From NCBI RefSeq assembly GCF_900167565.1, contig NZ_FUZV01000002.1, positions 124,001 through 188,000 of the forward strand: a stretch of DNA of 64,000 bases, written 5' to 3'. Both the position numbers and the translations under genes were made by a program. Shown piece after piece: positions 1 to 64,000 of this stretch; position 1 is the stretch's first letter, and every line of letters begins with the position of its first letter. This stretch comes from Pseudoxanthomonas indica (lineage in GTDB: Bacteria; Pseudomonadota; Gammaproteobacteria; Xanthomonadales; Xanthomonadaceae). A model generated the notes under the pieces. The model saw only the letters and a program-made list of their open reading frames with translations. It was not told where the DNA came from and ran no database searches.

Positions 1-660
1 AGCATGGCTCTGCCGTCTGGCTTGGCCCCCGCTGTTTCCCTGGAGTCGATCGCGTTGCGACCGTCGCCGTCGTCCGAGCCGGTGGTTCGCGACCTGAGCC
101 TGCACCTGCAGCCGGGTGAGCATGTGGCGCTGACGGGCGCCAGCGGCACCGGCAAGACAACCTTGCTGGAAGCCGTGGCCGGATGGATGCCCGTGGATGA
201 GGGACGGATCGCTTTCAGTCGAACCCCCAGGATTGGTTACGCATCTCAGCGCCCCTTCCTGTTCCAGGGAAGCCTGGCCGACAACCTGCGGCTGGCGGCG
301 CCCGAGGCCACCGACGACGATGTCCTGGTCGCTGCGGAAGCCGCGCAAGTGATGCGTTTTGCCGCGCGATGGCCCGATGGCCTGCAGACCCGCGTGGGTG
401 AACGAGGCTTTGGCTTGTCAGGCGGCGAAGCGCGTCGCGTGGCCCTGGCGCGGCTGTTCCTGCGCAAGCCGGATGTGCTGCTGCTCGATGAACCCACCGC
501 CTTCCTGGATCCGGCCACCGAGCAGGCCGTGCTGGATGCACTGCTGGATTTCGCTCAGGGACGCACGCTCATCATGGCGACCCACAGTCGTGCGGTGCTG
601 TCGCGGTTCGCACGCGTGGTGGATCTGTCGCGCTGGCGTGTCGGCGAGGTTCGAACATGA
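1..660 (+). CDS. cydD: CydD, ABC exporter subunit for cytochrome bd assembly (3' part only)
   Basis: This is the C-terminal ATPase half of CydD. The frame is open to the window edge, so the membrane domain lies outside. Numbering from the Met at base 4, Walker A GASGTGKT is at 45-52, the Q-loop near Q82, the LSGGE signature at 138-142 and Walker B with DEP at about 157-163. CydD and CydC form an inner-membrane ABC exporter of glutathione/cysteine needed to assemble cytochrome bd oxidase. The stop overlaps the cydC start (ATGA at 657-660), so the pair is translationally coupled. Identity rests on the paired half-transporter arrangement and the neighbouring FNR-type regulator; another heterodimeric ABC exporter is possible but less likely. 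Confidence 0.85.
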   Translation, partial: SMALPSGLAPAVSLESIALRPSPSSEPVVRDLSLHLQPGEHVALTGASGTGKTTLLEAVAGWMPVDEGRIAFSRTPRIGYASQRPFLFQGSLADNLRLAAPEATDDDVLVAAEAAQVMRFAARWPDGLQTRVGERGFGLSGGEARRVALARLFLRKPDVLLLDEPTAFLDPATEQAVLDALLDFAQGRTLIMATHSRAVLSRFARVVDLSRWRVGEVRT

Positions 661-2330
661 GCGAGCCGCGCGATGATCTGACCAGCGTCTTTCGGCGTCA
701 TCGGCATGGCGTGCTGCTGACGCTCTCGTTGATTCTGCTCACCTTGCTGGCGGGCATCGGCCTGCTGGGGCTGGCGGGTCACTTCCTGGTGGCGGCGGCG
801 CTGGCCGGCGCCGTGGCGACGGGCTTCAATCTGTTCGGCCCCTCCGCCGGCATCCGTGCGCTGACCTTCGTGCGCATCCTGTCGCGCTATGGCGAACGGC
901 TGCTGGGGCACAGCGTCACGCTCGCGTTGGCACGTGATCTGCGCGTGTGGTTTTTCCGCCGGACGCTGCCGCTGGCGCCGCTGCAGTTGGGACGCTACCG
1001 CACCGGCGAGTTGCTGGCGCGGCTGATGGGCGACATCGAATCCGTCGACGGGCACGTGGTGCGTGCGGTCGGGCCGTTATGGGCCCTGGGCACCGCGTGT
1101 GTCGTGGCCGTGATCGTGGCCACGTGCGTGTTGCCGATGGCGGGTGCGCTGCTGGCCTTGGCGCTGGCGACCGCTGCGCTGCTGGCGCCGTGGATTCAAC
1201 AACGCGTATCGCAGCACCTGGAGTTCCGCCGTGCCGAACTGCGCGCGCAGATGCGCTACACGATCCTGGAAGGCCTGGAGGGCGCCGGGGATCTGTTTGC
1301 CTTCGACACCGTGGCTGCCTGGCAGGCGCGCGCGCATGAGTCCAGCGCGGCGTTGGCCGCATGCGAACTCGAGCGCAAGCGCAGACTTGCATGGGGGGGC
1401 ATCGTGCACGGCCTGGCTGCAGCGATGGCGTTGCCGCTGATGGCCTGGGTACTGCTGGAGGCAGTCAACCGTTCAGCGCTGGGCGCACCCGCGGCCGCGG
1501 GTCTGTTCTTCATGACGGTTGCGATGCTCGAAGCAGCCGCCGGCGCCAGCCTGGCGTGGCAGGCGTGGCAGGCCAGCCGTGCTTCCATGGATCGCCTGCA
1601 GGAGGTTGTCGCGCTGACACCGCAGCTGCAGGCGGGGAGTGAAGTGCCGCCGCCTGCTGGCCTGCTTGAACTCGAGAACATCAGCCTCCGATGGACGGGC
1701 CAGCCCAGGCCGGTGCTGACGGATGTGTCACTGCGGCTGGCGCCAGGTCAGCGGATTGCCTTGCGCGGAGACAGTGGCGCTGGCAAGTCTTCGCTGATGA
1801 GCCTGTTGTTGCGCCTGCATGGGCCGGATACGGGTCATATCCGCTATGCCGGAACCGCCTTGCATCAATTCACCAGCGCAGCCTGGCACCGCCAACTGGG
1901 TTGGCTGCCGCAGGAAGCACCAATCTTCGCCGGCAGCGTGCGCGACAACCTGCGCATGGGTGATCCACTCGCCGACGACGAGCGCCTGTGGTGGGCCTTG
2001 GAACAGGTCCATCTGGCTGCGTTGATTCGTGGCTGGTCACAGGGCCTGTCGGGATGGATAGGCGAGGGCGGTTCAACCCTTTCGGCGGGTCAGGCACGGC
2101 GTCTGGCCCTGGCGCGTGTGCTGCTGCGGGATGCGCCCTTGTGGTTGCTGGACGAACCCACCGAAGGCCTGGACCCTGACACGGCCGATGCGGTGATGCG
2201 CAATGTGGCGATTGCCGCGCAGGAGCGTGCGCTGTTGATCATCACGCACGGCGAACTGCCGCCTGGAACGGTGCAGCAGAGCTGGCGATTGATTGACGGC
2301 TGCCTCTGGCGGGACGATGCCGGCGATTAG
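657..2330 (+). CDS. cydC: CydC, ABC exporter subunit for cytochrome bd assembly
   Basis: A 557-residue half-transporter with an N-terminal six-helix membrane domain (first helices at about 17-55) and a C-terminal ATPase. Walker A GDSGAGKS is at 371-378, the signature is LSAGQ (475-479) rather than canonical LSGGQ, and a Walker B with DEP follows near 495. It pairs with CydD to export glutathione/cysteine to the periplasm, a requirement for cytochrome bd maturation. The start overlaps the cydD stop. The 3' end overlaps the convergent FNR-type regulator gene by 4 bp, so no intergenic terminator is possible there. Length fits the CydC family. Confidence 0.9.
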   Translation: MSEPRDDLTSVFRRHRHGVLLTLSLILLTLLAGIGLLGLAGHFLVAAALAGAVATGFNLFGPSAGIRALTFVRILSRYGERLLGHSVTLALARDLRVWFFRRTLPLAPLQLGRYRTGELLARLMGDIESVDGHVVRAVGPLWALGTACVVAVIVATCVLPMAGALLALALATAALLAPWIQQRVSQHLEFRRAELRAQMRYTILEGLEGAGDLFAFDTVAAWQARAHESSAALAACELERKRRLAWGGIVHGLAAAMALPLMAWVLLEAVNRSALGAPAAAGLFFMTVAMLEAAAGASLAWQAWQASRASMDRLQEVVALTPQLQAGSEVPPPAGLLELENISLRWTGQPRPVLTDVSLRLAPGQRIALRGDSGAGKSSLMSLLLRLHGPDTGHIRYAGTALHQFTSAAWHRQLGWLPQEAPIFAGSVRDNLRMGDPLADDERLWWALEQVHLAALIRGWSQGLSGWIGEGGSTLSAGQARRLALARVLLRDAPLWLLDEPTEGLDPDTADAVMRNVAIAAQERALLIITHGELPPGTVQQSWRLIDGCLWRDDAGD

Positions 2331-3094
2331 GCCGGCATTTCGGCCAGTGCGGCCAGTCGCTTGCGATCTTTCAGCGCGACCCGGTGCGGGTCTTCCGTGG
2401 CGATCAAGCCGTCCTGGCGCAGCCGGGTGAAGCTGCGGCTGACGGTTTCCACGGTCAGGCCCAGGTAGTCCGCGATATCGGTCCGCGGCATGGGCAGGAT
2501 CACTTCATCGCCGCCATGGCCTTGCCGACGTCGCCGGCCATCCATGTCCAGCAGGAAGGACGCCAGACGCTCCAGCGGCGTCATGCGCGCCAGCGACATC
2601 AGGTTGGCGCGGGTATTGTCCAGTTCGACGCAGGCGCGTTCCAACAGCTCGCGTTCCAGCTCCGGGTGGCGGCTGCAGAGCGAGCGCATGTCCTGCATCG
2701 AGAACGCACACAGGCTGCTGTCCGTCACCGCTTCGATGGAATGGCGGTAATGCGAGGCTCCGCTGAATCCGATGAAATCGCCCGGCATCAGGAACCCGGC
2801 CACCAGCCGCCGACCATCTGCCAGCAAGCGGATCCGGCGCAGCGCGCCCGAAGTGACGGTAAAGACCTCGCGGCGGGCATCGCCTTCACGGGCGAGCACC
2901 TCGCCTGCGCGCAACGGGATGTCGCCGGCCAGCGCTTCCAGCGTCCGTGCCTGTTCCACCGGCAGGGCCGCGCAGACGGCCAGATGCCGGACCAGGCAAC
3001 CACCGCAGCCGGTGTCCTCGGCCACGGCGCCGCTACCGGCGCGAGGCGTCGGTACCAGGGTAGGACCGTTCGGGCGGAGTACGCGCAGGCTCAT
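2327..3094 (-). CDS. CRP/FNR-family oxygen-responsive transcriptional regulator
   Basis: A 255-residue protein with an N-terminal cysteine cluster (C30, C33, C41; CX2CX7C), a cyclic-nucleotide-binding-like beta-roll with a further cysteine at C129, and a C-terminal helix-turn-helix. The recognition helix carries E216, S219 and R220, the E-x-x-S-R pattern of FNR proteins that read TTGAT-N4-ATCAA. Four cysteines in this arrangement are the hallmark of [4Fe-4S] oxygen sensors of the FNR/ANR/FnrN type; the CX2CX7C spacing resembles FnrN. Its position tail-to-tail with cydDC, whose product matures a low-oxygen terminal oxidase, fits an oxygen-response role. Targets are not visible inside the window. 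Confidence 0.85.
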   Translation of the reverse strand: MSLRVLRPNGPTLVPTPRAGSGAVAEDTGCGGCLVRHLAVCAALPVEQARTLEALAGDIPLRAGEVLAREGDARREVFTVTSGALRRIRLLADGRRLVAGFLMPGDFIGFSGASHYRHSIEAVTDSSLCAFSMQDMRSLCSRHPELERELLERACVELDNTRANLMSLARMTPLERLASFLLDMDGRRRRQGHGGDEVILPMPRTDIADYLGLTVETVSRSFTRLRQDGLIATEDPHRVALKDRKRLAALAEMPA

Positions 3095-3202
3095 GGGCGA
3101 GACGGCGTGGGGAGAAGGCAGACATGATACCGCTGGTCAGGGGGTCTTCATGGATGCGGCAGCTTGTCGCAGCCCGGCCTGACGGGCTTCTGGCCGGCAA
3201 AC

Positions 3203-3232
3203 GTGACACGGATGGCCAGGATCGGGTACAGT
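3203..3232 (+). promoter_or_regulatory. candidate sigma-70 promoter for rhlE
   Basis: GTGACA (3203-3208), an 18-nt spacer, then TACAGT (3227-3232). This would give a 5' untranslated region of about 245 nt before rhlE. It is the best match in the 389-bp fnr-rhlE gap (3095-3483). Otherwise that gap holds only an in-frame upstream extension of rhlE with no recognisable protein. Inferred by eye. Confidence 0.35.
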
Positions 3233-3483
3233 GCGCGCCGTTCGCCAACGGCCGTTCGTTTCCCAACAGGCCCGCCGACGCAGCAACCGCCCCGCGGTCG
3301 CGTCCGCTCCACCCCCGACTTCTTTCGTTGAGCAAACACGGATTCGCTATGTTGGCGACCTCCGTCATCCCACCTCGCAGCGCGGTTTCAGGGAACGCTT
3401 CGGGTTATTCGATGCCTTCGATCCGTCTGGATGCAGATCTTGTATCCGGTCAGCGCCGGCTTCGACCTTTGGAGTCGTTACCC

Positions 3484-4830
3484 ATGTCGTTTGAATCCCT
3501 CGGCCTTGCGCCGGCCCTGCTGCGTGCGTTGCAGGAGCAGGACTACACCCAGCCCACCCCGATCCAGGCCCAAGCCATTCCGCTGGCCCTGGACGGCCAC
3601 GATCTGCTCGCTGGCGCCCAGACCGGCACCGGCAAGACCGCCGCGTTCGGTCTGCCGCTGCTGCAGTACCTGATCAACAGCCCGCAGGAAGTGGCTCCGC
3701 GCGGTGGCCGCAAGCCGCGCGCGCTGGTGCTGACCCCCACCCGCGAGCTGGCGGTGCAGGTGCATGACAGCCTGCGCGGCTACGGCAAGTACGTGCGCGT
3801 GCCCAGCACCACCATCTACGGTGGCGTGGGCATGAACAACCAGCTCGACGCCCTGCGTCGTGGCGTGGACCTGGTCATCGCCTGCCCGGGCCGCCTGATT
3901 GACCATATCGAGCGCCGCAGCGTGGATTTGTCCGGCATCGAAATCCTGGTGCTGGACGAAGCCGACCGCATGCTCGACATGGGCTTCCTGCCGTCGATCA
4001 AGCGCATCCTGGCCAAGCTGCCCAAGCAGAACCGCCAGACCCTGCTGTTCTCCGCCACCTTTGCCGAACCGATTCGCGCACTGGCGATGGAGTTCATGCG
4101 CAATCCGCAACACGTGCAGGTGACCCCGAGCAACACGGTGGCCGACACCATTACCCACCGCGTGCATCCGGTTGACGGTGGTCGCAAGCGCGACCTGCTG
4201 TTGCATCTGTTGGCCGCTGACAGCCGCGTGCAGACGCTGGTGTTCGGCCGCACCAAGCATGGTTGCGACAAGCTCGCCATGTTCCTGGAAAAGAGCGGCG
4301 TCAAGGCCGCGGCGATCCACGGCAACAAGTCGCAGGGCGCACGCTTGCGCGCGCTGGGCGACTTCAAGGCCGGCCGCGTCAATGTGCTGGTGGCCACCGA
4401 TATCGCGGCACGCGGCATTGACATCGATCAGCTGCCGCGCGTGATCAACTTTGAGTTGCCGATGGTCCCCGAGGACTACGTGCACCGCATCGGCCGCACC
4501 GGCCGAGCCGGTTCGCAGGGCGAAGCGATCTCGCTGGTCGCGCAGGACGATGCCAAGCTGCTGCGCCAGATCAACCGCATGCTGGGTCGTGATCTGGATC
4601 TGAAGGAAGTGCCGGGCTTCATCCCGCAGGTGCCGATTCGCTGGGGCAATTCGCATGCCGGCAGCGACGAGCGTCCGGGTGGCCAGAAGGCGCCGCGCAA
4701 GCAGGGTCGTCGTCCGCATCCGGCGGCGCCGCGCCACGCCCATGCGGGTCCCAAGAAGCACGGTGGTGGGCAGTCGCGCCAGGACGGCGGCCGTGGCCGC
4801 GGTGGTCAGCGCCAGCGTCCTTCGGCGTAA
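3484..4830 (+). CDS. rhlE: DEAD-box ATP-dependent RNA helicase RhlE
   Basis: A 448-residue helicase beginning MSFESLGLAPALLRAL, the typical RhlE N-terminus. Motifs in order: Q motif (YTQPTPIQ), motif I AQTGTGKT, PTRELAVQ, DEAD, SAT and the C-terminal HRIGRTGR. A basic tail rich in Gly, Arg and His (about residues 390-448) probably binds RNA. The role is ATP-dependent RNA unwinding in ribosome assembly or RNA decay, in the cytoplasm. The frame stays open upstream to 3124, but homology begins at 3484, where TTGGAG precedes the ATG, so that start is chosen. The long untranslated leader could allow cold-shock control (inference). Confidence 0.92.
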   Translation: MSFESLGLAPALLRALQEQDYTQPTPIQAQAIPLALDGHDLLAGAQTGTGKTAAFGLPLLQYLINSPQEVAPRGGRKPRALVLTPTRELAVQVHDSLRGYGKYVRVPSTTIYGGVGMNNQLDALRRGVDLVIACPGRLIDHIERRSVDLSGIEILVLDEADRMLDMGFLPSIKRILAKLPKQNRQTLLFSATFAEPIRALAMEFMRNPQHVQVTPSNTVADTITHRVHPVDGGRKRDLLLHLLAADSRVQTLVFGRTKHGCDKLAMFLEKSGVKAAAIHGNKSQGARLRALGDFKAGRVNVLVATDIAARGIDIDQLPRVINFELPMVPEDYVHRIGRTGRAGSQGEAISLVAQDDAKLLRQINRMLGRDLDLKEVPGFIPQVPIRWGNSHAGSDERPGGQKAPRKQGRRPHPAAPRHAHAGPKKHGGGQSRQDGGRGRGGQRQRPSA

Positions 4831-4865
4831 GGCAGCACCGCTCCGGATCTGACGCGATGAGTGTG

Positions 4866-4892
4866 GACAGCAGGGCTTCCGCCCCTGCTGTC
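4866..4892 (+). other. stem-loop downstream of rhlE
   Basis: A 10-bp inverted repeat (GACAGCAGGG / CCCTGCTGTC) with a 7-nt loop, 35 nt after the rhlE stop. No T-run follows, so it may protect the 3' end or mark Rho-dependent termination rather than act as an intrinsic terminator. Confidence 0.45.
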
Positions 4893-4966
4893 GCCGCCCG
4901 CTACATTCACGGCATGTGCGTCAGAGGCCGTGGGCATCGCCGCGAGCGTTCCCTGCACGTTTCCGT

Positions 4967-4995
4967 TTGCGGCAGCCATAGCCAACTTGGACAAT
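4967..4995 (+). promoter_or_regulatory. candidate promoter giving a leaderless queD mRNA
   Basis: TTGCGG (4967-4972), a 17-nt spacer, GACAAT (4990-4995), then 6 nt before the queD ATG at 5002. There is no Shine-Dalgarno sequence before that ATG. The geometry puts the transcription start at or next to the initiator codon. Confidence 0.4.
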
Positions 4996-5001
4996 AGCGC
5001 C

Positions 5002-5355
5002 ATGGATATCTTCAAAATCTTCACCCTGGAAGCCGCACACCGCTTGCCCAACGTGCCGGAAGGGCACAAGTGCGCGCGCCTGCACGGACATTCGTTCCGG
5101 GTGGAACTGCATGTGTCCGGCGATCTGGACCCGCATACCGGCTGGGTGATGGACTTTGCCGACGTCAAAGCCGCCTTCAAGCCCATCTACGACCGCCTGG
5201 ACCACCATTACCTCAACGACATTCCCGGTCTGGAAAACCCGACCAGCGAGCGTCTGTCGATGTGGATCTGGGAGCAGCTCAAGCCGGCGCTGCCCAATCT
5301 GAGCGAAGTCGTGGTCCACGAGACCTGCACCGCCGGTAGCCGCTATCGCGGGTGA
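5002..5355 (+). CDS. queD: 6-carboxytetrahydropterin synthase QueD
   Basis: A 117-residue PTPS-fold enzyme converting 7,8-dihydroneopterin triphosphate to 6-carboxy-5,6,7,8-tetrahydropterin, the second step towards queuosine. The zinc-binding histidines are H13, H28 and H30 (the HGHS motif), the catalytic cysteine is C24 in KCARLHGH, D67/H68 lie in the RLDHHYLND motif and E107 is in the HETCT motif. An upstream in-frame extension exists but has no homology. The ATG at 5002 aligns with the family and sits 6 nt after a -10-like box. No other queuosine gene is adjacent. Confidence 0.92.
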
Positions 5356-5558
5356 GGGCGTTGCCGTCCTCCCGCCATGGCAGTTGATGCCAAAGCGGGT
5401 GGCGGAGCGCGGGCTGGATCGCGATCTGAGGACCACACACAGGCGCGATGACTCACTGACGAAACTCGTCCGGCGCTCGCGCGGTCGCCTGCTGGCTCGC
5501 CTAAGCCTCTGATTCTTAACGAGCGCATACCGTTCGTCGGATTTCCATACGGTCGTTA

Positions 5559-5569
5559 TTGCACTGCAA
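5559..5569 (+). promoter_or_regulatory. inverted repeat TTGCACTGCAA, candidate PhaR-type operator at the phasin promoter
   Basis: TTGCA-C-TGCAA is a perfect 5-bp inverted repeat around one base. It overlaps the -35 (TTGCAC, 5559-5564) of a promoter whose -10 is TATGCT (5582-5587, 17-nt spacer). A second TGC...GCA element lies at about 5585-5597. Polyhydroxyalkanoate repressors of the PhaR family are known to bind TGC/GCA-rich sites at phasin promoters; assigning this site to PhaR is inference. The rest of the 270-bp queD-phasin gap shows nothing else. Confidence 0.4.
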
Positions 5570-5625
5570 CAATGTGAGGGTTATGCTGCGCCGCAACAAG
5601 TAGGCAATCCCCTTTGGAGCACGCC

Positions 5626-6015
5626 ATGACCCAGTTCAACGAGCAGTTCAGCACCTTCACGCACCAGTTCGCCGCCGCAGCTTCGCGCGCCAACCGCCTG
5701 GCGCTGGAAAGCGCCGAGACCGTCTTCGGCGTGCAGCTCAAGACCTTCGAAAAGAACGTCGACGCCACCACCGCCTTCTTCGGCGAGCTGGCTGAAGTCA
5801 GCGACGTCGAGAGCTACAAGACCCTGTGGCCGAAGGGCCTGCAGGTGGCCAAAGACAACGCCGAGCGCCTCGTCGCCGCCAGCCAGGAAGTGTTTGGCCT
5901 GAGCCTGAAGACCGGTGAAGCCTTTGGCCAGTTGGTGAAGACCCAGTTCGAAACCGCTACCGACAACGTCCAGGCCACCGTGGCCAAGGCGACCAAGGCA
6001 GCCAAGGCCAAGTAA
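5626..6015 (+). CDS. phasin family protein (polyhydroxyalkanoate granule coat)
   Basis: A 129-residue, almost entirely helical protein with a phasin-type repeating amphipathic pattern and an Ala/Lys-rich tail (AKATKAAKAK). Phasins coat polyhydroxyalkanoate granules and sometimes act as chaperones. The ATG at 5626 is preferred to the in-frame TTG at 5614 because GGAG (5616-5619) lies 6 nt upstream. The gene is monocistronic: own promoter, strong terminator at 6079. No PHA synthase or depolymerase gene lies in the window, so the granule role is by family, not context. Confidence 0.8.
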   Translation: MTQFNEQFSTFTHQFAAAASRANRLALESAETVFGVQLKTFEKNVDATTAFFGELAEVSDVESYKTLWPKGLQVAKDNAERLVAASQEVFGLSLKTGEAFGQLVKTQFETATDNVQATVAKATKAAKAK

Positions 6016-6078
6016 TCGGCCCTGCAAGAACAAGCAACACCCAGATTTGCGCGACCCTCCCTCCCAATCGCGCAAACC

Positions 6079-6115
6079 GGCCCGGCCAGCTCCCTCCCGC
6101 TGCCGGGCCTTTTTT
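6079..6115 (+). terminator. Rho-independent terminator after the phasin gene
   Basis: A GC-rich hairpin (GGCCCGG...CCGGGCC, with an inner CAGC/GCTG pairing) is followed by a run of T residues (6110-6115). Confidence 0.85.
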
Positions 6116-6244
6116 ATGCCTGTCTTTCATCGCCGGCCGATCGTGGCCCGGCTCGCCATCTAAAAGATGATCACGATTCGCGTTACGTCATGGGCAAGCG
6201 CAAGGCAGTAGCATGCCGCCGTCCCACGTCAACGGAGTACGGCC

Positions 6245-6715
6245 ATGAAAGGCGACCCCAAGGTCATCGAGTTCCTCAACAAGGCGCTCTACAACGAACT
6301 GATCGCCATCAACCAGTACTTCCTGCACGCCAAGATGCTGAAGAACTGGGGCCTGAAGGAACTGGCCGAGCATGAGTACAAGGAATCGATCGACGAGATG
6401 AAGCACGCCGACAAGTTGGCCGAGCGCATCCTGTTCCTCGATGGCCTGCCCAACTTCCAGTCGTTGGGTAAATTGCGCATCGGCGAGAATCCGCGCGAAC
6501 TGCTGCAATGCGATCTGTCACTGGAGTACGACGGCCTGCCGGTGCTGCGTGACGCCATCAAGTACTGCGAAGACACCGGCGACTATGTCAGCCGCCAGCT
6601 GTTCGCCGACATCCTGGATTCGGAAGAAGAGCACATCGACTGGCTGGAAACGCAGCTGGCGCTGATCGAACGGATTGGCGAACCCAACTACTTGTTGACC
6701 AAGCTCGAAGACTGA
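6245..6715 (+). CDS. bfr: bacterioferritin
   Basis: A 156-residue four-helix iron-storage protein. All diiron ferroxidase ligands are present: E18, E51, H54, E94, E127 and H130. M52, the axial haem ligand that distinguishes bacterioferritin from ferritin, is also present. The 24-subunit shell oxidises Fe2+ and stores it as a mineral core. GGAGT precedes the ATG. No bacterioferritin-associated ferredoxin gene is adjacent. The last 28 bp overlap the convergent histidine kinase gene. Confidence 0.95.
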
Positions 6716-9126
6716 GTCGATCCGGTATTGGGCATCATGGGCTTGCCGAGCTGCTGCGCGGCATAGCCCAGCAGCGCCATGCGTGCGCGCGCGTATTCGG
6801 CGATGACCAGGGCCACGGCCACCGCCGGCCGATCCAGCTTCATCGCCCGCGCTCCCAGCTCCACACGCTTGGCGGCGGCCGACAGCGCCATCGCGCCGAC
6901 ATTGGCGCTGGATGACTTCAACGTATGCGCGGCCTCGCGCATGGCTTCCAGATCCGGTGCGGCCGCGCCCTTCTCCAACGCGGTAATCAGGCGCGGCGCA
7001 TCCTCAAGGAACAGGCTGATGATGCGCGCGGTTTCATCGCCGGCGATCTCCCGCAACTCCTCCAGCATGCTGTGATCCAGCACCGGGAACGTCGGCACGG
7101 CCGGTCGGGCCGGTAGGGCGTCGGCCTCGGCAGGCGCGTTGGCAGCGGGTTGTTGAGCGGCAGCAGGCGGGGTCGGGCGCAGGCGAAGTTTCATTCGTTC
7201 GGGCAGCCATCGCTGCAGGCAGGCTTCCAGTTGATCGCGGGCCACCGGCTTGGCCAGATAGTCATCCATGCCCGCGTCGAGGCAGCGCTGGCGATCGCCG
7301 GCCATGGCATTGGCCGTCATGGCCACGATGGGCAGGCGATGCGCCGTGCGCACTTCGAGTTCGTGTTCGCGCCAGCGGCGGGTGGCCCCATAGCCATCCA
7401 GCACCGGCATCTGGCAATCCATGAAGACCAGGTCGAAGTGCTCGTTGGTCATGCGCTTCAACGCGAGCTCGCCATTGCCTTCGGATTCGCTGCGAAAGCC
7501 CAGCGATGAGAGCATCTTCTGCGCCACCAGCAGGTTGACCGGGTTGTCTTCCACCAGCAGCAGCCGCGCATCGCCGGCCTCCAGTCCTGCTTCAGCCATC
7601 GCAGCCTCCGTGCTGACGTCACCTGCGCCCAGACCCACGCCGCCGCTGGCCGGCGGATCAAAAATATCCGCCATCTCCACCGGCTGCACGCTGCCCTCGC
7701 TGCTGTCCGGCACGTCGCCAAACAAGGCGGCGCGCAAATCGGTGTCAGGCGCCTGGCGCGACAACAAGGTGCTGCCGGCGCGCAATTCCTCGGGCACCGC
7801 ATCGTCGCCGTACAGCCAGATCAGGCGGATGTCGTCACCAGTGGGTCGCCGCGCCAACGTGCGATGCAGGGCGCGCGCGGTGCTGCGGATGCCGGTGAGA
7901 TCGGCCAGCACCGCCACGAAGTCGTCGTTGCGTGAGTCGCTGGCGATGCGCAGGCGTTCCAGCGCTTCCTGGGTGGTTTCCACCGCGGTGATGTGGGTGC
8001 CCCAGTTGGTCAGCAGCATCGACAGGCGCTGGCGCAGGCGTGCGTCCGGCGAGACCACCAGCACGCGACCCTGGTTGAAGGCGTGGGTATCGCGCAGCTT
8101 CAGATCACCCACGACCTTGGTGAGCGGAACTTCAAACCAGAATGTGGAGCCGCGCCCGGGTTCGGACATCACGTCGATGCGTCCACCCATCAATTCCACG
8201 ATGCGCTTGCAGATGGCCAGTCCCAGGCCGGTGCCGCCGTACAGGCGCGTCGTGGAGGCATCGGCCTGGGTGAACGAGCGGAACAGACGCGCTTGCGCAT
8301 CGGCGGAAATACCGATGCCGGTATCGCGTACTTCAAAGCGCAACAGGTGCTGACCCGACGTCTCGCCCAGCCGGCGAACCACCAGGGTGATGGTGCCGCG
8401 TTCGGTGAACTTGATTGCATTGCCGATCAGGTTGCTCAACACCTGCCGCAAGCGCACCGGATCGCCGCGCACCGGCAGCCGCACGGCCGGGTCCAGTTGC
8501 AGGGTCAGGCGCAGGCCCTTGTTCTCGGCCGGTCGCTGCATCAGTTGCAGCACGCCGTCGAGCAGCTCGCGCAGGTTGAAGGCAGTGATCTCCAGCTCCA
8601 GCTTGTTCGCTTCCAGCTTGGAGTAGTCCAGGATGTCATCGACGATGCGCAGCAACTGGTGCGAGGAAGCGCTGGCGGTATTGAGCATCTCGCGATGCTC
8701 CGGTGCCAGCGGCGCACGCGCCAGCATGTCCAGCATGGGCACAATGCCGTTGAGCGGGGTGCGGATTTCGTGGCTCATCGTGGCGAGGAATTCGCCCTTG
8801 GCCAACACCGCGGACTCGGCGGCCTGCTTGGCCTGCAGCAGTTCCTGTTCGAGCCGGTCATGCCGGTGCAGGTCGCGCTGCAGGGCATTGCGCTCGGATT
8901 CGGCGATGGAGGTGCGCGCTTCGGCGCCCTGCAGTTGGCGGTGCGCGGCGCGCGTGTTGATGGCGGCGAACAGCGCGCAGACCACGCTGACGGCCGCCGC
9001 AATGATCGCGAGCGTCCACCATGGGCCGGCCACGCCGGCATAGGGCAACGCCAGGGCGACGAGCGCCACCATGCCGGTGGCCAACGCCAGCCAAGGGGCG
9101 ACCGGTGCAGGCCCCTGCGCGGGCAT
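6688..9126 (-). CDS. hybrid sensor histidine kinase (HisKA-HATPase-REC-REC-HPt)
   Basis: An 812-residue kinase. Two transmembrane helices (about 12-31 and 36-57) are followed by a short coiled coil. The HisKA domain has phospho-accepting H119 in [11 protein letters not shown], and the ATPase domain has its N-box near N232-N236 and G-boxes around 269-302. A first receiver (about 354-470) is degenerate: SPD replaces the acidic pair. A second receiver (about 521-640) is intact, with D570 and K627. A C-terminal HPt domain has H734 in AAHTLKSSS. The layout is RpfC/BarA-like with a minimal sensor. It is 3 bp from the upstream receiver-GGDEF-EAL gene, its probable partner. Confidence 0.88.
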
Positions 9127-9129
9127 GGC

Positions 9130-10848
9130 TTACAGCACCGCGTTGTGGAAATCGAACCCCAGCTCGCTGCCGACGGCTTGCACCAGGTTGCCCTGGATGA
9201 AGTCGACGCCGCCCATCCACATGGCAGCGGCCGCTTGCGGATCTTCGATCTGCTGTCCGATGACCTGCAGTCCGGCTCGATGCGCTTGATCGATGACGCT
9301 GCGAAGTTCGTCGCGCAGCGTGGGATCGGTGTGTGCGCTGGCATAACGGCTGGCCACGCGCAGATAGCTCAGGGGCAGCTGGGTGAGCAGGGCGTCGGCT
9401 TCGCGACCGGGTTCGAACTGGCTCAGGCAGAACTGCACGCCGGCCGGCATCAGCTGGTTGCAGAAGTCGCGCAAGGTGACGGTGTGGATCAGGGCATCGG
9501 CCATGCGCAGGTCGATGACCAGCGAGGTGCCCTCGATGCCGCGCTCGGCCAGCGTCTGCAGCAACCACTGTCCATGTGATTCGCGCGCCAGCGTACGCGG
9601 CGACTGCGAGACGAACAGGCGCAACGATGGCCCCTTCGCCTGGCGTTCTGCCAGCACGAACAAGGCATGCTCCAGCACCCAGTGATCGATCTGGGCAATG
9701 CCGCCGGCCGACTCGGCCGCCGGGATGACCTGTGAGGCGGGCAGCAGCGAGCCGTCGGCCTGGCGCATCCGCAGCAGCACCTGGTATTGCGCCTGATCGC
9801 TGCCGGCCACTGCCACGATCGGCTGGTATGCCAGCTCGAACTGGCCGTCCTCCAGCGAGATGCGCGGGGCGTCCTCGGCGACCTGGGCCGGTGCATAGGC
9901 AGCCAGATTGTTGCCACGCAAGCGCGCCTGCAGCACCGCGCGCTCGGTCGCCTCCAGTGCGCTGCCGGCGTCGGCAAAGCCGGGCGACAGCGGTGTGTAG
10001 CCGATGGAGGCACGCAGGTTGAGGGTTTCGTTGTCGCGCACGTCGAAGGAATTGCCGGTCAGTCCGTCGCGCAGGCGCTCGGCCTGCGCTTCCAGTCCGC
10101 CTTCATCCACACCGGTGGATAGGCACAGGAAGCTGTTGTCGTTCAGTCGGGCGACCGGGTGCGGCGCGGACACGTCGGCCAGGCGACGCCCGGCCTGGTT
10201 CATCAGCTGCTCGAACACCGCGTAGCCATAGCGTTCGCGCAGGCTGAGCGCGCTGCCGATTTCGACGAAGAACAAACCGCCGCCCACCTTGTCCTGCAAG
10301 GTCGCGCCCAGCTGCTGCAGCAGGTAGGTGCGGGTCGGCAGGCCGGTGTCGGTATTGAGGGTGGCGCGCGGCGCCGGCGACTGCCGTTGGCGCGCGCGCT
10401 GGATGCGGTTGGACACCGCCGCGATCAGGTGGCGCGGACGAATCGGCTTGTTGAGGAAATCGTCGGCGCCGCTTTCCAGCACTTCGAACTGGCGCTCCGG
10501 ATCCGGATCGCCGGTCAGGAACACGATCGGCAGGTGCAGGTATTCGGGTTGCTGGCGAATCAGCAAGGTCAGGCTCATGCCGTCCTTGCCGGGCATGTGC
10601 AGATCCATCAGCACCAGATCCGGGTGGAAGCGCTGGATGGCCTCGAGCACGCCGTCGGGCTGCATCTGCACTTCGGCCTGCATGCCGGCGCCATGCAGCA
10701 CGCTCTGGGCAAACAGCGCCTGGCCGCGATCATCTTCGACAATCAGGATGCGATACGGCGTCTCGGCCGACTGCGAGCCGGGGCCGGCATGGCCAACCGT
10801 GGCCGGCGCGGTCGGCGCGGCGGTCGGGGTTGGCTTGGAAGCGCTCAT
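9130..10848 (-). CDS. receiver-GGDEF-EAL protein with degenerate catalytic motifs (probable c-di-GMP effector)
   Basis: A 572-residue response regulator. The receiver domain (about 32-150) looks functional: acidic pair, phospho-acceptor D82, T112, K134. The GGDEF domain (about 165-320) has NDNSF at 236-240 in place of GGDEF. The EAL domain (about 330-570) has QVLLR at 356-360 in place of EALLR, and LSQFEPG where active enzymes have a DDFG motif. Both activities should be lost, leaving a possible c-di-GMP-binding or protein-interaction role, as known for FimX (which also has a PAS domain, absent here). The frame is open to 10992, but the ATG at 10848 has GGAGGAACC just upstream. The next gene (hybrid kinase) starts 3 bp after its stop. 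Confidence 0.82.
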   Translation of the reverse strand: MSASKPTPTAAPTAPATVGHAGPGSQSAETPYRILIVEDDRGQALFAQSVLHGAGMQAEVQMQPDGVLEAIQRFHPDLVLMDLHMPGKDGMSLTLLIRQQPEYLHLPIVFLTGDPDPERQFEVLESGADDFLNKPIRPRHLIAAVSNRIQRARQRQSPAPRATLNTDTGLPTRTYLLQQLGATLQDKVGGGLFFVEIGSALSLRERYGYAVFEQLMNQAGRRLADVSAPHPVARLNDNSFLCLSTGVDEGGLEAQAERLRDGLTGNSFDVRDNETLNLRASIGYTPLSPGFADAGSALEATERAVLQARLRGNNLAAYAPAQVAEDAPRISLEDGQFELAYQPIVAVAGSDQAQYQVLLRMRQADGSLLPASQVIPAAESAGGIAQIDHWVLEHALFVLAERQAKGPSLRLFVSQSPRTLARESHGQWLLQTLAERGIEGTSLVIDLRMADALIHTVTLRDFCNQLMPAGVQFCLSQFEPGREADALLTQLPLSYLRVASRYASAHTDPTLRDELRSVIDQAHRAGLQVIGQQIEDPQAAAAMWMGGVDFIQGNLVQAVGSELGFDFHNAVL

Positions 10849-11073
10849 CGCGGTGGTTCCTCCTGGGTGTGTTGCTGCCGTCGGCGCATCGGCCGTCCAG
10901 CGTCGCCAATAGTGTGGTGGCGGCGTCTCGGCCCGCAGGCGGGAGCGCGACGGCTCGTCCTGGCGGCGGGATGTGGCGTCGTTGGCTGACATCAGGCTTC
11001 CCCAAGCTTGAGTCGCATTATGCGATGAACATCGCGCACGGGGGCAAGCACTGAGCGGCCTTCCGGTTGGCGA

Positions 11074-11679
11074 CTAAATGGACGGTACATCGGTATTAGA
11101 CGGCTTGAACAGATTTTTCAGGCCACGGCTGACGCGCCGCCAGACCCACCACACCAGCAAGGCCAGGATCAGCGAGATGCCCACCACCACGATCAGGGCG
11201 ACCCAGGGGTGCGCATAGGCCAGGGCCAGCCCCCCCACGACCACGGCATCCTCGGTAATCGAGGCGGTCCAGTTGCTGACCGGTTCCGGCGAGGTGTTCA
11301 TCAGCGCGCGTGATCCGCTTTTCAGCACGTGGCTGGTCAGTGCGATGCCGGCACCCGCGGCCAGCGCGCCGCCGCCCAGGTGACCGTCCGGCGACAAGGT
11401 GGCGGCGGCCAGGAAGGCCCCGGCCGGCACCCGCGCCAGGGTCTGCAGCAGATCCCAGCCCGAGTCCACGCCGGGAATCTTGTCGGCGAAGAATTCCGCC
11501 ACAGCCAGGGCGCCCGAGGTGCCCAGCACCCACCAGGATTGGGTCACCTGCAGCGCAGGAGGGAGCTCGATCCAGCCCAAAGCGCCTGCCAGACCCAGGC
11601 CAAAAACGGTCAGATAGACGCGAATTCCGGCCATCCATGCCAACAGGATCCCAATTACGAACAAATGTGCGTCGGACAT
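11074..11679 (-). CDS. DUF4126 family membrane protein
   Basis: A 201-residue protein with several hydrophobic helices (about 5-30, 50-65, 100-115, 145-160 and 165-190) and a basic C-terminus. Glycine-rich segments around LAAGAGIALTSHVLKSGSRA match DUF4126 membrane proteins, whose function is unknown. The ATG at 11679 is preferred over one at 11775 because AAAGGGAAGAG precedes it and the longer form would overlap the divergent gene. Family call from sequence character; no function proposed. Confidence 0.65.
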   Translation of the reverse strand: MSDAHLFVIGILLAWMAGIRVYLTVFGLGLAGALGWIELPPALQVTQSWWVLGTSGALAVAEFFADKIPGVDSGWDLLQTLARVPAGAFLAAATLSPDGHLGGGALAAGAGIALTSHVLKSGSRALMNTSPEPVSNWTASITEDAVVVGGLALAYAHPWVALIVVVGISLILALLVWWVWRRVSRGLKNLFKPSNTDVPSI

Positions 11680-11773
11680 CCCGGCTCTTCCCTTTAAACT
11701 CGACGACCCTGTCGCGTCATCGAGTATAGGCCCTGGTCCAGGCACCTGCCTGAGCCGGGCCCACTGCCACGCC

Positions 11774-12511
11774 ATGCCTCCACGTCGTCCCTTCCCGCGT
11801 TACCGGATTGTGGTCGAGCGCTCCCCTGGACGCGCCCGCTTCTGGCTGTGTCTGCTGGCGGTGGCCTGGGTGGCTTCGCTGGCGGGCGCATGGATCTGGG
11901 CCAGCCAGACCGCGGCACCGCGACTGACCGCGACCGTGGCGTTGCTCGATGCGGCCCGCGACCAGATTGATGGGCAGGCCCGCCAGCTGCGCACCCTGAA
12001 TCAGCGTGAGACCACACTGGGGGTGTCCGATCGCATCAGCCGCAACGCCAACCAGGAGCTGCAGGCCTCGCTGGCCCAGCGTGACGAAGAGATCGCTGGC
12101 TTGCGCGCCGACGTGGCGTTCTATGAGCGCCTGGTCGGCGCCACCGCACCGCGGCGTGGCTTGAACGTCCACCAGGCCGACTTCAACCTGCTGCCCGGCG
12201 GCACCTGGCAGTACCAGATCACCCTGACCCAGACGCTCAATCGCGGCGCCATCAGCCAGGGGCAGATGCGTTTCGCCGTGGAAGGCGTGCGCGCCGGCCA
12301 GCTGGCCACGGTCGCTTGGGATGAGTTGCACCAGCATCAGGGTTCGCCGGGGCAGACCTATTCGTTCCGCTATTTCCAACAGCTCGACGGCAGCGTGATG
12401 TTGCCGCCCGACTTCACCCCGCAACGCGTGCGGGTGCAGTTGAGCGGTGACGATGCGGCGGTGGAGCAGGCATTTGACTGGAAGCTCGCCACTTCCGCAG
12501 GAGGCAAGTAA
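11774..12511 (+). CDS. membrane-anchored coiled-coil protein, DUF6776-like (first of two paralogues flanking the bactofilin)
   Basis: A 245-residue protein with a short basic N-terminus, one transmembrane helix (about 24-44), a coiled-coil segment (about 55-115, with ISRNANQELQASLAQRDEEI) and a beta-rich periplasmic C-terminal domain (about 135-240). It is clearly homologous along its length to the protein at 13016-13735: both carry EEIAGLRADVAFYER, a shared LNRGA motif and a similar FQQ...DFxPxRV segment. The bactofilin gene starts 2 bp after its stop, so they are cotranscribed. Likely an inner-membrane partner of the bactofilin scaffold (inference). Confidence 0.7.
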   Translation: MPPRRPFPRYRIVVERSPGRARFWLCLLAVAWVASLAGAWIWASQTAAPRLTATVALLDAARDQIDGQARQLRTLNQRETTLGVSDRISRNANQELQASLAQRDEEIAGLRADVAFYERLVGATAPRRGLNVHQADFNLLPGGTWQYQITLTQTLNRGAISQGQMRFAVEGVRAGQLATVAWDELHQHQGSPGQTYSFRYFQQLDGSVMLPPDFTPQRVRVQLSGDDAAVEQAFDWKLATSAGGK

Positions 12512-12513
12512 TC

Positions 12514-12951
12514 GTGTTCAAGCACAAAGCCCATCGTGATGGCCAGGCCATCGATACCTTGATCGGCCCGCAGGTCACCCTGCAGGGTGATTTGTATTTC
12601 AGCGGCGGCCTGTATGTGGAAGGCCGCATCCTGGGCAAGGTGCTCGCACTGGAAGGCGAGCGCGCCACCCTGACCGTGGCCGAGCAGGGCCGCATCGAGG
12701 GCGAAGTGCGTGCGCCCGTGGTCATCGTCAACGGCCAGCTCACCGGTGACGTGTATGCCAGCGAGCGGGTTGAACTGGCCTCGCGCGCCCGCGTGCAGGG
12801 CAATATTTTCTATCAGGTGGTGGAGATGAGCGCCGGCGCCCAGCTGACCGGCCGCCTGGTCCATGCCGAGCTGGTCGAACAGGGCGCCGTGGCGGGCCAC
12901 GAGTCGGCACAGCACGCCCAGGAACACGGACAGGCACTGGCCGGCGCCTGA
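12514..12951 (+). CDS. bactofilin family polymer-forming protein
   Basis: A 145-residue protein starting at GTG. The core (about 15-125) is a right-handed beta-helix signature with repeated short strands and glycines (LIGPQVTLQGDLYFSGGL, YVEGRILGKV). Disordered tails flank it, the C-terminal one rich in Ala, His and Gln. Bactofilins polymerise without nucleotide into membrane-associated filaments that organise cell-wall enzymes, stalks or pili. AGGAGG lies just upstream, at the end of the preceding gene. The two flanking paralogous single-pass membrane proteins are candidate anchors. Confidence 0.88.
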   Translation: MFKHKAHRDGQAIDTLIGPQVTLQGDLYFSGGLYVEGRILGKVLALEGERATLTVAEQGRIEGEVRAPVVIVNGQLTGDVYASERVELASRARVQGNIFYQVVEMSAGAQLTGRLVHAELVEQGAVAGHESAQHAQEHGQALAGA

Positions 12952-13015
12952 ACAAAACAGGCCTCGGGCGGGCGGCACGCTGCCCGCTGACGACGGCCGC
13001 GCTATGCTCGCTTTC

Positions 13016-13735
13016 ATGAGCGAGTTCACGGTTTTGAAGCCGCCGGGTCCGGCGAGCGGCAGACTCTGGTTCTACGTCGCCGTGGCGGGGCTGGGGCTGT
13101 GCCTGGCGTTTGGCGGCTGGGGGCTATGGAAAGTGCTGACCGATCACGGCGGGGGCGCCGATGCGGAGCGTGGCCAGGCCCAACGCGTGGCCCAGCTGGA
13201 ACAGCAGGTGGCCACGCTCTCGCGTTCGGATCAGATCACCCGCAACGCCAACCGCGATCTGCAGACCACCCTGGCCGAGCGCGACGAGGAAATTGCCGGC
13301 CTGCGCGCCGATGTCGCGTTCTACGAGCGCTTCGTGGGCGCTACGGGCCAGCGCCGCGGCTTGGCGGTGCATGAGCTGAAGGTGCAGCCGCAAGCCGGGC
13401 AGGCCTGGCATTTCACCGCCACCGTCACCCAGAACCTCAACCGTGGCGCCGTCAACGTGGGCCGTCTGCAGGTGTCGGTGGAAGGCACGCGAGCGGGCAA
13501 GCTGCAGCGCTTGAACTGGGCCGAATTGCGCCAGCAGGCCAATGCGCCCGGCATCGCGTATTCCTTCAAATATTTCCAGCAGATCGAAGGCGACCTGATG
13601 CTACCCGAGGATTTCCAGCCTCTGCGCGTCATTGCGCAGTTGCAGCCGCAGGGTGGCAGCAGCGTCGAGCAGTCGTTCACCTGGGCCGCGGCGACCGGCA
13701 AGGACGGCGCGGGCGCCGCATCCGGCCTGAACTGA
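13016..13735 (+). CDS. membrane-anchored coiled-coil protein, DUF6776-like (second paralogue)
   Basis: A 239-residue paralogue of the protein at 11774-12511: short N-terminus, one transmembrane helix (about 21-42), coiled coil (about 58-100) and a beta-rich periplasmic domain with LNRGAVNVGRLQVSVEGTR and a FQQ...DFQPLRV segment. The ATG at 13016 is chosen because the transmembrane segment follows at the same distance as in the paralogue, and because a -10-like TATGCT ends 7 nt upstream. A longer form would overlap the bactofilin gene. The duplication around the bactofilin suggests a heteromeric complex (inference). Confidence 0.7.
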   Translation: MSEFTVLKPPGPASGRLWFYVAVAGLGLCLAFGGWGLWKVLTDHGGGADAERGQAQRVAQLEQQVATLSRSDQITRNANRDLQTTLAERDEEIAGLRADVAFYERFVGATGQRRGLAVHELKVQPQAGQAWHFTATVTQNLNRGAVNVGRLQVSVEGTRAGKLQRLNWAELRQQANAPGIAYSFKYFQQIEGDLMLPEDFQPLRVIAQLQPQGGSSVEQSFTWAAATGKDGAGAASGLN

Positions 13736-13805
13736 GCGGCGACGATGGCCGGCTTTCACGTCCTCCGGCTTGAAGTGAGTCTGCTCAGGCCCCATCCTGT
13801 TCACC

Positions 13806-14183
13806 ATGGATACGCTGCTCACCCTGCCCTCCGCGCCTGACTACCAGTCGCTGGAGCGACCGCTCAATTTCAGTCATCACGCCGCCGCCAAGGTGCGCGA
13901 ACTGATCCAGGAAGAGGGCAACGACAGCCTCGCCCTGCGCGTCTACATCCAGGGTGGCGGTTGCTCGGGCTTCCAGTACGGCTTCGAGTTCGATGAGAAC
14001 CGCGCCGAGGACGACTTGGCGGTGGACACCGATGGCGTGACCCTGCTGGTGGATCCGCTCAGCCTGCAGTACCTGATGGGCGCGGAAGTGGACTACAGCG
14101 AAAGCCTGCAGGGCGCCCAGTTCGTCATCCGCAATCCCAATGCCAAGACCACCTGCGGCTGCGGTAGCAGTTTCAGCGTTTAA
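13806..14183 (+). CDS. erpA: iron-sulfur cluster insertion protein ErpA
   Basis: A 125-residue A-type carrier. The three conserved cysteines are C53 (GGGCSGF) and C117/C119 (TTCGCGSSF). ErpA delivers [4Fe-4S] or [2Fe-2S] clusters to apo-proteins such as IspG/IspH and respiratory enzymes. Residues 20-125 align with the family; the first 18 form a variable N-terminus. Nothing iron-sulfur related is adjacent, but lipoyl synthase and the FNR-type regulator in this window are both cluster-dependent. Confidence 0.93.
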
Positions 14184-14212
14184 GCCCGCGGCCTGCGAGC
14201 GCCGCCGCCCGT

Positions 14213-15136
14213 ATGGCACCATCGAACCACGCACCCTCCGACGCCGGGATATCCGGATTCGCCTTCGCCGGTGATCCACTGGATCGTGCCGATGCCTTGC
14301 GCAACGACGCCGACGCCCTGTTCCGGCTCTGGCCGCAGGCGCGCGTGATCGTGCTCGACCGGCAGGCCGAAGCGTTTGCCGATGAAGCAGGGCAGCTGGC
14401 GGTCATCCACGGCCACACCCTGGGCGGTGGCCCGGGCACGGCGATTTTCCTCGGCCTGCGCGACGAACAAGCCTGGTTTGGCGTGGAAGCCGATACCGTC
14501 GCGCTCGACCTTCCGCATCGCTGCGACCTGCGCAAGGCCGCCGCCCAGTGGCCGGACTTCGAAGCCGGCGTGTTCGCGCTGGCGCGCGCGATGTTCCACT
14601 GGCGTTCGCGCAACCGTCATTGCGGCCTGTGCGGCGGCGAAATCGAATTCCGTCGCGCCGGCTACCAGGGCCATTGCCTGCAATGCGCGGCCGAGCACTA
14701 CCCGCGCGTGGACCCGGCGGTCATCGTGGCGGTGAGCGATGGTGAGCGCTTGTTGCTGGGTCGCCAGCGCAGCTGGCCGGCCGGACGCTATTCGGTGCTG
14801 GCGGGCTTTGTCGAACCCGGCGAGACGCTGGAGCAGACGGTGGCCCGCGAAGTGCTGGAAGAAGCCGGCGTGCGTGTGCGCAGCAGCCGCTATCTGGGCG
14901 CGCAGCCCTGGCCGTTTCCCGGATCGCTGATGCTGGGCTTCAGCGCGTTGGCCGAACCGGACCCGCCGCGCGTGGACGATGAACTGGAAGACGCGCGTTG
15001 GTTCACCCATCAGGAAATCGGTGACGCCCTGCAACGCCAGGACGGCAGCACCGGCTTGTGGCTGTCACCGCGCATTTCGATAGCCCGCTCACTGATTGAG
15101 CACTGGTACCGGCAGACGGGCCACGGCAGGCTCTAG
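14213..15136 (+). CDS. nudC: NAD(+) diphosphatase / RNA decapping hydrolase NudC
   Basis: A 307-residue Nudix hydrolase. A zinc ribbon (C137, C140, C155, C158) separates an N-terminal domain from the Nudix domain, whose box spans 198-220 (GFVEPGETLEQTVAREVLEE). The NudC-specific motif QPWPFPGS follows. The enzyme hydrolyses NADH/NAD to NMN(H) and AMP and removes NAD caps from RNA 5' ends. It lies 29 bp after erpA, on the same strand. Confidence 0.93.
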   Translation: MAPSNHAPSDAGISGFAFAGDPLDRADALRNDADALFRLWPQARVIVLDRQAEAFADEAGQLAVIHGHTLGGGPGTAIFLGLRDEQAWFGVEADTVALDLPHRCDLRKAAAQWPDFEAGVFALARAMFHWRSRNRHCGLCGGEIEFRRAGYQGHCLQCAAEHYPRVDPAVIVAVSDGERLLLGRQRSWPAGRYSVLAGFVEPGETLEQTVAREVLEEAGVRVRSSRYLGAQPWPFPGSLMLGFSALAEPDPPRVDDELEDARWFTHQEIGDALQRQDGSTGLWLSPRISIARSLIEHWYRQTGHGRL

Positions 15137-15160
15137 AATCGGACCCGGGAGGATGTACGC

Positions 15161-16054
15161 ATGTCGATAACCCTGGTCGCGGTGGTAATTGCCCTGGTAC
15201 TTGGCCATGTGGCGCCGGTGCTGGTGGCGTCGCTGCGCCAATTCCACTGGTTTGCCCATTGGCTGCATTGGCTGGACGAACGTTTTCCAGGCGATGGCTT
15301 CTGGCGCAGCCGCTACGGCATCGCGTTGGCGGTGCTGCCGCCGTTGCTGGTGGTGGGCTTGTTCCAGTGGGTCCTGCATGAGCCCTTGCTGGGTCTGGTC
15401 GGCTTGCTGTTTTCGATCCTGGTGCTGGTCTATGCGTGGGGTCCGCGCGATCTGGACGTGGATGTGGAAGCGATCATCGATGCCCACGAACCCGCGCAGC
15501 GCGCCGCCGCCATCGCCCGCCTGTGGCCGGCAGGCGACACGCCTGCTGCTGATGGCCCGGCACTGGTGGAAGCCGTCTTCCGCAATGCCTTGCGGCGCTG
15601 GTTCGGCGTGCTGTTCTGGTTCCTGCTGCTGGGCCCGATGGGTGCCTTGCTCTATCGGCTGATCGCGTTGACCGCCGAAGGCGAGTTCCAGCGGCAACTG
15701 CCGCACGACACCCGCGAAGGTGCACGCGCGCTGCTGTCGGTGCTGGAGTGGCCGGTGGCGCAGCTGATCACGCTGGCCATGGCGCTGGTGGGCAATTTCG
15801 ACACGGTCTTTCATGCCTGGCGCGACGCGCATGGCAACACGTTGCAATTGCGTACGGCCTTCCTCGGCCAGGCGGCGCGGGCCAGCGTCCGCTGCGAACT
15901 GGCGGAAGAAGCCGAGGACTATGCCGAAGAAGGCATGGTGCAGGCGATGCGCGAACTGCCCGAACTGCGCGATGCGATGAGCCTGGTCTGGCGCATCCTG
16001 CTGCTGTGGATGGCGGTGCTGGCGGTGTTCGTGATTGGCGGCTGGGTCAGCTGA
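15161..16054 (+). CDS. ampE: AmpE-like inner-membrane protein
   Basis: A 297-residue membrane protein with hydrophobic helices at about 3-25, 52-70, 75-95, 148-170 and 272-295, and a central soluble stretch. Overall layout and the FGVLFWFLLLGPMGALLYRL segment match AmpE, a sensory protein of the AmpD-AmpE system in beta-lactamase induction, related to CobD/CbiB. No ampD or ampR is adjacent. GGGAGG precedes the ATG, and a -10-like TAGAAT lies just upstream. The gene ends 15 bp before the convergent DUF2752 gene. Confidence 0.7.
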   Translation: MSITLVAVVIALVLGHVAPVLVASLRQFHWFAHWLHWLDERFPGDGFWRSRYGIALAVLPPLLVVGLFQWVLHEPLLGLVGLLFSILVLVYAWGPRDLDVDVEAIIDAHEPAQRAAAIARLWPAGDTPAADGPALVEAVFRNALRRWFGVLFWFLLLGPMGALLYRLIALTAEGEFQRQLPHDTREGARALLSVLEWPVAQLITLAMALVGNFDTVFHAWRDAHGNTLQLRTAFLGQAARASVRCELAEEAEDYAEEGMVQAMRELPELRDAMSLVWRILLLWMAVLAVFVIGGWVS

Positions 16055-16069
16055 CCGGCCGCGCGGCGA

Positions 16070-16486
16070 TCACGCCGGTGCGAGCAGGGTGAACGGATAC
16101 CACGGCAGATTGCGGGCAATCCAGTAGGCCGGTATCAGCACCAGCCATACACGCGGCTCCATCACCCAACGCATCAGCGGCGCCAGCATGCGCGGTTGCC
16201 AACCGCGACCATGGGCGATCATCAAGGGCAGCAGCGGCAGCACCAGCATGGCCAGCGGATTGAGCGAAAACGCGCGCAGCACATCGCCATGGACCAGCGC
16301 ATGCATGGCGCGGGTCAAACCGCAGCCCACGCAGAAGTAGCCGGTAAACGTGCGGAACAGACAGGGCAGGAACGGATTGCCGGCGACATTGGGATCGAAT
16401 GTCCACAACATGCCGACACCGGCGAGGATCGCCATCGCGATCCCCGCCAGCCACAGCATCTGCATCGGTCGCAGGGTCAGCGTCAT
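16070..16486 (-). CDS. DUF2752 family membrane protein
   Basis: A 138-residue protein with three to four helices. The DUF2752 signature is clear: a CLFRTFTGYFCVGCGLTRA segment followed by HGDVLRAFSLNPLA. The conserved CxGCGLTRA pattern suggests a metal or disulfide site, but the function is unknown. It is 6 bp downstream of the CD225/dispanin gene and almost certainly cotranscribed with it. Confidence 0.75.
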   Translation of the reverse strand: MTLTLRPMQMLWLAGIAMAILAGVGMLWTFDPNVAGNPFLPCLFRTFTGYFCVGCGLTRAMHALVHGDVLRAFSLNPLAMLVLPLLPLMIAHGRGWQPRMLAPLMRWVMEPRVWLVLIPAYWIARNLPWYPFTLLAPA

Positions 16487-16492
16487 GCGGGT

Positions 16493-16825
16493 TTACTGGA
16501 CCTGCTGCATCCGCTCGACGAATTCCATGTATTCCTGCACGCCGCCGGTGGCCACCATGAAGATGTTGATCAGCAGGCCGATGATGGCCAGCGCGGTCGC
16601 AACCCAGCACCAGGTCTTGGCCGCATCGGAAGCGCGACGGGCGCCGGCGACATCACCCTGCGCCAGCTTGGTATTGACCTGCGAGGAATAGACGATCGCC
16701 ACGATGCCAAGGAAACCCAGCGGGCAGCACAGGCACACGGCCAGCACGGTCGAGATGATCGACCACGCCAGGTAATTCGGAATCTGCACGGGTGTTTCAT
16801 TGGGCAACGGGGGGACGGCGCTCAT
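16493..16825 (-). CDS. CD225/dispanin family protein
   Basis: A 110-residue protein with two hydrophobic segments (about 17-48 and 72-95). A short Pro-rich N-terminus is followed by NYLAWSIISTVLAVCLCCPLG; this NYL-W--- pattern with a CCPLG turn is typical of the CD225/dispanin family, which includes eukaryotic IFITM proteins. A GGAGAGACTCC ribosome binding site precedes the ATG. Bacterial members have no firm function. The pairing with DUF2752 is noted under findings. Confidence 0.75.
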   Translation of the reverse strand: MSAVPPLPNETPVQIPNYLAWSIISTVLAVCLCCPLGFLGIVAIVYSSQVNTKLAQGDVAGARRASDAAKTWCWVATALAIIGLLINIFMVATGGVQEYMEFVERMQQVQ

Positions 16826-16924
16826 TGGAGTCTCTCCTGACAGGACATGGCGGTGGGTTGATCGGCGCTAGTCTACCTATTCAGTCGCGCGCCCAACATC
16901 GGGGCGAGCCCGGGCCGGGCGGGA

Positions 16925-18847
16925 TCAGGCATCACTGCCGCGCAGGCCGCGCACGACCACTTCCAGTGCTTCGGCGCTGACCTGGGGATCGGTCACTGGC
17001 GGCGCCGCCATCACCTCGACGTGGGCGCGGAAGCGGCGTGGCACTCGCATGCGGCCCAGTCGTGTGTCGCGCCGGCTCCACATGCTGCTCCACATGCCTT
17101 TCAGGGCCATCGGCACCACCGGCACCGGACGACGCTCCAGGATGCGCTCCACGCCCGACTTGAACGGCGCTATCTCGCCATCGCGGGTCAAGGCGCCTTC
17201 CGGAAAGATGCCGACGATTTCGCCCTCGGCCAGTGCGCGATCAATTTCGTCGAACGCGCGCTTCATCAGTTCGGGATCTTCGCGCGCACCGGCAATCGGA
17301 ATGGCCTTGGCGGTGCGGAAAATCCAGCTCATCACCGGGATGCGGAAGATCTTGTAGTACATGACAAAGCGCACCGGCCGCGGGATGCTGGCTGCGAGTA
17401 TCAACGCATCCATGTAGCTGACGTGGTTGCACACCAGCAGGGCGGCTCCTTCGTCGGGCACGTTCTTCTCGATGCCGTGCAGGCGCAGGCGATACAGCGA
17501 GCGCACCAGCACCCAGCTCAGGAAGCGCATCAGGAATTCCGGCACCAGCAGGAAGATCCAGATCGCCACCAGCGCGTTGGCCACGGCCAGCGCCAGGAAC
17601 ACCTGCGGAATGCTCAGCCCCGGCAGCGGCACATGCACGCCGCCCAAGGTCACCCCCGGCATCTGCAGCGCAATGCCCAGGATCGCCGCCAGCACGATGA
17701 AGCCGGCATTCTGGATGTTCATGCCGGCGATCACGCGTGACAGCTCGTTCCTGGGCGTGCGGCTTTGAATCAGGGCAAACAGCGGCACCACGAAGAAGCC
17801 GGTAAACAAGCCGATGCCCACCAGATCGATGATGATGCGCAGGCTGCCGGCCTGCTGCACGAATTGCGTGACCGAGAGGCCGCTGACAGGCGCCAGGCCG
17901 GTGCGGGCGAAATACAGATCGAGCAGGAAGCCGGTCATGCCGAACGCGCCCAACGGCACCAGGCCGATCTCGACCGTGCGCGCCGAGAGTTTTTCGCACA
18001 GCAGCGAACCTACGCCGGTGCCGATGGAGAACAAGGCCAAGGCAAAGATGTACAGCGTCTCGCTGCCGCCCAGGTTGACGGTGGCGTAGGTGGGCAACTG
18101 CGCGGTCAGCACGGTGCCGACAAACCAGAACCAGGACACCCCCAGCACGCTGTTGCGCACGGCAACCTGCTTCTTGGCCAGGCGCAGCACCGCCAGCGAT
18201 TCGGGGATGGGGTTGAGGCGGATCTTCAGGTCCGGCGCGGCCGCCTCGACCGGCGGGATGCGTCGCGACACCACGTTGCCGGCAATGGCCAGCAGGATGA
18301 TCGACACCGCGGCTACCTGCGGCCCTTGCGCGCCGGCGAGCTTGAAGATCAGGCCACCGAAGATCATGCCGATCAGGATCGACAGCGAGGTGCCCATCTC
18401 GACCAGGCCGTTGCCACCGGTCAACTCTTCCGGCTTGAGCACCGAAGGCAGGATCGAATACTTCACCGGACCGAACAAGGTGGACTGCAAACCGGTGGAG
18501 AACAGCGCCACCAGCAGGATCGGCATGCTCTGCATCAGGAAGCCGATCGCGGCCACCGACATGATCACGATCTCCATGGTGGTGGTGATCCGGATCAGTC
18601 GTGACTTCTCCAGCTTCTCGGCAATCTGGCCGGCGGTGGCGGAGAACAGGAAGTACGGCAGGATGAACAACGCCGGCGCCAGGTTGGTGTACAGCGTCTT
18701 GTCCTGCGCACTGACCCCCATGAAGAACAGCAGGCCGATGATGGCCTGCCGATACACGTTGTCGTTGAAAGCGCCCAGCGACTGGACCAGGAAGAACGGC
18801 AGGAAGCGCCGCTGCTTGAGCAATCCAAACTGACTGTGGCCGGCCAT
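16925..18847 (-). CDS. MFS transporter - PlsC acyltransferase fusion (LplT/Aas-like, no acyl-ACP synthetase domain)
   Basis: A 640-residue two-domain protein. Residues about 1-430 form a 12-helix major facilitator domain resembling the lysophospholipid flippase LplT. Residues about 445-640 form a PlsC glycerolipid acyltransferase with NHVSYMD (H475, D480) and FPEG (548-551). In E. coli, LplT and Aas (acyltransferase plus acyl-ACP synthetase) are separate proteins. Here flippase and acyltransferase are fused and the AMP-binding synthetase is missing. The likely job is import and re-acylation of lysophospholipids at the inner membrane, with acyl donors from elsewhere. GGAGG precedes the ATG. 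Confidence 0.82.
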   Translation of the reverse strand: MAGHSQFGLLKQRRFLPFFLVQSLGAFNDNVYRQAIIGLLFFMGVSAQDKTLYTNLAPALFILPYFLFSATAGQIAEKLEKSRLIRITTTMEIVIMSVAAIGFLMQSMPILLVALFSTGLQSTLFGPVKYSILPSVLKPEELTGGNGLVEMGTSLSILIGMIFGGLIFKLAGAQGPQVAAVSIILLAIAGNVVSRRIPPVEAAAPDLKIRLNPIPESLAVLRLAKKQVAVRNSVLGVSWFWFVGTVLTAQLPTYATVNLGGSETLYIFALALFSIGTGVGSLLCEKLSARTVEIGLVPLGAFGMTGFLLDLYFARTGLAPVSGLSVTQFVQQAGSLRIIIDLVGIGLFTGFFVVPLFALIQSRTPRNELSRVIAGMNIQNAGFIVLAAILGIALQMPGVTLGGVHVPLPGLSIPQVFLALAVANALVAIWIFLLVPEFLMRFLSWVLVRSLYRLRLHGIEKNVPDEGAALLVCNHVSYMDALILAASIPRPVRFVMYYKIFRIPVMSWIFRTAKAIPIAGAREDPELMKRAFDEIDRALAEGEIVGIFPEGALTRDGEIAPFKSGVERILERRPVPVVPMALKGMWSSMWSRRDTRLGRMRVPRRFRAHVEVMAAPPVTDPQVSAEALEVVVRGLRGSDA

Positions 18848-18900
18848 GCGCCCTCCGTGGGTTGGGCGCAGACTAGCAGAAGCCTGTTGCCGTCTGGCAA

Positions 18901-20190
18901 TCAGCCCTGTTCGCGCGCGATGGCGCGCCAGCCGATGTCATGGCGATGGAATTCGCCTTCCCAGTGGATCTGTTCCAACGCCTGGTAGGCACGCCGCTGG
19001 GCGTCGCCGACGCTGTCGCCCAGCGCGGCCACGCACAGCACGCGGCCGCCACTGGTGAGCACGCGGCCGTCATCGCCCAGGCGCGTGCCGGCATGGAACA
19101 CCTTGGTGTCGTCGGCCTGCGCCGCGTCCAGGCCATCAATGGCGTCGCCGGCCTGCGGCGTGTCTGGATAATGGGCCGCGGCCATCACCACGCCCAATGA
19201 GGGACGCGGATCCCAGTCGGCCTGCACGCCGTCCAGGCGACCATCGATCGCGGCCTGCACCAGATCCACCAGATCCGACTGCAGGCGCAGCATCACCGGC
19301 TGGGTTTCCGGATCACCAAAGCGCACATTGAATTCGATGACCTTGGGCGCGCCCTGTTCGTCGATCATCAAGCCGGCATAGAGGAAGCCGGTGAACGGCA
19401 CGCCGTCGGCGATCATGCCGCGCACGGTGGGTTCCACCACCTCGCGCATGACCCGCGCATGCACTTCCGCGGTCACCACCGGCGCGGGCGAGTACGCGCC
19501 CATGCCGCCGGTGTTGGGACCGGTGTCGCCATCGCCCACGCGCTTGTGATCCTGCGAGGTGGCCATCGGCAATGCCGTGCGTCCATCGACCATGCTGATG
19601 AAGCTGGCTTCCTCGCCTTCCAGGAATTCCTCGATCACCACCCGCGCACCTGCCGCGCCAAACGCATTGCCGGCCAGCATGTCGTGGATGGCGGCTTCGG
19701 CTTCGGCCAGCGTCATCGCCACGATCACACCCTTGCCTGCGGCCAGGCCATCGGCCTTGACCACGATCGGCGCGCCTTTCTCACGCACGTAGGCCAGCGC
19801 CGGCACCGTCTCGGTGAATACAGCGTAGTAGGCGGTGGGGATGCCATGCCGGGCCAGGAAGTCCTTGGCGAATGCCTTGCTGCCTTCCAGCTGCGCGGCA
19901 GCAGCGGTGGGTCCGAAGATGCGCAGGCCTTCGGCGCGGAAACGATCGACCACACCGGCCACCAGCGGCGCTTCGGGACCGACCACGGTCAAGGCCACAC
20001 CTTCATCGCGCACCAGTTGCACCAGGCGATCGATCTCCGTGGCGCCCACCGCCACGTTGCGGCATTTGCCCTCGCGCGCGGTACCGGCATTGCCCGGCGC
20101 CACCAGCACTTCGTCCACCTGCGGCGACTGCGCGATCTTCCAGGCCAGGGCATGTTCGCGACCACCTGCACCAATCACCAGAACCTTCAT
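18901..20190 (-). CDS. purD: phosphoribosylamine--glycine ligase PurD
   Basis: A 429-residue ATP-grasp enzyme for the second step of purine synthesis (phosphoribosylamine + glycine + ATP to GAR). The N-terminus MKVLVIGAGGREHALAWKI is diagnostic. The ATP-grasp core carries VKADGLAAGKGV and the GFLYAGLM and EFNVRFGDPETQ motifs. Length is normal. It is the last gene of a minus-strand purine cluster, separated from purH by a DNA methyltransferase gene. Confidence 0.97.
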   Translation of the reverse strand: MKVLVIGAGGREHALAWKIAQSPQVDEVLVAPGNAGTAREGKCRNVAVGATEIDRLVQLVRDEGVALTVVGPEAPLVAGVVDRFRAEGLRIFGPTAAAAQLEGSKAFAKDFLARHGIPTAYYAVFTETVPALAYVREKGAPIVVKADGLAAGKGVIVAMTLAEAEAAIHDMLAGNAFGAAGARVVIEEFLEGEEASFISMVDGRTALPMATSQDHKRVGDGDTGPNTGGMGAYSPAPVVTAEVHARVMREVVEPTVRGMIADGVPFTGFLYAGLMIDEQGAPKVIEFNVRFGDPETQPVMLRLQSDLVDLVQAAIDGRLDGVQADWDPRPSLGVVMAAAHYPDTPQAGDAIDGLDAAQADDTKVFHAGTRLGDDGRVLTSGGRVLCVAALGDSVGDAQRRAYQALEQIHWEGEFHRHDIGWRAIAREQG

Positions 20191-20245
20191 TGCTGCTGCT
20201 CCATCCTGTTCGGGATCCGCATCGCGGATCGGGATATTGAATACG

Positions 20246-21160
20246 TCACTCGGCTTCCGCTTCGGCTTTCAGCCGTGCCCTGGCCACGCGTGCATAGGCC
20301 GAATCCAGTTCGCTGCCCACATACAGCCGGCCACTGCGCAGCGCGGCCACGCCGGTGGTGCCGGAACCGTTGAAGGGATCGAAGATGCGATCGCCCGGCC
20401 GGGTCGAGGCCTCGATGCAGCGCAGCAGCAACTCCACCGGCTTCTGGGTCGGGTGGCGGCCGTGGCTCTTTTCCTGCTTGGCGGGAGCGGTGAAACGCCA
20501 GACCGATTTCATCTGCTTGCCGCCGTTGTCGGCTTTCATCCTGGCGTAGTCGAACACGTGCCGGCTCTTTTCATTGCGGGCCGCCCAGATCACCGTCTCG
20601 GTGGAATGGGTGAACGTACGGCAGGCCAGGTTGGGCGGCGGATTGGGTTTTTCCCAGGTGATGTCGTTGAGCAGCTTCATGCCCAGCTGCTGCATCGCGA
20701 AACCCACCGAATGGATCACATGGTGCGTGCCGGACACCCACAGCGTGCCATCGGGCTTGAGTGCGCGCTGGCAGCGCTGCAGCCATTCCAGGTTGAATTC
20801 GTGGTTGAGCTGCGGACTGCGGCTCTTGTCCCAGTCGCCCTTGTCCACCTTGACCATCCGGCCATTCTGGCAAGTGATGCCGCCATTGGAGAGGAAGTAC
20901 GGCGGATCGGCGAAGATCATGTCGAAGCTGCCCTGCGGATGCACGGCATTGAGGCGATCCAGCAGCTCCAGGCAGTTGGCCTGGTACAGCACCGCGCGCC
21001 CCTGCGGGTCGGCGTATGCGAGCTTGTTGGGCGAGGTCTTGCTGGCCGCGAACGCGCCAAGCCCCAGCGGATCCGCCGGGGCCGGTGCGCCGGGACGCCG
21101 CGCCTGCGCCACGTCAGTGCCGGAAGTGGCGTACGCCGGTGAACACCATCGCCAGGCCAT
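20246..21160 (-). CDS. DpnA-like adenine-specific DNA methyltransferase, orphan
   Basis: A 304-residue N6-adenine methyltransferase of the DpnA/M2.DpnII type. The catalytic DPPY (85-88) lies in an [16 protein letters not shown] segment, followed by VDKGDWDKS, a HSTETVIWA motif, HPTQKP (236-241) and the AdoMet motif [10 protein letters not shown] at the C-terminus: the beta-class order. No restriction endonuclease is nearby, so it looks solitary. The first 47 bp overlap the purH 3' end; a GTG at 21112, just after the purH stop, is an alternative start. Neither has a good ribosome binding site. Homology begins around residue 45, so both are tenable. Confidence 0.85.
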
Positions 21161-22709
21161 GTTCGTCGGCCGCAGCGATCACTTCGCTGTCACGCATCGA
21201 ACCGCCCGGCTGGATCACCGCGGCAATGCCGGCTTGCGCGGCCGCATCGATGCCATCGCGGAACGGGAAGAACGCGTCGCTGGCCATCACCGAACCGGGC
21301 ACGGCCAGCTTGGCTTCATCGGCCTTGAGTCCGGCGATTTTGGCGCTGACCACGCGGCTCATCTGGCCGGCGCCGATGCCGACCGTGCGGTTGTCCTTGG
21401 CGTAGACAATGGCGTTGGACTTGACGTACTTGGCCACCTGCCAGGCGAACAGCAGGTCGCGCAGTTCGCTCTCGCTGGGCGAGCGCTTGCTGACGACCTT
21501 GAGTTCGTCACGCGTGACCATGCGGTTGTCGGCGGTCTGCATCAACAGGCCGGAGCCCACGCGCTTGACGTCGATCAGGTTGGCGCCTTCGCCGGCCGGA
21601 ATCACCAGCACGCGCACGTTGGCCTTCTTCCTTGCGTAATCCAGCGCGCCCTCTTCGTAGGCCGGCGCAATCAGCACCTCCACGAACTGGCGGTCGAGGA
21701 TGACCTTCGCGGTCGCCGCATCCAGGGTGCGGTTGAACGCGATGATGCCGCCAAACGCCGACGTTGCATCGGTGGCGTAGGCCAACTCATACGCATCGCC
21801 GCAGGCCGCACCGACGGCCACGCCGCAGGGATTGGCATGTTTGACGATCACGCAGGCCGGGGCCTGGAACTGGCGCACGCATTCCCACGCCGCGTCGGCA
21901 TCGGCGATGTTGTTGTAGCTCAGTTCCTTGCCTTGCAGCTGGCGGAAAGTGGCCAGCGTGCCCGGCACCGGATACAGATCGCGATAGAACGCCGCCTGCT
22001 GGTGCGGGTTTTCGCCGTAGCGCAGGTCCATCAGCTTGATGAAGCTGCCATTGGCCTGCTGCGGAAACACGCTGCGCTCGACCGCGCCGGCGTCATCGAC
22101 CCGGGTGATGGCCGACAGCGTGTCGCTGATGCAGGCGTCGTACTGGGCGACGCGATTGAACGCCGATACCGCCAGCGCGAAACGGGTGCGCGCGGACAGC
22201 GTGCCGTCGTTGTCTTCCAGTTCGGCCAGCAGCTCGCCGTACTGCGCGGGATCCGTGGCAACGGCCACGTAAGCAAAATTCTTGGCCGCCGCGCGCAGCA
22301 TCGCCGGGCCGCCGATGTCGATGTTCTCGACAATGTCGTCGAAACCCGCCGCCGGATTGGCAGCGACTTTCTCGAACGGATAGAGGTTCAACACCAGCAG
22401 ATCGATCGCCACGATTCCCTGCTGCGCCATCACCTCGTCATCGACGCCACGCCGACCCAGCAGGCCGCCGTGTACCTTGGGATGCAGGGTCTTGACCCGC
22501 CCATCCATGATTTCCGGAAAGCCGGTGAGCTCGGAGACATCGCGTACCGGCAAACCCGCTTCGCGCAGGGCTTTGGCGGTTCCGCCGGTGGACAGCAGCT
22601 CAATCTGGCGGGCAGCCAGGGCCTGGGCCAGTTCGATGAGGCCGGTCTTGTCGGAAACGGACAGCAGTGCCCGGCGAACGGGCAGGCGTTGATCAGTCAT
22701 GGGGGGCAT
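21114..22709 (-). CDS. purH: bifunctional AICAR formyltransferase / IMP cyclohydrolase PurH
   Basis: A 531-residue enzyme for the last two steps of IMP synthesis. The N-terminal MGS-like cyclohydrolase begins near [16 protein letters not shown] and contains [13 protein letters not shown]. The C-terminal formyltransferase carries [22 protein letters not shown] and [13 protein letters not shown] second in-frame ATG at 22700 (MTDQRLP) is an equally plausible start. It follows fis by 51 bp on the same strand, the order seen in related gammaproteobacteria. Confidence 0.97.
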
Positions 22710-22760
22710 TGCGACGGGAGGACCGCGGAATTATAGCCCGCCGGCTCCCCGCCCCATGGC

Positions 22761-23030
22761 TCAGGCCAGGCCGTAATCCTTGAGCTTCTTGCGCAGGGTG
22801 GCGCGATGGATGCCCAGCATGGCCGCGGCGCGGCTCTGGTTGCCTTCGCAGTGATTCAGGATTTCCACGAACAAGGGAATTTCCATCTCGCGCAGGACGA
22901 TTTCATAGACATCGTCGGCGTCGCAGCCATCCAGATCCCGCAGGTAGCGGCGCACCGAAAGTGCGACATGCTCGCGCAGCGGAGGCCGCGCAGCCCGTGG
23001 AGTGTCTTGGCGAGTGGCAGCAGCGTTCAC
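22761..23030 (-). CDS. fis: DNA-binding protein Fis
   Basis: An 89-residue nucleoid protein. The C-terminal helix-turn-helix [20 protein letters not shown] (64-83) is the Fis/NtrC-type DNA-binding motif. The N-terminal 20 residues are variable. Fis bends DNA and controls rRNA operons, recombination and growth-phase genes. Its place in the prmA-fis region is conserved across gammaproteobacteria; here a DUF3426 gene separates it from prmA where E. coli has dusB. Confidence 0.93.
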
Positions 23031-23142
23031 GCGATTCCCCGAGTCCGAACCAGCCCGCCCTGAGGTTGTGGTTCTTCAGCGGGGGGACGAGTCTAGCGCC
23101 AGTCGCGGGCGAGTGCACCCACATTCGCAAGGAAATTTGCTT

Positions 23143-24249
23143 TCAACGGAAGTCGAACGAAAAAGCAACAACATTGGCGCTGGGTTCGCGGATGTCCACC
23201 GACACCTGGGCGCTTTGGCCTGGCGCCAGCTCGGTCATGGCGATACTGCCGCGCAGGTACTCGGCAGGCGTAATGGCGCGTGCACCCAGGTCGCGACCGT
23301 CGGCGTCCTTGAGGGTCAACAACAGTATCGGCCACGGTTGCGACCAGCGCGCGTCGTTGCGAAAGGTGGCACGTGCCTGCAGGACGCCGGCGACAGACGG
23401 CAGCGGCCGCACATCACGGTCCAGCATCACGAAGGCCTGCGGCTCGCGCCATGCCGGCATGCTGCAACCCAACATCTGGCAGATCGACGTCAGCAAGGGT
23501 CGCCATGCCGCATCGGTGGCCAGCCGTGCACGATCGGCCAGCAGCATCTGCAGGAGCAGACTCAGCAACAACACGATCACTGCGGCCCATTGCCACGCGG
23601 ACGTTCCGCGATGCATCTGGGCGGTAGTGCTGCGCCCACGCAGGAACGCGGGCGCGCGTGGACCGCGTGCGGAAGCAGACTGTTTTGCAGGCGCAGGCGC
23701 AGGCGCAGGCGCAGGCGCAGGCGCAGAAGCGGGAGGAGCAGTCGCGATCTGAGTTTCGACCGCTGTCACTGCGATTTCCACGACTTCAGCATCGGCGCTG
23801 TTTTCAGCATCGGCATGGGCGCCAGCATCAGCATTCGAATCGACAATCGCGCGAGCAGCGGCCTCTGATTCCGCATCGGCATGTGCACCTGCAATATCAG
23901 CATCAGCATCAGCATCGGCGACATCAGCACCGGTTGCTGCCGCGACCGGTTGCGCGGTCGTCGTGTCCGTCGCAGTCATTTCCTGACCTTCCCTGGACAC
24001 GGGGGCTGCAGCTTCTTCGCCTCGCTCCGTTGACGCTTCTTCGCGGCGCAGCAAACTGACGAAGCTCTGGCCGGCCACGACATTGCGCGCGGGCTCGGCG
24101 TCAGCCGCCTCCGCAGGCGATGCCGCATCACTGCCCGGGTTCAACACCGCCGAGCAGCGCGGACAACGCGCAGGCGCGGCTTGCGTGCGCGGATCGATGG
24201 CGACCAGATAGCGGCATTGCGGGCAGGCGATGAACATGGGCCTATTCAA
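23143..24249 (-). CDS. zinc-ribbon and DUF3426 domain membrane protein
   Basis: A 368-residue protein. An MJ0042-type zinc ribbon at the N-terminus has two CPxC pairs (CPQC and CPRC, about 9-33). A long low-complexity region follows (about 50-195), rich in Ala/Asp and ending in an Ala-Pro repeat. Then come one transmembrane helix (about 219-238) and a C-terminal DUF3426 domain (about 245-368). The function is unknown. The layout (cytoplasmic ribbon, linker, membrane helix, periplasmic domain) suggests signalling across the membrane. It lies between prmA and fis, as in other Xanthomonadaceae as far as I recall. Confidence 0.8.
   Translation of the reverse strand: MNRPMFIACPQCRYLVAIDPRTQAAPARCPRCSAVLNPGSDAASPAEAADAEPARNVVAGQSFVSLLRREEASTERGEEAAAPVSREGQEMTATDTTTAQPVAAATGADVADADADADIAGAHADAESEAAARAIVDSNADAGAHADAENSADAEVVEIAVTAVETQIATAPPASAPAPAPAPAPAPAKQSASARGPRAPAFLRGRSTTAQMHRGTSAWQWAAVIVLLLSLLLQMLLADRARLATDAAWRPLLTSICQMLGCSMPAWREPQAFVMLDRDVRPLPSVAGVLQARATFRNDARWSQPWPILLLTLKDADGRDLGARAITPAEYLRGSIAMTELAPGQSAQVSVDIREPSANVVAFSFDFR
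23687..23726. repeat. tandem 6-bp repeat (GCAGGC) coding the Ala-Pro linker
   Basis: About 6.7 perfect copies of GCAGGC lie inside the DUF3426 gene and encode alternating Ala-Pro on the minus strand. Units of 6 bp keep the frame, so slippage would change linker length without breaking the gene. Confidence 0.85.
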
Positions 24250-24298
24250 GCATGCTGGCCCGGAGCCGAGAAGGCGGCAACGACGTTCGTGCGGGGTG

Positions 24299-25216
24299 TC
24301 AGCGGCGACGCCCGTCGATGCGCATCCAGTCGTCCTGGCGGGTGGCGGTCAAATCGTCGAACCAGGCGGCATAGCGTTGCAGCAATTCGCCTTCCTGGCC
24401 GTGCAGGATGCCCGACAGGGCAATCCGTCCACCGGGCGCCACCCGTGATGCCAGAAGATCGGCCAGGGCATCCAGCGCTGAGGCCAGGATGTTGGCCACC
24501 ACCACCGGGTACTGCCGCACCGGTTCGTCCTGCGGCAGATGCACGCTCATGCGCGTATCCAGCCCGTTGCGCTGCGCATTGTCGTGGGTGGCAATCAGCG
24601 CCTGCGGATCGTTGTCCACGCCCACGGCCTGCGCCGCACCCAGCTTCAACGCGGCCAGGGCGAGGATGCCGGAGCCACAACCGAAATCCAGCACCGTCTG
24701 ATCTTGCAGGTCGCCCTGCGCGGCCAGCCCGTCCAGCCACGCCAGGCACAGGGCGGTGGTGGGGTGCGTACCGGATCCGAACGCCAGCCCCGGGTCCAGC
24801 CGGATCACCGCCGCGTCATCGCGCTGCGCGGCTTCGGGCAGTTCGTGGTTCCAGGGCACGATGAACGTGCGCGCGCCAAACTGCATGGGCTGGAACTGAT
24901 CCAGCCACGCACGCTCCCAGTCTTCGTCGGCCACTTCGCGCATCTCCACGCGCGACCAGTCCAGACCCTCGTCCGCCGCGCCCAAGGCCAACAGCAGCAA
25001 CGCGCCGGCGGTGTCGCCGTCGAACAACGCGGTCAGGCGCATCTCACCCCACAACGGGGTTTCGCCCACGCCGGGCTCGAAGATCGCCTGTTCGTCGGGC
25101 TCGTCCGCGTGCGCGTCGGTGAGCGTTACCGACAGGGCGCCCACGCTGTCCAGCGCACGTTCGTAGCGGGGCTGCTGGGTGAGGGTGCAGGGAACGGTGA
25201 GCTCGAGGAAGGGCAC
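24299..25216 (-). CDS. prmA: ribosomal protein L11 methyltransferase PrmA
   Basis: A 305-residue class I methyltransferase. An N-terminal substrate-recognition domain (about 1-110) is followed by the AdoMet domain with [19 protein letters not shown] (motif I), the upstream [13 protein letters not shown] motif and a catalytic-domain VVANILA motif. It trimethylates ribosomal protein L11. It is the first gene of the minus-strand run prmA - DUF3426 - fis - purH. The gap to the divergent gene at 25395 is 178 bp. Confidence 0.95.
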
Positions 25217-25359
25217 GATGCGGGGGTCCTGGGACGATGGAACGGGGGGCGCGAACGGGCGCCAGTTTATGCGATCGGCCGCACCGGGCCGGTGCAGGGC
25301 GCGCTCAGGTGCGTGCTACACCGCTCACGTGACCCGGGCCGCAGTTCGTCGGTTTTACA

Positions 25360-25388
25360 TTGAAGCCTGGCGTGGGCGTCCGGATAAT
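25360..25388 (+). promoter_or_regulatory. promoter of the 25395 gene, probably leaderless
   Basis: TTGAAG (25360-25365), a 17-nt spacer, GATAAT (25383-25388), then 6 nt before the ATG at 25395. No Shine-Dalgarno sequence is present. The box quality and spacing make this the clearest leaderless promoter in the window. Confidence 0.55.
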
Positions 25389-25394
25389 CCGCGC

Positions 25395-26318
25395 ATGTCC
25401 CGCACCTGGCTCATCACTGTGGCGTGCGCCTGCGTGCTTGGCACGGCGGGCGCGTGGTGGTGGTTGAGTGGTGACGAACCTGCCGGCGAGCCCGCGCAGG
25501 ACCAGGTGGCGCTCGCGGCCCGACTCGACCAGGCCAGCGTCGCCGATCTGCCAGGAACCGAGCCACGTCCTTCGCGTCCGCAGGCGTTCCGGCCGCGCGC
25601 GGATTTTGAAACCGCGCCGGATCTGTTCGTGTATGCACAGCGCGTGTCCGCGCTGGCGCGCGCCGGCGATGCCGATGCGCAGTGGATGCTCAGTCGGGTG
25701 TACGACTATTGCGCGGGCTTTGCCGCCAATCCCACGGCTTATGGCAATGACACCCGCGCCATTGCCGCGCTGGATGTCTCCACCGCCCCGGCCATGGCGG
25801 CAGCGCGTGAGCGCGTGAGCCAGCGCTGCGCGCGCTTCCTGCCTTCTGATGGCCTGAGTCGCGACGTGATCCAGGAAACCCGCATGCGCGCCGCGTTGGC
25901 GGGCAGCCTGCCGGCCGAAGCGGCATTGATGGCCGATGGCTCGCCCTTGTCGGAGGACGAGGGTTATCGCGGTGATCTGGTCCGGCGGGTGCAGCAGTCC
26001 AATGATCCGCAGGCGTTCTTTGCGCTGTCGAGCGCGATGGGCCTGGCGGCGAGTGGTTCGGAAAGCGAACTGGGCGCCGTCTCCGGCACCTGGTTGGCCG
26101 AGATCGCCTGGCAGATGGCGGCGTGCCGGCTGGGATTGGATTGTGGTCCGCGCGGAAACCTGATGACCAGCTACTGCGCCCATGGCGGTATCTGTTCGAA
26201 AGACCCGCTGCTGGATTTTCCGGCGTTCGTGGTCGATGCCGGCGTGCCGCGCCAGGGCGAGGCGGAATTGAATGACATGGTCAACAGTCTGGTCGTTGGC
26301 CGCAGGAGCAGCGAATGA
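25395..26318 (+). CDS. membrane-anchored or exported protein of unknown function
   Basis: I do not recognise this 307-residue protein. An N-terminal hydrophobic helix (about 5-22) is followed by a charged periplasmic linker and a helical domain. The domain contains alternating small and aromatic residues reminiscent of Sel1/TPR-type repeats (ALARAGDADAQWMLSRVYDYC) and several cysteines (CAGF, QRCARF, CRLGLDCG, SYCAHGGICS) that could form disulfides. The start at 25395 is fixed by the promoter 6 nt upstream. It overlaps the next gene by 4 bp (ATGA), so the two are coupled. Confidence 0.6.
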   Translation: MSRTWLITVACACVLGTAGAWWWLSGDEPAGEPAQDQVALAARLDQASVADLPGTEPRPSRPQAFRPRADFETAPDLFVYAQRVSALARAGDADAQWMLSRVYDYCAGFAANPTAYGNDTRAIAALDVSTAPAMAAARERVSQRCARFLPSDGLSRDVIQETRMRAALAGSLPAEAALMADGSPLSEDEGYRGDLVRRVQQSNDPQAFFALSSAMGLAASGSESELGAVSGTWLAEIAWQMAACRLGLDCGPRGNLMTSYCAHGGICSKDPLLDFPAFVVDAGVPRQGEAELNDMVNSLVVGRRSSE

Positions 26319-26665
26319 AGCGCAACAAATGGCGGGTCAGCGCCCGACTGGGCATCTGGTTGATCGTGGCAAGCACCTATGCGGCTGCCGGCACCACGGT
26401 CGTCATCAATGCGCTGGATGCGCCGTATCGCCAGCTGCGGCAACCTGCGGCCGGGGTGCATGCCAGCGCCGAGGACCGCGCCATGGCGGCGGCCAAACTG
26501 GCCGCGGTCTACCGCGCGCGCAGTGGTGCCCCGTTCTCGGCGCTGCCGGTGGGCACGACCCTGGAAGTGCGCTGGCCGGACGGCTCGCGCGAAACCCTGC
26601 GCGTGGTGGACCCACGCTCGCCGTCGGGCATGCAGGTCGAAGGCGCAGCATCGGGCAAACACTGA
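26315..26665 (+). CDS. small exported protein of unknown function
   Basis: A 116-residue protein with a signal-peptide-like N-terminus (positively charged, then a hydrophobic stretch at about 11-28 ending near TYAAAG). The mature part has an Ala-rich helix and a beta segment (TTLEVRWPDGSRETLRVVDP). I recognise no family. It is translationally coupled to the gene at 25395 and followed by a strong terminator, so the two form a complete two-gene operon. Confidence 0.55.
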   Translation: MKRNKWRVSARLGIWLIVASTYAAAGTTVVINALDAPYRQLRQPAAGVHASAEDRAMAAAKLAAVYRARSGAPFSALPVGTTLEVRWPDGSRETLRVVDPRSPSGMQVEGAASGKH

Positions 26666-26689
26666 TCCTTGCTGCCAGGCGCAAACGAC

Positions 26690-26726
26690 AAGGGTCGGAT
26701 TCCTGCGAATCCGACCCTTTATTTTT
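26690..26726 (+). terminator. Rho-independent terminator of the two-gene operon
   Basis: A perfect 13-bp stem (26690-26702 with 26707-26719) around a CTGC loop, followed by TATTTTT. It lies between the plus-strand operon and the 3' end of accC on the other strand. Confidence 0.92.
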
Positions 26727-26743
26727 CCGCATGCGGCGTTCGA

Positions 26744-28111
26744 TCAGACCAGCGCGATCGACTTGTTCTTGCGTTCGGCCAGGCGCTTTTCCAGATAGTG
26801 GATGTTCTGGCCACCGGCCTGGAAACCCTGGTCGCGCATGATCCGCTGCTGCAGCGGGATGTTGGTCTTGATGCCGTCCACCACCATTTCGCTCAGCGCC
26901 ACGCGCATGCGCGCAATCGCGGTCTCGCGATCCGGGCCGTGCACGATCAGTTTGCCGATCATGGAATCGTAGTTCGGCGGCACGCGATAGCCTTCGTAGA
27001 TATGCGTGTCCACGCGCACGCCCGGGCCACCCGGCGGATGGAAATGCTGGATCAGGCCCGGATGCGGCATGAAGGTTTCCGGATCCTCGGCATTGATGCG
27101 GCACTCGATCGCATGGCCGCGCATCACGATGTCTTCCTGCTTGATCGACAGCGGGCGACCGGCGGCGATGCGCAGCTGCTCGCAGACCAGGTCGATGCCG
27201 GTGATGCGCTCGGTGACCGGGTGCTCCACCTGGATGCGGGTGTTCATTTCGATGAAGTAGAAGCGACCGTTCTCGTACAGGAACTCGAACGTGCCAGCGC
27301 CGCGATAGCCGATGCGCAGGCAGGCCTCGACGCAGACCTTGCCGATCTCGGCGCGCTGGGCTTCGGTGATCCCCGGTGCAGGCGCTTCTTCCACCACTTT
27401 CTGGTGGCGACGCTGCATCGAGCAGTCGCGCTCGCCCAGATGGATGGCATTGCCCTGGCCGTCGGCCAGCACCTGGATTTCCACATGGCGTGGATTCTCC
27501 AGGAACTTCTCCATGTACACCTGATCATTGCCGAAGGCCGCCTTGGCTTCGGACTTGGTGGTGGCGATGGAGTTGCTCAGTGCGGCTTCGGCGTGGACCA
27601 CGCGCATGCCGCGACCGCCGCCGCCACCGGCGGCCTTGATGATGACCGGGTAGCCGATCTCGCGCGCCACCTTGGTGTTGGCGACGATGTCGTCACCCAG
27701 CGGACCACCGGAACCCGGCACGCAGGGCACGCCCGCGGCCTTCATCGCGCGGATGGCTTCGACCTTGTCGCCCATCAGGCGGATGGTGTCGGCCTTGGGC
27801 CCGATGAAGATGAAGCCGGACTGCTCCACGCGCTCGGCGAAGTCCGCGTTCTCGCTGAGGAAGCCGTAACCCGGATGGATCGCCTGGGCGTCGGTGACCT
27901 CCGCGGCAGCGATGATCGCCGGCACGTTGAGGTAACTGTCGGTGGAAGGCGCCGGGCCGATGCAGACCGACTCATCGGCCATGGCCACATGCTTGAGATT
28001 GCGATCGACCGTGGAATGCACGGCGACCGTACGAATGCCCAGGGTGTGGCACGCGCGCAGGATACGCAGCGCGATTTCACCCCGATTGGCGATGACGACT
28101 TTGTCTAGCAT
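26744..28111 (-). CDS. accC: acetyl-CoA carboxylase, biotin carboxylase subunit AccC
   Basis: A 455-residue ATP-grasp enzyme that carboxylates biotin on AccB, the first half-reaction of malonyl-CoA and fatty-acid synthesis. Diagnostic segments are [18 protein letters not shown] at the N-terminus, [10 protein letters not shown], the glycine-rich ATP loop [26 protein letters not shown] and the C-terminal [10 protein letters not shown]. Length is normal. It is 10 bp downstream of accB. Confidence 0.98.
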
Positions 28112-28121
28112 CGGCGGACCT

Positions 28122-28601
28122 TCAGCTGATCACGAACAGCGGCTGGTCGAATTCCACCGGCTGGCCGCTTTCGGCCAATACGGCCTGGACGGTGCCGGAA
28201 ACGTCGGCCTCGATGGGGTTGAACATCTTCATGGCTTCGATGATCGCCAAGGTGTCGCCGGCCTTGACGGTCTGGCCCACGGTGACGAACGCCGGCTTGT
28301 CCGGCGAGGGCGAGGTGTAGAACGTGCCGACCATCGGCGCGCGCATCACATGGCCGTCGGGCAGGTTGCTGGCCGGCTTGGCGGTGCCGCCGGTCGAGGC
28401 GTCAGTGGGCGAACTCATCGGCATGGGCGCGGCGGGGCGGGCTTCGACCTGCAGCGGTGCGGGTGCGGCCGCGGCGGCGACATAGCCGCCCTTGGGCACG
28501 CGCGCCAGGCGCACGGACTCTTCGCCTTCCTTGATCTCGATTTCGGCGAGGTTCGACTCTTCCAGCAGGTCGATGAGTTTCTTGATTTTGCGCAGATCCA
28601 T
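28122..28601 (-). CDS. accB: acetyl-CoA carboxylase, biotin carboxyl carrier protein AccB
   Basis: A 159-residue biotin carrier. The N-terminal helix [16 protein letters not shown] is typical, followed by an Ala/Pro-rich flexible linker (about 41-82). The biotinyl domain (about 83-159) contains the EAMKM motif with the biotinylated lysine at K125 and the [10 protein letters not shown] strand. It works with AccC downstream; the AccA/AccD transferase subunits lie elsewhere. Confidence 0.97.
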
Positions 28602-28665
28602 AGAGGCCTCTTTGTTGAACGTGCTTGTATTGGATGTGTCCCGGCGCGGGCGGCCGGCAGGTGGG

Positions 28666-29106
28666 TCAGGCGGACAACCGCGTCAGCGCGGCGTCCAGTG
28701 CATAGCGATAGCTGTCGGCGCCAAACCCGCAGACCACGCCCACCGCCAGATCGCTGAAGTAGCTGTGGTGGCGGAACGGCTCGCGGCTGTGCGGGTTGGA
28801 CAGGTGGATTTCGATGAAGGGCAGGGCCACTGCCGCCAAAGCGTCGCGCAGGGCGACCGAGGTATGGGTGAAGGCGGCCGGGTTGATCAGCACGAAGCCG
28901 GTGCCGTCGGCGCGGGCGGCCTGCACCCGGTTGACCAGTTCGTGCTCGCCATTGGACTGGAAGCTCTCCAGTTCATGGCCGGCCTGGCGGGCCTGCTCCA
29001 CCAGCCCGGCGTCGATGTCAGCCAGGGTCGTGCGGCCATAGACCTCCGGCTCGCGGGTGCCGAGCAGATTGAGGTTGGGGCCATGCAGGACCAGCAGCTT
29101 TGCCAT
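28666..29106 (-). CDS. aroQ: type II 3-dehydroquinate dehydratase AroQ
   Basis: A 146-residue type II dehydroquinase (shikimate pathway step 3). Motifs: [19 protein letters not shown] with the catalytic Arg and Tyr, [26 protein letters not shown] and [17 protein letters not shown]. The in-frame ATG at 29160 is rejected because GGAG lies 6 nt before the ATG at 29106 and homology begins there. It heads the aroQ-accB-accC operon, a conserved order in gammaproteobacteria. Confidence 0.96.
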
Positions 29107-29237
29107 CGAGCGCTCCAGCGGAAGGCCGGCAGTCTGCGCGAAGCGGGCGATGCTGTCCATATCGCCGAAGTTGCTAGCGTTTTAATCAACTGTTTGAAAA
29201 TTGCCGGCCGGCCCGCCGTTGTGCGCTCTTGAGGCCC

Positions 29238-29960
29238 TCAGCGCTTGCCAGTTTTCTTGCGGGGCGCTGCAGGTGCAGCTGCTGTGGGTGTGGCAGCTGG
29301 CTTCTTCAGCCGCAGGGCGGCCGGGCTGGCCGCCGCCGCCTCGTCGCCGTGCAGGGTCATCAGCGATTCCATCAACTGCTCATCGGCGCTGGAGCACACA
29401 CCCAGCAGCAGGACTTCGTCGCAGCCCTCGGCGGCGATGTAGGCATGGCCCATGTTGGAGTCGATATAGACGGCCTGGCCCACTTCCAGGATCACCGGGT
29501 CGTAGAACTCGGTGTGGACCTCGGCGCGGCCTTCCAGCACGTGGATGTACTCCTCGCCGGAGTGGTGCACCAGGTTGCCGAATTCCTCGATGCTCTTGGC
29601 GCGCACCCGGGTCAGCACTGGAATCATGCGCTTACGCCGAAGTTCCGGGCACAGGTAGTAATACTCGTAGTTGGGCGTGTTGACCCGGATCGCGTCCTCG
29701 ATGCGGCCGATGCTGCGGCGCGCGGTCACCGGCGCCTCGGCCACTTCGTCCTCTTCGGCAAACAGCTCGGACATGCGCAGGTTCAGGCGCTGGCTCAGCT
29801 GCAACAGCTTGTCGTAGGTCAGGGTCAGGCGGTCGTGTTCCACCTTGGACAGGGTGGACAGCGGAATGCCTGATTGCTCGCTCATTTCCTTGAGCGTCCA
29901 GCCTTTGCGGGTGCGCAAAGAACGCAGCAGGCCGCCGATGGTGGGGTGTGGCGATGTCAT
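29238..29960 (-). CDS. XRE-family regulator with C-terminal cupin sensor domain
   Basis: A 240-residue transcription factor. The N-terminal XRE helix-turn-helix spans about 8-63 (TLKEMSEQSGIPLSTLSKVE). A cupin domain (about 115-185) has candidate metal or ligand residues H132, H133, E136, E137, H140 and H172. An Ala/Pro/Lys-rich basic tail ends the protein. XRE-cupin proteins commonly sense amino acids, peptides or polyamines and control neighbouring catabolic genes. AAGGAG lies before the ATG at 29960. It is divergent from unit 1 of the D-amino-acid/peptide cluster and has a copy of the shared CTAATCAG-like element 43 nt upstream, so it probably regulates the cluster and itself (inference). 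Confidence 0.85.
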   Translation of the reverse strand: MTSPHPTIGGLLRSLRTRKGWTLKEMSEQSGIPLSTLSKVEHDRLTLTYDKLLQLSQRLNLRMSELFAEEDEVAEAPVTARRSIGRIEDAIRVNTPNYEYYYLCPELRRKRMIPVLTRVRAKSIEEFGNLVHHSGEEYIHVLEGRAEVHTEFYDPVILEVGQAVYIDSNMGHAYIAAEGCDEVLLLGVCSSADEQLMESLMTLHGDEAAAASPAALRLKKPAATPTAAAPAAPRKKTGKR

Positions 29961-30002
29961 TGCTTGCTGACTCCTTGCCCGGGGGCAAACTGCATGCGCG
30001 TC

Positions 30003-30030
30003 CTGATTGGGAGCATCATCGCCTGACCCG
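30003..30030 (-). promoter_or_regulatory. operator-like element upstream of the XRE-cupin regulator (site R)
   Basis: On the minus strand CCAATCAG (30010-30003) is identical to a site in the TonB-receptor promoter. A weaker copy, CGGGTCAG (30030-30023), begins exactly 20 bp upstream. The position, 43-70 nt before the regulator ATG, suggests autoregulation. The remainder of the 278-bp divergent gap (29961-30238) shows only these sites and the unit 1 promoter. Confidence 0.45.
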
Positions 30031-30135
30031 GCCTGACTCGGGAAGAGTGGGCCGGACGCTTCGTTCCTGCTCGCCGGCAGTGGCATGCGCCTGGCGGGCG
30101 ATCCGGGATGCATGCCACGGAGTGAGAAAAGGGCG

Positions 30136-30175
30136 TTGACAATTCTCTGATTAGGACAAAGTATAGCCGAATCAG
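30136..30175 (+). promoter_or_regulatory. promoter and paired operator of catabolic unit 1 (site A)
   Basis: TTGACA at 30136-30141 lies in a 13-bp stretch (GTTGACAATTCTC) that is identical in the unit 2 promoter. Two elements follow: CTGATTAG (30147-30154, reverse of CTAATCAG) and CGAATCAG (30168-30175), 21 bp apart start to start. A -10 is less certain: AAGTAT (17-nt spacer) or TATAGC (20-nt). The elements flank or overlap the -10, as expected of a repressor site. Confidence 0.6.
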
Positions 30176-30238
30176 GATTGCCAGGCTTCCTGGCGTCATT
30201 CCATTCAATGCTTCAACAGAGAGGGGAGAGCCCTGTCG

Positions 30239-32251
30239 ATGCGTTCGATTTCTTCGTTCCTGGCCGGTTTGCTGGCCGTTCTGGTGGTTGCGCCCGCTGC
30301 GGCCCAACAGACTGTTCCCGCGCCGATGCAGGCGCCGACCGCGAGCGTGCCGCCCGCGCCTGAGACCAGCGCGGCGGCCGCGCCCGCGGCCGACGGCAAT
30401 GCGGCCCTGACCCGCGCCGATGCCGAAGCCTGGCTCGACGGGCTGATGCCGTACGCGATCGGTCGCGGCAACATCCCGGGCGCCGTCGTGGTCATCGTCA
30501 AGGATGGCCAGGTGTTGCTGCAGAAGGGCTACGGCTATGCCGACCTGGAAAAGCGCACGCCGGTGGATCCGGCCACCACGCTGTTCCGTCCCGGCTCGGT
30601 GTCCAAGCTGTTCACCTGGACTGCGGTGATGCAGCTGGTCGAACAGGGCAAGCTGGATTTGGATGCCGACGTCAACCAGTACCTCGACTTCAAGATTCCG
30701 CCGCGCAAGGACAAGCCAGTCACGCTGCGCCAGGTGCTGACCCATACCACCGGCATGGAAGAGTACGTGCGCGGCCTGATCACCGCCGATCCGAGCGACG
30801 CGGTGACGCTGGAGAACTACATCAAGAGCTGGGTGCCCACCCGCATCTTCGATGCAGGCACCACGCCGGCGTATTCCAACTACGCCACCACGCTGGCCGG
30901 TTACATCGTGCAGCGCGTGTCGGGCCAGCCGTTCGATGACTACATCGAAAAGCACATCTTCCAGCCGTTGGACATGCAGCACGCCAGCTTCCGCCAGCCG
31001 CTGCCGGCTGCGCTGTTGCCGCACATGTCCAAGGGCTACAAGGTGGGCGTGGACAAGCCGCAGGGCTTTGAAATCGTCAATCCCGCGCCGGCCGGCAGCC
31101 TGTCCGCGAGCGGCCAGGACATGGGCCAGTTCATGATCGCGCACCTGCAGAACGGCGCGTTCGGTTCCAACCGCATCCTGCGCGAAGACACCGCCAAGCA
31201 GATGCACGAGACTGCGCTGACCATCCTGCCGCCGCTCAACCGCATGCTGCTGGGTTTCTACGAAACCAACGTCAATGGCCACCGCTCGATCACCCACGCC
31301 GGTGACACCCAGTGGTTCCATAGCCAGCTGAGCCTGTTCCCGGACGACAACATCGGCATCTTCGTATCGATGAACAGTTCCGGCACCGAAGGCGTGGCCG
31401 GCAAGATTCGCAGCACGCTGTTCAAGGGTTTCGCCGATCGCTACCTGCCCGGCCCGAACCATGAAGGCAGCGTCGACGCCGCCACCGCCAAGCTGCACGC
31501 GCAGCAGATGGTCGGCGTGTACGACAACAGCCGCCGCTCCGACGATACCTTCGTCACCCTGTCCAACCTGGCCGGGCAGATGAAGGTCGGCTTGAACGAC
31601 AAGGGCGAACTGCTGATTCCGGCGCTGACCGATCTCAATGGCCAGCCCACCCAGTGGGTCGAGATTGCGCCGTACGTGTGGCGTGACGTCAACGGCTCCG
31701 ATCGTCTGGCCGCCAAGTTCGAGAACGGCCGCATCGTGCGCTTCAGCGTGGACCCGTTCTCGCCCTTCATGATGTTCGAGCCGGTGCCGGCGTCGAAGTC
31801 GGGCAGCTGGCTGGTGCCGGCGTTCATCGCCTCGGTGGTGGCGCTGTTGCTGACCGTGCTGGCCTGGCCGGTGTCGGCGCTGGTGCGCCGCCACTACGGC
31901 AAGGCGTACGCGCTGTCGGGCAGCGATGCCCAGGCCCACCGCGTGATCCGCTGGACCGCGCTGGCGGTGCTGGCGGTGCTTATTGGCTACATCGTGTTGC
32001 TGGTGATGATGTTCAGCAACTACGACCTGCTGTCGCCGCGCAACAACGTCTGGGTGCACCTGCTGCGCGTGCTCTGCCTGATCACCTTCCCGCTGGGCGC
32101 GCTGATCGGCCTGTGGAATGCCTGGAGCGTGCTGCGCAGCCGTCGCCGCAAGTGGGCCAAGTTCTGGGCCATCGTGCTGGCCGTGTCCTTCCTGGTCCTG
32201 CTGTGGGTGGGCATCGCCTTCCACATGCTCGGCTACAGCGCCAACTACTGA
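30239..32251 (+). CDS. exported serine hydrolase (beta-lactamase/penicillin-binding-protein-like) with C-terminal membrane helices
   Basis: A 670-residue serine hydrolase of the class C beta-lactamase / DD-peptidase fold. A signal peptide (about 1-22) and an Ala/Pro-rich linker precede the catalytic domain (about 62-420). S120-V-S-K123 is the SxxK nucleophile motif, Y212-S-N214 the YxN motif and HAGDT the third motif. A beta domain follows, then about four transmembrane helices after residue 520, so the catalytic part is tethered at the periplasmic face. Relatives act on D-amino-acid peptides, peptidoglycan or esters. GAGGGGAG precedes the ATG. It is the first gene of unit 1, but an internal terminator follows it. 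Confidence 0.82.
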   Translation: MRSISSFLAGLLAVLVVAPAAAQQTVPAPMQAPTASVPPAPETSAAAAPAADGNAALTRADAEAWLDGLMPYAIGRGNIPGAVVVIVKDGQVLLQKGYGYADLEKRTPVDPATTLFRPGSVSKLFTWTAVMQLVEQGKLDLDADVNQYLDFKIPPRKDKPVTLRQVLTHTTGMEEYVRGLITADPSDAVTLENYIKSWVPTRIFDAGTTPAYSNYATTLAGYIVQRVSGQPFDDYIEKHIFQPLDMQHASFRQPLPAALLPHMSKGYKVGVDKPQGFEIVNPAPAGSLSASGQDMGQFMIAHLQNGAFGSNRILREDTAKQMHETALTILPPLNRMLLGFYETNVNGHRSITHAGDTQWFHSQLSLFPDDNIGIFVSMNSSGTEGVAGKIRSTLFKGFADRYLPGPNHEGSVDAATAKLHAQQMVGVYDNSRRSDDTFVTLSNLAGQMKVGLNDKGELLIPALTDLNGQPTQWVEIAPYVWRDVNGSDRLAAKFENGRIVRFSVDPFSPFMMFEPVPASKSGSWLVPAFIASVVALLLTVLAWPVSALVRRHYGKAYALSGSDAQAHRVIRWTALAVLAVLIGYIVLLVMMFSNYDLLSPRNNVWVHLLRVLCLITFPLGALIGLWNAWSVLRSRRRKWAKFWAIVLAVSFLVLLWVGIAFHMLGYSANY

Positions 32252-32255
32252 GTCA

Positions 32256-32291
32256 ACGGCGGCACCGTCTCGGCGGTGCCGCCGTCTTTTT
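32256..32291 (+). terminator. strong hairpin with T-run between the serine hydrolase and the racemase gene
   Basis: A perfect 12-bp stem (32256-32267 with 32274-32285), a 6-nt loop and CTTTTT after it. It sits inside an otherwise co-directional gene run, so it should reduce transcription of the downstream cytoplasmic genes relative to the hydrolase. Confidence 0.88.
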
Positions 32292-32317
32292 CCACCTGCA
32301 TTGCCCTGGAGCCGGAC

Positions 32318-33343
32318 ATGCCTTCCGTTCCTTCCGCGCGCCTGCGTCTTGGCCTGCACAACGAGCCGCTGCCGCTGACCCACCCGTTCCGCATCTCCGG
32401 CTACGTGTTCAACGCCATGCCGGCCACCGTGGTGAACCTGCACGATGGGCGGTATGAAGGTCGCGGCGAAGGCGCCGGCGTCTACTACCTGCACGACACC
32501 CCGGAACAGATGCTGGCGACGCTGGAATCGCATCGCGAGGTGATTGAAGCCGGCATCAGTCGCGCCGAACTGCGGCAGCTGTTGCCTGCGGGCGGCGCAC
32601 GCAATGCCCTGGATGGCGCGCTGTGGGAGCTGGAATCGCAACGCACCGGCGTGCCGGTGTGGGCGCTGGCCGGACTGCCCGCCACGCGGCCACTGTTGAC
32701 CACCTTCACGGTGGGCGCCGATGCGCCCGATGTCGCCGCACGCGCCGCCGTCGCCTATACGCAGGCGCGCGCGATCAAGATCAAGCTCAGCGGTGATCTG
32801 GATGAGGACATTGCACGCGTGCGCGCTGTACGCAGCGCTCGCGCCGATGTCTGGATTGGCGTGGATGCCAACCAGGGTTACGTGCCGGCGACGCTGGAGC
32901 GGCTGCTGCCGGCCTTGGTCGACAACCGCGTCTCCTTGCTCGAGCAACCGGTCGCGCGCGGCAGCGAAGCGCAGCTCGACGGTATCGACCACATCGTGCC
33001 GATTGCCGCGGACGAGAGCGTGCAGGGCTTCGATGAACTGGAAGCGCTGGTGGGGCGCTTCGATGTCGCCAACATCAAGCTGGACAAGTGCGGCGGCCTC
33101 ACCGAAGGGCTGCTGATGGCGCGGCGCGCACGCGAACTGGGCCTGCAGGTGATGGTGGGCAACATGGCCGGCACCAGCCTGGCGATGGCGCCGGCGTTCG
33201 TGGTGGGCCAGCTGTGCGACGTGGTGGATCTTGATGGTCCTTTGTTCCTGGTCAGCGATCACACGCCGGGCGTGGTCTATCGCGACGGCTACATCACCTG
33301 CGGCGACGATGTCTGGGGCGCCGGCCGGGTGATCCGCGCATGA
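32318..33343 (+). CDS. dgcA: enolase-superfamily racemase/epimerase, N-acetyl-D-Glu racemase DgcA or L-Ala-D/L-Glu epimerase type
   Basis: A 341-residue enolase-superfamily enzyme with the muconate-lactonising-type barrel. K154 and K156 (KIKL) form the first acid/base pair. Metal ligands are D183 (GVDANQGY), E209 (LLEQPV) and D232 (ADESV), and the opposite lysine lies in IKLDKCGG (254-257). These are the residues of dipeptide epimerases (YcjG type). Some of this family have been reassigned, as I recall, to DgcA, which racemises N-acetyl-D-glutamate after acetylation by DgcN (DUF1611). A DUF1611 gene in unit 2 (39034-40074) favours that reading. TGGAG precedes the ATG. It overlaps the transporter gene by 4 bp. 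Confidence 0.78.
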   Translation: MPSVPSARLRLGLHNEPLPLTHPFRISGYVFNAMPATVVNLHDGRYEGRGEGAGVYYLHDTPEQMLATLESHREVIEAGISRAELRQLLPAGGARNALDGALWELESQRTGVPVWALAGLPATRPLLTTFTVGADAPDVAARAAVAYTQARAIKIKLSGDLDEDIARVRAVRSARADVWIGVDANQGYVPATLERLLPALVDNRVSLLEQPVARGSEAQLDGIDHIVPIAADESVQGFDELEALVGRFDVANIKLDKCGGLTEGLLMARRARELGLQVMVGNMAGTSLAMAPAFVVGQLCDVVDLDGPLFLVSDHTPGVVYRDGYITCGDDVWGAGRVIRA

Positions 33344-34596
33344 GCAGCGTCCAGGACAAGACCTGGTTCGGCCAGCCACGTGGCCTGACCATCCTGTTCC
33401 TGACCAACATGTGGGAGTTGTTTTCCTACTACGGCATGCGCGCGCTGCTGGTCTACTACATGACCAAGCAGTTGATGTTCGCGCAGGAGAAGGCGTCCTT
33501 CATCTACGGCACCTACACCGCGATGGCCTACTTCACGCCGATCGTCGGTGGTGTCATCGCCGATCGCTGGCTGGGCAAGCGACGCGCGGTGATCCTGGGC
33601 GGCAGCATCATGGCGCTGGGCCATTTCCTGATGGCCTTCGAACCGCTGTTCTACCTGGCGCTGGCCACCATCGCGCTGGGCAATGGTCTGTTCCTGCCCA
33701 GCCTGCCCAGCCAGATCAATGATCTGTATCGCGCCGACGATCCGCGTCGTGGCCGCGCCTACAACGTCTACTACGTGGGCTTGAACCTGGGCGGTTTCCT
33801 GGCACCGCTGGTGTGCGGCACGCTCGGTGAGGTCTATGGCTGGCATTACGGATTCGGTGCGGCCGGCATCGGCATGTTCGTGGGCCTGATGATCTACGTG
33901 GCCGGGCACAAGTATCTGCCGCAGGAGGCGCAGCGCAGCGCGCCCGTGCAGCCTTCGGAGGGCCCGGCTTCGTCGGGTCGCCTGTGGTTGCTGCTGCTTG
34001 GCGTCGGCATTGCCGCCACCATTTTCCGCGGTGCTTACGAACAGATTGGCAACACCCTGCCGTTGTGGATCGACAGCGGGGTGGATCGCAGCCTGGGTTC
34101 GTTCGTCATCCCGATGACCTGGTTCCAGTCGCTCAATCCGCTGCTGGTGATCAGCATGACGCCGTTCCTGCTGTGGTTCTGGCGGCTTCGCGCGGGGCAG
34201 GGCAAGGAGACGCGACCGGCGATCAAGATGGCCATTGGCGCGCTGATTGTCGCCGCGGCGTACCTGATGCTGGCGGTGGTCACTGCGACCCTGGGCGATC
34301 AACGCGCCACATGGCCGTGGCTGCTCGCTTTCTTCATCGTGCTGACCTTTGGCGAGTTGTACATCCTGCCGACCGGGCTGGGCCTGTTCGCACGCCTGGC
34401 GCCGGCACGACTGGGCGCGACCACGGTGGCATCGTGGTTCCTGGCGATCTTCAGCGGCAGTTTGCTGGCGGGCGCGGTCGGCACGCTGTGGAGCAGCGCC
34501 AGCCATGCCGGGTTTTTCGTATTGCTCGCCGCACTGGCGGTCGTGGCGGCCGGATTGCTCTGGCTGCTCGACAAGCCGATTCGCCAACGGATCTGA
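33340..34596 (+). CDS. POT-family (PTR2-like) peptide transporter of the major facilitator superfamily
   Basis: A 418-residue inner-membrane transporter with about 12 helices. The N-terminus has SYYGMRALLVYYMTKQL and the next helices GTYTAMAYFTPIVGGVIADRWLGKRR, both characteristic of proton-dependent oligopeptide transporters. The usual ExxERFxYYG motif of helix 1 is N23-M-W-E26-L27-F28 here, so the first Glu and the Arg are missing. This suggests altered proton coupling or a distinct subfamily. Translational coupling to the racemase gene (ATGA) ties uptake to breakdown of its substrate, most likely D-residue-containing di- or tripeptides (inference). Confidence 0.82.
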   Translation: MSSVQDKTWFGQPRGLTILFLTNMWELFSYYGMRALLVYYMTKQLMFAQEKASFIYGTYTAMAYFTPIVGGVIADRWLGKRRAVILGGSIMALGHFLMAFEPLFYLALATIALGNGLFLPSLPSQINDLYRADDPRRGRAYNVYYVGLNLGGFLAPLVCGTLGEVYGWHYGFGAAGIGMFVGLMIYVAGHKYLPQEAQRSAPVQPSEGPASSGRLWLLLLGVGIAATIFRGAYEQIGNTLPLWIDSGVDRSLGSFVIPMTWFQSLNPLLVISMTPFLLWFWRLRAGQGKETRPAIKMAIGALIVAAAYLMLAVVTATLGDQRATWPWLLAFFIVLTFGELYILPTGLGLFARLAPARLGATTVASWFLAIFSGSLLAGAVGTLWSSASHAGFFVLLAALAVVAAGLLWLLDKPIRQRI

Positions 34597-34651
34597 TGCC
34601 GGGCTTGCGTAGACGACTCTGACCCCTGTTTTTCCGTTCTGGAGACTGCCC

Positions 34652-36373
34652 ATGTCGCGACTTTCCGTTTCCCTGCTGTCTCTCGCGCTTGCGGTGTGCA
34701 CCGGCCAGGCCAGCGCACAGGCAGCAGCGCCTGCCGATTACGACCTGATCATCCGCAACGGCGTGGTCTACGACGGCAGCGGCGCCGACCCGCAACGCGT
34801 GGACGTGGCCATCCGCGGGGATCGCGTGGTGGCCTGGTTGCCCGCCGGCAATCACGCCACCAGCCAACAGAGCGTGGACGCGCAGGGCCGGGCGGTGGCG
34901 CCGGGTTTCATCAACGTATTGAGCTGGGCCAACGAATCGTTGATCGCCGATGGCCGCGGCATCAGCGACACCAGGCAGGGCGTCACCCTGGAGATCTTCG
35001 GCGAAGGCTGGTCGATGGGTCCGTTCAACGATCGCATGAAGGCCGACGCGGTCAAGCAGCAGGCCGACATCAAGTACCCGATCACCTGGACCACCCTGGG
35101 CGAATACCTGGAGCATCTGCAGCAGCGCGGCGTCACCCCGAACGTGGCGTCCTTCGTGGGCGCCACCACGGTGCGCATCCACGAGCTGGGCGAGGACGAC
35201 GTCAAGCCCACGCCGGCGCAACTGGCGCGCATGCAGGATCTGGTGCGGCAGGCGATGGCCGAAGGCGCACTGGGCGTGGGTGGTTCGTTGATCTATCCAC
35301 CGGCCGCGTTTGCCGACAGTGCGGAGTTGACCGCGCTGGCCCAGGCCGCGGCCGAATCCGGCGGCGGCTACATCGCGCACATGCGCAGCGAAGCCGATCG
35401 CTTCCTGGAAGCGGTGGACGAAACCATCGCCATTGGTCGCGCCACCGGCCAGCGTGCCGAGGCTTATCACCTGAAGGCGGCCGGCGAGAAGAACTGGCCG
35501 AAGATGGCGCAGGCCATCGCCCGCATCCAGGCCGCGCGCGATCAAGGCGTGCTGGCCAGCGCCGACATGTACGCCTACACCGCCGGCGGCACCGGCTTGA
35601 CCGCGGGCCTGCCACCGTGGGTGCAGGCCCGCGGCCACGACGCCATGGTCGCGCGGCTGAAGGATCCGGCAGTACGCAAGCGGGTGATCGCGGAGATGAA
35701 GGATCCCGACGCCGACTGGGAGAACATCCGCCTGCTCACCGGCTCCAATGATCGCGTGCTGCTGATTGCCTTCAAGAACCCGGCGCTGAAGCCACTCATC
35801 GGCAAGACCCTGACCGAGATCGCGCGCCTGCGTGGGACCTCGCCGGAAGAAACCGTGCTGGACCTGATCATCGAAGACGGCTCGGAAATCGGCACCGCCT
35901 ATTTCCTGATGAGCGAAGAGAACGTCGAGCTGGGCCTGAAGCAACCGTGGATCAGCCTGGGCTCGGATGCCGAGTCCGCCGGCATGGGCGGCGTCTTCCT
36001 CAACTACAGCACGCATCCGCGCGCCTACGGCAACTTCGCCCGTTTCCTGGGGCACTACGTGCGTGATCGCCAGTTGATGTCGCTGCAGGAGGGCATCCAT
36101 CGCCTCACCGGCCTGCCCGCGACCAACTGGAAGCTCACCGATCGCGGTTGCCTCAAAGCGGGTTGCTTTGCGGACGTGGTGATTTTCGATCCCGCCGCGA
36201 TCATCGACCACGCCACCTATGCGCAACCGCGCCAATACGCCACCGGCGTCAGCGATGTCTTCGTCAACGGCGTGCAGGTACTGCGTGCCGGCGAACACAC
36301 CGGCGCCACGCCGGGGCAGGTGGTGCGCGGTCCGGGTTGGCGCGGCCCGGCCACGCGCCCGGCCACTCCCTAG
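34652..36373 (+). CDS. exported amidohydrolase of the N-acyl-D-amino-acid deacylase family with an altered metal site
   Basis: A 573-residue amidohydrolase with a signal peptide (cleavage near ASAQ, residue 23), so periplasmic. Family motifs present: DYDLIIRNGVVYDGSG, H243 in AHMRSE, H273 in AYHLKAAG and D439 in LGSDAES, plus a GCFADVVIFDP C-terminal motif. The HxH pair that normally follows APGFID is absent (APGFINVLSW, residues 83-92), and the usual metal-ligand cysteine in GNCG appears as GEGW with E118. The enzyme may be mononuclear or act on another substrate. By family it would release D-amino acids from N-acyl or peptide derivatives. GGAG lies before the ATG. Last gene of unit 1. Confidence 0.78.
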   Translation: MSRLSVSLLSLALAVCTGQASAQAAAPADYDLIIRNGVVYDGSGADPQRVDVAIRGDRVVAWLPAGNHATSQQSVDAQGRAVAPGFINVLSWANESLIADGRGISDTRQGVTLEIFGEGWSMGPFNDRMKADAVKQQADIKYPITWTTLGEYLEHLQQRGVTPNVASFVGATTVRIHELGEDDVKPTPAQLARMQDLVRQAMAEGALGVGGSLIYPPAAFADSAELTALAQAAAESGGGYIAHMRSEADRFLEAVDETIAIGRATGQRAEAYHLKAAGEKNWPKMAQAIARIQAARDQGVLASADMYAYTAGGTGLTAGLPPWVQARGHDAMVARLKDPAVRKRVIAEMKDPDADWENIRLLTGSNDRVLLIAFKNPALKPLIGKTLTEIARLRGTSPEETVLDLIIEDGSEIGTAYFLMSEENVELGLKQPWISLGSDAESAGMGGVFLNYSTHPRAYGNFARFLGHYVRDRQLMSLQEGIHRLTGLPATNWKLTDRGCLKAGCFADVVIFDPAAIIDHATYAQPRQYATGVSDVFVNGVQVLRAGEHTGATPGQVVRGPGWRGPATRPATP

Positions 36374-36384
36374 TTCAGGGGCGG

Positions 36385-36418
36385 AACCGGGCCGCTGCGG
36401 GGGCGGCGGCCCGGTTTT
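36385..36418 (+). terminator. Rho-independent terminator ending catabolic unit 1
   Basis: An 11-bp perfect stem (36385-36395 AACCGGGCCGC with 36406-36416) and a 10-nt G-rich loop, ending in TTTT. It lies 10 bp before the unit 2 promoter, separating the two transcription units. Confidence 0.82.
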
Positions 36419-36427
36419 CCGATTGAG

Positions 36428-36466
36428 TTGACAATTCTCCAATCAGGCTCAATAGTCCCTAATCAG
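36428..36466 (+). promoter_or_regulatory. promoter and paired operator of catabolic unit 2 (site B)
   Basis: TTGACA (36428-36433), a 17-nt spacer and AATAGT (36451-36456). CCAATCAG (36439-36446) lies in the spacer and CTAATCAG (36459-36466) just after the -10, 20 bp apart. The first site begins 11 bp after the start of TTGACA, exactly as at site A. The leader to the TonB-receptor ATG is about 85 nt. Confidence 0.65.
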
Positions 36467-36547
36467 GATAGTAAGCCCTTCTTGCCGCGGTGGCCCAGCC
36501 GCCCGGTCTTCCAGTTGCCAGTCGCCGTTTTCAGCTCGGGGAGAGAT

Positions 36548-38932
36548 ATGAACGCGTTCACGACCACCCGTCCGTCCCATCGCAATCCGTTGTGCCTGGC
36601 CATCGCCTCGGCGCTGGTCCTGTTTGCCGGCGCCGCCTCCGCGCAATCCGCCTCGACCGACGCTGCTGCGGCTGCCGACACGGCCGTGGCGCAGGACGGC
36701 AGCACGCCGCCGACCAGCAAGCCCGACGGCGCCACCACCGAATTCAAGGCGGTCATCGTCACTGCCAACAAGCGGCCCGAAGACGTCCGCAACGTCGCCT
36801 CCTCGATCTCGGTGGTCAGCGACGAGCAGCTGGAAAACATCAACGCCGGCCAGCTCACCGACTACGCCAACTACGTGCCGGGCCTGCAGGCCGCGTCCGA
36901 TGGCACGCCGGGGCAGACGCGCGTGAGCCTGCGCGGCATCGCGCCGCTGTCTTCCGGCGCCACGGTCGGTACCTACATCGACGAAACCCCGGTCGGTTCC
37001 AGTGGCCTGTACCAGGCCGCCACCATTCTCATGCTCGACCTGCTGCCCTACGACATCGATCACCTGGAAGTGCTGCGCGGCCCGCAGGGCACGCTCTACG
37101 GCGCTGGCTCGATGGGTGGCCTGCTCAAGTACGTGACCCGCGCGCCGGATCCTTCCAGCACCGAATTCCGTATTGGCGGCGGCGTGTCCAGCGTCTCCCA
37201 CGGCGAGAACGGCAGCAACGTGCGCTTCGGCGCCAATGTGCCGCTGATTGACGACAAGCTGGCGGTGCGGGTGAGCTACGCACGCAACAACCTGCCGGGC
37301 TACATCGACAATCCGGTCAATGGCGAGGAAGACATCAATGACGCCACCCAGACCAGCGCGCGCGCCGCGCTGCTGTACCAGGGCGATGCCTTCACCCTCA
37401 AGCTGACCGCGTTGCAGCAGAAGATCGACAGCGACAACAACGCCACCGTGTCGATTGATCCGGCCACCTACCAGCCCATCGGCGGCGACCTGACCCACTA
37501 CGTATACGTGGACTCGCCGTTCAAGAAGGACGTGGACTACTACGCCGCCACGCTGGACTGGGATCTGGGCTGGGGCGACTTCACCTCGGCCACCGGCTAT
37601 TCGAAGATCGACACCATGCGCCGGCAGGACACCACCATCGACTACGGCAATGTCGGTGCGGCGTACTTCGGTCTGGATCGCGGCAGTTCGTACTTCGACA
37701 CCACGCTCGACTTCAAACAGCTGACCCAGGAATTCCGCCTGGCCTCCAAGTCCGGTGGCAAGCTGGAATGGCTGGTCGGCACCTTCTACAGCAAGGAAGA
37801 GGGCAACAACCGCCAGTTCGCCGCGCTCAACCAGATGGACGGCACGCCCTTCCCGCCGCCGTATGACGCGGCGGTCAGTGACCTGGCCACCCTGGCGCTG
37901 CCGACCGACTTCAAGGAAATCGCGGTCTTCGCCAATGCCTCGTGGCAGTTCACCGATCGCTTCAAGCTCGGCGCCGGCGTGCGCTACGCCGAGAACGATC
38001 AGAACTTCGTGCAGGACGTGACGTCCGGCATCCTGCTGCCCATCGCGCGCACGCCCAACAGCTCCAGCGAGAACGTGTTCACCTGGAGCCTCACCCCGCA
38101 GTTCCAGATCAGCAAGGACACCCTGCTGTACGCCAAGGTCGCCACCGGCTACCAGCCGGGCGGCCCCAACGTGAAGTTGCCGGGCGTGCCGGACCAGGTC
38201 GATTCGTCCACCCTGATCAGTTACGAAGCCGGCTTGAAGACGATGTTCGCCGACAATCGCGTGCAGTTCGATCTGTCGGTGTTCCGTCTGGACTGGGAAG
38301 ACATCCAGGTGGCCGCGAGCTTTGGCGGCAATACCGGCCTGGTCAACGGCGGCACAGCGCGCAGCCAGGGCATCGAGTTCAGCTCGCTGTTCCGTCCCAC
38401 CACCAACCTGCAACTGGGCTTCAACGCGGCGTACATCGACGCGGAGTTGAGCGACAACTTCCCGACCATGGTGATTCCGCAAGGGCCGTACATCGTCGAG
38501 CTGACCACCGGCCTGTCCGGTGACAGCATGCCCTACACGCCCAAGCTGCAGTACTCGCTCACCGCCGATTATTTCTTCCCGCTCGGCAAGAGCGATTGGG
38601 AAGGCCACATCGGCGGCGGTTACCGCTGGATTGATGACCGGGTCAACACCACCACCCAGGTGCAGGACATCCTCGATGCCGAATCCGGCGGTTTGCTGGA
38701 TCGCACGGTGACCGCGCCCTTGCGCATGGACAGCTACCACTCGCTGGATCTGTATGCCGGCGTGGAAAATGCGCACTGGTCGATTCGCGCCTACGTCAAG
38801 AACGCCACCGACGAGCGCGCCTACACCACCATCACCGATCATCCGGATCAGGTCACCGGCGAAATGGTGGAACTGGTGGCCGCGCCGATCCAGCCGCGTA
38901 CCTTCGGCCTTGAGTTTGACTACCGCTTCTGA
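36548..38932 (+). CDS. TonB-dependent outer-membrane receptor
   Basis: A 794-residue receptor with a signal peptide (about 1-33, ending ASAQ). A short N-terminal region leads to a TonB-box/plug start (EFKAVIVTANKRPEDVRNVA), a plug domain with VSLRGIAPLS and LEVLRGPQGTLYGAGSMGG, then a beta-barrel ending in the aromatic C-terminus FDYRF. It carries large or scarce substrates across the outer membrane using TonB energy. An upstream in-frame extension is rejected because the ATG at 36548 follows GGGGAGAG and starts the signal peptide. Its substrate is probably a peptide or muropeptide, judged from the cluster (inference). First gene of unit 2. Confidence 0.93.
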   Translation: MNAFTTTRPSHRNPLCLAIASALVLFAGAASAQSASTDAAAAADTAVAQDGSTPPTSKPDGATTEFKAVIVTANKRPEDVRNVASSISVVSDEQLENINAGQLTDYANYVPGLQAASDGTPGQTRVSLRGIAPLSSGATVGTYIDETPVGSSGLYQAATILMLDLLPYDIDHLEVLRGPQGTLYGAGSMGGLLKYVTRAPDPSSTEFRIGGGVSSVSHGENGSNVRFGANVPLIDDKLAVRVSYARNNLPGYIDNPVNGEEDINDATQTSARAALLYQGDAFTLKLTALQQKIDSDNNATVSIDPATYQPIGGDLTHYVYVDSPFKKDVDYYAATLDWDLGWGDFTSATGYSKIDTMRRQDTTIDYGNVGAAYFGLDRGSSYFDTTLDFKQLTQEFRLASKSGGKLEWLVGTFYSKEEGNNRQFAALNQMDGTPFPPPYDAAVSDLATLALPTDFKEIAVFANASWQFTDRFKLGAGVRYAENDQNFVQDVTSGILLPIARTPNSSSENVFTWSLTPQFQISKDTLLYAKVATGYQPGGPNVKLPGVPDQVDSSTLISYEAGLKTMFADNRVQFDLSVFRLDWEDIQVAASFGGNTGLVNGGTARSQGIEFSSLFRPTTNLQLGFNAAYIDAELSDNFPTMVIPQGPYIVELTTGLSGDSMPYTPKLQYSLTADYFFPLGKSDWEGHIGGGYRWIDDRVNTTTQVQDILDAESGGLLDRTVTAPLRMDSYHSLDLYAGVENAHWSIRAYVKNATDERAYTTITDHPDQVTGEMVELVAAPIQPRTFGLEFDYRF

Positions 38933-38966
38933 GCGAGGTCGCCGTGTCCTATCTGACCCATCGCTC

Positions 38967-39018
38967 GCCCGCCCCTGCCGATCCGGCAGGGCGGGCAGGC
39001 GCTCCTTCCGCGCCTGCC
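38967..39018 (+). repeat. two overlapping inverted repeats between the TonB receptor and the DUF1611 gene
   Basis: Hairpin 1 pairs 38967-38980 with 38984-38996 (GCCCGCCCCTGCCG / CGGCAGGGCGGGC, one bulge). Hairpin 2 pairs 38994-39002 with 39010-39018 (perfect 9 bp, 7-nt loop). They share three bases and so compete. They end just before the GGTGAG of the DUF1611 gene. No T-run follows. They may stabilise the receptor mRNA and lower downstream expression. Confidence 0.6.
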
Positions 39019-39033
39019 GGTGAGCTGCACAGC

Positions 39034-40074
39034 ATGAGCCAGTCCTTCCTGCGCACCGATGCGCTGCCCGCGCTGCCCGGGCCGTATCTTCTGTTCCTGG
39101 GCGACGTGCACGAAGCCGGTTATGCCAAGACCGCGTTTGGCCTGCGTGACTGGGCGCCCGAGCGTTGCGTGGGCGAGTTCGCCTGCGCCGGCGCCACCGT
39201 CACCACCGGACTGCCCTTCCTCACCCCGGCGCAGGCGGTGGCGGCGGGTGCGCGATCCATCGTGATTGGTGTGGCCAACATCGGCGGGCAGATTCCCGAG
39301 GCCTGGATCACTTCGTTGTTGCAGGCGATGGAAGCAGGTCTGGATGTCATCAGCGGCATGCACATGCGCCTCGGCGAACTCGTCGCGTTGCGCGATGCCG
39401 CCGCCGCGCTGGGGCGACAGCTGATCGACGTGCGGCAGCCGCCGGCCGGCATCCCCATCGCCAGCGGCCACCGCCGCACCGGCAAGCGCCTGCTGACCCT
39501 GGGCACCGACTGCGCGCTGGGCAAGAAGTACACCGCGCTGGCGTTGACGCGTGCATTTGCGCAACGTGGCCACGCGGTCGATTTCCGTGCGACCGGCCAG
39601 ACCGGCATCCTCATTGCTGGCCGCGGCATGCCAATGGATGCGGTGATTTCCGACTTCGCCGCAGGCGCGGCCGAACTGGTTTCGCCGGATGCCGATCCGA
39701 CGCACTGGGACATCATCGAAGGCCAGGGTTCGCTGTTCCATCCGGCCTATGCCGGCGTCTCGCTGGCGCTGCTGCATGGCAGCCAGCCGGACGTGGTGGT
39801 GATCTGCCATCAACCGGGACGCGAGCGCGTGCTCGGCCATCCGCAGTACGCGCTGCCCAGCATCGAGGAAACGATCGCCCTGACCCTGCAGCTGGGCCGT
39901 CGCACCAATGCGGGTATTCGCTGCGGCGGCGTTGCCTTGAACACCGCGCACCTGGACGCCACCGCAGCCGAGGCCCTGCTGCGCAGCGAGAGCCAGCGCC
40001 TGGGCTGCGCAGTCGCCGATCCCATGCGCCCGGGGCCGGCCTTCGATCAGCTGGTGGACGCCTGCCTGGTCTGA
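39034..40074 (+). CDS. dgcN: DUF1611 family protein, N-acetyltransferase DgcN type
   Basis: A 346-residue protein. The N-terminal domain starts with GPYLLFLGDVHEAGYAKTAF, and a P-loop-like TLGTDCALGKKYTALAL (about 163-179) marks DUF1611. As I recall, DUF1611 protein DgcN acetylates D-glutamate with acetyl-CoA in a D-Glu catabolic route completed by the racemase DgcA; both are encoded in this cluster. An upstream GTG (38944) would add 30 residues encoded by two GC-rich hairpins. The ATG at 39034 with GGTGAG upstream matches where homology begins and is chosen. Function by family and context; D-Glu specificity is not proven from sequence. Confidence 0.78.
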   Translation: MSQSFLRTDALPALPGPYLLFLGDVHEAGYAKTAFGLRDWAPERCVGEFACAGATVTTGLPFLTPAQAVAAGARSIVIGVANIGGQIPEAWITSLLQAMEAGLDVISGMHMRLGELVALRDAAAALGRQLIDVRQPPAGIPIASGHRRTGKRLLTLGTDCALGKKYTALALTRAFAQRGHAVDFRATGQTGILIAGRGMPMDAVISDFAAGAAELVSPDADPTHWDIIEGQGSLFHPAYAGVSLALLHGSQPDVVVICHQPGRERVLGHPQYALPSIEETIALTLQLGRRTNAGIRCGGVALNTAHLDATAAEALLRSESQRLGCAVADPMRPGPAFDQLVDACLV

Positions 40075-40144
40075 TCCCCCAGCACACATTCCCCTGCAAT
40101 ACCGCCTGCCGCTGATTGCGGCGGACTGACAGAAGGACCGAAGC

Positions 40145-41737
40145 ATGAGCCGACTCTCCCCGTCCTTGCGCCCGCTGGCATTGGCCCTGCTGTGCAGCAT
40201 TCCCGCACTGGCGTTGGCCGACCCGCCCAAGAATCTCGACGCACGCGTGGCCCAGGTGATGCAGGAGCAGGGCGTGCCCGGCATGGCGGTGGCGATCGTC
40301 GAGAACGGCCACGTGGTCCACGCCAAGGGCTACGGCGTGCGTCGCCTCGGCGGCACGGAGGCGGTGGACGCGGATACGATTTTCCCGATTGGCTCCACCA
40401 GCAAGGCGATGACCGTGGCGGCGCTGGCGGTGCTGGTGGATGAGAAGAAGATCGACTGGGACGATCGCGTCATCGATCACCTGCCCGGCTTCCAGATGTA
40501 CGACGCCTGGGTCACCCGCGAGCTGACCATCCGCGATCTGCTGGTGCACCGCAGCGGCCTGGGCCTGGGCGCGGGCGATCTGATGTTCGTGCCGCGTTCC
40601 TCGCTCAGCCGCGCCGAATCGGTGCGCCGGCTGCGCTACCTCAAGCCGGCCACCAGCTTCCGCAGCGGCTATGCCTACGACAACGTGCTGTACATGGTGG
40701 CCGGTGCGGTGATCGAAGCGGTGAGCGGGCAGACCTGGGAAGCGTACATCCGCGATCATGTGTTCGAGCCGGCCGGCATGCGCGTCACCACCTCCGATGA
40801 AGTCGATCAGTTCGCCACCGCCAACCGCGCCCAGCCACATGCGCGCATGGATGGTGGCCTGCGTGGCGTCGGCCGCCAGGAAGTGCTGGACGAACGCGCC
40901 AGCCTCGGTCGCAATGCCGCACCGGCGGGCGGCGTGGCCTCCAGCGCCAATGACATGGCGCGTTGGTTGGAGATCCAGCTGGCGCACGGAGCGTTGCCCG
41001 AAGGGCAGGGCAAGCGCCTGTACAGCGAAACGGCCGCGCGCGAGATGTGGACGCCGCAGGTCAACATGCCGATCAGCCAGTACCCGGCGCCGATTGCCGA
41101 AGCCACCCCGCAGTTTTCCAGCTATGCCCTGGGCTGGGACGTGGAGGACTACCGTGGTCTGAAGATCATCTCGCACGGCGGCGCGGTCCTCGGCGCGCAG
41201 ACCATGGTGGTGCTGATCCCGGATCGCAACATCGGCTTCTCGTTGAACATCAACTCCGAGGACGGCGTGGTGCTGCGCGGTCTGATGTTCGAGTTGCTGG
41301 ATCACTACCTCGATCAGCCGCAACGCGACTGGGTCGGCGACTTCAGCAAGTTCCGCCAGGCGCGGGAATTGCTCAAGGTCAGCGCCAAGCCGGTGGCATC
41401 GCGACCGACGCTGCCGTTGGGCGGCTACGCCGGTCGCTATGCCGATCCGTGGTACGGCCCGATCAGCATCCATCAGGAGGGCAAGCGCCTGCGTTTGAAC
41501 TTCGAGCAGACGCCCAACATGCAGGGCACGCTGGAGCACTGGCAGTACGACACCTTCGTGGTGCGCTGGGACGATCGCACTTCGGAGCCGGCGTACATGA
41601 CCTTCCGCCTGGACGAGCAGGGTAAGGTGGACGACATCCGCATGAAGGCGGTCTCGCCGATTGCCGATTTCAGCTGGGACTACCACGACCTGCATTTCAC
41701 CCCGCAGGCCGCGGGCGCGGCGGGCGGGCAGCCATGA
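40145..41737 (+). CDS. exported serine hydrolase (class C beta-lactamase / D-aminopeptidase-like)
   Basis: A 530-residue serine hydrolase with a signal peptide (about 1-25). S84-T-S-K87 is the SxxK motif, Y178-D-N180 the YxN motif, and [10 protein letters not shown] supplies the third (HxG-type) motif. A C-terminal beta domain (about 425-520, DUF3471-like) replaces the membrane helices of its unit 1 relative. Enzymes of this type include D-aminopeptidases, D-Ala-D-Ala carboxypeptidases and esterases. It follows the DUF1611 gene by 70 bp and overlaps the acyl-CoA dehydrogenase start by 4 bp. Confidence 0.82.
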
Positions 41738-42891
41738 AGTCGCTGGATTTCGATCTCGGCGAGGACATCGACCAACTGCGCGACAGCGTGCAGCGCTTCG
41801 CCGCCAGCGTCATCGCACCACTGGCCGCGCAGGCCGATCGCGACAATGCCTTCCCGGCCGGCCTGTGGCCGCAACTGGGTGAGCTGGGCCTGCTCGGCTT
41901 GACTGTGGAAGAGCAATACGGCGGCGCCAACCTGGGCTATCTGGCGCACGTGGTGGCGATGGAGGAGATTTCGCGCGCCTGTTCGGCGATTGGCTTGTCG
42001 TATGGCGCGCACTCCAACCTGTGCGTCAACCAACTGCGCAAGAATGGCAACGCCGAGCAGAAGCAGCGCTACCTGCCCAAGCTGGTCAGCGGCGAACACG
42101 TCGGCGCGCTGGCGATGAGCGAGAGTGGCGCGGGCTCGGATGTGGTCGGCATGAAACTGCGTGCCGAGCGACGCGGCGATCGCTACGTGCTCAATGGCCA
42201 TAAGATGTGGATCACCAACGGGCCCGATGCCGACACGCTGATTGTCTACGCCAAGACCGATGCCGATGCCGGCTCGCGCGGCATCACCGCCTTCATCGTC
42301 GAAAAGGGCTTTGCCGGCTTCAGCACGGCACAGAAGCTGGACAAGCTCGGCATGCGCGGGTCCAACACCTGCGAACTGGTGTTCGAGGACTGCGAAGTGC
42401 CGGAAGAAAACGTGCTGGGCACGGTGGGTCGCGGCGTGGCGGTGCTGATGTCCGGGCTGGATTACGAGCGCGTGGTGCTCTCGGGCGGACCGCTGGGCAT
42501 TATGGCCGCCTGCCTGGATGTCGTGGTGCCTTATGTGCGCGAGCGCAGGCAGTTTGGCCAGGCCATTGGCGAGTTCGGCCTGATGCAGGCCAAGCTGGCC
42601 GACATGTACGTCGGCTTCAACGCCTGCCGCGCCTATGTGTATGCGGTGGCGCGCGCCTGCGATCGCAACGGCGCCACCCGCAAGGATGCCGCAGGCGCCA
42701 TCCTGTATGCCGCGGAAAAGGCCAGCTGGATTGCCGGCCAGGCCATCCAGTCACTCGGTGGCAATGGCTACATGAACGAGTACGCGCCCGGGCGCTTGTG
42801 GCGTGATGCCAAGCTGTACGAGATCGGCGCCGGTACCTCGGAGATCCGACGCATGTTGATTGGACGCGAGCTGTTTGCCGAAGCGGCTTGA
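41734..42891 (+). CDS. acyl-CoA dehydrogenase, isovaleryl-CoA dehydrogenase type
   Basis: A 385-residue FAD enzyme. Signature segments: [18 protein letters not shown] (FAD/substrate), [27 protein letters not shown] and the C-terminal [33 protein letters not shown] region. The catalytic base is in [13 protein letters not shown], the isovaleryl-type position, rather than the C-terminal site of short-chain enzymes. By family it oxidises isovaleryl-CoA in leucine breakdown. No other leucine-degradation genes are present. Coupling to the serine hydrolase gene (ATGA) places it in the peptide cluster, where it may handle a branched or acyl side-product (inference). Confidence 0.85.
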
Positions 42892-42918
42892 GCGTGGTCG
42901 CGTTCTGCGCGTTGAAGC

Positions 42919-43518
42919 TCAATGCGCGGCGTGCGCCCAATCGTCGATTTCGCCTTCCACGAAGGGCCCGATCTTCTGCTTGAGGATGCGGCCATCGGCG
43001 CCGACCAGCACGGTGTAGGGCAATACGCCCTTGGCGTTGCCCAACCACACGCTCGCATCCGCCGGGCCGGGCGTATCCAGCACGATGGGATAGCGCACCG
43101 GCACCTTGTCCAGGAATTCGCGCACACCTTCGGGCGTATCCAGCGCTAGCCCGACCACCTGCACGCCATGTTCGCCCTGCGCCTGCGCAAAACGATCCAG
43201 TTCCGGCATTTCCTTGATGCAGGGTCCGCACCAGCTGGCCCACACATTGATCAGCAGGGGACGCCCCTGGAACGCCGTCTTCAGATCCACCGGCTTGCCC
43301 TGGAGATCCGGAAGCCGGATCGCCGGCATCGCCTCACCCGGTTGCGCGGGAACTACACCCGCCGGCGGTTTGGCCGCCGTGGCACTGGCCGCGGCCTGCA
43401 ACGCGCGCTGGCCTGCATCACTGCGCAACAGCGGACCGCCTTCGTACCAGTAACTTGCGGCCAGCCCCAACGCGCCGGCGACCACCACCACCCACAACAC
43501 ACGCACGCGAGGACTCAT
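42919..43518 (-). CDS. TlpA/ResA-type membrane-anchored thioredoxin
   Basis: A 199-residue protein with an N-terminal membrane anchor (about 7-25) and a periplasmic thioredoxin domain. The active site is C97-G-P-C100 in NVWASWCGPCIKEMPEL, and a VLPYTVLVG segment supplies the cis-proline loop. It would reduce periplasmic disulfides, for instance in cytochrome c maturation, receiving electrons from DsbD. Its start overlaps the dsbD stop (ATGA at 43515-43518). Confidence 0.88.
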   Translation of the reverse strand: MSPRVRVLWVVVVAGALGLAASYWYEGGPLLRSDAGQRALQAAASATAAKPPAGVVPAQPGEAMPAIRLPDLQGKPVDLKTAFQGRPLLINVWASWCGPCIKEMPELDRFAQAQGEHGVQVVGLALDTPEGVREFLDKVPVRYPIVLDTPGPADASVWLGNAKGVLPYTVLVGADGRILKQKIGPFVEGEIDDWAHAAH

Positions 43519-45851
43519 CGGCGCGCGGCCCGCTGCAAGGCGTCGGCCACCATCGACTGGCTCAGCACGGTCGGCAGCACTTCGCCTTCACCGCCACCGC
43601 GCGGATACACCACGTACAGCGGCACGCCGACGGCGTCGTGCTGTTCCAGGAAGGTGGTGATGCTGGCGTCGACATTGGTCCAGTCGCCTTGCATGAAGAC
43701 CCCATCCACCGCCGCCAGCGACTGGCGGAAGGCCTCGCGATTGAGCACGGTTTTCTCGTTGGCCTTGCAGGTCACGCACCAGTCGGCCGTGATGTCGACA
43801 AACACCACCTTGCCCTGCGCGCGCAGCTCGGCCAGTTTTTCCGGCGAGTAAGCCACCACGCCTGCGACGGGCGCCGCAGCCAGCGTGGGCGACGGCACGC
43901 GATGCGCCATCCACAGCGGCACGATGGCCGCTGCCAGGACCAGCAACGCAAGTGCGCGCTGCACCGGCTTGTGCTGCCAGCGCAGGTGCTGCAGCCACCA
44001 CGCCGCCAGCGTCAGCAGCACCAGGCCCACCAGCACCAGCGCCACCGCGTCGATGCCACGCTGACGACCGAGCACCCACAGCAGCCACACCGCGGTCAGG
44101 TACATCGGGAACGCCAGCGCCTTCTTCAGGCTGTCCATCCACACGCCCGGACGCGGCAGGCGCTGCGACAGCGCCGGCACGAAACCAATCAGCAGGAATG
44201 GCAGGGCCAGGCCCAACCCCAGCATCAGGAACACCAGCAAGGCCACCGGTACGGTCGCGGCAAATGCAAAGGCCAGCGCAACGCCCATGAAGGGCGCCGT
44301 ACAGGGGCTGGCCACGACCACCGCCAGCACGCCGGTGAAGAAATCACCCGCCAGTCCAGACTTGCGGCTCAGGCTTTCGCCCGCACCCGCCAGGCCGTAA
44401 CCCACCGCGAATACACCCGACAGGCTCAGGCCCACCGCAAACACCACGTACACCAGCAGGCCGATGACCCACGGCTGCTGCAGTTGGAAACCCCAACCCA
44501 GCGCCTGGCCGGCGGCACGCAGCGCCAGCGCGACCGCGCCCAGCGCCACAAAGCTCAGGATTACGCCGGCCGTGTAGGACACGGCACGTGCACGCGGACG
44601 ATCCGCGCTGGCCAGCGACAGCGCCTTCAACGAGAGCACCGGCAACACGCAGGGCATCAGGTTCAGCACCACGCCGCCGGCCAGCGCCAACAGCAAGGCC
44701 ATCCACAGGCTGGCGGGCGCCTGGGTGGCGCGCTGCACGGCGTCCTGCGGCGGTCGCGTGCGTTCGGGCATCGATGTGACGTCGGACGACGATGTTGAGG
44801 TGGCCTCCGGAGTCGTCGCAGTTTCGGACGTACCCGCAGCCACCGGACCCGCCGCGCCTGCTTTCGTCGCCGGCGGCGCATCCGCTGCGGTCATCGCATC
44901 CACCGGCTGCACCTTGCCGGCCGGAATCGCCAGCTCGAAACGTCGCGTCATCGGCGGGTAACAGATGCCCCCGGTCTGGCAGCCCTGGAAGGTCACCTTC
45001 AGCGTGGCCCTTGCGGCACGCGCATCGCGACGCAGCAGCGGTACCGGTACTTCGGTCTGATCGAAATACACCACCACATCGCCGAAGTGTTCATCGTGAT
45101 AGGACTTGCCCGCCGGCCAGCGCGGCGCGGCGAGCGTGATGCCATCGGCGCCATCCAGCGCCAGGCTGGTGCGATCGCGATAGACGTAATAGCCCGGCGC
45201 CGGGGTGAAGCGCAGTAACAACTGGTTACCGTCGTAGGCAATCGCTTCGACCGCAAACGCGCGCTGCTCCGGCAACGGTGCGGCATCCACCGCGCCCGCC
45301 TTGCCCGCACCGAGCAGGCCACCGGCGCGCGCACCGCCAGCGGCGCCCAGCGGCACGAAAGCACGGGTTGCGTCCGCGCCATCGGCCGCAGGCAAACTCA
45401 CGCTCAGGCTGCGCGTCTGCGGCGGGTAGCAGACACCGGCATCGGCACAGCCCTGGTATTTGATTTTGATGGTCACCTGGCTGGCGCCCGCGCCGGCCTT
45501 GCCGGGCAGCACGGCATTCAAGCTGCCGCGGTAGGTTTCCACGTCACCGAAGAATTCGTCATGGTAGGCCTTGCCCTTGGGCAACTGCAGCGGTTGCGCC
45601 GCGAAGTCGCCCGCCGAGACTTCCACGCTGGTGCGATGCCGGTACAGGTAATAGCCGTCGGCAATCTTCCATTGCACCTCGATCCGATCGCGGCTGGGCG
45701 CGCTCACGCTGGGCACGAACACCGCATCCACCGGCGGCAGATCCTGCGGGCGGATCTGCGCCTGCGCCGGAGAGGCGGGCAACAACACTCCGGACAACAG
45801 CAGGCCGGACAACAACAGGCCCGCGCAGAGCAGGCGAGACAACCACGTCAT
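43515..45851 (-). CDS. dsbD: thiol:disulfide interchange protein DsbD with a duplicated N-terminal alpha domain
   Basis: A 778-residue protein. After a signal peptide (about 1-32) come two copies of the DsbD alpha domain: copy 1 with C135/C141 (QGCADAGVCYPP) and copy 2 with C291/C297 (QGCQTGGICYPP), each preceded by YY(L/V)YR(H/D)RTS and a YHDE-FGDV segment. The eight-helix membrane domain (about 380-620) has its redox cysteines in NLMPCVLPVL and ASPCTAPFMG. The C-terminal thioredoxin domain has C692-V-T-C695. DsbD carries electrons from cytoplasmic thioredoxin to periplasmic partners. E. coli has one alpha domain. It sits between cutA and tlpA. Confidence 0.93.
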   Translation of the reverse strand: MTWLSRLLCAGLLLSGLLLSGVLLPASPAQAQIRPQDLPPVDAVFVPSVSAPSRDRIEVQWKIADGYYLYRHRTSVEVSAGDFAAQPLQLPKGKAYHDEFFGDVETYRGSLNAVLPGKAGAGASQVTIKIKYQGCADAGVCYPPQTRSLSVSLPAADGADATRAFVPLGAAGGARAGGLLGAGKAGAVDAAPLPEQRAFAVEAIAYDGNQLLLRFTPAPGYYVYRDRTSLALDGADGITLAAPRWPAGKSYHDEHFGDVVVYFDQTEVPVPLLRRDARAARATLKVTFQGCQTGGICYPPMTRRFELAIPAGKVQPVDAMTAADAPPATKAGAAGPVAAGTSETATTPEATSTSSSDVTSMPERTRPPQDAVQRATQAPASLWMALLLALAGGVVLNLMPCVLPVLSLKALSLASADRPRARAVSYTAGVILSFVALGAVALALRAAGQALGWGFQLQQPWVIGLLVYVVFAVGLSLSGVFAVGYGLAGAGESLSRKSGLAGDFFTGVLAVVVASPCTAPFMGVALAFAFAATVPVALLVFLMLGLGLALPFLLIGFVPALSQRLPRPGVWMDSLKKALAFPMYLTAVWLLWVLGRQRGIDAVALVLVGLVLLTLAAWWLQHLRWQHKPVQRALALLVLAAAIVPLWMAHRVPSPTLAAAPVAGVVAYSPEKLAELRAQGKVVFVDITADWCVTCKANEKTVLNREAFRQSLAAVDGVFMQGDWTNVDASITTFLEQHDAVGVPLYVVYPRGGGEGEVLPTVLSQSMVADALQRAARR

Positions 45852-45854
45852 GGA

Positions 45855-46190
45855 TCAGGATTCCTCAGCGGCTTCGTCGCCGGTTTCACCGACAACCCAG
45901 TGCAGATAGGCGGGCAAACCGGCGGCGACCGGCAGGGCCACCAGTTCCGGCAATTCATAAGGGTGCAGCTGGCTCAGTCGCGCCGCCAGCGCCGGCAGGC
46001 GCTCGCCGGTGGTCTTGATGATCAGCTGGACTTCTTCCGAGTGTTCAATCGCCCCTTGCCACTGATAAGTGGAGCGCACCCCCGGCAGGATGTTCACGCA
46101 GGCCGCCAACCGCTCACCCACCAGGGCGTCGGCCAGGCGCTGGGCGCTTTCCAGGTCGGGGCAGGTGGAGAAGGCCAGATGGACGGACAT
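45855..46190 (-). CDS. cutA: divalent-cation tolerance protein CutA
   Basis: A 111-residue ferredoxin-like trimeric protein of the CutA family: MSVHLAFSTCPDLESAQ at the start, ERLAACVNILPGVRSTYQW with the conserved cysteine, EEVQLIIKTT and HPYELPELVALP. The physiological role is uncertain despite the name. The ATG at 46190 is chosen over an upstream one that would add a non-homologous extension. It is 3 bp upstream of dsbD, a pairing also seen in other proteobacteria. Confidence 0.93.
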   Translation of the reverse strand: MSVHLAFSTCPDLESAQRLADALVGERLAACVNILPGVRSTYQWQGAIEHSEEVQLIIKTTGERLPALAARLSQLHPYELPELVALPVAAGLPAYLHWVVGETGDEAAEES

Positions 46191-46197
46191 GGGGCGA

Positions 46198-46605
46198 TTA
46201 TCCGATCTTGTCGAGCGCGCGCAGGCGCGGGCGCAGCCAATCCGCCAGCGCGGCTTCATCCAGCTCGCCGCCGGCCAGCATCAGCATTTCCTGCACGCAT
46301 TCGACATTGCTGGCTTCCAGCTCCCAGCCGTTGAGGTTGAGGAAAGTTTCCATGACCACCAGCGCGGTGCGCTTGTTGCCGTCCACGAAGGGATGATTGC
46401 GGGCCAGCCCGTAGCCATACGCCGCCGCCAGCGCGGCCAGATCGGGCGGCGGCATACCGTAGGCCTGCAGCTGCCGGGGTCGGGCCAGGGCGCTTTCCAT
46501 CAGGCTGGCATCGCGGACGCCGGCAGGACCACCGTGTTCGGCAAGCTGGGCTTCGTGGATGGCCAGGACCACGGCTTCGCGCAACCAGCGCGGGCCTTCG
46601 CTCAC
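46198..46605 (-). CDS. Doc-family (death-on-curing, Fic superfamily) toxin
   Basis: A 135-residue Fic/Doc protein. The motif H71-P-F-V-D-G-N-K-R79 matches the Doc form HxFxDxNKR, with Lys-Arg rather than the GR of AMP-transferring Fic proteins. Doc toxins phosphorylate elongation factor EF-Tu and stop translation. The gene overlaps its partner's stop by 4 bp, as in type II toxin-antitoxin operons. The antitoxin is AbrB-type, not the Phd type of phage P1. Confidence 0.87.
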   Translation of the reverse strand: MSEGPRWLREAVVLAIHEAQLAEHGGPAGVRDASLMESALARPRQLQAYGMPPPDLAALAAAYGYGLARNHPFVDGNKRTALVVMETFLNLNGWELEASNVECVQEMLMLAGGELDEAALADWLRPRLRALDKIG

Positions 46606-46826
46606 TTGGCCAGCTCGCGCAAGGCGTCACGGCGACGGCGCATGACCGCTTCGGCCGCTTCCATCTGCTCGGCAAACTCGGGGTCGAAGGGGGTCAGGCG
46701 ATAGCCGTCCGGCGACTCGGTCAGGTACAGCGTGTCGCCTTCGGCCACGCGCATGCGCGCCAGGATGTCCTTGGGCAGGACCAGGCCGACGGAGTTGCCG
46801 ATGCGGTTGAGCTTGAGGGATTTCAT
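46602..46826 (-). CDS. AbrB/MazE-type antitoxin
   Basis: A 74-residue SpoVT-AbrB swapped-hairpin protein: SLKLNRIGNSVGLVLPKDIL followed by VAEGDTLYLTESPDGYRLTP, then an acidic/basic helical tail that would wrap the toxin. AGGAG lies 7 nt before the ATG at 46826. It probably binds its own promoter, where TTAC-N4-GTAA is found. Cotranscribed with the downstream Doc toxin gene. Confidence 0.87.
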   Translation of the reverse strand: MKSLKLNRIGNSVGLVLPKDILARMRVAEGDTLYLTESPDGYRLTPFDPEFAEQMEAAEAVMRRRRDALRELAK

Positions 46827-46847
46827 GGGTAGTCTCCTGCTGGCGTT

Positions 46848-46876
46848 ATTACACACGTAAAACTCCGGTCGGGCAA
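46848..46876 (-). promoter_or_regulatory. toxin-antitoxin promoter with palindromic operator
   Basis: Read on the minus strand: TTGCCC (46876-46871), a 17-nt spacer and TGTAAT (46853-46848). The inverted repeat TTAC-N4-GTAA (46849-46860) overlaps the -10, where the AbrB-type antitoxin could repress. Confidence 0.6.
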
Positions 46877-46893
46877 TTCTTTCGGCCCTCGCT

Positions 46894-46921
46894 CTTGAAA
46901 GCCCTGACCAGACCCCCATCT
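46894..46921 (+). promoter_or_regulatory. sigma-32 (RpoH) heat-shock promoter of groESL
   Basis: CTTGAAA (46894-46900), a 13-nt spacer and CCCCATCT (46914-46921): an essentially perfect match to the RpoH consensus. It lies 18 bp from the -35 of the divergent toxin-antitoxin promoter. Confidence 0.88.
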
Positions 46922-46963
46922 CTGGGCAGTCCCGGTTCGCCGGGATCTTTTTGCCCGCGTGAC

Positions 46964-46989
46964 TGGCACTCAGCGTGACCGAGTGCTAA
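46964..46989 (+). promoter_or_regulatory. CIRCE element (HrcA operator) of groESL
   Basis: TGGCACTC-N9-GAGTGCTAA, against the consensus TTAGCACTC-N9-GAGTGCTAA. The right arm is perfect; the left arm keeps GCACTC. A -10-like TAACAT overlaps the right arm. With the sigma-32 promoter upstream this gives dual heat-shock control. No hrcA gene lies in the window. Confidence 0.88.
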
Positions 46990-47036
46990 CATCGCCGCCC
47001 TTTCCCAGTCCAATCAATCACTTAAAGAGGATTGAA

Positions 47037-47327
47037 ATGAGCAATATCAAGCCCCTGTACGACCGCGTGGTCATCAAGCGCATGGAAGAAGAGAAGCTGT
47101 CCGCCGGCGGCATCGTGATCCCGGACTCGGCCACCGAGAAGCCGATCAAGGGTGAAGTCGTCGCCGTGGGCGAAGGCAAGGTGCTGGACAACGGCAGCGT
47201 GCGCGCGCCGAAGGTCAAGGTCGGCGACAAGGTGCTGTTCGGCAAGTACAGCGGCACCGAAGTGAAGCTCGACGGCACCGATCTGCTGGTCGTCAAAGAA
47301 GACGACATCTTCGCGATCCTGGGCTGA
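47037..47327 (+). CDS. groES: co-chaperonin GroES
   Basis: A 96-residue co-chaperonin: [22 protein letters not shown] with the mobile loop, [20 protein letters not shown] and a C-terminal [14 protein letters not shown]. It caps GroEL during protein folding. AAAGAGG precedes the ATG at 47037. An in-frame ATG at 46959 lies before the CIRCE element and cannot be the start. Confidence 0.98.
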
Positions 47328-47362
47328 GCCCGCCCCGCGCCCTTTTCTTACGCATTTACTGA

Positions 47363-49018
<1,656 letters not shown>

Positions 49019-49049
49019 GTCCTGCTCTCCGCTGCACCTGTACTGCGAA

Positions 49050-49075
49050 AACCCCGCCGCAAGGCGGGGTTTTTG
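49050..49075 (+). terminator. Rho-independent terminator after groEL
   Basis: AACCCCGCC-GCAA-GGCGGGGTT followed by TTT, then GTTTG. A-rich flanks on the other side make it usable in both directions for the convergent gene ending at 49084. Confidence 0.9.
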
Positions 49076-49083
49076 TTTGTGCT

Positions 49084-50397
49084 TCAGCCCGCCAGCGATC
49101 GCACCGCCGCCAGCGCCTCGTCCACTTCGGCAGGCGAGTTGACCAGGCTGGGCGCCAGCCGCGCATACGGCACGGCGTAAGGACTGGTGCTGGCGATGAT
49201 GCGCTTGGCCAGCAATTGCTTGACCACGTCCTGCGGCGCCATGCCTTCGATTTCAAAGGCAACCAAGCCGGCGGACAACGCCGGCGATCGTGGCGTATGC
49301 ATTTTCACCTTCGGGATGCCGGCCAGGCCGGCCTTGAGTTGATCATTCAAGCTGGCGATGCGGCTGGCCACGCGTGTCTTGCCCATCTGCCCGTGCATGC
49401 GGAACGCCGCGGCCGCGGCCCATTGATGCTCATAGGCATGGAAGCCGCCCGGACTCATGCGCGCGGCATTGTTGGCGCCGCTCGGTGGCCGATCCTCCGT
49501 CCAGGCGACGTAGCTTTCCATCTCGCTGAAATTGGGCACCATCGGATGCAGGCGCGCCCAGTTCTGCGCATTCGCCCAGATCAGCGCCGTGCCGCGCGGG
49601 GCGAACATCCATTTATGCGTGCCGGCGCAGAAATAATCCGCACCCATCGTGGCGACGGTTTCGTCGACCGAGCCCAATCCGTGCACGCCATCGACCACCA
49701 GCAGCGGTGGTTGCGGCAAGGATCGGAGCATCGCGCTGATTTCGCGGATGGGCAGGCGGATGCCGGTGCTCGAATGCACCCAGGTGATGCCCAGCACGCG
49801 TGTCTGCGGGCGGATCGCCGCCTTGAGTGTGCCGATGATCTGGTCGGCGCTCGCGTTGGCGGATTCGTCGAAGAGTTTGATCTTGCGCATCGATGCGCCA
49901 GTGCGCTCGGTCGCCAGGCGTATCGACTCGTGATGGGAGAAATGATCGTGCACGGTGGTCAGCACTTCATCGCCGGCCTTCAGCGGCAGGCCGTGATAGA
50001 CCAGCGCCAGACTTTCGGTGGTGCTGCGGGTCAGGCAGACGTCTTCGCCGCGCCCGCCCAGGTAGCCGGCCACCTCGTTGCAGACCTGCAGTGGCAGGTT
50101 GTGCGCCTCATCCTCGAACAGTGATTGCTCCACGAACAGGAACGGATTGGCGTCCATGGCGCGTCGATAACTCTCCAAGGCCGCGCGCACCGGTGCAGGA
50201 TGGCTGGCGATGAAGAACGAGGAGAAGTGCCGATACGAAGGATCCAGTTCGAACTGCGCGCGCACGTTGTCCCAGTTCGACAGATCCGGCAAGGCCGGCG
50301 TCTGCGCTGCCACTTGGGCGAGCAATGACGTGGGCGCCGCGGCGACGGCCAGGGCCGCGGGGCTGGCGGCGAGCAGTTGGCGACGGGTCAAGGCCAT
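49084..50397 (-). CDS. Tat-exported class V aminotransferase (isopenicillin N epimerase-like PLP enzyme)
   Basis: A 437-residue protein with a twin-arginine signal peptide: LTRRQLLAAS near residues 3-12, then a hydrophobic stretch ending about TSLLAQ. The rest is a fold-type I PLP enzyme of class V (NifS/isopenicillin N epimerase-like). TRSTTESLALV is near the cofactor phosphate, VVDGVHGLGSVD holds the PLP-ring Asp/His, and the Schiff-base lysine is in CAGTHKWMFAPRG. Tat export of a folded, cofactor-loaded enzyme makes sense. The substrate is unknown; a cysteine-desulfurase-like lyase or amino-acid epimerase is possible. AAGGAG precedes the ATG at 50397. Confidence 0.85.
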   Translation of the reverse strand: MALTRRQLLAASPAALAVAAAPTSLLAQVAAQTPALPDLSNWDNVRAQFELDPSYRHFSSFFIASHPAPVRAALESYRRAMDANPFLFVEQSLFEDEAHNLPLQVCNEVAGYLGGRGEDVCLTRSTTESLALVYHGLPLKAGDEVLTTVHDHFSHHESIRLATERTGASMRKIKLFDESANASADQIIGTLKAAIRPQTRVLGITWVHSSTGIRLPIREISAMLRSLPQPPLLVVDGVHGLGSVDETVATMGADYFCAGTHKWMFAPRGTALIWANAQNWARLHPMVPNFSEMESYVAWTEDRPPSGANNAARMSPGGFHAYEHQWAAAAAFRMHGQMGKTRVASRIASLNDQLKAGLAGIPKVKMHTPRSPALSAGLVAFEIEGMAPQDVVKQLLAKRIIASTSPYAVPYARLAPSLVNSPAEVDEALAAVRSLAG

Positions 50398-50543
50398 GGT
50401 GAAGCTCCTTTTGGCGCCCACGGGCGCGGACACTGGAGCCAACGCCGAGCTGCCGCAGTGACGGCCACCGGCCGTCAGAAGCTCCGGGGGGCCCCGTCGC
50501 GTCGAGCCTGCCGAGTGCGGCCCGCTGGTTGCAAACGCAACAT

Positions 50544-50572
50544 TTGGCGGCCTGCGTAAGCTGTGTTATCAA
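50544..50572 (+). promoter_or_regulatory. candidate promoter of the DAHP synthase leader transcript
   Basis: TTGGCG (50544-50549), a 17-nt spacer, TATCAA (50567-50572). The leader-peptide ATG at 50581 follows by only 8 nt, so the leader would be read from the very 5' end of the transcript. Confidence 0.4.
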
Positions 50573-50580
50573 TGTCCCCC

Positions 50581-50664
50581 ATGAACGCAACCCGCACCCG
50601 CTTTTACTTTTGGTACCGCGGCTTTCCCATGCCACAGGCGGAGGAAGGGTTGCCCGCGCGCTGA
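50581..50664 (+). CDS. aromatic-rich attenuation leader peptide of DAHP synthase
   Basis: A 27-codon reading frame, too short for usual gene finding. Codons 8-12 read Phe-Tyr-Phe-Trp-Tyr (50602-50616), with another Phe at codon 15. It is followed by an intrinsic terminator (50689-50718) and then the DAHP synthase gene. Ribosome stalling at the aromatic codons when charged tRNAs are scarce would control termination. No Shine-Dalgarno sequence is visible. An in-frame ATG 9 nt upstream (50572) is an alternative start. Role inferred from position and composition. Confidence 0.75.
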   Translation: MNATRTRFYFWYRGFPMPQAEEGLPAR

Positions 50665-50688
50665 AGCCACACACAGCCGCAACACCTG

Positions 50689-50718
50689 AAAGCCGCCAGC
50701 CCACCTGGCGGCTTTTTT
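50689..50718 (+). terminator. attenuator terminator of the DAHP synthase leader
   Basis: An 11-bp perfect stem (50689-50699 with 50705-50715) around a 5-nt loop, ending in T6. The left arm AAAGCCGC (50689-50696) is also complementary to GCGGCTTT (50618-50625), right after the aromatic codons, and CCGCC pairs with GGCGG (50637-50641). Mutually exclusive antiterminator pairing is therefore possible. Confidence 0.85.
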
Positions 50719-50765
50719 GTTGCCAGGTCCCGCCCAGCCCCCATATCGAGTTCCCGGAGACACCC

Positions 50766-51839
50766 ATGGCACCGCATACCGACGACCTGCGCATCCGCAC
50801 CCTGTTACCGCTGACGCCGCCGGCCGACGTCATCGCCGAGCTTCCCTGCGACGAGCAGGTGTCCGACACCGTCACCGGCAGCCGCCAGGCCCTGCACGAA
50901 ATCCTGCAAGGCCGCGATGATCGCCTGGCCGTGGTCATCGGCCCCTGCTCGATCCACGATCCGATTGCCGCGTTCGAATACGCGCAACGCCTGCGTCCGC
51001 TGCGCGACAGCCTGGGCGATGCGCTGGAGATCGTGATGCGGGTGTACTTCGAGAAGCCGCGCACCACCGTGGGTTGGAAAGGCCTGATCAACGATCCGGG
51101 CATGGACGGCAGCTTCCGCATCAACGAAGGCCTGCGCCTGGCGCGCGGCCTGTTGCGCAACATCAATCGACTGGGCTTGCCGGCCGGCTGCGAATTCCTC
51201 GACACCACCTCGCCGCAGTACATCGCCGATCTGGTGGCCTGGGGCGCGATTGGTGCGCGCACCACCGAGAGCCAGGTCCATCGCGAACTGGCGTCGGGCC
51301 TGTCGTGCCCGGTCGGCTTCAAGAACGGCACCGACGGCAACATCAAGATTGCCGCCGATGCGGTCAATGCGGCCTCGCATGCCCATCATTTCCTGGCCGT
51401 GACCAAGGAGGGCCGTTCGGCGATCGCGGCCACTACCGGCAATCCGGATTGCCATGTGATCCTGCGCGGCGGCAAGGCGCCCAACTACGACGCGGCGAGC
51501 GTGGAGGCCACCAGCCAGGTGCTGGAAAAGGCCGGCCTGCCGGCGCGGGTGATGATCGATGCCAGCCATGCCAACAGCCTCAAGGATCCGGAGAACCAGC
51601 CCAAGGTGATCGACAACATCGCCACCCAGATTGAAGCCGGTGAGAACCGCATCATCGGCGTGATGGTGGAAAGCCATCTCATCGCCGGCCGCCAGGATCT
51701 GGTGCCGGGCCAGGCGCTGGCTTACGGCCAGAGCATCACCGATGGCTGCATCGGCTGGGAAAGTTCGGTGGCGGTGCTGGAGCGCCTTGCCGCAGCCGTT
51801 CGTGCGCGCCGGCAGCGCGCTGTGTCGCAGGCGGCGTAA
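50766..51839 (+). CDS. 3-deoxy-7-phosphoheptulonate synthase (DAHP synthase, AroG/F/H type)
   Basis: A 357-residue class I DAHP synthase that joins PEP and erythrose-4-phosphate, the first shikimate-pathway step. Motifs: VVIGPCSIHDP, RVYFEKPRTTVGWKGLINDP, GARTTESQVHRELASGLS, VILRGGKAPNYD and MIDASHANSLKD. The upstream in-frame region is the attenuator, not coding sequence of this gene; CGGAGA precedes the ATG at 50766. Which aromatic amino acid inhibits it cannot be told from sequence. The leader contains Phe, Tyr and Trp codons, so expression may respond to all three. Confidence 0.96.
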   Translation: MAPHTDDLRIRTLLPLTPPADVIAELPCDEQVSDTVTGSRQALHEILQGRDDRLAVVIGPCSIHDPIAAFEYAQRLRPLRDSLGDALEIVMRVYFEKPRTTVGWKGLINDPGMDGSFRINEGLRLARGLLRNINRLGLPAGCEFLDTTSPQYIADLVAWGAIGARTTESQVHRELASGLSCPVGFKNGTDGNIKIAADAVNAASHAHHFLAVTKEGRSAIAATTGNPDCHVILRGGKAPNYDAASVEATSQVLEKAGLPARVMIDASHANSLKDPENQPKVIDNIATQIEAGENRIIGVMVESHLIAGRQDLVPGQALAYGQSITDGCIGWESSVAVLERLAAAVRARRQRAVSQAA

Positions 51840-51850
51840 GCGAAAAGCGG

Positions 51851-52032
51851 GCCCTCACCCCGGCACACCCCGGCCTGGCGCAGCGCGCCGGTCGTGCAGT
51901 CAAGACGCGCGGCAGTGCAAAGCGTCTTGACCACACCCCGCAAGCGGGAGAGGGGGAAGCAGCCAAAGCAACGGCATCCCAAGACCCCTTCTCCCGCCTG
52001 CGGGAGAAGGTGCCCGCAGGGCGGATGAGGGC
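51851..52032. repeat. REP/MITE-like intergenic repeat element
   Basis: The 199-bp gap between two convergent genes is filled by a structured repeat. Imperfect terminal inverted repeats GCCCTCACCC (51851) and GGGCGGATGAGGGC (52019-52032) bound it. Inside is a perfect 11-bp palindrome with a 2-nt loop (51987-52010, CCTTCTCCCGC / GCGGGAGAAGG) and a related CAAGCGGGAGAGGG segment (about 51941-51954). Elements with CTCCCGC-GCGGGAG cores are abundant between Xanthomonadaceae genes. No transposase. Confidence 0.65.
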
Positions 52033-52038
52033 AGCCTT

Positions 52039-52653
52039 TCAGTGCAGCTCGTCGCGATAAACGAACTTCGGCACTTCCCAGTTGTAGCGGATCGCCAGCA
52101 CGCGCAGCACAAAGCCGCCAATGATGCAGCCGCTGGTGGCCCACGGCGACGGCACCCCGTAATGCAGCAGGGACAGGTAGACGACGCCGGTCAGCAGCGA
52201 CACGATCGCGTACAGCTCCTTGCGGAACAGCAACGGAATCTCGTTGCACAACACATCGCGCAACACGCCGCCAAAGGTGCCGGTGAGCGTGCCGGCCACC
52301 ACGGCAATGGCCATCGTATGCCCGGCGTCGCGGGCGATGGTGCAGCCGATCACGGTGAAGGCCACCAGGCCCAGCGCGTCGAGAAGCAGGAAGGCGTGGC
52401 GCAGCCGATGCATCCAGCGTGCGGCCACCGTGGCGAAGATCGCGGCGCCAATGGTGAACAGCAGATACTGCGGATGCCGCACCCAGCCCAGCGGGTAGTG
52501 GCCCAGCACGATGTCGCGCAGGGAGCCGCCCCCCAGCGCGGTGACCGAGGCGATGGTGACCACGCCAAACAGATCCATCCGCCGCTTGCCCGCTGACAGC
52601 GCGCCGGACATGGCTTCGGCGGTGATGGCGATCAGGTAGATCCAGGACAGCAT
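52039..52653 (-). CDS. TRIC-family (UPF0126) membrane channel protein
   Basis: A 204-residue protein with about seven helices and the internal duplication of the family: GGGSLRDIVLG in repeat 1 and FGGVLRDVLCNEIP in repeat 2. Prokaryotic TRIC channels are trimeric potassium-permeable channels. The ATG at 52653, preceded by GGGGAA, fits the first helix; an upstream extension overlapping the CoA-transferase gene is rejected. It ends 20 bp after the repeat element. Confidence 0.87.
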   Translation of the reverse strand: MLSWIYLIAITAEAMSGALSAGKRRMDLFGVVTIASVTALGGGSLRDIVLGHYPLGWVRHPQYLLFTIGAAIFATVAARWMHRLRHAFLLLDALGLVAFTVIGCTIARDAGHTMAIAVVAGTLTGTFGGVLRDVLCNEIPLLFRKELYAIVSLLTGVVYLSLLHYGVPSPWATSGCIIGGFVLRVLAIRYNWEVPKFVYRDELH

Positions 52654-52672
52654 GGCGCGTTCCCCGCGTGGC

Positions 52673-54187
52673 TCAAGCGCGCATGCTACCCGTGTCCAGC
52701 CAGCGTTGGTGCCAGGACAGCGCTTCGCCGAGCAGGTGCGGCGTGTGCTTGCCATAGCTCTCGCGCAGCGCGCGATCGAAGTAGTCCTGCAGGGCGTCGC
52801 GATAATCCGGATGCGCGCAGCGCGCAATCAGGGCGCGGGCGCGCTGCTTGGGCGACAGCCCGCGCAGATCCGCCACGCCCTGTTCGGTGACGATGATCGC
52901 CACGTCATGCTCGGTGTGATCCACGTGGCTGACCATCGGCACCAGCGAGGAGATGCTGCCGTTCTTGGCGGTGCTGGGGCTGAGGAAGATCGACAGATAA
53001 CCATTGCGGGCAAAGTCGCCGGAACCGCCGATGCCGTTCTGGATGCGCGAGCCCATCACGTGGGTGGAATTGACGTTGCCGTAGAGGTCGGCTTCGATCA
53101 TGCCGTTCATGCACAGGCAGCCCAGTCGGCGTACCAGCTCCGGGTGATTGGAAATCTCCTGCGTGCGCATGACGATGCGTTCGCGGTAGAAGTCGATGTT
53201 GCGCTTGAACTCCTCGTTGGCATCCGGGCTCAAGGCGAAGCCGGTGCACGAGGCGCTGCGCAGAACGCCGTCGCGCAGCAGATCCAGCATGCCGTCCTGG
53301 ATTACTTCGGTGAACGCGGTCAGGTCACGGAAGCCACTGCGCGCCAGCCCCAGCAGCACGGCATTGGGGATATTGCCGACGCCCGATTGCAGCGGCAGCA
53401 AGTTCTTCGGCAGCCGGCCCAGCTTGACCTCGTGCTGCAGGAAGTCCATCAGGTGCGCGGCGATCTGCTCGCTGGTGGCATCGGCGGCGTTGAACGGGCT
53501 GTTGCGATCGGCCGCATGCGTGCGCACCACCGCCACCACCTTGGCCGGATCGCAGCGCAGCGAGGTTTCGCCGATGCGATCGTCCGGGTGGATCAACGGG
53601 ATCGGCTTGCGATGCGGCGGCAGCGCGGTGCCGTAATAGACATCGTGCATGCCATCGACTTCCAGCGGATGCCAGTCGTTGACCTCGATGATCACCTTCC
53701 TGGCCAGGTCCAGCCAGGTCTTGTTGTTGCCGACCGACGTGGACGGCACCAGCGAGCCGTCTTCGCGGATGGCCGAGACTTCCACCACCGCCGTATCCAC
53801 CTCGCCGTAAAAGCCGAACCAGGTGTGCTGGGCGACGTGGCTCAGGTGGGTATCGATGTATTCCAGCGTGCCGGCATTGATACGCTGACGGGCTTCCGGA
53901 TCGGCCTGGAAGGGCAGACGCAGGGCGATGCCATCCACCCGCGCCAGCGCACCATCGAGTTCCGGCGCAGTCGAGGCGCCGGTGAGCAGGCGGATCTGGA
54001 AGCCTTCGCCGGCCGCATGACAGCGATCCATGCGCTCGGCCAGCGCCAGCGGCACCACCTTGGGATAGCCCGAACCGGTAAAGCCGCTCATGGCCACCGT
54101 CTCCCCGGGATGGATATGGGCGGCGGCTTCCTCCGCCGAAACCACCAGGCCGCGCAGGCGGGGATTACGGATGCGGTCTTCGCTCAT
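52673..54187 (-). CDS. acetyl-CoA hydrolase/CoA-transferase (succinyl-CoA:acetate type)
   Basis: A 504-residue class I CoA-transferase. The catalytic Glu is in FTEVIQDGM, near an LQSGVGNIPNAVL glycine loop, as in AarC and Cat1. The C-terminal half has VTEQGVADLRGLSPKQRA and NGIGGSGDFARNGYLSIFL. It exchanges CoA between acetate and succinyl-CoA or a similar donor, linking acetate use to the TCA cycle. It lies 19 bp upstream of the TRIC channel gene. On the minus strand a GATAAT-like -10 lies in the divergent gap to the AsmA-like gene. Confidence 0.88.
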   Translation of the reverse strand: MSEDRIRNPRLRGLVVSAEEAAAHIHPGETVAMSGFTGSGYPKVVPLALAERMDRCHAAGEGFQIRLLTGASTAPELDGALARVDGIALRLPFQADPEARQRINAGTLEYIDTHLSHVAQHTWFGFYGEVDTAVVEVSAIREDGSLVPSTSVGNNKTWLDLARKVIIEVNDWHPLEVDGMHDVYYGTALPPHRKPIPLIHPDDRIGETSLRCDPAKVVAVVRTHAADRNSPFNAADATSEQIAAHLMDFLQHEVKLGRLPKNLLPLQSGVGNIPNAVLLGLARSGFRDLTAFTEVIQDGMLDLLRDGVLRSASCTGFALSPDANEEFKRNIDFYRERIVMRTQEISNHPELVRRLGCLCMNGMIEADLYGNVNSTHVMGSRIQNGIGGSGDFARNGYLSIFLSPSTAKNGSISSLVPMVSHVDHTEHDVAIIVTEQGVADLRGLSPKQRARALIARCAHPDYRDALQDYFDRALRESYGKHTPHLLGEALSWHQRWLDTGSMRA

Positions 54188-54332
54188 CGGGTGAAAGTCG
54201 GGTCAATCGGGGGGGGCGACCATTATCGCCCCGCCCCGTGCGGGCCGGGTTACGACCATCGGGGAATCGCCAAGCGCGCGGCGGGCCGGGCCCGTCCCTT
54301 TGGGCCAATTCCGCTCCCCCCGGGTTTGGTGC

Positions 54333-56525
54333 ATGCTCCGGCCCATGCCGCGGATGATCGCCAATGGGCCCGCCGTGCGTCGATGGGCCTTGCGCATCGC
54401 GCTGGGCCTGCTCGTGTTCTACGGGGTCTATCTGCTGGCCGCCAACATCTTCATCAACTCGCGCATTGGCGAGCAGGTGGTCAACCGCAAGCCCGAGAAA
54501 TTCCAGATGCACTGGGATGGCGGGCATAGCTGGTGGTTTGGCCACGTCAGTCTGGACGGCGTGCGCCTGCAGGGGCAGGTTCGCCGGCTCGCATGGAATG
54601 TGCAGGCCGAGCACGTCTCCGGGCACGTGGCGATCTGGCCGCTGTTGAAGAAGGAAGTGCGGGTGCCGTTGATCGAGGCCGATGTCGTCAGCGGCGGCGC
54701 CCATCACGTGACCCGCGAATTGCCGGTGCCCCCCCCGCGTGATGGTGGCTGGGTGCTGCGCTTCGAACACATCGTCAGCCAGTCGTTGCGCGCCGGCAAT
54801 TTCGACGACATGACCCTGCAAGGCAAGGGCGAGGCCGATGTGGGCTTCGTCAAGCAGCTGCGTGGCGGGCCGATGGAATTGCTGCCGTCGACGGCGAGTT
54901 TCGAGCAGGCGCGTCTGCTGCTGGGTGATCGCGAAGTGCTGAGCGAGGGCGTGCTGCAAGCCCGCTTCGGCATCGATCGCCACCGCCGCGAAGAAGCACC
55001 GGGCATCCGCAAGCTGCTCAAGACCACGGCGCATCTCAAGCTCAGCGGCGTCACCAGCGCGGTGGATGTGGTGGTCGATGCCAACGGCAAGATTGGCTAC
55101 AACGTGGTGCCCGGGCGTGGCCAGGCCAGCATCGATCTGGGTTTCGAGCGTGGCGTGCTCACGCGTGGCAGCCGGGTGCGCTGGAGCATTCCGGTGGGTG
55201 GCCACGATGCCACCGGCGCAGCGCGGCGCGATGCCTTCGGGCTGGCCCTGGCGGTGGAAGACGACATCGCCCTGCGGGTGAAGTCGCCGCCGTTGAAGGA
55301 CAGCCGCCTGGCCATCGATGCGGATCTGCGCCTGCGCGGGCGCGAGGTGCCGCTGGCCGATTTCCGCAGCCTGCTGCCGCGCGCGTCCGGTCACGTGGTG
55401 GGGCAGTGGCGGTTCTCGTCGCTCGGCTGGATTGAAGGGTTTTTCCCGCAGGCCACCTGGCTGCACTTGAACGGCGCCGGTGATGTCGATGCCGACGTGC
55501 AGGTGGTGGATGGCAAGCTCGCGCCGGGCAGCCGCATCGGCGTGCCGGAAGTCGATGCCGTGGTTGACGTGATGGGCAACCGCATCCGCGGCAAGGCCAA
55601 TGCCGACATCCGGCTCGACGCCGGGCCACAGGGACAACTGGCGCCGCATCTGCAGGCGACGATGGAGCACTTCCACATCGCGTCCACGCACGCGCCCGAC
55701 AAGCCTTATGTGGAAGGCAGCAACCTGCGCCTGGTGCTGGATGCGGTGGGCCAGGTGGGCACGCTGCGCGACGCGATGAAGGGGCGGGTGACCTTCCAGC
55801 AGGCGCGCGTGCCGGACCTGCGTGTCTACAACGCCTTCCTGCCGCACCAGCAGATGCGCTTCAGCGGTGGCTCGGGTCTGCTCAGCGGCGATCTTTCGCT
55901 GGATACCGCGGGTGAAGTGGGGCAGGGCACGCTGAACATCGCCGGCCGCTCCGCGCAAATGCACTTGGCCGGCCTGGATCTGCAGGGCGATGTCGACCTC
56001 AACCTGCTGCTGCGCCGCGCCGATCTGAAAAAGCACAGCTTTGTCGCCGACGGCAGCACGGTGGATTTCCGCAACCTCAGTTTCCGCGAACCCGGCGGCG
56101 AGGCACGTAGTGGCTGGTGGGCAAAGCTGAAGCTCGCGCGCGCACGCCTGGATATCGACAAGCCGATCAGCGCCGGCGGCAGCGCCGATGTGACCATGAA
56201 GGACGTCGGCTTCCTGCTGGCCCTGTTCTCGCGCAAGAAGGATTACCCCAAGTGGGTGTTCAAGCTGGTCGACGCCGGCCAGGCGCAGGTGGATGGCCGC
56301 GTGCAGTGGCAGGACGACGTGCTGACCCTGGATCGCATGCAGGCGCACAACCAGCGTTTTGATCTGGCCGCACGCCTGCATCTGCAGGGCAAGCGCCGCA
56401 ACGGCCAGCTTTATGCCGAGTGGGGTGTGCTGAGCATGGGGGTGGAGGTCCGGGACGGCAGCCGCCAGTTCCATCTCATCCGGGCCAAGCAGTGGTATCA
56501 GAGCCAGCCCAATCTGCTGCGTTGA
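54333..56525 (+). CDS. large membrane-anchored AsmA/YdbH-like protein of unknown function
   Basis: A protein of about 730 residues with one N-terminal transmembrane helix (about 18-38) and a long periplasmic region of repeated beta-strands. The pattern (alternating hydrophobic strands, LRLVLDAVGQVG, GDLSLDTAGEVGQGTLNIAGR and the late KLDIDKPISAGG-like segment) resembles the AsmA/TamB/YdbH bridge-like proteins implicated in lipid transport between membranes. That family call is tentative. Three candidate ATGs (54333, 54345, 54354) have no clear ribosome binding site. It stands alone on its strand. Confidence 0.6.
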   Translation: MLRPMPRMIANGPAVRRWALRIALGLLVFYGVYLLAANIFINSRIGEQVVNRKPEKFQMHWDGGHSWWFGHVSLDGVRLQGQVRRLAWNVQAEHVSGHVAIWPLLKKEVRVPLIEADVVSGGAHHVTRELPVPPPRDGGWVLRFEHIVSQSLRAGNFDDMTLQGKGEADVGFVKQLRGGPMELLPSTASFEQARLLLGDREVLSEGVLQARFGIDRHRREEAPGIRKLLKTTAHLKLSGVTSAVDVVVDANGKIGYNVVPGRGQASIDLGFERGVLTRGSRVRWSIPVGGHDATGAARRDAFGLALAVEDDIALRVKSPPLKDSRLAIDADLRLRGREVPLADFRSLLPRASGHVVGQWRFSSLGWIEGFFPQATWLHLNGAGDVDADVQVVDGKLAPGSRIGVPEVDAVVDVMGNRIRGKANADIRLDAGPQGQLAPHLQATMEHFHIASTHAPDKPYVEGSNLRLVLDAVGQVGTLRDAMKGRVTFQQARVPDLRVYNAFLPHQQMRFSGGSGLLSGDLSLDTAGEVGQGTLNIAGRSAQMHLAGLDLQGDVDLNLLLRRADLKKHSFVADGSTVDFRNLSFREPGGEARSGWWAKLKLARARLDIDKPISAGGSADVTMKDVGFLLALFSRKKDYPKWVFKLVDAGQAQVDGRVQWQDDVLTLDRMQAHNQRFDLAARLHLQGKRRNGQLYAEWGVLSMGVEVRDGSRQFHLIRAKQWYQSQPNLLR

Positions 56526-56770
56526 AGACGTTTTGCGCAGCACCTTCAGCCAGCGCCTATTCAGTTTCGCAACTGGTTTCGCGTGTAAGCGGTTCCAGAA
56601 TTCCTGCCGAAAATGGTCTGCTATCGGTAACATCCATGTAGCACAAGGCCTGCGGCGGATCGGTGCAAAAACCGCTATTTGAACTGGCAAGTTCTGTTTT
56701 GCAGTGCAGCGTGCAAGCCCGGTAACGAGTCCTTCACGATGCTCGCGCATCCCGACGTGGGGGAGGGAGC
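56526..56770 (+). other. 383-bp gap before lipA: possible small RNA region
   Basis: No protein-coding potential is seen between the AsmA-like gene and lipA. The stretch is less GC-rich than its surroundings and contains small inverted repeats: CGGT-GCAAAA-ACCG near 56661-56674 and GAACT-GGCA-AGTTC at 56681-56694. It ends in a strong terminator 245 nt downstream of the previous stop codon. Either a long 3' UTR or an independent small RNA would fit. I do not recognise a known RNA family. Confidence 0.35.
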
Positions 56771-56806
56771 AAGCCCGCAATTGGCCTAGCCTTTGCGGGC
56801 TTTTTT
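56771..56806 (+). terminator. Rho-independent terminator upstream of lipA
   Basis: A perfect 10-bp stem (56771-56780 AAGCCCGCAA with 56793-56802) followed by a T6 run. Confidence 0.9.
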
Positions 56807-56895
56807 ATTGCCTGTTCGCCAGTGTTGCATCGATGGCGCGCCGTCATTCCAGAGGGCGATTCAATGGCGGCTGCCGGCGGAAGGTGGCACAGGCG

Positions 56896-56901
56896 TAGAA
56901 T
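56896..56901 (+). promoter_or_regulatory. -10 box of a likely leaderless lipA transcript
   Basis: TAGAAT ends 7 nt before the lipA ATG, with no Shine-Dalgarno sequence and only a weak -35 (near CTGCCG, 56871-56876). Confidence 0.4.
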
Positions 56902-56908
56902 TTGCGCC

Positions 56909-57940
56909 ATGACTGACACCTCCCCCCGCCAGATTCCCCTGCACGTGCTGTCCACCCCGGCCACCCCGGCCGCGCCGCTGGAAACCGGCGTCAAGCAGCT
57001 GGGTGGCGACAAGATCAACCGTTCGCCCGTGCAGTTCGCCGACGCCCCGGTGCTGCGCAAGCCCTCGTGGATCCGGGTGCGCATTCCCAGCGACGGCTCG
57101 GTCGCCCGGCTCAAGGCCAAGCTGCGTGAAAACCGCCTGGTCACCGTCTGCGAAGAAGCCAGCTGCCCGAACATCCACGAATGCTTCGGCCACGGCACCG
57201 CCACCTTCATGATCCTGGGCGAGGTCTGCACCCGCCGGTGCTCGTTCTGCGATGTGGCGCATGGCCGGCCCAAGCCGCCGGACGCTTCCGAACCGCTGAG
57301 CCTGGCGCAAACCGTGGCCGACATGGGCCTGAAGTATGTGGTGGTCACCAGCGTCGATCGCGATGACCTGCGTGATGGCGGCGCCCAGCACTTCGTTGAT
57401 TGCATTGCGGCCATTCGCGAGCATTCGCCGGGCACGCGCATCGAGATCCTCACCCCGGACTTCCGTGGCAAGGGCCGCATGGACCGCGCGCTGGAAATCC
57501 TGGCGATCAATCCGCCGGATGTGTTCAACCACAACATCGAGACCGTGCCGGACCTGTATCCGAATGTCCGCCCCGGCGCCGACTACCAGTGGTCGCTGAC
57601 CCTGCTGCAGAAGTTCAAGGCCCAGCATCCGGGCCTGCCGACCAAGTCCGGCATCATGCTGGGTCTGGGCGAGACCATGGAGCAGGTCAAGGGCACCTTG
57701 CGCGACCTGCGTGCGCACGATGTGGAAATGGTCACCATCGGCCAGTACCTGCAGCCCACGGCCCACCACCATCCGGTGATGCGCTACTGGACGCCGGACG
57801 AGTTCAAGGAACTGGAGGAATACGGCAACGCGCTGGGTTTCAGCCATGTCGCCTCGGGTCCGCTGGTGCGCTCGTCCTATCACGCCGATCGCCAGGCCGC
57901 CGAAGCGGCCCAGGCCAGCCGTCAGGTCGCCGCTGGCTGA
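56909..57940 (+). CDS. lipA: lipoyl synthase LipA
   Basis: A 343-residue radical-SAM enzyme that inserts two sulfurs into octanoyl groups on lipoyl-dependent proteins. Both [4Fe-4S] motifs are present: [12 protein letters not shown] for the auxiliary cluster and CTRRCSFCD for the radical-SAM cluster. Also seen are [40 protein letters not shown] and the C-terminal [11 protein letters not shown] with the essential serine. The N-terminal 60 residues are variable. lipB, often adjacent, is not in the window. Confidence 0.97.
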
Positions 57941-58128
57941 ACCGTCGGTCGCCTGCCTGCGCAGGATTCACCTTTCTCTACGTCGCCGGGTTTAGGGTCT
58001 GCCGGCGGGCCACGGCCTGCCGTTAGACAGGGATGACTTTCGCCGCAACTTTGGGCACTGTCTGATGGTCTGTCCGTCCACGCAAGTCCCCACGCTCTCA
58101 CCCTTGGCCCCCGGGCCGCGAGTACCCG

Positions 58129-60315
58129 ATGAAAGTGAAGAAAGCTTCTGCTCTCCTGCTGTTGTCCCTGGCCCTGGCCACCCCGCTGGCGTTGCTGGCG
58201 CGTGCCGACGGCGGCATCGCCCTGCCAACCGCGCCCACCGCGGATCAGGCCACCACCTCCAAGCTGGTGTACGGGCTGCTTTCGGACAGCCGTTATGCCT
58301 ATCGCCCGCGCGCGCTGGACGATGCGCTGTCGCAGGACATCTTCAAGCGCTACCTGGAAACCCTGGATTCCAACAAGCAGTACTTCACTGCCGCCGACGT
58401 CGCCAAGTTCGCGCCGTTCAAGACCCAGATGGACGATGCCATCCGCAGCGGCGACCTTGCGCCCGCGTATGACATCTTCGCCGTCTACCGCCAGCGCGTG
58501 CAGGAGCGCGTGGCGTTCGCCCGCGCACTGCTGAAGCAAGACTTCGATTTCACCGGCGAGCAGCGCTGGGAATACGATCGCGAAGACGCGCCCTGGGCCG
58601 CCAACACCGCCGAACTGGATGGGCTGTGGAAAAAGTCGGTGATGAACGACTGGCTGCGCCTGAAGCTGGCCGGCAAGCAGCCCGACGACATCCGCAAGAC
58701 TCTGGACAAGCGTTACGCCAACCTGCAGAAAAGCATTGGCGAGTTGAAGAGCGAGGACATCTTCCAGACCTTCCTCAACAGCTACACCAGCGCGATTGAT
58801 CCGCATACCGATTACTTCACCCCGCGCACCGCCGAAAACTTCAACCAGTCGATGTCGCTGTCGCTGGAAGGCATCGGCGCCGTGTTGCAGCGCCAGGACG
58901 ACCTGGTGGTGATCCGCGAGATCGTGCCGGGTGGTCCGGCGGATCTCAGCGGCAAGCTCAAGGTCGGCGATCGCATCGTCGCCGTGGGCCAGGGCAAGTC
59001 CGGTCCGCTCACCGACGTGATCGGCTGGCGCATCGACGATGTGGTGGCGCAGATCCGCGGCAAGAAGGACACCCAGGTGCGGCTGGAGTACATCCCCGCC
59101 GAGACCGGCATCGATGGCAAGCATGTGCAGGTCACCATCACCCGCCAGAAGGTCAAGCTGGAAGAGCAGGCCGCCAAGTCGGAAACGATCAACCTGCCGG
59201 CGCTCAATGGCGAACCGGCTCGGCGCATCGGCGTGATCAAGCTGCCGGCGTTCTATCAGGACTTCGAAGGTCGCCGCCGCAATCCCAACGACTTCACGTC
59301 CGCCACCCGCGACGTGGGCCGTCTGCTGACCCAGTTCAAGACCGACGACGTCGACGGCGTGGTCATCGATCTGCGCGGCAACGGCGGTGGCTCGCTGGAC
59401 GAAGCGATTGAACTGACCGGTTTGTTCATCGACAAGGGTCCGGTGGTGCAGGTGCGCGAGTCCGGTGGCCGCGTCACGGTCAACAGTGATCGCAAGCCGG
59501 GCGTGGCCTGGGATGGCCCGCTGGCCGTGCTGATCAACCGCGGTTCGGCCTCGGCCTCGGAGATCTTTGCCGGCGCCATCCAGGACTACGGTCGTGGCTT
59601 GGTGATTGGCGAAACCTCGTTCGGCAAGGGCACCGTGCAGAACATGGTGGATCTGGATCGCTGGCCGGCCAACGAGACCGCGCGCTTCGGCCAGGTCAAG
59701 CTGACCATCGCGCAGTTCTTCCGCGTGGCCGGCGGCAGCACCCAGCACAAGGGCGTGGTGCCGGACATCGCCTTCCCGGTGAGCGTGGACGCCAGCGAAT
59801 TCGGCGAGAGCACGTACGACAACGCCTTGCCGTGGACCCGCATCGCCGCCGTGCCGCACACCCAGTACGGCAACTTCGCCCCGCTGCTGCCCAAGCTTGA
59901 AGCCCTGCACGCCTCGCGCGTGGCCAAGGACAAGGAGTTCCAGTGGTGGTCCGATGACGTCGCGCAGTTCCGCGCCGAAGCGGCCAAGAAGTACGTGTCG
60001 TTGAACGAAGCCGATCGCCGCGCCGAACGCGACAAGGAAGACGCCAAGCGCAAGCTGCGCCAGAGCGAGCGCAAGACCCTGGGCTTGGCGCTGGATCCGC
60101 TGGCCGATGATCTGTCCGACGATGGCCTGGGCGCCAGCGAGCGCGACGTGGTCAAGGACGCCGCACGCGAGAAGCTGGTGGACAAGCGCCCGGATCCGCT
60201 GCTGCGTGAGTCCGCGGCCATCCTCAGCGACGCCATCGGCGTGTTGAACCAGGACCGCAAGATGTCGGCGCAGGTGCTGCCGGAATCGACCGGGCCGGGG
60301 CGCTGGGCGGATTGA
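58129..60315 (+). CDS. prc: carboxy-terminal (tail-specific) protease Prc
   Basis: A 728-residue periplasmic serine protease with a signal peptide (about 1-26). Domains: N-terminal helical domain, PDZ domain (about 240-330, GIGAVLQRQDDLVVIREI), S41 protease domain and a C-terminal DUF3340 region. The catalytic dyad is S475 (RGSASASEIFAGA) and K500 (SFGKGTVQ), 25 residues apart as in E. coli Prc. It degrades SsrA-tagged periplasmic proteins and trims peptidoglycan enzymes such as MepS and penicillin-binding protein 3. The 188-bp gap before it shows no clear promoter. Confidence 0.95.
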   Translation: MKVKKASALLLLSLALATPLALLARADGGIALPTAPTADQATTSKLVYGLLSDSRYAYRPRALDDALSQDIFKRYLETLDSNKQYFTAADVAKFAPFKTQMDDAIRSGDLAPAYDIFAVYRQRVQERVAFARALLKQDFDFTGEQRWEYDREDAPWAANTAELDGLWKKSVMNDWLRLKLAGKQPDDIRKTLDKRYANLQKSIGELKSEDIFQTFLNSYTSAIDPHTDYFTPRTAENFNQSMSLSLEGIGAVLQRQDDLVVIREIVPGGPADLSGKLKVGDRIVAVGQGKSGPLTDVIGWRIDDVVAQIRGKKDTQVRLEYIPAETGIDGKHVQVTITRQKVKLEEQAAKSETINLPALNGEPARRIGVIKLPAFYQDFEGRRRNPNDFTSATRDVGRLLTQFKTDDVDGVVIDLRGNGGGSLDEAIELTGLFIDKGPVVQVRESGGRVTVNSDRKPGVAWDGPLAVLINRGSASASEIFAGAIQDYGRGLVIGETSFGKGTVQNMVDLDRWPANETARFGQVKLTIAQFFRVAGGSTQHKGVVPDIAFPVSVDASEFGESTYDNALPWTRIAAVPHTQYGNFAPLLPKLEALHASRVAKDKEFQWWSDDVAQFRAEAAKKYVSLNEADRRAERDKEDAKRKLRQSERKTLGLALDPLADDLSDDGLGASERDVVKDAAREKLVDKRPDPLLRESAAILSDAIGVLNQDRKMSAQVLPESTGPGRWAD

Positions 60316-60344
60316 TCCGCGACGCAGCACGACGTTCCAGCAAA

Positions 60345-60375
60345 AGCGCGACCTCGAGGGTCGCGCTTTTTTTTT
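60345..60375 (+). terminator. Rho-independent terminator after prc
   Basis: AGCGCGACC-TCGAG-GGTCGCGCT hairpin followed by eight or more T residues. Confidence 0.93.
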
Positions 60376-60518
60376 GTCTCAGATGGATTGCGAGGTTCGG
60401 GGCTTAAGCCCCGAACCCTAGGAATGATCCGCCTTCCATTTGCCCGCCTTGAATGCCATACAAGTCACATCCCCGAAGCTTTCAAGGATTGGCTCCAACC
60501 TAATCGCCCGCCGTGGCC

Positions 60519-60524
60519 TAAAAT
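60519..60524 (+). promoter_or_regulatory. -10 element of the yedA-rarD operon
   Basis: TAAAAT, 26 nt before the first gene. The -35 is weak. The 235-bp prc-yedA gap holds this and the prc terminator only. Confidence 0.35.
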
Positions 60525-60550
60525 AGCCGCTGTTACGCCCGGCCACCCCC

Positions 60551-61453
60551 ATGAACTCCACTGCTTCCAGCACCACTGCGGCCAGCCGCAGCGGCGCCGC
60601 TGTCATCCTCGCACTGGCCCTGGTCTATCTGGTCTGGGGCTCCACCTACCTCGGCATCCGCCTGGCGCTGGAAGGCGGCTACCCGCCGTTGCTGATGGCC
60701 GGTGGGCGTTTCATCGTGGCCGGAGGCGTGATGTACGCCGTGCTGCGCTGGCGTGGCTATGCCGCACCGACCAAGGCGCAGTGGAAGTCGCTGGCGTTCA
60801 TGGGCTTCCTGTTGCTGCTGTTCGGCAACGGCTTTGTCTGCATCGCCGAGCAGACCGTTTCCTCGGGGCTGACCGCAGTGGCGATTGCCTCGATGCCGCT
60901 GTGGATGGGCCTGTTCCTGGCCATGCGTGGCCAGCACCCCACCAAGATCGAATGGCTCGGCATCGCCATCGGCTTCCTCGGCGTGGTCTGGCTCAACGCC
61001 GGCAGCGCGCTGACCGCCAGCCCCAAAGGGCTGATCCTGTTGTTGATCGCGCCGATCGGCTGGGCCTACGGTTCGGTGTGGAGCCGCGGCAAGGATCTGC
61101 CTTCGCCCTTCATGTCGGCGGCCGGGCAAATGATCTGCGGTGGCATCGTGATGACGATCGTCGGCGCCGCGCTGGGCGAGCGCTTCACCCAGTGGCCAAC
61201 GCTGCAAGGCACCCTGGCGGTGGGCTACCTGGCGCTGTTTGGATCCATCGTCGCTTTCAGCGCCTATGTCTGGTTGCTGCACAACGTGCGGCCGGCGGTG
61301 GCCGGCAGCTACGCCTACGTCAATCCGGTGATCGCCGTGGCGCTGGGCGCGTGGATCGCCAACGAAAGTTTCGGCGCCCATGATCTGGGCGCCATGGCGA
61401 TGATCCTGAGCGGCGTGGTGGTGATCACCCTGGCCAAGGCCAAGCGCACATGA
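60551..61453 (+). CDS. yedA: YedA-like EamA/DMT-family exporter
   Basis: A 300-residue inner-membrane protein with ten helices in two EamA repeats. YLVWGSTYLGIRLALEG, GFVCIAEQTVSSGLTAVAIA and PLWMGLF are typical of YedA. Members of the drug/metabolite transporter superfamily export amino acids or metabolites; the substrate here is unknown. Its stop overlaps the next gene's start (ATGA), giving a two-gene transporter operon. Confidence 0.88.
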   Translation: MNSTASSTTAASRSGAAVILALALVYLVWGSTYLGIRLALEGGYPPLLMAGGRFIVAGGVMYAVLRWRGYAAPTKAQWKSLAFMGFLLLLFGNGFVCIAEQTVSSGLTAVAIASMPLWMGLFLAMRGQHPTKIEWLGIAIGFLGVVWLNAGSALTASPKGLILLLIAPIGWAYGSVWSRGKDLPSPFMSAAGQMICGGIVMTIVGAALGERFTQWPTLQGTLAVGYLALFGSIVAFSAYVWLLHNVRPAVAGSYAYVNPVIAVALGAWIANESFGAHDLGAMAMILSGVVVITLAKAKRT

Positions 61454-62388
61454 ACACCGTGGATCGCAAGGGTCTGTGGATGACGGTGATGGCCTTCGTC
61501 GTCTGGGGCGTGGTGCCGCTGTATTGGCACCTGCTCAAGCAAGTGCCGTCGTTCCAGATCATCGCCCATCGCATCGTCTGGAGTTCGATCCTGTTGCTGG
61601 GCTGGTTGTTCCTGCGCCATGGCCGGCAATGGCTGCGCACGATCCGCGAGCAGCCACGCGCGCTGACCTTGCTGGGCGTGACCAGCCTGCTGATTGCCTT
61701 CAACTGGGGCCTGTACATCTGGGCGGTCAATGCCGGCCATGTGGTGGAAACCAGCCTGGGCTATTTCATCAATCCGCTGATCAACGTGGTGCTGGGTGTG
61801 CTGGTGCTGCGCGAGCGCCTGACCCGCCTGCAATGGGTGGGTGTGGGCTTCGCATTTGCCGGCGTGGCCTGGCTGACCTGGCAGGCCGGTTCGCCGCCCT
61901 GGATTGCGCTGGGCCTGGCCTTGTCGTTCGGCGCCTACGGCCTGCTGCGCAAAGTGGTGTCGGTGGAAGCCGTGGGTGGCCTGGGCGTGGAGAGTTTGTA
62001 TCTGTTCCTGCCGGCGCTGGCCTTTGTGGTCTGGGGCGAACAGGGCCATGGCGGTGGCTTCATCCAGGGCTGGGGCTGGCAGATCGATCTGCTGCTGATC
62101 CTGGGCGGCGTGGTCTCGGCCATTCCGCTGATTGGCTTTTCCTACGGCGTGCGGCGGATTCCACTGACCATCGTCGGGCTGCTGCAGTACATCGCGCCGA
62201 GCATCCAGTTCCTGATCGGCGTGTTCGTGTTCAAGGAAGCCTTTGGAACGGCGCAGGCCATCGGCTTCGCCACCATCTGGACGGGCCTGATTATCTTTGC
62301 CGGCGACAACCTGTGGCGCTCGCGCAAGCGCAGCGTCGTGACCGGCGTGGCCGCGGTGGCCGAGCCGGTGGTCGCCACCCGGCGCTGA
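61450..62388 (+). CDS. rarD: RarD-type EamA/DMT-family transporter
   Basis: A 312-residue ten-helix transporter. The N-terminus GLWMTVMAFVVWGVVPLYWHLL with an IIAHRIVWS segment, then SLLIAFNWGLYIWAVN and YFINPLINVVLGV, are the RarD signature. RarD is linked to chloramphenicol sensitivity, but its substrate is uncertain. Translationally coupled to the YedA-like exporter. It ends 27 bp before the convergent cytochrome gene. Confidence 0.92.
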   Translation: MNTVDRKGLWMTVMAFVVWGVVPLYWHLLKQVPSFQIIAHRIVWSSILLLGWLFLRHGRQWLRTIREQPRALTLLGVTSLLIAFNWGLYIWAVNAGHVVETSLGYFINPLINVVLGVLVLRERLTRLQWVGVGFAFAGVAWLTWQAGSPPWIALGLALSFGAYGLLRKVVSVEAVGGLGVESLYLFLPALAFVVWGEQGHGGGFIQGWGWQIDLLLILGGVVSAIPLIGFSYGVRRIPLTIVGLLQYIAPSIQFLIGVFVFKEAFGTAQAIGFATIWTGLIIFAGDNLWRSRKRSVVTGVAAVAEPVVATRR

Positions 62389-62415
62389 TCGTCGATTACC
62401 CGAACGGGTCGCGAA

Positions 62416-62994
62416 TCAACCCGGGCAGGGCGCGCCCGCGTCCATCCAGGTCTTGAACGCCGCCACGAACTGCGCGTGCGGCACCGGCACCGGCACGCGA
62501 TTACCGCCGGGGTCCCAACCCCACAGCACCAGCTTGTCCTCGGACACATGCTTGAACATCGCGGCCATGTCGCGATCGCCATTGCGCTTGCGGTCCTGGA
62601 TCATCGAACACAGTTCGGCGGCAGGCACGCCAATCCACGCCATCTTTTGATCCGGCGGCGGCAGCGCCCAATGCGGCGCACCCGGTGGCGCGTGCGCGCT
62701 GTAGCCAGCGGGCGGGTTGGCTTCGCCATGGCAACTGGCGCAGGGCAGGCCGACGGCGCCTTTGCCTTCGGGGCCACGTACCACGTTCATCATGTGCGGG
62801 GTCTGGCTGTCGAACTGCAGCGGCTGATCGCCCGGGATATGGCAGTTGCTGCAGCGTGGATGCTGGAACACCTGCTCCACCGTGGCGAAGGCTTTCAAGG
62901 CCTGCGCCTTTTGCTCCTCACTGACGCGCGGCTTGCACGCGGCCAGCAGCAACGCGGCCAGGGAAAGCAGGAGCAGCATTCGGAAAGATCGCAT
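62416..62994 (-). CDS. dihaem cytochrome c lipoprotein
   Basis: A 192-residue lipoprotein: signal peptide ending in lipobox LLAAC (C20). Two haem-binding motifs, CSNCH (about 48-52) and CASCH (about 85-89), make it a dihaem c-type cytochrome. Candidate axial Met residues lie between and after them. It probably accepts electrons from the molybdenum enzyme encoded just upstream; isoquinoline 1-oxidoreductase-like enzymes often have a c-type cytochrome partner. The ribosome binding site AAGGAG (63009-63004) overlaps the stop codon of that upstream gene, so the two are coupled. Confidence 0.85.
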   Translation of the reverse strand: MRSFRMLLLLSLAALLLAACKPRVSEEQKAQALKAFATVEQVFQHPRCSNCHIPGDQPLQFDSQTPHMMNVVRGPEGKGAVGLPCASCHGEANPPAGYSAHAPPGAPHWALPPPDQKMAWIGVPAAELCSMIQDRKRNGDRDMAAMFKHVSEDKLVLWGWDPGGNRVPVPVPHAQFVAAFKTWMDAGAPCPG

Positions 62995-63007
62995 CGTCGT
63001 CGTCTCC

Positions 63008-64000
63008 TTACGCAGGCGTGGCGGCGACAGGCGCCAGGGTCAGCGGCAGATCACGCAGGCGTTGTCCGGTCAACGCGAACACCGCATTGGCCACGGCCGG
63101 GGCAATCGGCGGCGTACCCGGTTCGCCGACACCGCCCATCTTTTCCGTACTCGGCACGATGTAAGCCTCCACCACCGGCATCTCGTTCAAGCGCAGCACC
63201 CGGTAGTCGTGATAGTTCGATTCCTGCACCTGCCCCTGCTTGAAACTCAGGCGGCTGTACAGCGTGGCGCCCAGGCCGAAGGCGATGCCGCTCTCCATCT
63301 GCGCCTTGATGTTGTCCGGGTTCACCGCCAGCCCGCAGTCGATGGCGCAGACCACGCGATGCACACGAATCTGCCCGTTCTCCACCGACACTTCCGCTGC
63401 CTGCGCGACGAAGCTGCCGAACGACTCGTGCACGGCAATGCCATGGCCGCGACCTTTCGCCGCCGGCGTGCCCCAGCCGAACTTCTCCGCCGCCAGGTTC
63501 AACGCGGCTAAATGGCGCGGGTGAGCCTTGAGCAGGCGGCGTCGATAGGCGACCGGATCCTGGCCGGCGGCATGCGCCAGCTCGTCGATCAGGCTCTCCA
63601 TCACGAAGCCGTTGTAGCTATGGCCGACCGACCGCCACCACAGCACCGGAATGCCGGTCTGCGGCGAATGCAGTTCGACCCGATGCGCGGCCGTGCCCAG
63701 CACGTACGGCGAGTCGGCCACGCCTTCCACCGAGGTGGCGTCAATCCCGTTCTTCACCGTGAATGGTTCAAACGGCGTGCCCGCGGTGATCGATTGGCCT
63801 ACCAGGCGTTGCTGCCACGCCACCGGCAGGCCGTCCGCATCCAGGCCGACCTTGGCCCACTGCACGTAAGCGGGGCGGTAGTAGCCGCCGCGCACATCGT
63901 CTTCGCGCGACCACACGGTCTTGACCGGCGCATTCGCGGCCTTGGCCACATGCACGGCCTCGGTCACGAAGTCGGCCACCGGCGTGGCGCGCCGGCCGAA
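63008..64000 (-). CDS. isoquinoline 1-oxidoreductase-type xanthine dehydrogenase family protein, molybdenum-binding subunit (3' part)
   Basis: The C-terminal 330 residues of a large molybdopterin-binding subunit; the frame is open to the window edge. Visible motifs: VKTVWSREDDVRGGYYRP, WRSVGHSYNGFVMESLIDELA, VVCAIDCGLAVNPDNIKAQMESGIAFGLGATL and GVGEPGTPPIAPAVANAVF, whose Glu is the active-site base in this family. It hydroxylates N-heterocycles or oxidises aldehydes, usually with a small [2Fe-2S] subunit encoded nearby, perhaps outside the window, and a cytochrome acceptor. The single-chain IorB type often has a Tat signal, not visible here. Confidence 0.87.
   Translation of the reverse strand, partial: FGRRATPVADFVTEAVHVAKAANAPVKTVWSREDDVRGGYYRPAYVQWAKVGLDADGLPVAWQQRLVGQSITAGTPFEPFTVKNGIDATSVEGVADSPYVLGTAAHRVELHSPQTGIPVLWWRSVGHSYNGFVMESLIDELAHAAGQDPVAYRRRLLKAHPRHLAALNLAAEKFGWGTPAAKGRGHGIAVHESFGSFVAQAAEVSVENGQIRVHRVVCAIDCGLAVNPDNIKAQMESGIAFGLGATLYSRLSFKQGQVQESNYHDYRVLRLNEMPVVEAYIVPSTEKMGGVGEPGTPPIAPAVANAVFALTGQRLRDLPLTLAPVAATPA

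Follow-up and report, generated by a model that had tools for sequence, protein, structure and literature searches.

Gene content of the locus

The window is a stretch of 64,000 nucleotides from Pseudoxanthomonas indica, and its positions 29238 to 42891 hold a regulator gene and eight genes that share one strand. All of the genes listed in the initial annotation are present there and in frame. The XRE-family regulator (29238..29960, minus strand) consists of Pfam HTH_19/HTH_3 and a C-terminal cupin domain (Cupin_2); the longest ORF of its gene extends to 30113, and the probable start at 29960 was chosen by reading. The plus-strand genes encode an S12 serine hydrolase (SH1, 30239..32251), a DgcA-like enolase-superfamily racemase/epimerase (32318..33343), a POT-family oligopeptide:H+ symporter (33340..34596), a probably exported D-aminoacylase-family amidohydrolase (34652..36373), a TonB-dependent receptor (36548..38932), a DgcN-like DUF1611 protein that is a candidate N-acetyltransferase (39034..40074), an exported S12 serine hydrolase with DUF3471 (SH2, 40145..41737) and an acyl-CoA dehydrogenase (41734..42891). 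The starts of the DgcA-like, TonB receptor and DgcN-like genes are probable ones, placed by reading at positions later than those of the longest ORFs. The POT and DgcA-like genes overlap by 4 bases, as do SH2 and the acyl-CoA dehydrogenase gene. The symporter scores 291.6 bits against TIGR00924 (cut-off 130.2), and the receptor contains the Pfam Plug and TonB_dep_Rec_b-barrel domains. The G+C content of the block is 0.657, and no difference from the comparison values of 0.657 and 0.659 marks it.

What kind of substrate do the two serine hydrolases suggest? SH1 and SH2 match PF00144 at 222.5 and 226 bits, respectively, with an additional PF11954 match of 104.4 bits in SH2, and the S12 motifs SxxK, YxN and HxG appear as SVSK, YSN and HAG in SH1 and as STSK, YDN and HGG in SH2. 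By hydropathy, SH1 has a signal-like N-terminal segment and four C-terminal hydrophobic segments. The best solved chains for SH1 include Flp, a PBP-related beta-lactamase and alkaline D-peptidase, and the best one for SH2 is the ClbP peptidase. As far as the available part of PMC9889268 describes them, ClbP-type periplasmic D-amino peptidases have the S12 catalytic domain in common with SH1 and SH2, and the C-terminal segments of SH1 resemble a membrane domain, a further likeness to these peptidases. However, the ClbP-type enzymes in that text use Ser/Thr for D-Asn selectivity (ClbP position 188), whereas SH1 and SH2 both carry Asn at this position, which we take to be the last one of the YxN motif. 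The D-peptidases and ClbP among the solved relatives, together with Sphingosinicella microcystinivorans among the carriers of the locus, could mean that the locus serves to break down antibiotic peptides with D-residues or cyclic peptides of cyanobacteria, and not to use ordinary peptides as food. We regard this as very unlikely, given that neither hydrolase has the ClbP-type selectivity residue and that TonB import and a route to an L-amino acid would better fit nutrition.

The solved relatives of the D-aminoacylase-like protein include N-acyl-D-Glu deacylase and D-aminoacylase, whose HxH and Cys we take to be metal ligands. Alignment to 3gip and 1rjp places LSW and GEG where these usual motifs stand, and the same change is found in all 24 sequences parsed from 26 relatives with at least 50% identity. 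The initial description of an exported D-aminoacylase-family protein holds for the family; as for export, a signal-like N-terminus is visible by reading, whereas the hydropathy scan called no signal at its threshold.

A shared element and a conserved gene set

Promoter/operator-like element 1 (30136..30177, plus strand) lies upstream of SH1, with the regulator gene as its divergent neighbor. It reads TTGACAATTCTCTGATTAGGA, then AATCAGGA 21 bases past the first half-site, and is the only exact site in the genome. On a matrix built without the window's own sites, element 1 scores 28.3 bits, compared with 7.0 bits for the best of 20 window shuffles. TTGACAATTCTCTGATT with at most 4 mismatches occurs in the regulator-gene gaps of 47 of 60 relatives and is missing from 13; only 22 of these 47 sites show a clear second half-site. 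Element 2, TTGACAATTCTCCAATCAGGCTCAATAGTCCCTAATCAGGA (36428..36468, plus strand), lies upstream of the TonB receptor gene and scores 36.3 bits. It is outside the mismatch limit of the first pattern scans and was detected by the matrix and by a relaxed pattern, for which it is the sole match in the genome; it also gives a promoter-like hit, although shuffled sequence gives about one such hit. Because the same element precedes both units, the sequence supports the proposal that the two units form one regulon. This placement of a shared element at both unit starts is new here and is repeated in 37 of 80 relatives, where one copy precedes SH1 and another precedes the TonB receptor gene or an M19 gene; at 14 bits, the element was not found in 15 of the 80 loci.

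The gene set is a conserved system that is carried by many soil and water bacteria. Among 63 full-length named loci from Xanthomonadales, Steroidobacterales, Sphingomonadales and some bins, 48 combine the regulator, an S12 hydrolase, DgcA, a TonB receptor and an inner-membrane transporter, whereas none of 28 canonical DgcN loci does. These canonical loci contain S12 hydrolases in 5 cases, a TonB receptor in 8, any of three transporters in 2 and an XRE-cupin regulator in none. With the queries used, DgcA is lacking from 5 of the 63 loci, the inner-membrane transporter from 4, the TonB receptor from 8 (present in 55) and the regulator from 2 (present in 61 with at least 35% identity). Each of the 24 loci fetched from the family contains one or more S12 hydrolase genes in addition to the DgcN-like/DgcA-like pair; with an identity of at least 35%, 23 of them have the TonB receptor, which reaches 32% in the remaining one, and 19 have the regulator. 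Gene order varies between taxa, and the set is retained. This co-inheritance supports the earlier view of a single system that links the DgcN/DgcA-like pair to S12 hydrolases, TonB import and an inner-membrane transporter. Co-occurrence of the gene families in other genomes, proposed earlier as a check, is found for the core set but not for the acyl-CoA dehydrogenase, which had been counted as a member. It is absent from all 24 family loci and from 62 of the 63 named loci, and a second copy, 68% identical, lies elsewhere in the genome. As a whole, the earlier interpretation is partly supported.

Some members of the set are exchanged for one another. No locus among the 63 has both POT and DUF819, and none has both a close D-aminoacylase-like gene and an M19 gene. 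DUF819 (family hit 185.4 bits) is present in 8 of the 63 loci and in 1 of the 28 canonical control loci. Neither POT nor DUF819 is present in 22 loci, 18 of which have only a polytopic protein. In relatives, this polytopic protein, XTM, is encoded between dgcN and SH2; it has no family match in Pfam or NCBIfam and presumably resembles YkvI-type proteins. The split from canonical loci is not absolute, since the canonical-type locus L222 also contains a TonB receptor, a polytopic protein and S12 and M19 genes.

The DgcN-like and DgcA-like pair

DgcN reportedly acetylates D-Glu, and DgcA is said to racemize the resulting N-acetyl-D-Glu (Yu et al., 2023). The available part of PMC10845958 names DgcN-DgcA as a route that turns D-Glu into L-Glu, and that of PMC12363236 names dgcN. 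The pair at the locus has in common with this pathway the association of a DUF1611 gene with an enolase-superfamily gene, the domain architecture and the catalytic motifs. However, each of the two belongs to a sister clade of its canonical counterpart and falls below the curated NCBIfam cut-off, with 435.5 bits against NF041892 for DgcN (cut-off 480) and 340 bits against NF042940 for DgcA (cut-off 400), a model on which the genome's canonical DgcA copy reaches 400.8 bits. The initial identification of the two proteins is thus upheld at the level of the family, by domains and catalytic motifs, and not at that of the curated models. The pair also differs from the known pathway in the altered positions of its racemase and in being joined to S12 hydrolases, a TonB receptor, an inner-membrane transporter and an XRE-cupin regulator.

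The two proteins depart from their canonical counterparts to different degrees. The DgcN-like protein has the DUF1611_N and DUF1611_C architecture above cut-offs (PF17396 75.8 bits, PF07755 231.3 bits), and a comparison of 108 clade with 33 canonical sequences at conservation limits of 90% and 80% yields a single conserved difference, E48 versus Q. In the DgcA-like protein, K154, K156, D183, E209, D232, K254, D304 and D306 are invariant in 44 clade sequences and make up the KxK, D/E/D, K and DxD motifs, which we take to be the catalytic and metal residues of the enolase superfamily. At 11 other conserved positions, canonical DgcA and the racemase clade have different residues. Residue 28 is Gly in 96 of 97 clade members and Arg in 30 of 32 canonical sequences, so that a loop arginine presumably involved in binding the Glu side chain is lost; Arg214 and Thr129 are each found in 96 of 97 members and Asn282 in 94. 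A canonical dgcN-dgcA locus is present elsewhere in the same genome, and free D-Glu is therefore already served. The lost arginine, the three near-invariant residues and the canonical locus would fit the same chemistry on another substrate, such as an N-acetylated D-Asp, D-Asn or neutral D-amino acid. This reading overlaps our preferred one and seems rather unlikely to us, in view of the nearly unaltered conserved positions of the DgcN-like protein and of Arg214, which might take over the role of the lost arginine.

Alternatively, the DgcA-like protein may epimerize dipeptides imported by the POT carrier, with the DgcN-like protein doing something separate. The structure closest to the DgcA-like protein in both sequence and fold, 4gfi, is titled as homologous to dipeptide epimerase, and the genome also has a paralogous mini-cluster that contains a regulator, a TonB receptor, SH1, a DgcA-like racemase (57% identical) and POT without DgcN. 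Yet the DgcA-like protein differs from L-Ala-D/L-Glu and other dipeptide epimerases in its score of 203 bits against the L-Ala-D/L-Glu epimerase model NF011708 (cut-off 343) and in its pairing with a DgcN-like gene. At the limits used, the two genes are found in one and the same set of 25 genomes among the 149 of the family. The 22 loci that lack both POT and DUF819, most of them with the polytopic protein only, also argue against a dipeptide epimerase, which we consider improbable. In line with a joint role of the pair, the tree distances of the two proteins correlate across 66 loci (r 0.72, matched in 0 of 999 permutations, with common species descent not removed). Another epimerase-like gene stands, by reading, beside an NlpC/P60-like gene elsewhere in the genome. 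An element shared with the canonical dgc locus, the mini-cluster and the third epimerase locus was rejected, as no site of at least 9 bits is found in these loci (L003, L009 and L010).

A possible route from D-residue peptides to L-amino acids

Most likely, the two operons and their own regulator constitute a set that imports and trims D-amino-acid peptides and converts their D-residues to the L-form as food. We thus propose, as the more probable account, that the locus is a locally regulated nutrient-utilization regulon for D-amino-acid-bearing peptides or N-acyl peptides. The TonB receptor would carry the ligand across the outer membrane, and the two periplasmic S12 hydrolases and the amidohydrolase, or the M19 dipeptidase in relatives, would cut it to small D-residue units. 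These units would be imported by the POT carrier, in whose place relatives may use DUF819 and/or the unclassified polytopic protein. In the cytoplasm, the DgcN-like enzyme may use acetyl-CoA to N-acetylate the free D-amino acid. The DgcA-like enzyme may racemize the acetylated product by abstracting the proton beside the carboxylate. Deacetylation would then yield the L-amino acid; no deacetylase was recognized among the cluster's genes by profile hits. The XRE-cupin regulator would control both promoters by binding the shared TTGACA...AATCAGGA element, through either repression or activation.

Of the possible amino acids, we tentatively rank D-Glu derived from cell-wall peptides first. The scores of both Dgc proteins below the curated cut-offs, the canonical locus, the lost loop arginine and the altered motifs of the D-aminoacylase-like protein weigh against the proposed route. 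Peptidoglycan contains D-Glu and D-Ala, and recycling of the bacterium's own cell wall could accordingly be imagined as the role of the set. Such recycling appears extremely unlikely beside an outer-membrane importer and the patchy presence of the set (25 of 149 family genomes), and the epimerase-like gene next to the NlpC/P60-like gene also weighs against it.

A similar arrangement is described in gammaproteobacterium NOR5-3, in which a TonB receptor gene likewise adjoins a D-aminoacylase gene and the substrates suggested for the receptor are N-acyl-D-amino acid derivatives, a guess similar to ours (PMC3400609). However, the part of that source available mentions no DgcN/DgcA, S12 hydrolases or regulator beside these genes, and DUF1611 does not occur in its text. 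Apart from this paper, the full-text matches listed contain nothing on the system and no prior description of TonB import joined to DgcN/DgcA, the founding DgcN/DgcA paper being outside their scope; the available parts of PMC6090828 and PMC13046382 are not relevant to it.

The available part of PMC12363236 assigns D-amino acids to the marine organic matter that is used slowly. If our proposal is correct, the locus provides an outside-to-inside route for peptide-bound D-amino acids with a genetic switch built in, shows which bacteria of soil and water have this route and sets apart two DgcN/DgcA clades that annotation leaves below cut-off. The conserved operator could then serve as a reporter, and a simple promoter screen could reveal the substrate. 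More speculatively, the locus may represent a new, widespread type of locus dedicated to the use of D-residue peptides, a peptide equivalent of the polysaccharide utilization locus, with TonB import, conversion by acetylation and racemization through a racemase of new N-acetyl-amino-acid specificity, and one XRE-cupin switch. Such a counterpart would combine D-specific periplasmic trimming and exchangeable inner-membrane import with an operator conserved from Xanthomonadales to Sphingomonadales.

Gene organization and conservation of the cluster

The cluster (29238-42891) is real and conserved, and forms a system of two units with nine genes in all, one regulator gene on the minus strand and eight genes on the plus strand. 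The plus-strand genes are separated by 66, -4, 55, 174, 101, 70 and -4 bases, in order, and the widest spacing is the gap preceding the TonB receptor gene, which starts the second unit. The genome comprises 3.96 Mb, and the window lies on its contig C2. Because aroQ adjoins tlpA in G063, a genome of the same genus, and in G139, the cluster block looks like an insert between these two genes in the window; in the other four relatives checked, the 1.5 kb examined did not include tlpA. G063 has its own cluster copy on a different contig.

How widely is the system conserved? Any DgcN relative is found in 28 of 149 family genomes. The window-type DgcN is found in 25 of them (65-100% identity), and the window-type DgcA, at a chosen limit of E 1e-80, is found in exactly the same 25. 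A phylum-wide search of 398 genomes yielded one genome from another class, G359, that has the window type at 66% identity, surrounded by the same kinds of neighbours. A scan of a named genome collection with the DgcN-like protein retained the best 80 of 575 relatives, which, by their names, we take to be Xanthomonadales, Steroidobacterales, Sphingomonadales and some differently labelled bins. Sixty-three of these loci, each at least 20.2 kb long, were counted, and 17 shorter ones were left out. At least some S12 hydrolase is present in all 63 loci, the regulator in 61, an inner-membrane transporter in 59 (POT in 33, DUF819 in 8 and the polytopic membrane protein XTM in 47), DgcA in 58, the TonB receptor in 55 and a D-aminoacylase-like or M19 protein, at any level, in 48.

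The canonical DgcN of the known D-Glu pathway served as a control, using 28 of 29 neighbourhoods (one shorter than 15 kb was left out). Canonical loci contain DgcA in 23/28, a TonB receptor in 8/28, any S12 hydrolase in 5/28, a transporter in 2/28 and the regulator in 0/28. The initial annotation had proposed the co-occurrence of the families in other genomes as a check, and the five-part core of regulator, S12 hydrolase, DgcA, TonB receptor and transporter is found in 48/63 named loci versus 0/28 canonical loci. The contrast may partly reflect how the sets were chosen: the named loci were selected by DgcN similarity, the window and its relatives supplied the queries, and most of the control represents other taxa. 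One gammaproteobacterial control locus, L222, places canonical-type DgcN and DgcA beside a TonB receptor, XTM, a D-aminoacylase-like protein, two S12 hydrolases and M19, and is possibly an intermediate between canonical and window-type loci.

A shared putative control element before both units

The divergent gap between the regulator and the next gene contains TTGACAATTCTCTGATT, with at most four mismatches, in 47/60 loci. The consensus of these 47 sites is GGTTGACAATTCTCTGATTAGGATCATTAT, and a second half-site, AATCAGGA, follows with at most one mismatch in 22 of them. A scoring matrix built from the 47 relatives' sites, excluding the window, gives 36.3 bits at 36426 and 28.3 bits at 30134 in the window, versus a best score of 7.0 bits in 20 mononucleotide shuffles, indicating that both units carry the predicted element. 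This result lends sequence support to the earlier proposal that the two units form one regulon. Whole-genome pattern scans returned site 1 (30136), site 2 (36428) and one three-mismatch match. In both window sites, the half-sites are spaced by 20 or 21 bases, approximately two helical turns, and overlap the TTGACA box. The XRE regulator would be the candidate protein that binds the element.

At a threshold of at least 14 bits, the 80 loci contain 110 element sites, of which 53 precede SH1, the S12 hydrolase that starts the first unit, 34 TonB receptors, 10 M19, 5 DgcN and 3 other genes, with 5 unassigned; the matrix was trained on first-gene sites, and the second-unit sites lie outside the training set. 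A site before SH1 is accompanied by one before a TonB receptor or M19 in 37/80 loci, and 15/80 loci have no site at this threshold.

Exchangeable parts and the proposed function

POT and DUF819 never share a locus (0/63; alone, 33/63 and 8/63), nor do the D-aminoacylase-like protein and M19, both at 50% identity or more (0/63; alone, 21/63 and 9/63). M19 and DUF819 were assigned by Pfam. In the family loci, the exchanging partners occupy an equal place in the gene order. Such trading of places between unrelated proteins suggests that POT and DUF819 do the same job, import, and that the D-aminoacylase-like protein and M19 likewise share one as metal-dependent hydrolases on D-residue amides. M19 enzymes act on L-D dipeptides. 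Another amidohydrolase family is present in 13 loci. XTM (L045, 3836-4975, and homologues) sits between dgcN and SH2, the second S12 hydrolase gene; it has no Pfam or NCBIfam match and is absent from the window.

The D-aminoacylase-like protein aligns to N-acyl-D-Glu deacylase and D-aminoacylase. Its HxH and Cys motifs are lost, as in 24/24 parsed relatives (of 26), and two later histidines are retained. It may be a one-metal variant whose activity is not assured. SH1 and SH2 both contain the S12 motifs. The four C-terminal hydrophobic segments of SH1 recall the membrane-anchored design of ClbP, which has three helices (PMC9889268). However, SH1 and SH2 have Asn where the ClbP-type prodrug peptidases, as described there, have Ser/Thr.

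Most likely, the cluster is a regulon for the utilisation of D-peptides and represents a variant of the known DgcN-DgcA system. Among the full-text literature matches listed, none described a link between TonB import and DgcN/DgcA. The closest of these matches is a TonB receptor adjoining a D-aminoacylase gene, for which N-acyl-D-amino acid derivatives were proposed (PMC3400609); PMC10845958 and PMC12363236 name the DgcN-DgcA pathway and dgcN, respectively.

Related loci in P. indica and other carriers

The P. indica genome also contains a canonical dgc locus with DgcN and DgcA (L003, 7271-12040; C1 about 1662270-1667040), whose DgcA scores 400.8 bits, above the curated cut-off. By reading, genes for a LuxR-type regulator and for a dicarboxylate-type symporter adjoin the pair, and the vicinity also contains a TonB receptor and additional beta-lactamase-fold hydrolases. 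We infer that free D-Glu would be handled by the canonical locus, and D-residues bound in peptides by the window system. A paralogous mini-cluster (L009, 7843-15440; C1 about 1799840-1807440) comprises an XRE-cupin regulator, TonB receptor, SH1, DgcA-like and POT genes and lacks DgcN, the D-aminoacylase-like gene and SH2; the window's element was not found in it at 9 bits. At E 1e-80, a DgcA-like match occurs in 25 family genomes, of which only that of P. indica has a second one. Another epimerase-like gene (L010, 7895-10506; 160 bits to NF042940) adjoins, by reading, an NlpC/P60-like exported protein, with an RpiR-type regulator near, and is possibly a separate murein-peptide locus.

Two Sphingobium loci, L173 and L194, each have two DgcN-like genes in neighbouring clusters. 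Sphingosinicella microcystinivorans (L192) is also a carrier of the cluster, and microcystin peptides contain D-amino acids.
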